Source: a virus. Taken from it: a stretch of 23,649 nt of DNA. Shown piece by piece: positions 1 through 23,649 of the stretch. The stretch covers positions 1 to 23,649 of IMG/VR virus record IMGVR_UViG_3300026203_000009. One strand, given 5' to 3'. Every line of letters begins with the position of its first letter. Position 1 is the stretch's first letter. The position numbers and the translations under genes were made by a program. A model generated the notes under the pieces. It did no database searches and was not told the origin of the DNA. It was given only the letters and a program-made list of their open reading frames with translations.

Positions 1-3000
1 TTGATGAATATTACTGTCAATCTATTTGATTCAAGTAATACAAGTAATCCAAGATCATACTTAGATAATATTACAAGAACACTACCAGGTGAATGGCCAC
101 TGACAGGTGAACGTGCTTCTGTAAGAGATACAACAATCACATATGACACTGCTGGTAATGGTGAATGTGCTGTTGTAGCGTCTTCAATCAATACATTATT
201 CTCTATACCAATAGGTGTTATCAGAGAAGCTGCTGCTGGTAATGGTAGTTACCTTGTAAATCAAAGTATTACTAAGACTTCTACTCCTATACCTTATTCT
301 TCTGGTAATACACTATTCAGTGGTGGTGGTATTTGTTACAACGTAACATCTGCTGCTACAACATTAGCAGACTTAATTGAGGATACATTGGGTGGTGCAC
401 CTGAGATGTATCGACAGGCAGCAAAACTATTGATGTTTAACCACGAGTATATTGATAAAGAAGCATATTATAAGTCAGTCAATAATTACTCAGGATATGC
501 TGCTGAAATTGTATTTGGTACAAATATCCGTAAGGCAATGATATACGATATAATTACTGGTGGTAATATAGCAACTATTCAATTAGTTAATAGTTGGTTT
601 GATAGTAATGGTAACTTTGTTGCTTATCCTGGTGTCTTTAGAACATACTTGATATATCACGCTGAAGCAATAAAAGAATATATGGTTAATACCGTAGAGC
701 AAGATTGTCTCAACCCAGGTCCTAATAACTCTGAGGTTCCTTATACTAATAGAGAATTACGTCCTACTGCAACTGCTGTACATAAGATTCATCAATTATT
801 CCACTTAGTAATGACAGGTCTTGAGAAATCCTCACTTCCTACAGTATATCTAACTGAACCTGTTGATGTTGGTGTTGCTGTCAATACTGATGGTTCTATA
901 GATTCTGTTGGTCATAAATTTGAAGCATACGATTTGGTTAATTATATTGTTCTTGGTACTGCTATTACAGAACTTGATAGATCACAATATTATATCCATC
1001 CAAATACAACTGCAAACAAAATATACCTAGCAGAATATATTGACGGAGATGTAATAACAAGTCTTACACCTGGCTCAGCTGGTCAAATTCATACATTCTC
1101 TGTTGGTGTTAATAACGGTATAGAACGTGTTGAAACCACATATGGTACTAGAGATATTCCTACACCTATAGGTGGTGGTATTAATACTGCTGATATATTC
1201 TTCGGTGGTACAAGTGGTGCATATGCTGAAGTAATCAGAATACAAGATAACCTTGCACAAGTTCTATACAAGGTAGAGTATGTTCCAGTAACTCATACAA
1301 GTGGAGCTGTTAAGTTTACAAATGGTGAGGTTATTGTTAAGACAGGTGCTACAGGAAATTCTGGTACAGTTCTTGCAACTGACAATGCAACTTATATTAA
1401 GATAGTAATGACTTCTGGAACATTCGCAAATTCAGATAATCTTGAGGGTGTTACATCAGGTGCAACTGCTACTGCATCAGCATCTCCACATAAACGTATC
1501 CTTGTCAACTTCAAACAGGGTGAATTTATCGCTACAGATATAATATACAGTAAGCAAGACTCTGGAAAAGCAAATGCTCTTATTGTTAGAAACAATGATG
1601 GTTCATTGCTTGACAATCAATCAGGTCGAGTAACATATGATGTATCCACTGTAGTAGGTTCGTTTGAACCTGGTGATGTTATTTACGGTTCTGTCACTGA
1701 TCAGATTATTGAGGTTGAAGGATTCAATCAATTACCTAACTTTGGTGAGTATCTCCATACAACAACGATTACCAGATTTACATATTCTGCGTTAATTACT
1801 GATACTGGAGTTAGTGATACATTCCAAGTTGGTGATACCTTACAATTACAGAATGCTGGACAGTCTGTAGGACATACATTTGTTGTTACTGAGCACGATG
1901 CCGATAACAATTACGTATACCTTGCAAATGAAACAGGTAGATTCTCTGCTATTGGTGATGACTTAACAGTTGTTGCTGGTGACGCTGCATATACACTTTC
2001 TAAGATTCCTGCTGGTTCAAACTTCCCAAGTGTTTATACACAAGGAATTGCTGCGGTAACTATTACAAATACGAGTGCATATGGAAGAATCGAAAAAATT
2101 GAACAAATTGGTATTCGTGCGATCATTCATTTGGGTGATACTTCTGGAACATTCGTCAAGAATGCTCAGATCATCGGTGATTATGGATTCAGAGGTGCTT
2201 GTTCTGTTGCTAAGACTTTACGTGGTCGTGTTAGAAGGTTCTTTAGAGGATTTGACGGAGTACAGAAAAACTTTAAATTAACTCAAACTAACGGTACAGC
2301 ATACTTCCCAGATCCTGCTGGACATATGATGATATTTGTGAATGGTATTCTACAACCACCAGGCGGTAATAACGCATTTACTGCGTTCTCAGATAATATT
2401 CAGTTCACTGAAGCTCCTGCTGCTGGATCTAGTTTCCACGGTGTTTACGTAGGTAAGTTAAGACAGTTAGATGATATATCATTCGACTTTGATTCATTAC
2501 GTAACTCATTCAACTTGAAGTTAGCTGGAGTCTTCTACTCACTAACACTAACTGATGGTGTACAAAGTAATACGATATTACCTGAAAATAACATTATCTG
2601 TCAGTTAAATGGTGTTATTCAGGAACCAGGTATTGGTTTTGAACTTGTTGGTTCACGTATTATCTTCTCTGAAGTTCCTCGTGCTGGTTCTACGTTCGTT
2701 GCATTCTCTTACGTTGGTTCTGATGTTGACGTTATTGCTGCAACAGTCGTACCTCCTATTGAATCTGGAGATAACTTATTCATTGAAGGTGAAGAATTTG
2801 AAAGAGAAGTTGCTCTTATTGAATCTTCTAACTCTCTAATTACATTCGAGTATACAGGATCTGTACGTGGACGTAATGCAGATGCCCTTGCAACTATTGA
2901 GAAAGGACGTATTACTGAAGCAATACTTACAAACTCAGGTGATGGTTATACATCTCGTCCAAACGTTGATGTGATTTCCTCCTCTGGTTTTGGTGGTAAG

Positions 3001-3537
3001 ATCAAAGCACTTGTTGGTCTCGCACGTATTGATGTTAAGAATGCAGGACAAGGATATGTACAACCTACAGTTACTGTTTCAACAACAGTTGCAGATACAT
3101 TCTTAGGACCTACAGGTGAAGGTGTTAATGGTGGTATTGATATCTACGATCCTAATTACGTTCCAACAGGTGAATCTCAAGCACAAGGTGAATCATTCAT
3201 CAATATTGCTTCTCAACCAGTTAACGTAACTGTTAACCAAGGTCAGATTGCTGCATTTACTGTGGTTGCAACTACAACACCTAGTGGTAATTTGATTAAT
3301 TATCAGTGGCAGAAGAAGGATTACGGAACTGACACTTGGATAAATATTGTTGGTGCTACATCAAGTGTTTACACTACTCCTGCTACAACTCAGGGTGATG
3401 GTGGCGATGAATTTAGAGTCGGATTAACATCCACAGGTGCTACACCTATACTCTCTAACGCTGCTACATTGACAATCAACATCGGTGCAACAACTGTTGA
3501 TAACTTCACACCTGACCAAATATTCGATGACAACTAA
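1..3537 (+). CDS. Giant virion structural protein, 5'-truncated (modular, Ig-like C-terminus)
   Basis: Frame 1 is open from the first base to a TAA at 3535-3537, so the true start is probably upstream; the TTG/ATG at bases 1-6 has no visible ribosome binding site. At least 1178 residues are present. The first ~300 are not assignable to a named family. Residues ~400-580 and ~713-738 hold degenerate 'GE..TSGA' beta modules. Residues ~750-910 hold two tandem modules with a 'vNGilQ-pG ... F-eaP-aGs-f' pattern (FVNGILQPPG, then QLNGVIQEPG), resembling the FNGILQ segment of T4 gp10. Residues ~971-1035 carry two SGxGY repeats, and ~1067-1161 an Ig-like domain with the core YQWQ and no disulphide. 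Its place upstream of the gp10-like and gp8 genes recalls T4 gene 7, but no sequence match to gp7 was recognised. Inferred role: baseplate-peripheral or fibre structural protein. The stop overlaps the next start by one base (TAATG). Confidence 0.85.
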   Translation: MMNITVNLFDSSNTSNPRSYLDNITRTLPGEWPLTGERASVRDTTITYDTAGNGECAVVASSINTLFSIPIGVIREAAAGNGSYLVNQSITKTSTPIPYSSGNTLFSGGGICYNVTSAATTLADLIEDTLGGAPEMYRQAAKLLMFNHEYIDKEAYYKSVNNYSGYAAEIVFGTNIRKAMIYDIITGGNIATIQLVNSWFDSNGNFVAYPGVFRTYLIYHAEAIKEYMVNTVEQDCLNPGPNNSEVPYTNRELRPTATAVHKIHQLFHLVMTGLEKSSLPTVYLTEPVDVGVAVNTDGSIDSVGHKFEAYDLVNYIVLGTAITELDRSQYYIHPNTTANKIYLAEYIDGDVITSLTPGSAGQIHTFSVGVNNGIERVETTYGTRDIPTPIGGGINTADIFFGGTSGAYAEVIRIQDNLAQVLYKVEYVPVTHTSGAVKFTNGEVIVKTGATGNSGTVLATDNATYIKIVMTSGTFANSDNLEGVTSGATATASASPHKRILVNFKQGEFIATDIIYSKQDSGKANALIVRNNDGSLLDNQSGRVTYDVSTVVGSFEPGDVIYGSVTDQIIEVEGFNQLPNFGEYLHTTTITRFTYSALITDTGVSDTFQVGDTLQLQNAGQSVGHTFVVTEHDADNNYVYLANETGRFSAIGDDLTVVAGDAAYTLSKIPAGSNFPSVYTQGIAAVTITNTSAYGRIEKIEQIGIRAIIHLGDTSGTFVKNAQIIGDYGFRGACSVAKTLRGRVRRFFRGFDGVQKNFKLTQTNGTAYFPDPAGHMMIFVNGILQPPGGNNAFTAFSDNIQFTEAPAAGSSFHGVYVGKLRQLDDISFDFDSLRNSFNLKLAGVFYSLTLTDGVQSNTILPENNIICQLNGVIQEPGIGFELVGSRIIFSEVPRAGSTFVAFSYVGSDVDVIAATVVPPIESGDNLFIEGEEFEREVALIESSNSLITFEYTGSVRGRNADALATIEKGRITEAILTNSGDGYTSRPNVDVISSSGFGGKIKALVGLARIDVKNAGQGYVQPTVTVSTTVADTFLGPTGEGVNGGIDIYDPNYVPTGESQAQGESFINIASQPVNVTVNQGQIAAFTVVATTTPSGNLINYQWQKKDYGTDTWINIVGATSSVYTTPATTQGDGGDEFRVGLTSTGATPILSNAATLTINIGATTVDNFTPDQIFDDN

Positions 3538-5285
3538 TGGCAGCAGAAGGTAGTTACAATCCAGCGACGAAGATATTAACCATAACAGGTGATGGGATGC
3601 CAACTCCTGTAGCTTATGGTACATTTCCTAATGAAAATAATCCAAACACAGTAGCAGCATATACTTTCAATCATTCTTTCTTGTATAGAGGTGGTGAAAA
3701 TACAACTGGTGCTAGTTCAGTTCCATTAGGTATTGTTGGTTTTACTTCTAACGGTGTTGCTATATTTAATCCCAGTGCTGGTTCTGGTGGTAGTCCTCCT
3801 ACAGGATTTCATTGGGTTGCCACTGCTGACTATGGAATGGTTAATTTTGGTGAAGATAGTTATGGTGGACATCCTGAGTCAACTGGACAGTATCATTATC
3901 ACGATGGTGAACTTTTAACTGGTTTAAAAGAGAACCAGGTAATGAGTTCATATAATGATTACTATGGTCAGAGTCAATTTGGACAAGATAATTTACGTCA
4001 TCCTGATGGACATTCTAAAATAATAGGATTTGCATTTGACGGTTATCCTGTATATGGACCATATGGATATAATTTACCAACAGATAATACTTCTCCAGTA
4101 GTGCTTATGGAGACAGGGTATCAAATGAGAAGTAGTATTGCTACTAATCGTCCTGCATATGGTTTAACTTTAGCAAACCCTCCTAAAGGATCTTTGATGG
4201 AGGATTATGAATATAACGTTAGCAAACCAGGTAGACATTTAGATGTTTATAATGGTCGTTTCTGTCATACTCCAGAGTTTCCAAGTGGAACATTTGCATA
4301 TTTTATAACATTGTGGAGTGATGAAACTGAATCAAAAGAGTATACAGTAACTGTTACAAGTGAATCAAATGGTAACAAATACAGAATTGATGGCGTACTT
4401 TATCCAAACTTAACATTTGTTAAAGGTAGTACATATAAGTTTATACTTTCTGATAATAGTGTTGCTAATCACCAATTATTATTTTCTGATGCGAGTAATG
4501 GTTATCACGGTGCTGGTACAACATACACAACAGGTGTAACTACAGTAGGATCTGCTGGTAATGCTGGTGCATATACTGAGATCACAGTTGCTCAAGATGC
4601 ACCGTCACAACTGTATTATTTCTGCTCTCTTCATTCTAATATGTCTGAGAGTAGTGTAATAACTGTGGTTCCTAATCGTCACCTGACTCCTAAGTTTCCA
4701 TACATATTTGGTCTTTCATCAAAACAGACGCTAAATATACCTAGCAACCAAGGTGTTGGTGCACCTCCTGCTAGTGGAGGTGAAAGTGAAGGAGGTAGTG
4801 GCACACCACAAACACCTAGTCTGGTAATTACAAATCAACCTACCAATGCAACTATTGCTGATGGTGGTACACAAACTTTCAGTTTGATTGCTGTAATTGA
4901 ACCTGAAGCTGGTACTATTGCTTACCAGTGGCAAGTATCTACCGATGGTGGATTTACTTGGGCTAACCTTACAGGACAGAATAACTCTTCCTTACAAGTA
5001 GTAGCACAAGCGTTTATGTCAGGTTACAGGTATAGATGTGTGTGTATAGGTCCTGTTGGAGAACAGACACAAGCATCTAACTCACCTCTTGCAAGTAACT
5101 TAGCAATCCTCACCGTAACAGGTGGAACGAGTCAACAAGATACATCTGGTATTTTGAAGTGGGACAGTAATGTCGGTAAATTTGATATGACTTCAGTTCC
5201 TTTTGATAGGGACAATAATAACCCAGACTTTACTAGAAATAATATTAGACTTGACGCAACTAATTATGAATTCGACCTTACATAA
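3537..5285 (+). CDS. YHYH-domain virion protein with cupredoxin-like and Ig-like domains
   Basis: This is a 582-residue protein. Residues ~30-255 form a YHYH domain: the signature YHYHDGE is at 119-125, GFAFDGYPVYGPYG at ~163-177, and the closing TPEFPSGTFAYF near 245. Residues ~268-380 look like a cupredoxin: His312 (NHQLLFS), then Cys363-x2-His366-x2-Met369 (YYFCSLHSNM), a full potential type-1 copper ligand set. Residues ~427-530 are an Ig-like domain (YQWQ, TWANL) closely similar in pattern to the C-terminus of the upstream gene. A ~50-residue Asp/Asn-rich tail ends the protein. The YHYH family occurs in marine bacteria and phages; its biochemical role is not established as far as I know. 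The ATG overlaps the upstream stop (TAATG), suggesting translational coupling. A virion role is inferred from context. Metal binding is an inference from ligand spacing, not shown. Confidence 0.9.
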   Translation: MAAEGSYNPATKILTITGDGMPTPVAYGTFPNENNPNTVAAYTFNHSFLYRGGENTTGASSVPLGIVGFTSNGVAIFNPSAGSGGSPPTGFHWVATADYGMVNFGEDSYGGHPESTGQYHYHDGELLTGLKENQVMSSYNDYYGQSQFGQDNLRHPDGHSKIIGFAFDGYPVYGPYGYNLPTDNTSPVVLMETGYQMRSSIATNRPAYGLTLANPPKGSLMEDYEYNVSKPGRHLDVYNGRFCHTPEFPSGTFAYFITLWSDETESKEYTVTVTSESNGNKYRIDGVLYPNLTFVKGSTYKFILSDNSVANHQLLFSDASNGYHGAGTTYTTGVTTVGSAGNAGAYTEITVAQDAPSQLYYFCSLHSNMSESSVITVVPNRHLTPKFPYIFGLSSKQTLNIPSNQGVGAPPASGGESEGGSGTPQTPSLVITNQPTNATIADGGTQTFSLIAVIEPEAGTIAYQWQVSTDGGFTWANLTGQNNSSLQVVAQAFMSGYRYRCVCIGPVGEQTQASNSPLASNLAILTVTGGTSQQDTSGILKWDSNVGKFDMTSVPFDRDNNNPDFTRNNIRLDATNYEFDLT

Positions 5286-5288
5286 ATA
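5281..5288 (+). promoter_or_regulatory. T4-type late promoter, CATAAATA (7 of 8)
   Basis: CATAAATA differs from the T4 late consensus TATAAATA only at the first base and overlaps the TAA stop of the YHYH gene. With T4 spacing (motif at -13 to -6), transcription would start near 5294, leaving a ~19-nt leader with no Shine-Dalgarno sequence but a run of six C before the ATG at 5313. It sits in one of the few intergenic gaps, in the right orientation. Confidence 0.65.
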
Positions 5289-5312
5289 AAAACGTAGAAT
5301 AACCCCCCTACT

Positions 5313-6962
5313 ATGGCTAAACAGAATCTTAATATTGGTGTAAGTGCCAATGATGGAACAGGTGATACCCTGAGAGACGGTGCTATAAAACTCAATAATG
5401 TTATAAACGAGTTATATACCTATCTTGGCGATAACACCAACCTACAAGTTTCCATTGGATCACCATCAACAAACCAAGTCCTAAAATGGAACGGTTCAGT
5501 ATTTACTGAAGGACAACTTGCTGCATCTAATCTGACAGACGTGGACGTTAGTGGGGTTACTAACGGACAGGTTCTTAAGTGGAATACTGCAAATGCTCGC
5601 TGGCAGCCAGGCGACGATCTACAAGGTGGTGGTGGCGGTGGTTCATCAATTACTAACCTAACCAATAATGGTTCTGGTAACGTTGTTGTAAATACTCACT
5701 TCTTACCTAATAGTGATAATACATTTGATCTTGGATCTACAACTCTAAGATTCCGTGATGGTTATTTTACAAACGCATCTATCTTCTTGGGTGATACTGC
5801 TATAAGTGCAGATCCAACTACACAAGAATTACAAAGAAAGAAAAAGAAAACACATACTGTAGAAAGTATTAACACAGGTGCAACTAGAACTGTATCATCA
5901 AAACTATCTTCTGAAGACTCAACACAAGAAGAACAATTCAGAACTCGTTTTAGTGCTATGACAGCTGGTACTAAGTTGCATATTGAAGATTCAACTGGTG
6001 CAAAGGCAGAGGTTGATTTTGCATCATTTACTGCTGAAAACGGTGGTGCACGTGGTTTTATTACTGTTACTGCTGCTGGTGCAAACCAATCTCAGGAATT
6101 GTCAACCACAAACCCTGTTCATATAACATCTGTCAATAAGATGTTGAGTGAAGATGAAACAGGTACAGTTTCAATAACAGGACAAAAATTAGATTTTGGT
6201 AGTAGCAATACTATTGAATTTGATGGTTCTGGTAACTTACAGATTCCAGAGTCTGCTGAAATTAAATTTGGTAGTGGTGCAAATAAAAAACTATCATTTG
6301 ATGGTAGTGACAACTTGATTCTTGCTGCTGGTACAGATATTCAGTTTGGTGCTACTAACAAAATTAGTATGGACGCATCTGGTAACTTAACAGTTCCAGA
6401 CGGTGAATTACGTTTTGGTACAAGTGCACGTAAATTAAAAATTGATACTGATGGAAACTTAGAACTTCCTGCTAACGGTACAATTAATATTGGTACCAAA
6501 AAAATGAAGATTGGTACTAATGGTGATCTTGAAGTTGATAATGGTAGTGGATTTAATGAGATTGGTGGTGGTATTGGTTCTCAGTTGAACAATGCTCCTG
6601 CTGGTTCTTCTATTATTAAAGGACACGATAACTCTACTATCTACAAACCATCTCCAACAATTTTATATGTATTCACTAATAATGGTATGACGAATTACAT
6701 AGTAAATGGACCTGGCTCTGCAAGTAATGCTGCTAATGGTCCTCTTGTAGTTCATAGAGGATTCACTTATGATCTTAAGAATGCTGCTGGTGGTCATCCA
6801 CTAGAACTCAGAGTTTCTGATCAAGGTTCAGAATATACAAGTGGTGTATCAGGAAGTAAAACAGCACTTCAAGTTTGGACAGTCCCATTCGATGCTCCAA
6901 ACACCCTTTACTATCAATGCACATCACACCCTGCAATGATAGGTACAATCACAGTCAAATGA
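5313..6962 (+). CDS. Baseplate fibre protein: gp10-like N-terminus, beta-repeat shaft, C-terminal cupredoxin-like domain
   Basis: This is a 549-residue protein. The N-terminus (MAKQNLNIG, DGTGDTLRDGAIKLN, NELY) aligns well with the start of T4 gp10 (MKQNINIG, DGTGDYLRKGGIKIN, DELY), a baseplate wedge/tail-pin protein, but the rest does not resemble gp10. Residues ~75-105 contain an NGQVLKWN/W linker and a GGGGG hinge; ~136-168 a 'DLGSTTLRFRDGYF ... IFLGD' fibre module; ~173-177 a Lys-rich tract (RKKKK). Residues ~291-412 hold about five repeats of 22-26 residues, each roughly 'I-FG ... k-I-DGSGNL-vP', probably a beta-helical shaft. Residues ~445-549 look like a cupredoxin with His495 and Cys536-x2-His539-x2-Met542, ending seven residues before the stop. 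No Shine-Dalgarno sequence precedes the ATG. Inferred: a fibre or tail-pin analogue docked by its gp10-like domain, with the cupredoxin-like domain at the other end. Confidence 0.85.
   Translation: MAKQNLNIGVSANDGTGDTLRDGAIKLNNVINELYTYLGDNTNLQVSIGSPSTNQVLKWNGSVFTEGQLAASNLTDVDVSGVTNGQVLKWNTANARWQPGDDLQGGGGGGSSITNLTNNGSGNVVVNTHFLPNSDNTFDLGSTTLRFRDGYFTNASIFLGDTAISADPTTQELQRKKKKTHTVESINTGATRTVSSKLSSEDSTQEEQFRTRFSAMTAGTKLHIEDSTGAKAEVDFASFTAENGGARGFITVTAAGANQSQELSTTNPVHITSVNKMLSEDETGTVSITGQKLDFGSSNTIEFDGSGNLQIPESAEIKFGSGANKKLSFDGSDNLILAAGTDIQFGATNKISMDASGNLTVPDGELRFGTSARKLKIDTDGNLELPANGTINIGTKKMKIGTNGDLEVDNGSGFNEIGGGIGSQLNNAPAGSSIIKGHDNSTIYKPSPTILYVFTNNGMTNYIVNGPGSASNAANGPLVVHRGFTYDLKNAAGGHPLELRVSDQGSEYTSGVSGSKTALQVWTVPFDAPNTLYYQCTSHPAMIGTITVK
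6180..6552 (+). repeat. Protein-level tandem repeat (about five units) in gp10-like fibre
   Basis: Five consecutive units of 22-26 residues share the pattern 'I-FG (few residues) k-I-fDgsGNL-vP'. Unit cores read FDGSGNLQIP, FDGSDNLILA, MDASGNLTVP, IDTDGNLELP and IGTNGDLEVD. The DNA is only partly conserved between units (frequent 'ggtaactta' near each NL), so this is an old, diverged repeat. A beta-solenoid or trimeric beta-helix shaft is the likely structure (inference). Confidence 0.75.
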
Positions 6963-6966
6963 TTAA

Positions 6967-8832
6967 ATGGCAAGAACAGTCCCAGGACAAGGTGCAGTAA
7001 TTGAACCACTCTTTAATTCTATATTTGGCGTTAGAGATGTTTTTGTGGTGGATGGCGGTAGTGGTTATAACCAGTCTGACCCACCTCAGTTAACTATTGG
7101 TAATTGTGGAGCTCCTATTAGAGAGGCAGTTCTAGAACCCATAATTGTTAATGGTCAAATTGCTGCTGTAAAAGTATTAGATCCTGGTGAAGGATATGAT
7201 CCATTTAGAATTAATATAGAAACTGCTGGAAATGGTACAGGTGCAAAAGCAAAAGCAATATTATTCGAGACAGATCAAATTGATATTAATGGTAATGTAT
7301 TTGCTCCTGCTGGATCAATTCAATACATTCAGGTTTTATCTAATGGAGATGAATATTTTTCAGATGTTGTAACTGCTACAGTTCAAGGTGGTGGTGGATC
7401 TGGTGCTGAACTACGTCCTGTTACGGGTCTTGTAACGGGTTTATCATTAGAAACTGCTGGATCTAATTATGAAATAGGTGACGTTAACTTAATTGTATCT
7501 GGTGGTGGTGGACAGGGTGCAACAGGTGTTGCTGACGTTAATGAATTTGGTATTGTTAAATCAATCAATATATCAAATCAAGGTGAATTTTATGAGACAC
7601 CTCCTGTTATTTTATTGAATGGTGGTGGTGGATCTGGTGGTAAAGCACTAGCAACTGTTGATCTTGGTGCTATTACTAATATTTCTATTACTAATCCTGG
7701 TGGTGGATATTCAACTGCTCCCTCAGTTCTCTTTACTAGAAATACAAACTTAACTAAAACATCAAGAAATAGACAGTCATTTAACTCTACGATATATGAT
7801 ATTACTGGTCTATTAACAAATGTTGATGAGAATGATCAAACAATATATGTTCAAACAACTGATCCATATCCAGGTTCAGGAAAAATATTAATTGGAAGAG
7901 AAGTAATAAGATATACAGGTAAGACAGGTACATCATTTACTGGTTGTGACCGTGCACTAAACTTTAGGTACGATCAAAAAGTGACATTAGATGCACTTGC
8001 AGATGCTAATAATATATCAGGATATAATTTCTTTGTTGGTGATAGAGTTGTCAGGACTAATGAAAGTTCTGGTAATAAAATTGCTAGGGTATATGATTGG
8101 ATACCATCTGAAAGAGCATTGTATCTGACATTTGAAGTTGACGAACTAGCATTTATTGATGGTGGTTCATCTCAAATTAAATCTCAGGTTATTGACTTTT
8201 ATGCTGGTGTTGCATCATCTACTCAAACTGGTGTTGAACCACATAACATTGTTGATTCAGCAGGATCAACAATAGTTACATTAACAGTTCCTATCAGTTC
8301 AATATCTGATAAAGCATTTGAAGATATTGCAGAACTTCAAGGTGCTGGTGATGGTATACCTGATTTGATCAATACTGGTACTGATTTTGCTGGAGAGATA
8401 AATCTAGATGGTGGTATAGCATCATCATTATATGGTATTGAGGAAACATTAGGTGGTACCAATACAACATTGTTTGCTGTTGGAGACCAAATGTCTGATG
8501 GTTCTAATCCTCCACTATCACCCACAGTATCTGTTGCGGGTCAATTAGGTGATGGGGATGTACACGTTGCACAAGTAGATTTCTTATTCCGTTCACATAC
8601 AACAGGTAACTATTCTATAGGTGAAACAGTTGTAGGATCTATCACTGGTATCACTGGTATTGTTACCGCTTGGGATGCAACAACAAAAACCTTATCAGTA
8701 GGTTCAACTGTAGGAAATTCTGGTAATTTCTTGTGGAATAATAATGAAACAATCACAGGTAATGGGTCTGGAATTGTAGGAACGATACAACAAATTTACT
8801 ATCCTTCCTCAGTTCGCAATGAACCTGATTAA
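6967..8832 (+). CDS. Gly-rich beta-repeat virion structural protein
   Basis: This is a 621-residue protein whose ATG lies 4 nt after the preceding stop, without an obvious ribosome binding site. Residues ~25-260 hold six repeats centred on a Gly/Tyr motif: DGGSGY (29), DPGEGY (73), SNGDEY (125), TAGSNY (163), NQGEFY (204) and NPGGGY (244), each followed by a P/V strand and a Gly-rich turn (GGGGSGA, GGGGQGA, GGGGSGG). Residues ~293-332 form a module with 'GSGKILIGREVIRYTGKTG..FTGC.R', also present in degenerate form in the 2404-residue protein downstream. Residues ~542-612 hold a 'GETVVGSITG ... W-ATTKTLSV ... ETITGNGSG' module. Its position between a gp10-like fibre and gp8 suggests a baseplate or fibre component. 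No enzymatic motif was seen and no T4 counterpart recognised. Existence as a gene is certain; the role is inferred. Confidence 0.85.
   Translation: MARTVPGQGAVIEPLFNSIFGVRDVFVVDGGSGYNQSDPPQLTIGNCGAPIREAVLEPIIVNGQIAAVKVLDPGEGYDPFRINIETAGNGTGAKAKAILFETDQIDINGNVFAPAGSIQYIQVLSNGDEYFSDVVTATVQGGGGSGAELRPVTGLVTGLSLETAGSNYEIGDVNLIVSGGGGQGATGVADVNEFGIVKSINISNQGEFYETPPVILLNGGGGSGGKALATVDLGAITNISITNPGGGYSTAPSVLFTRNTNLTKTSRNRQSFNSTIYDITGLLTNVDENDQTIYVQTTDPYPGSGKILIGREVIRYTGKTGTSFTGCDRALNFRYDQKVTLDALADANNISGYNFFVGDRVVRTNESSGNKIARVYDWIPSERALYLTFEVDELAFIDGGSSQIKSQVIDFYAGVASSTQTGVEPHNIVDSAGSTIVTLTVPISSISDKAFEDIAELQGAGDGIPDLINTGTDFAGEINLDGGIASSLYGIEETLGGTNTTLFAVGDQMSDGSNPPLSPTVSVAGQLGDGDVHVAQVDFLFRSHTTGNYSIGETVVGSITGITGIVTAWDATTKTLSVGSTVGNSGNFLWNNNETITGNGSGIVGTIQQIYYPSSVRNEPD
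7045..7730 (+). repeat. SGxGY beta repeats (six copies)
   Basis: Six protein-level repeats of about 36-52 residues share 'I-v-n-GsgY ... P-v ... GGGGsGA-a-a-v ... G-I'. Consecutive GY/EY/NY centres lie near codons 29, 73, 125, 163, 204 and 244 of the host gene. The same unit is present in the large protein at 1-3537 (about 2910-3110) and as an insertion in gp8 (about 9508-9790). Confidence 0.8.
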
Positions 8833-8838
8833 ACCTAG

Positions 8839-8846
8839 TATAAATA
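8839..8846 (+). promoter_or_regulatory. T4-type late promoter, TATAAATA
   Basis: This is an exact match to the T4 late promoter core, in the 36-nt gap before gp8. By T4 spacing, transcription would start near 8852, so most of the purine-rich AAAAGGAAGG stretch (8846-8855) would precede or straddle the start site. That leaves only AAGG about 13 nt before the ATG as a weak ribosome binding site. In T4 such promoters are read by host RNA polymerase carrying gp55 and gp33 with the gp45 clamp; those proteins are not in this window. Confidence 0.88.
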
Positions 8847-8868
8847 AAAGGAAGGCAATAGCAGTCAT

Positions 8869-10404
8869 ATGGCACTACTAACTGACCAATTTAGAATATT
8901 CACTGCGGAGAAGTTCATCAAATCACTCGAAGGTCCTGATAAGAACCAGAGTGACATAGCTGCTGGTGCAAACAGAGATCGCTTGTATGTTTTTATTGGT
9001 AGACCCCAAGAATGGGACAACGAAAACAATCCACCAACCCCTGTTGATTCATTTCAGGAGTTCTCTGACTCATATGATGATATGATCTCAATGAAGCGTG
9101 TTCTAGCGAATGACGCTGTACAGGTTATACGTCGTATTGACTGGATACCCCCAGAACAAACTACTGGTGGTTTGGGTTATGTGTACGATATGTATCGTCA
9201 CGATTATTCATCTAGTAAGACTGCATCTTCTGGTGCTACTAAATTATATGACGCAGATTTCTACGTTGTAAACAGTTCATATCAAGCATATAAATGTATC
9301 TACAATGGAACATCGCCCTCAGATCCGAATGGTAAACCATCAACGGTTGAGCCGACAGGTACATCTACATCTATTATCACGACTGCTGATGGTTATCGTT
9401 GGAAGTATATGTTTACTATCCCTGTTGGTCAGGTTTTGAAATTCTTCTCTGGTGATTATATGCCAGTGTTGACTGATACTGCTGTTATATCTGATGCTGT
9501 TGGTGGTGAAATTGATACAGTTGTTATCCAATCATCTGGTTCTGGATATAACAACGGTACATATGAAAACATCCCTGTAAAAGGAGATGGTACTGGTGGA
9601 AGAATCTCAGTTGTGGTTGATGGTGGACGTATTGTAAACGCTACTGTAACCTCTGGAGGATCTAATTATTCCTTCGGTAAAGTTATTATTGATGAGATTA
9701 ATGGTATTGGTGCTGGTACAGGTAGTGGTGGTGCTATTGACGTAATCATTCCTCCGAAAGGTGGACACGGATCTGATCCAGCAATCGAACTTGGTGGATA
9801 TCGTGTGATGATTAACACGAAGTTTACCTACGATGAAGGATCAGGTGACTTCCCAACTGATAACGATTACAGACGTATTGGATTAAATTTGAATCCACTT
9901 AAATACGGTACTGAAGAACTTGCAGATGCTATTACATTATCATCTACAAACGCTGTGATATTTTCTCCAGATTTCACAGGTTCATTCAACACGGATGAAA
10001 TTATTACACAGACTCGTACTATTGGTGGTCAACAGGTGACTGCTAGAGGTAGAGTTGTTTCTTGGAACTCAACAACTAAAGTTTTGAAATATTATCAAAA
10101 CAGAGTTGATGGTATATTCCCAGAAATTTCTGGTAACAAAACTGTATTTGATGGAGGTAATACAGTTGTAGGTTCAGGATCTGGTACTTCAGCTGACCCT
10201 GATATTAACTTCCCAATCATTCCTGGTGAAGCAACACGTGTTATAAACAACACAGAATATGACCTAGGTATGTCGTTCACATCTGGATATGCAAAACCAG
10301 AAGTGAAAAAGGACTCTGGAAAAGTCATCTACATAGACAATAGGAGAGCAATCTCTCGTGCTGGAGACCAAATTGAAGACATCAAGATCGTAGTAGAGTT
10401 CTAA
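8869..10404 (+). CDS. gp8: Baseplate wedge subunit gp8 (with two inserted beta modules)
   Basis: This 511-residue protein is homologous to T4 gp8, which is about 334 residues. Shared landmarks are GPDKN near residue 23; VFIGRPQEW (T4 has ITFGRSEPW); PPTPVDS; VIRRIDW (T4 IPRRDW); YQAYKCI; VEPTGT then DGYRWKYMFTIP (T4 DGYVWEYLFEIP); and the C-terminus KVIYIDNRRAISRAGDQIEDI (T4 EMIYMENRPPIIMAMDQTEEI). In T4, gp8 dimerises within each wedge. The additional length comes mainly from two modules absent from T4 gp8: SGxGY repeats at ~214-307 (SSGSGYNNG, SGGSNYSFG) and a 'DEIITQ ... GRVVSWNSTTKVLKYY' module at ~359-441. Both have relatives in neighbouring structural genes. It is the first gene after a perfect late promoter, and the next gene starts 4 nt downstream. 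Confidence 0.92.
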   Translation: MALLTDQFRIFTAEKFIKSLEGPDKNQSDIAAGANRDRLYVFIGRPQEWDNENNPPTPVDSFQEFSDSYDDMISMKRVLANDAVQVIRRIDWIPPEQTTGGLGYVYDMYRHDYSSSKTASSGATKLYDADFYVVNSSYQAYKCIYNGTSPSDPNGKPSTVEPTGTSTSIITTADGYRWKYMFTIPVGQVLKFFSGDYMPVLTDTAVISDAVGGEIDTVVIQSSGSGYNNGTYENIPVKGDGTGGRISVVVDGGRIVNATVTSGGSNYSFGKVIIDEINGIGAGTGSGGAIDVIIPPKGGHGSDPAIELGGYRVMINTKFTYDEGSGDFPTDNDYRRIGLNLNPLKYGTEELADAITLSSTNAVIFSPDFTGSFNTDEIITQTRTIGGQQVTARGRVVSWNSTTKVLKYYQNRVDGIFPEISGNKTVFDGGNTVVGSGSGTSADPDINFPIIPGEATRVINNTEYDLGMSFTSGYAKPEVKKDSGKVIYIDNRRAISRAGDQIEDIKIVVEF

Positions 10405-10408
10405 AACA

Positions 10409-13400
10409 ATGCCACAGAATACCAATCTGAACATATCGCCATACTTCGACGATTTCGATAAAGCAAATAACTTTTATCGAGTTCTATTTCGTCCTGGTTA
10501 TCCGATTCAAGCAAGAGAATTAACAACTCTGCAATCTTTGATGCAGAATCAGATTGAATCTTTTGGTACTCATATGTTCAAGGATGGCTCGATGGTCATT
10601 CCTGGTCAAATAGGTTATGACTTAGATGCAAAAGCAGTATTACTTCAAGGATCATTTTTAGGAGCAGATGTTGAGCAATATAGAACTAATTTAACTGGAA
10701 CAATTATAAGTGGTTTAACTACAGGTGTAAAAGCAAAAGTTATATCTTCAATTCCAGCAACAGAATCATCTCGTGGATATATCACATTATATGTTAAGTA
10801 TCTAACATCTGGTGGTGACGAATCTACTGAAAGAACATTTGTAAATAATGAGCAGTTAATATCTGAGACTGAAATAACTTATGGTAATTCACTTATTGAA
10901 GTTGGAACTCCATTTGCACAGTTGTTACCTACTAACTCTACTGCTGTAGGTTCTACTGCAACGATTGCTAATGGTGTATATTTCATTCGTGGATATTTTG
11001 TTGATGTCTCTGCACAAACAATTATTCTTGATCAATACTCTAACAATCCCTCGTATAGAGTTGGTCTTGAAATTTTTGAATCTATTGTTACTCCAGAAGA
11101 CGATCCAAATCTAAACGATAATGCCACAGGTACATCTAACTATTCTGCACCAGGTGGTCATAGATTTAGAATTAGAACTTCTCTAGTTAAGAAAGTTATT
11201 GATGATGATACAGATAAAAACTTTATTGAACTTTTAAGAATCAATCAATCTCAGATTGAAACTTTTGTAGAACGTTCAGCATATAATGAATTAGCAAGAG
11301 AACTTGCAAGAAGAACATTTGATGAGTCTGGTGATTATACTATTCGTGACTTTGATGTTCGTATTAGAGAGCATAAGAATGATGGTGCAAATGGCGGTGT
11401 ATATTTACAAGGTGCAACATCACCTGGTGGTATAACAGCATCAGAAGCATATTATGTAATTGAAGTTGGACCTGGAAAGGCATATGTAAGAGGTTATGAA
11501 TCTGAAACTCTAGTTCCTACTTTTGTAGATTTAGAAAAATCAAGAACAAGTATAGCATTACAGAACTCTATTGTTCCATTTGAACTCGGCAATTATATGC
11601 TGATGAATAATGTAAAGGGTTCTCCTATTATAAACGGAAACAGTATTACATCAAACTATCAAGTTGTTGAGTTTAGAGATGTTAAACCTAATGGATCTTT
11701 ATCTGCAACTGGTAATATTATTGGTTATGGTCGTGTTGCTGCATATGAATATCATAATGGTACTAATGTAACATCTTCTTCTACAGTATTCAAAGCATAC
11801 GTATTTGATCTACAACCACTAACTTTGATGAAGTTAAGTCAAAGTGTAACAGTAGCACAAGGTCACGTTATTAGAGGACGTACTTCTAAAGCAAAAGCAT
11901 TTGTAGAGGCAGATTATAATGGTGTTGATCTTATTAAATTGTATCAGTCATATGGACAGTTTAAAACTGGTGAAGTTATTGAGAGAGATGGTGTAGAAAT
12001 TGGAACAGTTGTTGAAACATTTACACACGAAATAACTGATGCTAAAGGAATGATCGGTAAAGATCCTGATACTAATGCAGTTATTTTTGCTGGTGATTTC
12101 TTATTAGATCAAGAAACAATCATTCTTGGATCTAACTTTAATGTTAGTTCTAGTGGTGGTACTGGTACTATTACTGGTACACAGTCTAACTTTACTTTAG
12201 ACCTCAGACCAGGTGATCAATTAACGTTTAACAATAGCAATACGTTATACATTGATCTTATCAACTTATCAGGAACAAATATTGATAACAATCTAACAAG
12301 TGCAACTACAGCAACTTATAGTGGTAACAATATTCCAGCAGGAGATTATGGATTTATGGTTCGTCAAAGACCACAAATCTATGATAGAGAAACTGCTGAT
12401 TTAATGATTGAGATGCCCAAAGAATCAATCAAGTCCATCTCAGATGAATCTGCAATAGTTGCACGTTCATTTGACGACATTACAGTTACAGGAGCAAATG
12501 ACTTTACTATTTCCTTACCAGCAGACGAACAGTTTTTGGCATATGATAAAGATCATTACGCCTTGGTGGAACTCGCACCAACCGCAGGAACACTTATCGA
12601 CATCGAAAGCAACCTCTCATTTAATAGCACAGGTACACCGAGAACTTCCTTAACAGTATCTGGTCTTACAGGTGTAAGTACAGTACGTTTAGTTGCATCA
12701 GTTTCTAAAAACTCAGCTGAGAAGAAACTTAAAAACGCAACTGAGATGGAATGTATGAAGGTAGAGAAAACTGCTAACTCATCTGATAATGTTAAATATG
12801 GTTTGTCATATGGATCATTGTATGGAACTCGTATTGAAGATGAAGAGATATCTTTAGGATCTACAGACGTTTATAATATACACGCTGTATATGAATCAAA
12901 TGATGATAATGCTGCTGTTATTCCAAACTTAACAATGCAAGCAGCGACTATCTTTAACAAAGGTACAATTATTGAAGGACAGACATCTAAAGCAAAGGCA
13001 CGTGTTGTAAACTTTAACTCTGTTTCATATGTTTGTCATTTTGTATATGAAAATGAAAGTCTATTCTCACTTGGTGAAACTGTACAAGGTTTTGATGCTA
13101 ATGGTAATATAATCAGTGGTCTTATTAATGATGCTGATGGATCAATTAATAATGGTTCTCGTAATATTACAGATAGCTTCTACTTAGATCCTAACCAGCA
13201 AGGTCATTATTATGACATATCTAAACTAATTAAGTTTGCTGCTGCTGGTGCACCTCTTCGTAAATTGATGATAGTCTTTGACAGATTCACACACGAAGCA
13301 ACAGGTGACTACTTTGCATCACAGTCATACGTTGGTATTGATTATAAAGATATTCCATCAATTAAATTTGCTGGTGAAACAAGAGAGCTCAGAGATGTTC

Positions 13401-16400
13401 TTGATTTCCGTCCTGCCGTTACTCCAGTTTTATCTGGATCGGGAACTGTTAGTTCACCATACTATGTTAACTGTGCATCGTTAGACTTTAAAGATAGAGG
13501 ATTTGCTTCAGGTGGTGTTGCAAATAACGCCACGGTTATTGATATTCCAAAACCAGAATCAGATTTCCGTTGTGACTATGATTATTATGTTGGAAGAATT
13601 GATAAGTTATTCTTAACAGACCAGCAAGGATTCAAAGTTGCAAAGGGTATACCTGGTGAAGCAGATGATGTACCTGGTAATATTGATAATGCAATGTTAC
13701 TTGCTACTTTATATCACGAACCATATGGATATGGTCCTGAAGGAGTTCATATTGTTAGAGAAAACAATAGACGATTTACTATGCGTGATATCGGTCTTAT
13801 TGAAAGAAGAGTTGATAACTTAGAATATTATACTTCACTATCACTTCTTGAACTTGAAACTGCATCTCTACCTATTAAAGATAGTGATGGTTTTGATAAA
13901 TTTAAGAACGGATTCCTTGTAGATAATTTTACAAGTTTTGACTCAGCTGAATCAACACACGAAGACTTTGCTTGTGCTCTAGACTTTGCTGATGGTAATA
14001 TGCGTGCGTCCCATTATACAACAAACGTACCTCTAGAATATAATGCCACTGCATCTAGTAGTGTTACTCTTCATTCAACAGGAACTTTAACACTTCCATA
14101 TGTTGAAAGTACATTTATTGTTCAACCATATGCTTCTAGAGTTGAGAATGTAAACCCATTCAACGTGTTTGCTTATATTGGTAGATTAGATTTATATCCA
14201 TCTTCTGATGACTGGGTTGATACACGTAGAGTACCAGATAGAGTTGTTAATATTGAAGGTGACTTTACTGCTAGTATCCAACGTCTTGGCGGTGATGTAA
14301 ACACTGGATTTATTCCAACACAGTGGAACTCTTGGAGAACAAACTGGTCTTCTGCTTCTAGTAGATCTGATACACAGACTATGAGAAGAGGTAGGTGGCC
14401 ATATATTAGAAGAATTACTACAACAACTACAAACACTGTAAGTAACCAGTCACGTTCTGGTATCAGAAGTAGAGTTACACCTAGAATTGATCGTCAGAAT
14501 ATGGGTGATCGTACTTTAGAAAAAACAGTAATACCTTTTATTAGATCAAGAAACATTGCGTTTAAGATTCAACGTCTAAAACCAAATACAAGATTCTATG
14601 CTTTCATTGATAATGTAGATGTAAACTTCTATACTACACCAAGATTAATTGAGGTTATTAAGAACCCAGTTGATGATAGTCGTACAAATAACACACCATT
14701 TGTTACTGATGAAACTGTTATAGGTCAAACATCTGGATGTAGATTAAAAATTGTAAGTCCTGAAACAGGATTTGATGATGGTAAATCACCTTATGATGGA
14801 TCTGATCTTCCAACATCTTATGCTTCTACAACAGGTTTCTTAAACATTGATACTAAAACAATGTCAGAAACAGTTGCTGGTGCATATTATGGTAATCCAC
14901 AGGAAACTGAGATTCTTGTAGGACAAACATCTGGTGCTCGTGCTGTTGTTAAGACAAAACGTTTAGTTGCAAACACAAACGGTGATATGGAAGGTATTAT
15001 GTGGGTACCAAATCCACGTGTATCAACTAACCCAAGATTTGCTACAGGTACACGTGTTGTAAGACTTACTACATCAGATACTGACTCTAGAGTACCAGGT
15101 CAAGTTGACTCTGCTGCATCTGCTAACTATGTTGCGTCAGGTGTTATTGAAACTAAACAGACAACAATCTTTGCTGTTAGAAATGCTGATATTGTAAGAG
15201 ATACAGTTACACAAGATAGAACTGTTAATAACACTACAAGTAACGTAACTAGAGACACAGGTTGGTATGACCCTCTTGCACAATCATTCTTGGTTGAATC
15301 TAAAGGTGGTGCATTCTTAACAAGTTGTGAGTTATATTTCAATACAAGAGATGAGAGAATTCCTGTATCAGTACAGGTTAGAGAGATGGCAAATGGTTAT
15401 CCAACCACTAAAGTTCTTGCTTTCTCTGACGTTACACTTTTACCTTCACAGATCAATCTATCTGAGAATGGAACAGTCGCTACTAAATTTACATTTGATT
15501 CACCTGTATACGTTACAGAAAATAGAGAATACTGTTTAGTTGTTCTTTCTGACTCTAACGAATTCAAACTCTGGATATCAAGAATGGGTGAGGATGATGT
15601 TACTAATGACAGAACGATCTCTGAACAACCCTATGCTGGTGTTCTATTCAAATCACAGAACGCATCTACTTGGACTGCTGACCAGTATGAAGATTTAAAA
15701 TTCATATTATATAAAGCACAATTTACTGCTAACTCAACAGGTACTGCTGTATTCAATAATGCTGAACTTGCTATAGGTAACAGTGGTATTTCTCAACTAA
15801 GAGCAAATCCAATCAGAACTCTAAAACCAGAGATTAAGATTATTCTTTCTGATCACCAAGCAAACTTTACTATTGGTGCTGAGATTACACAGACTGATAC
15901 ATCCCCTGTACCATCTGCTATCATCAGACAAGTTGTACAAGGTGTACAAGGGTCATCTAATGCTTACATCATCGTAGATGACGTTGCAGGAACCTTTAGA
16001 GAAGGTGTTGCATCTGGTGCTAGTTACATCTATAGACTTGTATCTTCTAGATCACTTGCTGATATTACACTGACTGGTGTTACAGGTACATTCGATGCAA
16101 ACAATACAATAACAAACGGTTCAGGAGCATCAGGTATGGTGACTGCATTTAATTCAGGAACTGGTGTTGTTTCAATTAAATCTGTTACAGGTACGTTCAC
16201 TGTGGGTGATGCTATAACACAAACAACAAGTGGTGCCACAACTGGATCAGGAACTATTGCTGCTGGTGGTATAACAGCAACAGGAGATGATATCAACGAT
16301 TATCCTGCTGCTCCTATCTCATACTTTAACCAAGCTACTGAGATCGAAGTGATGCACGCTAACCATTGTATGCACGATACTGCTAATAATGTACGACTAG

Positions 16401-17623
16401 AAGGTGTAATTTCAGAAGTTGCTCCTACAATCATTGACTCTGCATATCATACAAATGGTATTACAGCTGCGGATGCGGTTTCAGGAACCTTCCAGTTACA
16501 CGTTCAAGATGCTTCAGCGTTCCATACAACGATCAATGGTGCTGCTGTTGCGACAAGTAACACTGGATTCATTATTATTCGTGATCCTGAAATTAGTCAG
16601 AAACATTTTGAAATTATTGAGTATAGTAATATATCAACTGACGGTAAGATTATTACATTACCTTCTGGTTCTCGTGGTAAAGCTGGAACTGCTGCGTTAG
16701 CACATAGTAATACAAGTATTATTGAGTGCTATAACTTAGATGGTATTCCTCTAACAGAAATTAACAAGTTACATACTGCTATTGGTTCACCAACTCTTGA
16801 CTCATATAAGGTTGCAGTTACATCTGTATCTACAAATGGAGTTCAGAATGGTGGTGAAAATGTTACTGCTACACAGAACATTCAGTTTGAACAGTTCTAT
16901 CCACAACTTGAGATGAATAACTTCCCTGAAACGGAAATTATTCCTAGATTGAACGCAGTCTCTGCTACATCCATACTTAATGGTGCAAACGTCAGTGAAG
17001 CATCATTCATTAATGATGGTGTGTACTTAGACTGTATTGCAAACGAAGATAACTATATGACATTCCCTAAATTGGTATGTTCTAAAGTTAACGAAGATGC
17101 AAAACTAAGTGGTTCTAAGTCATTGACTATGAACTTACTAATGAGTTCAACTAACGCTAACTTGTCACCTGTGGTTGATACAGATCGTTGTTCATTAATT
17201 ACAACTTCTAATAGAATCAACCAGATTGACCCTGCTAATTCTAACGCAGAGCAAAGAAGTGGTGATAAGAATGACGCTGTTTACATCAGTAAGACTATGA
17301 ACTTATTGAATCCAGCGAATACCTTGAAGGTTCAGTTTGAGGGATGGAGACATCCTGATACTGAAATTCACGTTATGTATCGTATACAACCTGTTGGTGC
17401 GTCTATTACTTTTGATGAAATAGGGTATATATATTTTAACGGAAACGGATTGGAAGATAAAACAGTTCAAAAGACTGAAGCATATCTTCTCAGGGATTTA
17501 GAATACACCTATACAGGTGCTGAATTCACTGCTGCTCAGATTAAAATTATTATGACATCTCGAAACCAAGCATACGTACCCGAAATTAAAAACCTTCGTG
17601 TATTAGCTTTAAGTGACCTCTAA
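10409..17623 (+). CDS. Giant DUF4815-type virion structural protein (2404 aa)
   Basis: The N-terminal ~600 residues match the DUF4815-type phage structural family as I remember it: 'NLNISPYFDDFD ... YRVLFRPG-PIQARELTTLQS' at 6-46, GVYFIRGYFVDV near 189, YRVGLEIFESIVTPEDDPNL, NYSAPGGHRFRI near 244, and EVGPGKAYVRGYE near 350. Several 'IRGRTSKAKA', 'IEGQTSKAKA' and 'LVGQTSGARA' modules follow. Residues ~1618-1776 form a conserved core (DPLAQSFLVESKGGAFLTS, IPVSVQVREMANGYPTT, then LFKSQNASTWTADQYEDLKF). Residues ~1880-1945 hold two 'VTGTF ... TSGA' units, and ~2030-2110 a module with 'GFIIIRDPEI ... IEYSNI ... GSRGKAGTAA'. The C-terminal ~120 residues (YISKTMNLLNPANTLKVQF, then IHVMYRI) resemble the end of many phage baseplate/fibre proteins. 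Inferred role: very large baseplate-peripheral protein, perhaps replacing several T4 proteins (gp9-gp12), which are not seen separately here. Start ATG lies 4 nt after gp8 with only a weak ribosome binding site. Confidence 0.9.
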   Translation: MPQNTNLNISPYFDDFDKANNFYRVLFRPGYPIQARELTTLQSLMQNQIESFGTHMFKDGSMVIPGQIGYDLDAKAVLLQGSFLGADVEQYRTNLTGTIISGLTTGVKAKVISSIPATESSRGYITLYVKYLTSGGDESTERTFVNNEQLISETEITYGNSLIEVGTPFAQLLPTNSTAVGSTATIANGVYFIRGYFVDVSAQTIILDQYSNNPSYRVGLEIFESIVTPEDDPNLNDNATGTSNYSAPGGHRFRIRTSLVKKVIDDDTDKNFIELLRINQSQIETFVERSAYNELARELARRTFDESGDYTIRDFDVRIREHKNDGANGGVYLQGATSPGGITASEAYYVIEVGPGKAYVRGYESETLVPTFVDLEKSRTSIALQNSIVPFELGNYMLMNNVKGSPIINGNSITSNYQVVEFRDVKPNGSLSATGNIIGYGRVAAYEYHNGTNVTSSSTVFKAYVFDLQPLTLMKLSQSVTVAQGHVIRGRTSKAKAFVEADYNGVDLIKLYQSYGQFKTGEVIERDGVEIGTVVETFTHEITDAKGMIGKDPDTNAVIFAGDFLLDQETIILGSNFNVSSSGGTGTITGTQSNFTLDLRPGDQLTFNNSNTLYIDLINLSGTNIDNNLTSATTATYSGNNIPAGDYGFMVRQRPQIYDRETADLMIEMPKESIKSISDESAIVARSFDDITVTGANDFTISLPADEQFLAYDKDHYALVELAPTAGTLIDIESNLSFNSTGTPRTSLTVSGLTGVSTVRLVASVSKNSAEKKLKNATEMECMKVEKTANSSDNVKYGLSYGSLYGTRIEDEEISLGSTDVYNIHAVYESNDDNAAVIPNLTMQAATIFNKGTIIEGQTSKAKARVVNFNSVSYVCHFVYENESLFSLGETVQGFDANGNIISGLINDADGSINNGSRNITDSFYLDPNQQGHYYDISKLIKFAAAGAPLRKLMIVFDRFTHEATGDYFASQSYVGIDYKDIPSIKFAGETRELRDVLDFRPAVTPVLSGSGTVSSPYYVNCASLDFKDRGFASGGVANNATVIDIPKPESDFRCDYDYYVGRIDKLFLTDQQGFKVAKGIPGEADDVPGNIDNAMLLATLYHEPYGYGPEGVHIVRENNRRFTMRDIGLIERRVDNLEYYTSLSLLELETASLPIKDSDGFDKFKNGFLVDNFTSFDSAESTHEDFACALDFADGNMRASHYTTNVPLEYNATASSSVTLHSTGTLTLPYVESTFIVQPYASRVENVNPFNVFAYIGRLDLYPSSDDWVDTRRVPDRVVNIEGDFTASIQRLGGDVNTGFIPTQWNSWRTNWSSASSRSDTQTMRRGRWPYIRRITTTTTNTVSNQSRSGIRSRVTPRIDRQNMGDRTLEKTVIPFIRSRNIAFKIQRLKPNTRFYAFIDNVDVNFYTTPRLIEVIKNPVDDSRTNNTPFVTDETVIGQTSGCRLKIVSPETGFDDGKSPYDGSDLPTSYASTTGFLNIDTKTMSETVAGAYYGNPQETEILVGQTSGARAVVKTKRLVANTNGDMEGIMWVPNPRVSTNPRFATGTRVVRLTTSDTDSRVPGQVDSAASANYVASGVIETKQTTIFAVRNADIVRDTVTQDRTVNNTTSNVTRDTGWYDPLAQSFLVESKGGAFLTSCELYFNTRDERIPVSVQVREMANGYPTTKVLAFSDVTLLPSQINLSENGTVATKFTFDSPVYVTENREYCLVVLSDSNEFKLWISRMGEDDVTNDRTISEQPYAGVLFKSQNASTWTADQYEDLKFILYKAQFTANSTGTAVFNNAELAIGNSGISQLRANPIRTLKPEIKIILSDHQANFTIGAEITQTDTSPVPSAIIRQVVQGVQGSSNAYIIVDDVAGTFREGVASGASYIYRLVSSRSLADITLTGVTGTFDANNTITNGSGASGMVTAFNSGTGVVSIKSVTGTFTVGDAITQTTSGATTGSGTIAAGGITATGDDINDYPAAPISYFNQATEIEVMHANHCMHDTANNVRLEGVISEVAPTIIDSAYHTNGITAADAVSGTFQLHVQDASAFHTTINGAAVATSNTGFIIIRDPEISQKHFEIIEYSNISTDGKIITLPSGSRGKAGTAALAHSNTSIIECYNLDGIPLTEINKLHTAIGSPTLDSYKVAVTSVSTNGVQNGGENVTATQNIQFEQFYPQLEMNNFPETEIIPRLNAVSATSILNGANVSEASFINDGVYLDCIANEDNYMTFPKLVCSKVNEDAKLSGSKSLTMNLLMSSTNANLSPVVDTDRCSLITTSNRINQIDPANSNAEQRSGDKNDAVYISKTMNLLNPANTLKVQFEGWRHPDTEIHVMYRIQPVGASITFDEIGYIYFNGNGLEDKTVQKTEAYLLRDLEYTYTGAEFTAAQIKIIMTSRNQAYVPEIKNLRVLALSDL

Positions 17624-17843
17624 GAAACCTGACTTTCAACACGTCAAGGGTAAACCTGAATTAGTACGAGATACCAAGTCTGGTGCCATACTAAATACAA
17701 AAGCAACCCCTCCAGGATCTGCTGCTAAGAGACGACAAGAGAAAGATCTCAAAATCGAAACTATGCAAAAAGATATGGATGTGCTAAAATCAGAATTATC
17801 TGAGTTGAAAAACTTAATTAAACAATCTTTATTAAACAAATGA
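17613..17843 (+). CDS. Small conserved virion-cluster protein, GTG start, C-terminal coiled coil
   Basis: This 76-residue protein starts at a GTG that overlaps the last 11 bases of the giant upstream gene. No ATG occurs before residue 50, so the GTG is the only start that keeps the conserved-looking N-terminus (KPDFQHVKGKPELVRD, then SGAILNT). Residues ~37-75 are Lys/Glu/Leu-rich with a heptad pattern (IETMQKDMDVLKSELSEL), predicted to form a coiled coil. I recall similar short 'F-hvk-kpeLvRD..sgAilNt' proteins among T4-like phage structural genes, but not an established function. There is no Shine-Dalgarno sequence, so translation is probably coupled to the upstream gene. It could be an assembly or linker protein; that is a guess. 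Confidence 0.78.
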   Translation: MTSKKPDFQHVKGKPELVRDTKSGAILNTKATPPGSAAKRRQEKDLKIETMQKDMDVLKSELSELKNLIKQSLLNK

Positions 17844-18055
17844 CTGCTGACGCACCTGAAACTGTAGATCAGGAAAAACTACTTTCTGATTTCAAATCTA
17901 GATTAAAAGCATATGTCGATGAGAACCAACAGATGGCTCAAAAGATTCGACAGAATGAACAACAAGCACTAAAACTCCAAGGTGCTATAGAAACGCTGGA
18001 GTACATCCTCAAAGGTGAACCTACTGTTGACAGTGTTGATGCAGGGGGAGCATAA
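17840..18055 (+). CDS. Small coiled-coil protein of the late cluster
   Basis: This 71-residue protein has an ATG that overlaps the previous stop as ATGA (4-nt overlap), typical of coupled translation. Residues ~10-60 are highly charged with regular Leu/Ile/Ala spacing (LLSDFKSRLKAYVDENQQ, then LKLQGAIETLEYIL), indicating a long helix or coiled coil. The acidic N-terminus and the Asp/Gly tail look unstructured. It resembles small 'KLqGAIe-L' helical proteins found beside phage structural genes, but no function can be assigned. The paired arrangement with the preceding gene suggests the two products act together (inference). It is followed directly by a rho-independent terminator. Confidence 0.8.
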   Translation: MTADAPETVDQEKLLSDFKSRLKAYVDENQQMAQKIRQNEQQALKLQGAIETLEYILKGEPTVDSVDAGGA

Positions 18056-18059
18056 CATA

Positions 18060-18084
18060 AGAGGAGACCGAAAGGTCTCTTTTT
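18060..18084 (+). terminator. Rho-independent terminator
   Basis: A six-base-pair stem GAGACC (18064-18069) / GGTCTC (18074-18079) closes a GAAA tetraloop and is followed by five T (18080-18084). The A/G residues at 18060-18063 could extend pairing into the T run. It begins five bases after the stop of the second small gene and ends the gp8-DUF4815-small gene unit. Confidence 0.88.
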
Positions 18085-18090
18085 AACGGT

Positions 18091-18098
18091 TATAAATA
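18091..18098 (+). promoter_or_regulatory. T4-type late promoter, TATAAATA
   Basis: An exact TATAAATA lies seven bases after the terminator T run and 41 bases before the fibre ATG. The predicted start is near 18104, giving a leader of ~36 nt. TTGGAGG at 18101-18107 would lie at the transcription start and be 32 nt from the ATG, so it is not a usable ribosome binding site. TAGGA at 18125-18129, 10 nt before the ATG, is the better candidate. Terminator plus promoter makes the fibre an independent unit. Confidence 0.88.
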
Positions 18099-18139
18099 TC
18101 TTGGAGGCATATTGTCCGAAATGTAGGATACCATAACCA

Positions 18140-21100
18140 ATGGCAAATAGAATTCAATTAAGACGTGATGGTGCTCAACAGTGGGCAAACATCAACCCTA
18201 TCTTGGCACAGGGTGAACTTGGTATTGAAATTGATACATCACGTATTAAAATCGGGGATGGAGTAACTCCGTGGAATAGTTTAAGATATGAGAGACCACT
18301 AGAAACAGAATCAAACGCTGCTAATACACTTGTAAAAAGAGACGCTGATGGTAACTTCCAAGCTGGTGCTATAACTGCAACAGTTATTGGTAACGCTGCA
18401 ACTGCCACACGTCTTGCTAACGCTAGACAAATTCAACTTGCTGGTCAGGTTACTGGATCAGGTTCTTTTGATGGATCATCTAACCTTACATTAACAACTG
18501 ACTTATCATTAATAACAACACTTCCACATTATAATCCTGCTGATCCTGATGCTAGTGATCTATACACTCGTGTTAGGGTTAACTCACAAGGTAGGGTTAT
18601 TGGTGCTGAACTTGCATCTACACTTGCAAACTATGGTATTACTGATGCTCAACCATTAGATGATGACTTAACATCATTAGCAGGACTATCTACAGTTGGT
18701 TTACTTGCTAGAGTATCACAAGGAAATATAACCACTAGACAGTTAACTGGTGGTGCAGGAAGAATTATATTCACAGTACCTGATGGTAGTTCACAGAACC
18801 CATTCATTGATCTTGCTGACACAGCAGTTGTTGTTGGTTCATATAACGTTGAATCATTAACATCTGTTAATGCTGCTGGTAGTAACTCAGAACCATATGG
18901 TACACAAACTGTTAACACAACCAAGTTTAGTGTTGATAGATATGGTCGTATTACATTAGCAGAGAACGTACCTATTGCTACAGCAGTAGAAGGATCTAAG
19001 TATGCTGGTTATGATGCTGGAACTACATATGCTCGTTATGCCATAATTGCAAATGCTTCTAAGGTATATCAAGCTATTCAAACTATTTCTGCTGGTGGTG
19101 GAGCACCTACTCATAGCACAGGTGATGCAAATGGTTGGAGATATTGTGCTGCTGAAGGAACTGAACAAAAAGGTCTTGCATCATTTGCACAAGAAGATTT
19201 TGATGTAGATGCTAATGGTCACGTAACCATTGCTGCAATGGGTGTTGATAATACTCAGTTACAGAATAATAAAATTACATTTACTGATGGAAATACAGTT
19301 CAAGATTTTGAATTAGATAATGAACTAACAACTTCCACTGCACATACAGGATTTGATTATCTTAATTATGTAAAAGTAAATAGCACTTCTGGTGGTCTTC
19401 TCTTCAGTGCTAATAACACCGATAATAGTAATGCTGGTGGAGTAGATATCAATGTCGATACAAATATAAGTGGTGCTTCTATAAAACTTGACAGACCAGG
19501 TAACACTCCTCTACAAACTATTGAGAGGACTGCTGGTTCACTTAAAATTCATCACAATGTCTCTTCCTCTACTGATAGAACGCTTGATATTATTTCAAAC
19601 AACGCTGGTGCTGGTACTGCTAGTATTAACATTACAGCAGACGAAGACATAACAATATCATCGACAAATGTTTCAAATCGTGTTAATGTAGAAGGATTCC
19701 AATTCCAAGACGATACTTTAAGTAGCACTGCTACTACTATGATCTTGGATCCAGGTGACGACGATGCTGCAACTGGTAAAGTTCAGATTCGTGGTGACTT
19801 ACAAGTAGATGGAACTACAACAACAGTTAACTCTACTGTTGTAACTATCGATGATCCAATTATGGTTCTAGGTGGTGACACTGCTCCTGTTGCAGATGAC
19901 AACAAGGATCGTGGTGTAGAGTTTTCTTATTATGATACACAAGCAAGGGTAGGTTTTTATGGATGGGACGAAAGTTACGCAGACTCTAATATCTGGAATG
20001 GCACTGGTGGCTTTAGGTTCCTCTACAATGCCACTAACACCAATGAAGTATTTACTGGTACAGACGCTGCTCTCATCGCTGGCAACCTCAGACTAACAAC
20101 AAACACAGGTGCTTCATCAACTACAACTGGTACATTAGTTGTAACTGGTGGACTTGGACTTTCCGAGAACGCACACGTTGGTGGTACTGTTACAGTTGCA
20201 GGACAGACAGAAATTAATAACAATGTAATATTTAAAGCAGATAATAAATCATTTAATATACAGACTGCTGCGGGTGTAGATAAGTTTACAGTTGATACAG
20301 ATAATGGTAATACAGTTATTGAAGGTACATTAGATGTTCAGTTAGAAACAACTATAACTGACAATGTAATCATAAAAGCAGACAATAAGAAATTTGATAT
20401 TCAAACTGCTGCTGGTGTCAGTGTATTTGATGTAGATACTGACAACGGTAACACACATACAGATGGTACTCTTGATGTAGACAGTGGTGTTACATTCAAC
20501 AGTACCCTTGATGTAGATCAAGCTACAACTCTAAACAACATATTAGATGTTGATGGCATTTCTACATTCCATAATGACATTATACTTGATACAACTGGTA
20601 AGACCTTTAAATTAAATAATGGATCTGCTGATAAATTTGTAGTACAAAGTACATCTGGTAATACAGATATAGAAGGATCATTAAATGTTGCATCTTTAAT
20701 TCACTTTGAAAGTAGCGATACTCCAACAATAAGTACAGATGGAGATAACAATTATATAATTACAGGTAGTGACTATGGTGCTCTAAGATTAGATGGTGGT
20801 GGTTATATTGAAGGTAATACACTATTCAATAGTGATATTTACATCAACGGACAAATAAATCAGAAAGACCAAGGTTCATCTAACGAGACATTCAACACAC
20901 AGAACTTCTTAAGAGTTCGTTATAAGTTCAGAACTGGTGTAACAGCCGCATATACTCCTTCCTATGCACAAGATAACTCATCTAACTTTAGATCCTTTGG
21001 TGGTGGTGGTATTGCTACTGATCTTCACATCGGTGATAACCTATACGTTGGTAAGAAAGCAAACACAGATAACATTGAGTTTAGTGTCAGTCCTGCTGGT

Positions 21101-23649
21101 AACGTCGTTGCTGGTAGAAGTGGTCTGGGTTCAGCAAGTGCTGGAACAATTACAGTCCACGGAGATGCAGTATTCAACCGTGAATTCAGCATTACAGGAG
21201 CTCAAACAACTATTGGAGATGCGACAGGAGATGCCCTCTCAGTCAACGCTACAAGCACATTTAATGCACCTGTTACCCTTTCTGGAACTAACGATTTAGA
21301 AGTTGGTGGTAATGCTACTGTTGAAGGAAACTTAACTGTTAATGGTACTACAACTACAATCAATACAGTTACAACTCAGTTAGATGATCCTATTCTAACT
21401 CTTGGTGGGGATACAGCACCAAACACAGATGATAATAAAGATCGTGGTATTGAGTTTAGATATTATGATGGTTCAGCAAAATTAGGTTTCTTTGGTTGGG
21501 ATGATTCACAATCAAGATTTGCTCTATATCATAATGCAACTAACACATCTGAAGTATTTGGTGGTACAAGATCTGGTATTGATGCTGGTTCTATCAAGTT
21601 ATTCGATACAACTAATGCAACATCACCTTCTACAGGAACATTAATTGTTGGTGGTGGTGCTGGAATTGGATTGGATCTTAGAGTTGGTGATGATTTATTC
21701 GTTGTTGACGATGCAGATATTGGTGGTAACTTAAATGTCACAGGTACATTTGATGTTGGTGATGATCTAGCAGTTGCAAATAATAAGTTTAACGTTGACG
21801 CAGTAACTGGTAATACAACTGTTGCTGGAACATTTGGTCTTACAGGTATTGCAACACTCAACTCTACTGTTAATATTGTTGGATCAGGATCTAATTTAAC
21901 TGTTGCTGGAACTACAAGCATATCTGGTGACTTTGATATTGCTTCTACTAAGTTTACAGTTGCTGCTGCATCTGGTAACACAGTAATTGATGGAACACTA
22001 GACGTAGATGAGGCAACAAATATAACATCCACATTTGGTGTTACTGGAATTGTTACTGCCACAAACAGCACTGCACAATCTTTAAGTTCTGGTTCTCACT
22101 CTGCTGGTGGTGCATTTAGATTAACAGGTGGTGCAGGAATAGGTGGAAACGTTTCTATCGGTGGAAGTGCAAGAATATACACAGACTTAACTGTTGATGA
22201 TGATTTACTTGTTAAAGATGTTGGTGAAGTTCAAGGATTATTCAAAGCAACAAACACTGCTGACGCTGGATCTGCCACAGATACTGGTGCTTCAGTTCGT
22301 ACTGCTGGTGGTTTAGCAGTTGCTAAGAAAACATATATTGGTGATGACTTCAATGTAGGTGCAGGAAACTTCACTGTTGACGGTCCTACTGGTAATACAA
22401 CTATTGCTGGAACATTAGGTGTAACACAGAACACAAACCTATCTACATTTACTGCATCAGGTATTGCTACACTTCAATCTACATTGAATCTAGGTGGTTC
22501 ACTGAACATCAATAGTAGTAAATTTACTGTTGCATCTGTATCTGGTAATACTAATATTGCTGGAACTTTAGATGTTACAAACGCAGTTGACTTCGATTCT
22601 ACTCTTAACGTAGATGGTAATGCTGACTTTAACAGTGGTATAGATGTCACATCTGGTAATGCTACATTTGCTGGTCTTGTACAAGCAGATAACGTAACTG
22701 ATTCTACTGGATACTCTGATGCCTCTGCATCTATATCTACAGATGGTGGTCTATCAGTTGCTAAGAAAGCATACGTTGGTGGTAACTTCTCTGTTGGTGG
22801 TGCTGCTGGTGTTAAAGCATCTATCACTGCTGCAACTGGTAACACAGATATTAAAGGAACATTAAATGTTGATGACGCTGTAACCTTCGGTGGAACTCTT
22901 GGAGTTACAGGTCAGATCACTGGTGATGTAACTGGTGACGTAACAGGTAATTCTGATACTGCAACACAGGTTGCTGTTACTGAGACTAACAACAACGCAC
23001 TGTTCTATCCTGCATTTATGGGTGGAAACACTGGTAATCAGTCAGTTCACGTTGACTCTGCTAACCTTAGATACAACCCATTCTCTAACACTTTATCAGT
23101 AACTAACTTTATATCTACTACGAACTTTGAAGTTCAAGGTAATATGAACATTACTGGTTTGATTACCTTCGGAGAATCTGAAGTTGGTAGTATTGCAAAC
23201 CACAACACTGATGCACTTACTGAAGGTTCAACTAACCTATACTTTACAGACGAACGTGTAGATGACAGAGTAAACAATCTATTTACTGCTGGAACTGGTA
23301 TTACTAAGGTATATGATGATGCTGCTAATAGTTACACATTATCAGTTACACAAGTAGATATTAATACTGACAACGTAACTGAAGGTTCTACAAACCTCTT
23401 TACAACTGCTGCAAGAACAAGAACACATTTTGTATATGGTACAGGTATTCAGTTAAACACAGATACTATTTCTGTAACACAGAGTGATATCAATACAGAC
23501 AATGTAACTGAAGGTTCTACAAATCTATTCACAACAAATACAAGAACAAGATCTCACTTCACTTATGGTAATGGTATTGCATTATCTGCTGGTGGTGAAC
23601 TAACAGTAACTGAATCTCAGATCGATACTGACAATGTAACAGAAGGATC
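18140..23649 (+). CDS. Giant tail fibre protein, 3'-truncated by the window
   Basis: The frame is open from the ATG at 18140 to the window end with no stop, giving at least 1836 residues. The N-terminal ~52 residues (RIQLRRDGAQQWANINP, LAQGELGIEIDTSRIKIGDG, TPWNSL) match the N-terminal domain type seen in phage fibres and the major tropism determinant. Residues ~60-120 hold a classic fibre module (RDADGNFQAGAITA, GNAATATRLANARQI, then GSFDGSSNLTL). Residues ~288-340 resemble a CBM5/12-like fold (weak). Two copies of a 'DDPI--LGGDTAP--DDNKDRG-EF-YYD' module start near 556 and 1067. At least eight 'kFtV-----GNT-i-GTLdV' repeats lie between ~715 and ~1575. A second TATA-type fibre segment is near 1590-1660, followed by tandem TEGSTNLF repeats to the end. 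The low-complexity, Asn/Thr/Gly-rich beta content fits a trimeric fibre. A C-terminal receptor-binding tip or intramolecular chaperone is expected downstream but not visible. It likely determines host recognition. Confidence 0.9.
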   Translation, partial: MANRIQLRRDGAQQWANINPILAQGELGIEIDTSRIKIGDGVTPWNSLRYERPLETESNAANTLVKRDADGNFQAGAITATVIGNAATATRLANARQIQLAGQVTGSGSFDGSSNLTLTTDLSLITTLPHYNPADPDASDLYTRVRVNSQGRVIGAELASTLANYGITDAQPLDDDLTSLAGLSTVGLLARVSQGNITTRQLTGGAGRIIFTVPDGSSQNPFIDLADTAVVVGSYNVESLTSVNAAGSNSEPYGTQTVNTTKFSVDRYGRITLAENVPIATAVEGSKYAGYDAGTTYARYAIIANASKVYQAIQTISAGGGAPTHSTGDANGWRYCAAEGTEQKGLASFAQEDFDVDANGHVTIAAMGVDNTQLQNNKITFTDGNTVQDFELDNELTTSTAHTGFDYLNYVKVNSTSGGLLFSANNTDNSNAGGVDINVDTNISGASIKLDRPGNTPLQTIERTAGSLKIHHNVSSSTDRTLDIISNNAGAGTASINITADEDITISSTNVSNRVNVEGFQFQDDTLSSTATTMILDPGDDDAATGKVQIRGDLQVDGTTTTVNSTVVTIDDPIMVLGGDTAPVADDNKDRGVEFSYYDTQARVGFYGWDESYADSNIWNGTGGFRFLYNATNTNEVFTGTDAALIAGNLRLTTNTGASSTTTGTLVVTGGLGLSENAHVGGTVTVAGQTEINNNVIFKADNKSFNIQTAAGVDKFTVDTDNGNTVIEGTLDVQLETTITDNVIIKADNKKFDIQTAAGVSVFDVDTDNGNTHTDGTLDVDSGVTFNSTLDVDQATTLNNILDVDGISTFHNDIILDTTGKTFKLNNGSADKFVVQSTSGNTDIEGSLNVASLIHFESSDTPTISTDGDNNYIITGSDYGALRLDGGGYIEGNTLFNSDIYINGQINQKDQGSSNETFNTQNFLRVRYKFRTGVTAAYTPSYAQDNSSNFRSFGGGGIATDLHIGDNLYVGKKANTDNIEFSVSPAGNVVAGRSGLGSASAGTITVHGDAVFNREFSITGAQTTIGDATGDALSVNATSTFNAPVTLSGTNDLEVGGNATVEGNLTVNGTTTTINTVTTQLDDPILTLGGDTAPNTDDNKDRGIEFRYYDGSAKLGFFGWDDSQSRFALYHNATNTSEVFGGTRSGIDAGSIKLFDTTNATSPSTGTLIVGGGAGIGLDLRVGDDLFVVDDADIGGNLNVTGTFDVGDDLAVANNKFNVDAVTGNTTVAGTFGLTGIATLNSTVNIVGSGSNLTVAGTTSISGDFDIASTKFTVAAASGNTVIDGTLDVDEATNITSTFGVTGIVTATNSTAQSLSSGSHSAGGAFRLTGGAGIGGNVSIGGSARIYTDLTVDDDLLVKDVGEVQGLFKATNTADAGSATDTGASVRTAGGLAVAKKTYIGDDFNVGAGNFTVDGPTGNTTIAGTLGVTQNTNLSTFTASGIATLQSTLNLGGSLNINSSKFTVASVSGNTNIAGTLDVTNAVDFDSTLNVDGNADFNSGIDVTSGNATFAGLVQADNVTDSTGYSDASASISTDGGLSVAKKAYVGGNFSVGGAAGVKASITAATGNTDIKGTLNVDDAVTFGGTLGVTGQITGDVTGDVTGNSDTATQVAVTETNNNALFYPAFMGGNTGNQSVHVDSANLRYNPFSNTLSVTNFISTTNFEVQGNMNITGLITFGESEVGSIANHNTDALTEGSTNLYFTDERVDDRVNNLFTAGTGITKVYDDAANSYTLSVTQVDINTDNVTEGSTNLFTTAARTRTHFVYGTGIQLNTDTISVTQSDINTDNVTEGSTNLFTTNTRTRSHFTYGNGIALSAGGELTVTESQIDTDNVTEG
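19808..21730 (+). repeat. Two copies of a ~150-residue fibre module, ~511 residues apart
   Basis: Copy 1 begins near 19808 (DGTTTTVNS, DDPIMVLGGDTAP, DNKDRGVEF, YGWDES, NATNTNEVF, GTLVVTGGLGL). Copy 2 begins near 21341 (NGTTTTINT, DDPILTLGGDTAP, DNKDRGIEF, FGWDDS, NATNTSEVF, GTLIVGGGAGI). The order of all motifs is conserved, so this is a segmental duplication within the fibre gene. Copy 2 lacks a short Asn/Gly insertion near the middle of copy 1. Confidence 0.85.
20282..22880 (+). repeat. Dispersed 'FtV-x-GNT-x-GTLdV' fibre repeats (at least eight)
   Basis: Units start near 20282, 20421, 20633, 21785, 21950, 22367, 22519 and 22810. Each has a Phe/Val strand, a Gly-Asn-Thr turn and a 'GTLdV' or similar strand (for example GNTVIEGTLDV, GNTTVAGTFGL, GNTTIAGTLGV, GNTNIAGTLDV, GNTDIKGTLNV). 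Several are followed by a second short strand pair (ATLNSTVNI, ATLQSTLNL). DNA similarity between units is high around 'actggtaatacaac' and 'gctggaac'. Confidence 0.8.
23210..23649 (+). repeat. Tandem TEGSTNLF repeats near the right edge
   Basis: TEGS motifs start at codons 23219, 23378, 23507 and 23639, giving periods of 53, 43 and 44 residues. The last three units are nearly identical in DNA around the core (gacaaygtaactgaaggttc). Each unit contains 'D-NVTEGSTNLF-T--RTR--F-YG-GI-L ... l-vTqsdI'. The array is cut by the window end, so copy number is unknown. Confidence 0.85.

Follow-up and report, generated by a model that had tools for sequence, protein, structure and literature searches.

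Two neighbouring structural genes in the window, which is the whole 23,649-nucleotide stretch of viral DNA analysed here (IMGVR_UViG_3300026203_000009), probably each encode a real copper-binding cupredoxin module carried on the virus particle. Predicted cupredoxin folds in both proteins, retention of the ligands across homologues and an orthologue in related virions together make it very probable that type-1 copper sites are displayed on the particle. The earlier note on this DNA had proposed a His, Cys, His and Met set in a YHYH protein (H312/C363/H366/M369) and in a gp10-like protein (H495/C536/H539/M542), and these positions are exact, with 51 and 41 residues, respectively, between the first His and the Cys. 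The CxxHxxM motif occurs once in each protein, and C536 is the sole cysteine of the 549-residue gp10-like protein. The labels given to the two genes also hold, the YHYH domain being matched far above the Pfam cut-off and the gp10-like label being supported by a gp9/10 N-terminus (Table 1).

Table 1. Features of the two genes, in nucleotide positions of the window
Feature	Position	Strand	Evidence
Virion protein with YHYH domain, cupredoxin-like domain and Ig-like segment, 582 aa	3537..5285	+	ORF and profile matches; virion homologue SSZBM1_207
YHYH domain, aa 55-259	3699..4313	+	PF14240 E 2.2e-32, 113 bits, cut-off 25
Cupredoxin-like domain A, aa 265-378	4329..4670	+	AlphaFold2, Foldseek, VIA, masked profile
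His312, predicted copper ligand	4470..4472	+	Residue check; aligns with gp10-like His
Ligand loop C363-S-L-H366-S-N-M369 (CSLHSNM), Cys codon at 4623	4623..4643	+	Residue check
Ig-like segment, aa 430-515	4824..5081	+	phrog_613 E 2.6e-5
gp10-like baseplate wedge/pin protein, 549 aa, ending in a cupredoxin domain	5313..6962	+	phrog_677 E 8.6e-64; gene order; virion orthologue
T4 gp9/gp10-like N-terminal domain, aa 3-92	5319..5588	+	PF07880 E 1.4e-10, 42 bits, cut-off 25
Cupredoxin-like domain B, extreme C-terminus, aa 445-549	6645..6959	+	AlphaFold2, Foldseek, VIA, masked profile
His495, predicted copper ligand	6795..6797	+	Residue check
Ligand loop C536-T-S-H539-P-A-M542 (CTSHPAM), Cys codon at 6918	6918..6938	+	Residue check; amicyanin alignment

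Judged from its gp8, the window is from a Kyanoviridae-type cyanophage, and the host is most likely among the photosynthetic bacteria of the ocean, the marine cyanobacteria. The phage is closest to the S-SZBM1 group, whose namesake and closest relatives are without long tail fibres (PMC9146016). The gp10-like gene neighbours gp8 within the baseplate cluster; the gene order around it is the same in P-TIM40 and S-WAM1, and the gene shares its neighbourhood with the gp10-like gene and gp8 of P-TIM40. In the YHYH protein, H155, H159 and D168 of the YHYH domain are invariant across 58 aligned sequences, and the segment at aa 430-515 reads from its sequence as Ig-like. The YHYH domain is presented as a predicted Zn-binding hydrolase in PMC7824862, the main text of which does not mention copper, cupredoxin or plastocyanin.

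That both genes hold a cupredoxin-like domain is borne out by structure prediction, with cupredoxins heading the Foldseek lists for the AlphaFold2 models. The model of domain B (mean pLDDT 92.9) matches rusticyanin and nitrite reductase at E 2.3e-5, followed by pseudoazurin and amicyanin, and every one of the 50 best PDB matches listed is either a cupredoxin or the cupredoxin domain of a copper enzyme; its best VIA match reaches Z 10.9. The loop of domain B, 'tlyyqCtsHpaMigti', aligns column by column and without gaps with 'tydyhCtaHpfMrgkv' of amicyanin (P94A variant) and also with 'efdyiCtlHpwMkgti' of nitrite reductase, and other amicyanin entries cover the same residues in the alignment. 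Domain A gives the more confident model (mean pLDDT 97.0), for which blue-copper proteins again head the list; the best match is plastocyanin (E 2.1e-3, probability 1.00), with none at E 1e-3 or better, and VIA places 2dv6 (Z 8.6) level with laccases of about 9% identity. Searched by sequence against solved structures, domain A returns only two laccases at E 1.2, and a profile search against solved structures returns nothing below 0.14. Convergence of the four side chains, the other criterion of the earlier note, was assessed through the fold and the loop alignment. The fold matches are no independent proof of a metal site because the alignment supplied to AlphaFold2 consisted of ligand-bearing rows and the program's training drew on the PDB.

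A profile in which the four ligand columns were masked to X still finds domain A at E 4.9e-44 and domain B at E 3.2e-24, and its next match in the window is at E 1.3. The curated copper families respond weakly to individual alignment rows: the amicyanin family TIGR02657 matches seven of 41 rows at E up to 0.1 (best 1.8e-4), the YHYH row of the window not among them. PF00127 (plastocyanin/azurin), the single curated copper family among the Pfam matches, scores 12.6 bits with the gp10-like protein, below its cut-off of 21.2, so that membership of this family is rejected, and it is not among the Pfam matches of the YHYH protein; routine Pfam annotation therefore overlooks the cupredoxin domain.

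The ligands are retained where the search was blind to them. Among loci fetched by the gp9/10 N-terminus alone (the best 80 of 558), 16 of 83 ORFs were dropped as cut at a contig end, and the cupredoxin domain is present in 50 of the 67 distinct complete ORFs that remain. All 50 keep Cys, His and Met, two of them in a C-x4-H-x2-M loop, and all have a His 34-62 residues upstream. The domain was first called with a profile that includes the ligands; calling it again with the masked profile gives the same result (50/50 ORFs, 51/51 domains) whichever cut-off between 1e-5 and 1 is chosen. These ORFs hold only 55 cysteines in 20,231 residues, 51 of which are the ligand Cys, and in 46 of the 50 the ligand is the sole cysteine. 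Loci fetched by the stretch from the first His to the Cys (the best 80 of 589) keep H and CxxHxxM in 86 of 86 distinct matches, a count from close relatives with middles 84-92% identical and with matches starting beyond the first three profile positions skipped. The ligand-blind searches support a putative metal site under selection, and ligand retention, the lone cysteine and the masked-profile results rule out a chance motif.

A broader set of 264 distinct domains, obtained from 413 matches after removal of 102 duplicates and of 47 that covered less than 75%, comprises 227 with HCHM, eight with HCHQ, one with HCQM and 28 without the Cys. The four ligands, with Gln for Met in eight, are thus kept in 235 of 264, a share inflated because some of the fetching patterns held ligands (two of six in one search and one of six in another) and the profile was trained on ligand-bearing rows. 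None of the 28 domains without the Cys keeps the second His or the Met. The earlier note had named free variation of Cys and Met with the fold kept as a refutation; the ligands instead disappear together, and do so at certain paralogous positions. Retention across homologues thus supports a complete, selectively kept set of type-1 ligands. In the 227 HCHM domains the codons vary silently (TGT 129, TGC 98; CAT/CAC 120/107 and 123/104). Clustering at 60% identity gives 38 representatives, of which 30 keep four ligands, two keep one and six keep none; counted by members, 27 clusters are all intact, three mixed and eight without an intact member, the clusters not being independent because the ligand losses represent few lineages. 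The invariant columns of alignments A1 and A2 carry no weight, since these hold 41 of 57 representatives and the 16 left out (12 ligand-less or truncated, four HCHM with an unusual middle) include the ligand-less ones; alignment A5 (19 rows) consists of ligand-bearing sequences only.

Display on the particle is supported in part, through orthologous proteins in virions of the related phage S-SZBM1. Its gp10-like orthologue SSZBM1_206 (498 aa), with HCHM intact in the C-terminal domain, was detected with nine peptides and 24.9% coverage in CsCl-purified virions, and SSZBM1_207, a homologue of the YHYH protein (phmmer E 1.1e-99), is listed with one peptide (PMC9146016). The other two cupredoxin-like domains of S-SZBM1 have lost the Cys, the second His and the Met, and the proteins bearing them are also listed in the virion proteome (PMC9146016); the fold can therefore be on the particle without copper.

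Both domains are present as first proposed, but they are not of equal standing. The gp10-like copy, with its ungapped loop alignment to amicyanin, is the stronger: it matches 326 phage records at E 1e-3, all of them named Synechococcus, Cyanophage, Prochlorococcus or Marine, in keeping with the suggestion in the earlier note of a fold common among marine phages. A search with the YHYH-type domain returns 21 phage records, and the domain follows YHYH in 22 of 61 distinct YHYH ORFs, a rough count because the 61 include cut ORFs and loci fetched for their cupredoxin. The YHYH-protein copy looks accessory.

In the preferred explanation, His, Cys, His and Met would come together as a type-1 copper site once the particle is complete, and copper occupancy of the predicted sites is likely. 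The gp10-like module lies at the very C-terminus of what would be the baseplate pin. T4 gp10 is a trimer and is present in six wedges; if the gp10-like protein shares this state and copy number, as the analogy suggests, the particle would bear about 18 sites. Exposure of the tip is somewhat more probable than burial, and the tip would then serve as a host-contact module in which copper fixes the shape of the ligand loop. A docking face for a partner on the host surface could be formed by the outward-pointing His together with neighbouring residues of the loop, a role put forward tentatively. The wide occurrence of related domains in marine phages suggests copper where the particle meets the host. 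The full picture is speculative and rather unlikely as a whole. In it, the tailed phages of marine cyanobacteria would have some 18 type-1 copper centres arranged as a ring along the baseplate rim, filled with copper from the host or from sea water, and would engage or sense the host surface with the metal. This would parallel, for copper, the proposed iron Trojan horse, and would make the tip a main first-contact element in those phages that lack long tail fibres, the group closest to this one.

Among the alternatives, a purely structural copper fares best, at perhaps one chance in a handful or slightly better: the metal would stabilise the small beta-sandwich at the tip of the pin, protecting it from sea water and light, with no host-contact or redox role. 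The domain is conserved at its terminal position in phages of different hosts, and the tip of T4 gp37, reported to carry iron in HxH motifs (PMC11705849), offers a parallel. A type-1 set would, in our opinion, be costly for mere stability, and the entire site is gone from several copies that retain the domain, which shows that the fold can in some cases do without it.

Less probable is a redox role, in which the Cu(II)/Cu(I) couple would be reduced at the host surface to trigger the baseplate, or would protect the particle from superoxide or peroxide. Electron-transfer cupredoxins have this same ligand set, and the Gln-for-Met variants (8/264) resemble stellacyanins, in which the axial ligand is Gln; the partner, electron path and potential are not readable from sequence.

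It is more doubtful still that the tips, once loaded with copper, target a receptor through which the host takes up copper, by analogy with azurin and OprC in Pseudomonas. Azurin is a substrate of H2-T6SS, a contractile secretion system, and interacts with the TonB-dependent transporter OprC (PMC6907878), iron versions of such a Trojan horse have been proposed for phages (PMC11705849), and related domains are found in cell genes of SAR86 (17 of 40 genomes), with a lipoprotein-like start in those inspected. The likely hosts, however, are marine cyanobacteria, and no cyanobacterial title occurs among the 80 cellular loci kept of 114 from one motif pattern; the ligands of these loci say nothing on retention because the pattern contained the ligand motif. 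Equally improbable is an adhesive, cupredoxin-derived sandwich without metal that keeps Cys, His and Met for packing: ligand-less relatives do sit in virion proteins, but retention is all-or-none and spans two loop lengths, the cysteine usually stands alone, and where it is kept the Met is replaced only by Gln.

Compared with known systems, the phage domain shares with amicyanin and pseudoazurin the fold (Foldseek) and the ungapped CxxHxxM loop, the aligned pseudoazurin 2ux6 having an engineered amicyanin loop. Those proteins are soluble carriers, whereas the phage domain is the end of a tail protein and about 20% identical; they have Asn after the first His, where the phage domain has Pro. 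The N-terminal cupredoxin domain of Hyphomicrobium nitrite reductase (2dv6, 6tfd, 6tfo), the top VIA match of both models, is part of an enzyme, and there is no such enzyme here. The T4-type gp10 pin shares its N-terminal gp9/10 domain with the gp10-like protein, the first 48 residues of which match 1,425 phage records versus 326 for the copper-like domain. Metal on tail tips, likewise proposed here, is reported for T4 gp37 (PMC11705849), but metal, fold and ligands all differ. The cyanophage plastocyanin petE is also a phage-borne cupredoxin (PMC2984593), but it is a host-like photosynthesis gene; a petE-like auxiliary gene is ruled out here because the domain is fused to structural genes.

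No description of virion cupredoxins was found in the literature searched, with subscription journals mostly outside its scope; none of the listed titles and abstract openings is on this subject, those of PMC2984593 and PMC8115048 included, and PMC3037559 and PMC10665884 yielded nothing on the domain. If copper is present, many viruses of the sunlit ocean would be metalloprotein particles with a new class of virion metal, offering a new handle on cyanophage host recognition, above all in phages without long tail fibres, and virions would add a copper-binding colloid to the sea, in which the metal is a nutrient and a poison at once.

Several matches of minor weight were set aside. The top PDB sequence match of domain B, 9k9w (E 5.6e-6), was judged spurious, being a three-repeat protein aligned over residues 36-75 only with repeat i-values of 14 to 66, as is the urea transporter 8blo. 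Pfam matches to G8, CBM_4_9, At5g54830 and others are below cut-off or marginal and were disregarded; for At5g54830, which five of the 41 rows match (best 0.0049), a genuine distant relationship is conceivable.

The two cupredoxin-like domains carried by neighbouring virion genes of the window lie in the YHYH protein and at the C-terminus of the gp10-like protein, and each spans about 105-114 residues around its ligand set. All eight His, Cys, His and Met residues that the earlier note had assigned to potential type-1 copper sites are where it placed them. The ligands of the two domains share the same alignment columns, and a cupredoxin-domain profile with its four ligand columns replaced by X (the masked profile) recovers both domains from the window (E 4.9e-44 and 3.2e-24; next match E 1.3).

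Features of the window bearing on the cupredoxin-like domains
Feature	Position	Strand	Observation
Ig-like segment	3184-3477		Near end of upstream giant wedge protein; by sequence reading; matches phrog_613
YHYH protein	3537-5285	+	582 aa
Cupredoxin-like domain A	4329-4670		His312, Cys363, His366, Met369
Ig-like segment	4824-5081		After cupredoxin in YHYH protein; by sequence reading; matches phrog_613
gp10-like protein	5313-6962	+	549 aa
gp10-like stalk	5313-6644		Probably repetitive; motifs of type SGNL.LP...I.FG....K...D recur
Cupredoxin-like domain B	6645-6959		His495, Cys536, His539, Met542
Giant repetitive ORF	18137-23649		1,837 codons; open at window end

AlphaFold2 models of the gp10-like and YHYH domains, each built on an alignment of 41 rows, reach a pLDDT of 92.9 and 97.0, respectively. 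The anticipated cupredoxin fold is supported by the model of the gp10-like domain: every one of the 50 listed Foldseek hits (best E 2.3e-5) is either a cupredoxin protein or a copper enzyme's cupredoxin domain, including rusticyanin, nitrite reductase, pseudoazurin, amicyanin, plastocyanin, a purple cupredoxin and a chimeric CuA domain, and VIA comparison with 2dv6 gives Z 10.9 and rmsd 2.2 over 92 residues. Its loop aligns in sequence without gaps to amicyanin and a nitrite reductase. For the YHYH domain, plastocyanin is the best match (E 2.1e-3, probability 1.00); most of the 50 matches listed are cupredoxins, the exceptions including semaphorin, a deiminase and an aspartic peptidase, and VIA gives Z 8.6 and rmsd 2.6 over 96, level with small laccases.

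This virus record of 23,649 bases most likely derives from a cyanomyovirus, since its gp8 is 80-83% identical to that of the Synechococcus phages S-WAM1 and S-SZBM1 and the cyanophages P-RSM6 and P-TIM40. P-TIM40, S-WAM1 and S-SZBM1, all filed under Kyanoviridae, share a gene run of giant wedge protein, YHYH homologue, gp10-like protein, a ~615-residue protein and gp8, and the same run in the window has the YHYH gene second and the gp10-like gene third.

The ligands are retained in loci fetched without sight of them. The gp9/10 N-terminal 48 residues retrieved viral contigs (best 80 of 558 loci) with 83 distinct ORFs, 67 of them with a complete 3' end; 50 of these bear a cupredoxin domain, and none was found in the other 17. 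CxxHxx[MQ] is present in 48 of the 50 and C-x4-H-x2-M in the remaining two, in keeping with the conservation expected of a copper site. Calling the domain by the masked profile returns the same 50 ORFs, with the motif in 51 of 51 domains, at cut-offs from 1e-5 to 1. The upstream His lies at 34-62 residues in all 50, and the domain forms the C-terminus in 46. Together these ORFs hold 55 cysteines over 20,231 residues, of which 51 are the ligand Cys. Contigs fetched by the first-His-to-Cys stretch (best 80 of 589 loci) keep H and CxxHxxM in 86/86 distinct matches, these being close relatives.

Run over the collected loci, which were not blind in origin, the masked profile finds 264 distinct domains with ligand places (first His, Cys, second His, axial) reading HCHM in 227, HCHQ in 8 and HCQM in 1; 28 lack the Cys. 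None of these 28 has the second His or Met, one has an axial Gln and ten keep the first His. Among 38 representatives at 60% identity, 30 have four ligands, two have one and six have none; arithmetic from the marginals under independent loss predicts about 21 with two or three. Few events account for the losses: 18 of the 28 sit at about residues 550-690 in a long protein whose gene comes after the gp10-like gene, and 9 belong to a 1,193-residue protein type. The Cys and His codons differ in their third bases without any change in the encoded residue. In three database loci (L094, L105, L129) the long post-gp10 protein has one intact and one ligand-less cupredoxin within one chain. In eight of the 264 domains, with examples in L136, L057 and L104, Gln replaces the axial Met. 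Axial Gln is a stellacyanin trait, and a different redox potential would be expected of these domains.

At E 1e-3, matches to the gp10-like domain occur in 326 of 50,697 phage records: 252 are labelled Synechococcus, 50 Cyanophage, 21 Prochlorococcus and 3 Marine. The N-terminal part of the protein matches 1,425, of which 500 are Escherichia phages. The YHYH-type domain occurs in 21 phage records, including Pelagibacter phage Baldr, Methylophilales phages and P-SSM2, and in 22 of 61 distinct YHYH ORFs, among which those of P-TIM40 and S-WAM1 lack it. Ten phages picked for a prior match to the domain or the gp10 N-terminus (S-TIM5, S-B68, Melnitz-3, Baldr, S-ShM2, P-HM1, P-RSM1, P-SSM2, P-TIM40, S-WAM1) each have at least one intact HCHM domain, with a ligand-less one besides in P-RSM1. 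Domain matches number four in each of P-SSM2 and P-HM1 and three in each of P-TIM40 and S-WAM1 (weakest E 1.2e-4; residues read for part of them); those in the ~735-residue protein of the latter two are without the Cys-His-Met loop.

In CsCl-purified S-SZBM1, Table 1 of PMC9146016 lists SSZBM1_206 (498 aa, 9 peptides, 24.9% coverage), together with SSZBM1_207 (1 peptide), SSZBM1_53 (13) and SSZBM1_208 (71). The gp10-like protein among these is SSZBM1_206, whose C-terminal domain is intact HCHM, and the domains of SSZBM1_53 and SSZBM1_208 no longer have the Cys, the second His or the Met; the particle therefore holds both intact and ligand-less copies. According to the same source, long tail fibres are absent from S-SZBM1 and likewise from S-WAM1, P-RSM6 and P-TIM40 (PMC9146016), the window's nearest relatives by gp8, which raises the plausibility that the pin tip contacts the host.

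With the domain, its ligands, their retention, its position in the protein and the orthologue's presence in the virion established, we propose that the pin tip would act as a docking module held by copper; the site is probably copper-occupied, the gp10-like protein would be a trimer in about 18 copies, and the tip is likely exposed. The closest rival is a purely structural metal, followed by a redox trigger or redox shield and then, level with each other, by a copper Trojan horse and a site that binds no metal. The cupredoxin fold and type-1 site are themselves already known; the open-licence literature searched yielded no account of a phage baseplate protein with such a site as its terminal module. 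The phage-tail YHYH domain has been predicted to be a Zn-binding hydrolase (PMC7824862) and linked to host recognition (PMC7029224); the terms copper, cupredoxin and plastocyanin are absent from the former and copper and plastocyanin from the latter.

Among cellular genomes, the domain occurs in 17 of 40 from a SAR86 genome's family, and the starts of SAR86 and other gammaproteobacterial proteins (L321, L331, L355, L356, L357, L358, L361, L378) read as lipoprotein-like. The family of a SAR11 genome has matches in 2 of 147 genomes; two SAR11 assemblies (L314, L317) have a T7-type tail-fibre gene carrying an intact copper-like domain, presumably prophage. A Porticoccaceae locus (L350:3527-5425) fuses the domain to an imelysin domain (PF09375). 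Cupredoxin and imelysin-family domains are also combined in EfeO-type metal-uptake proteins. The fusion hints at metal uptake in cells.
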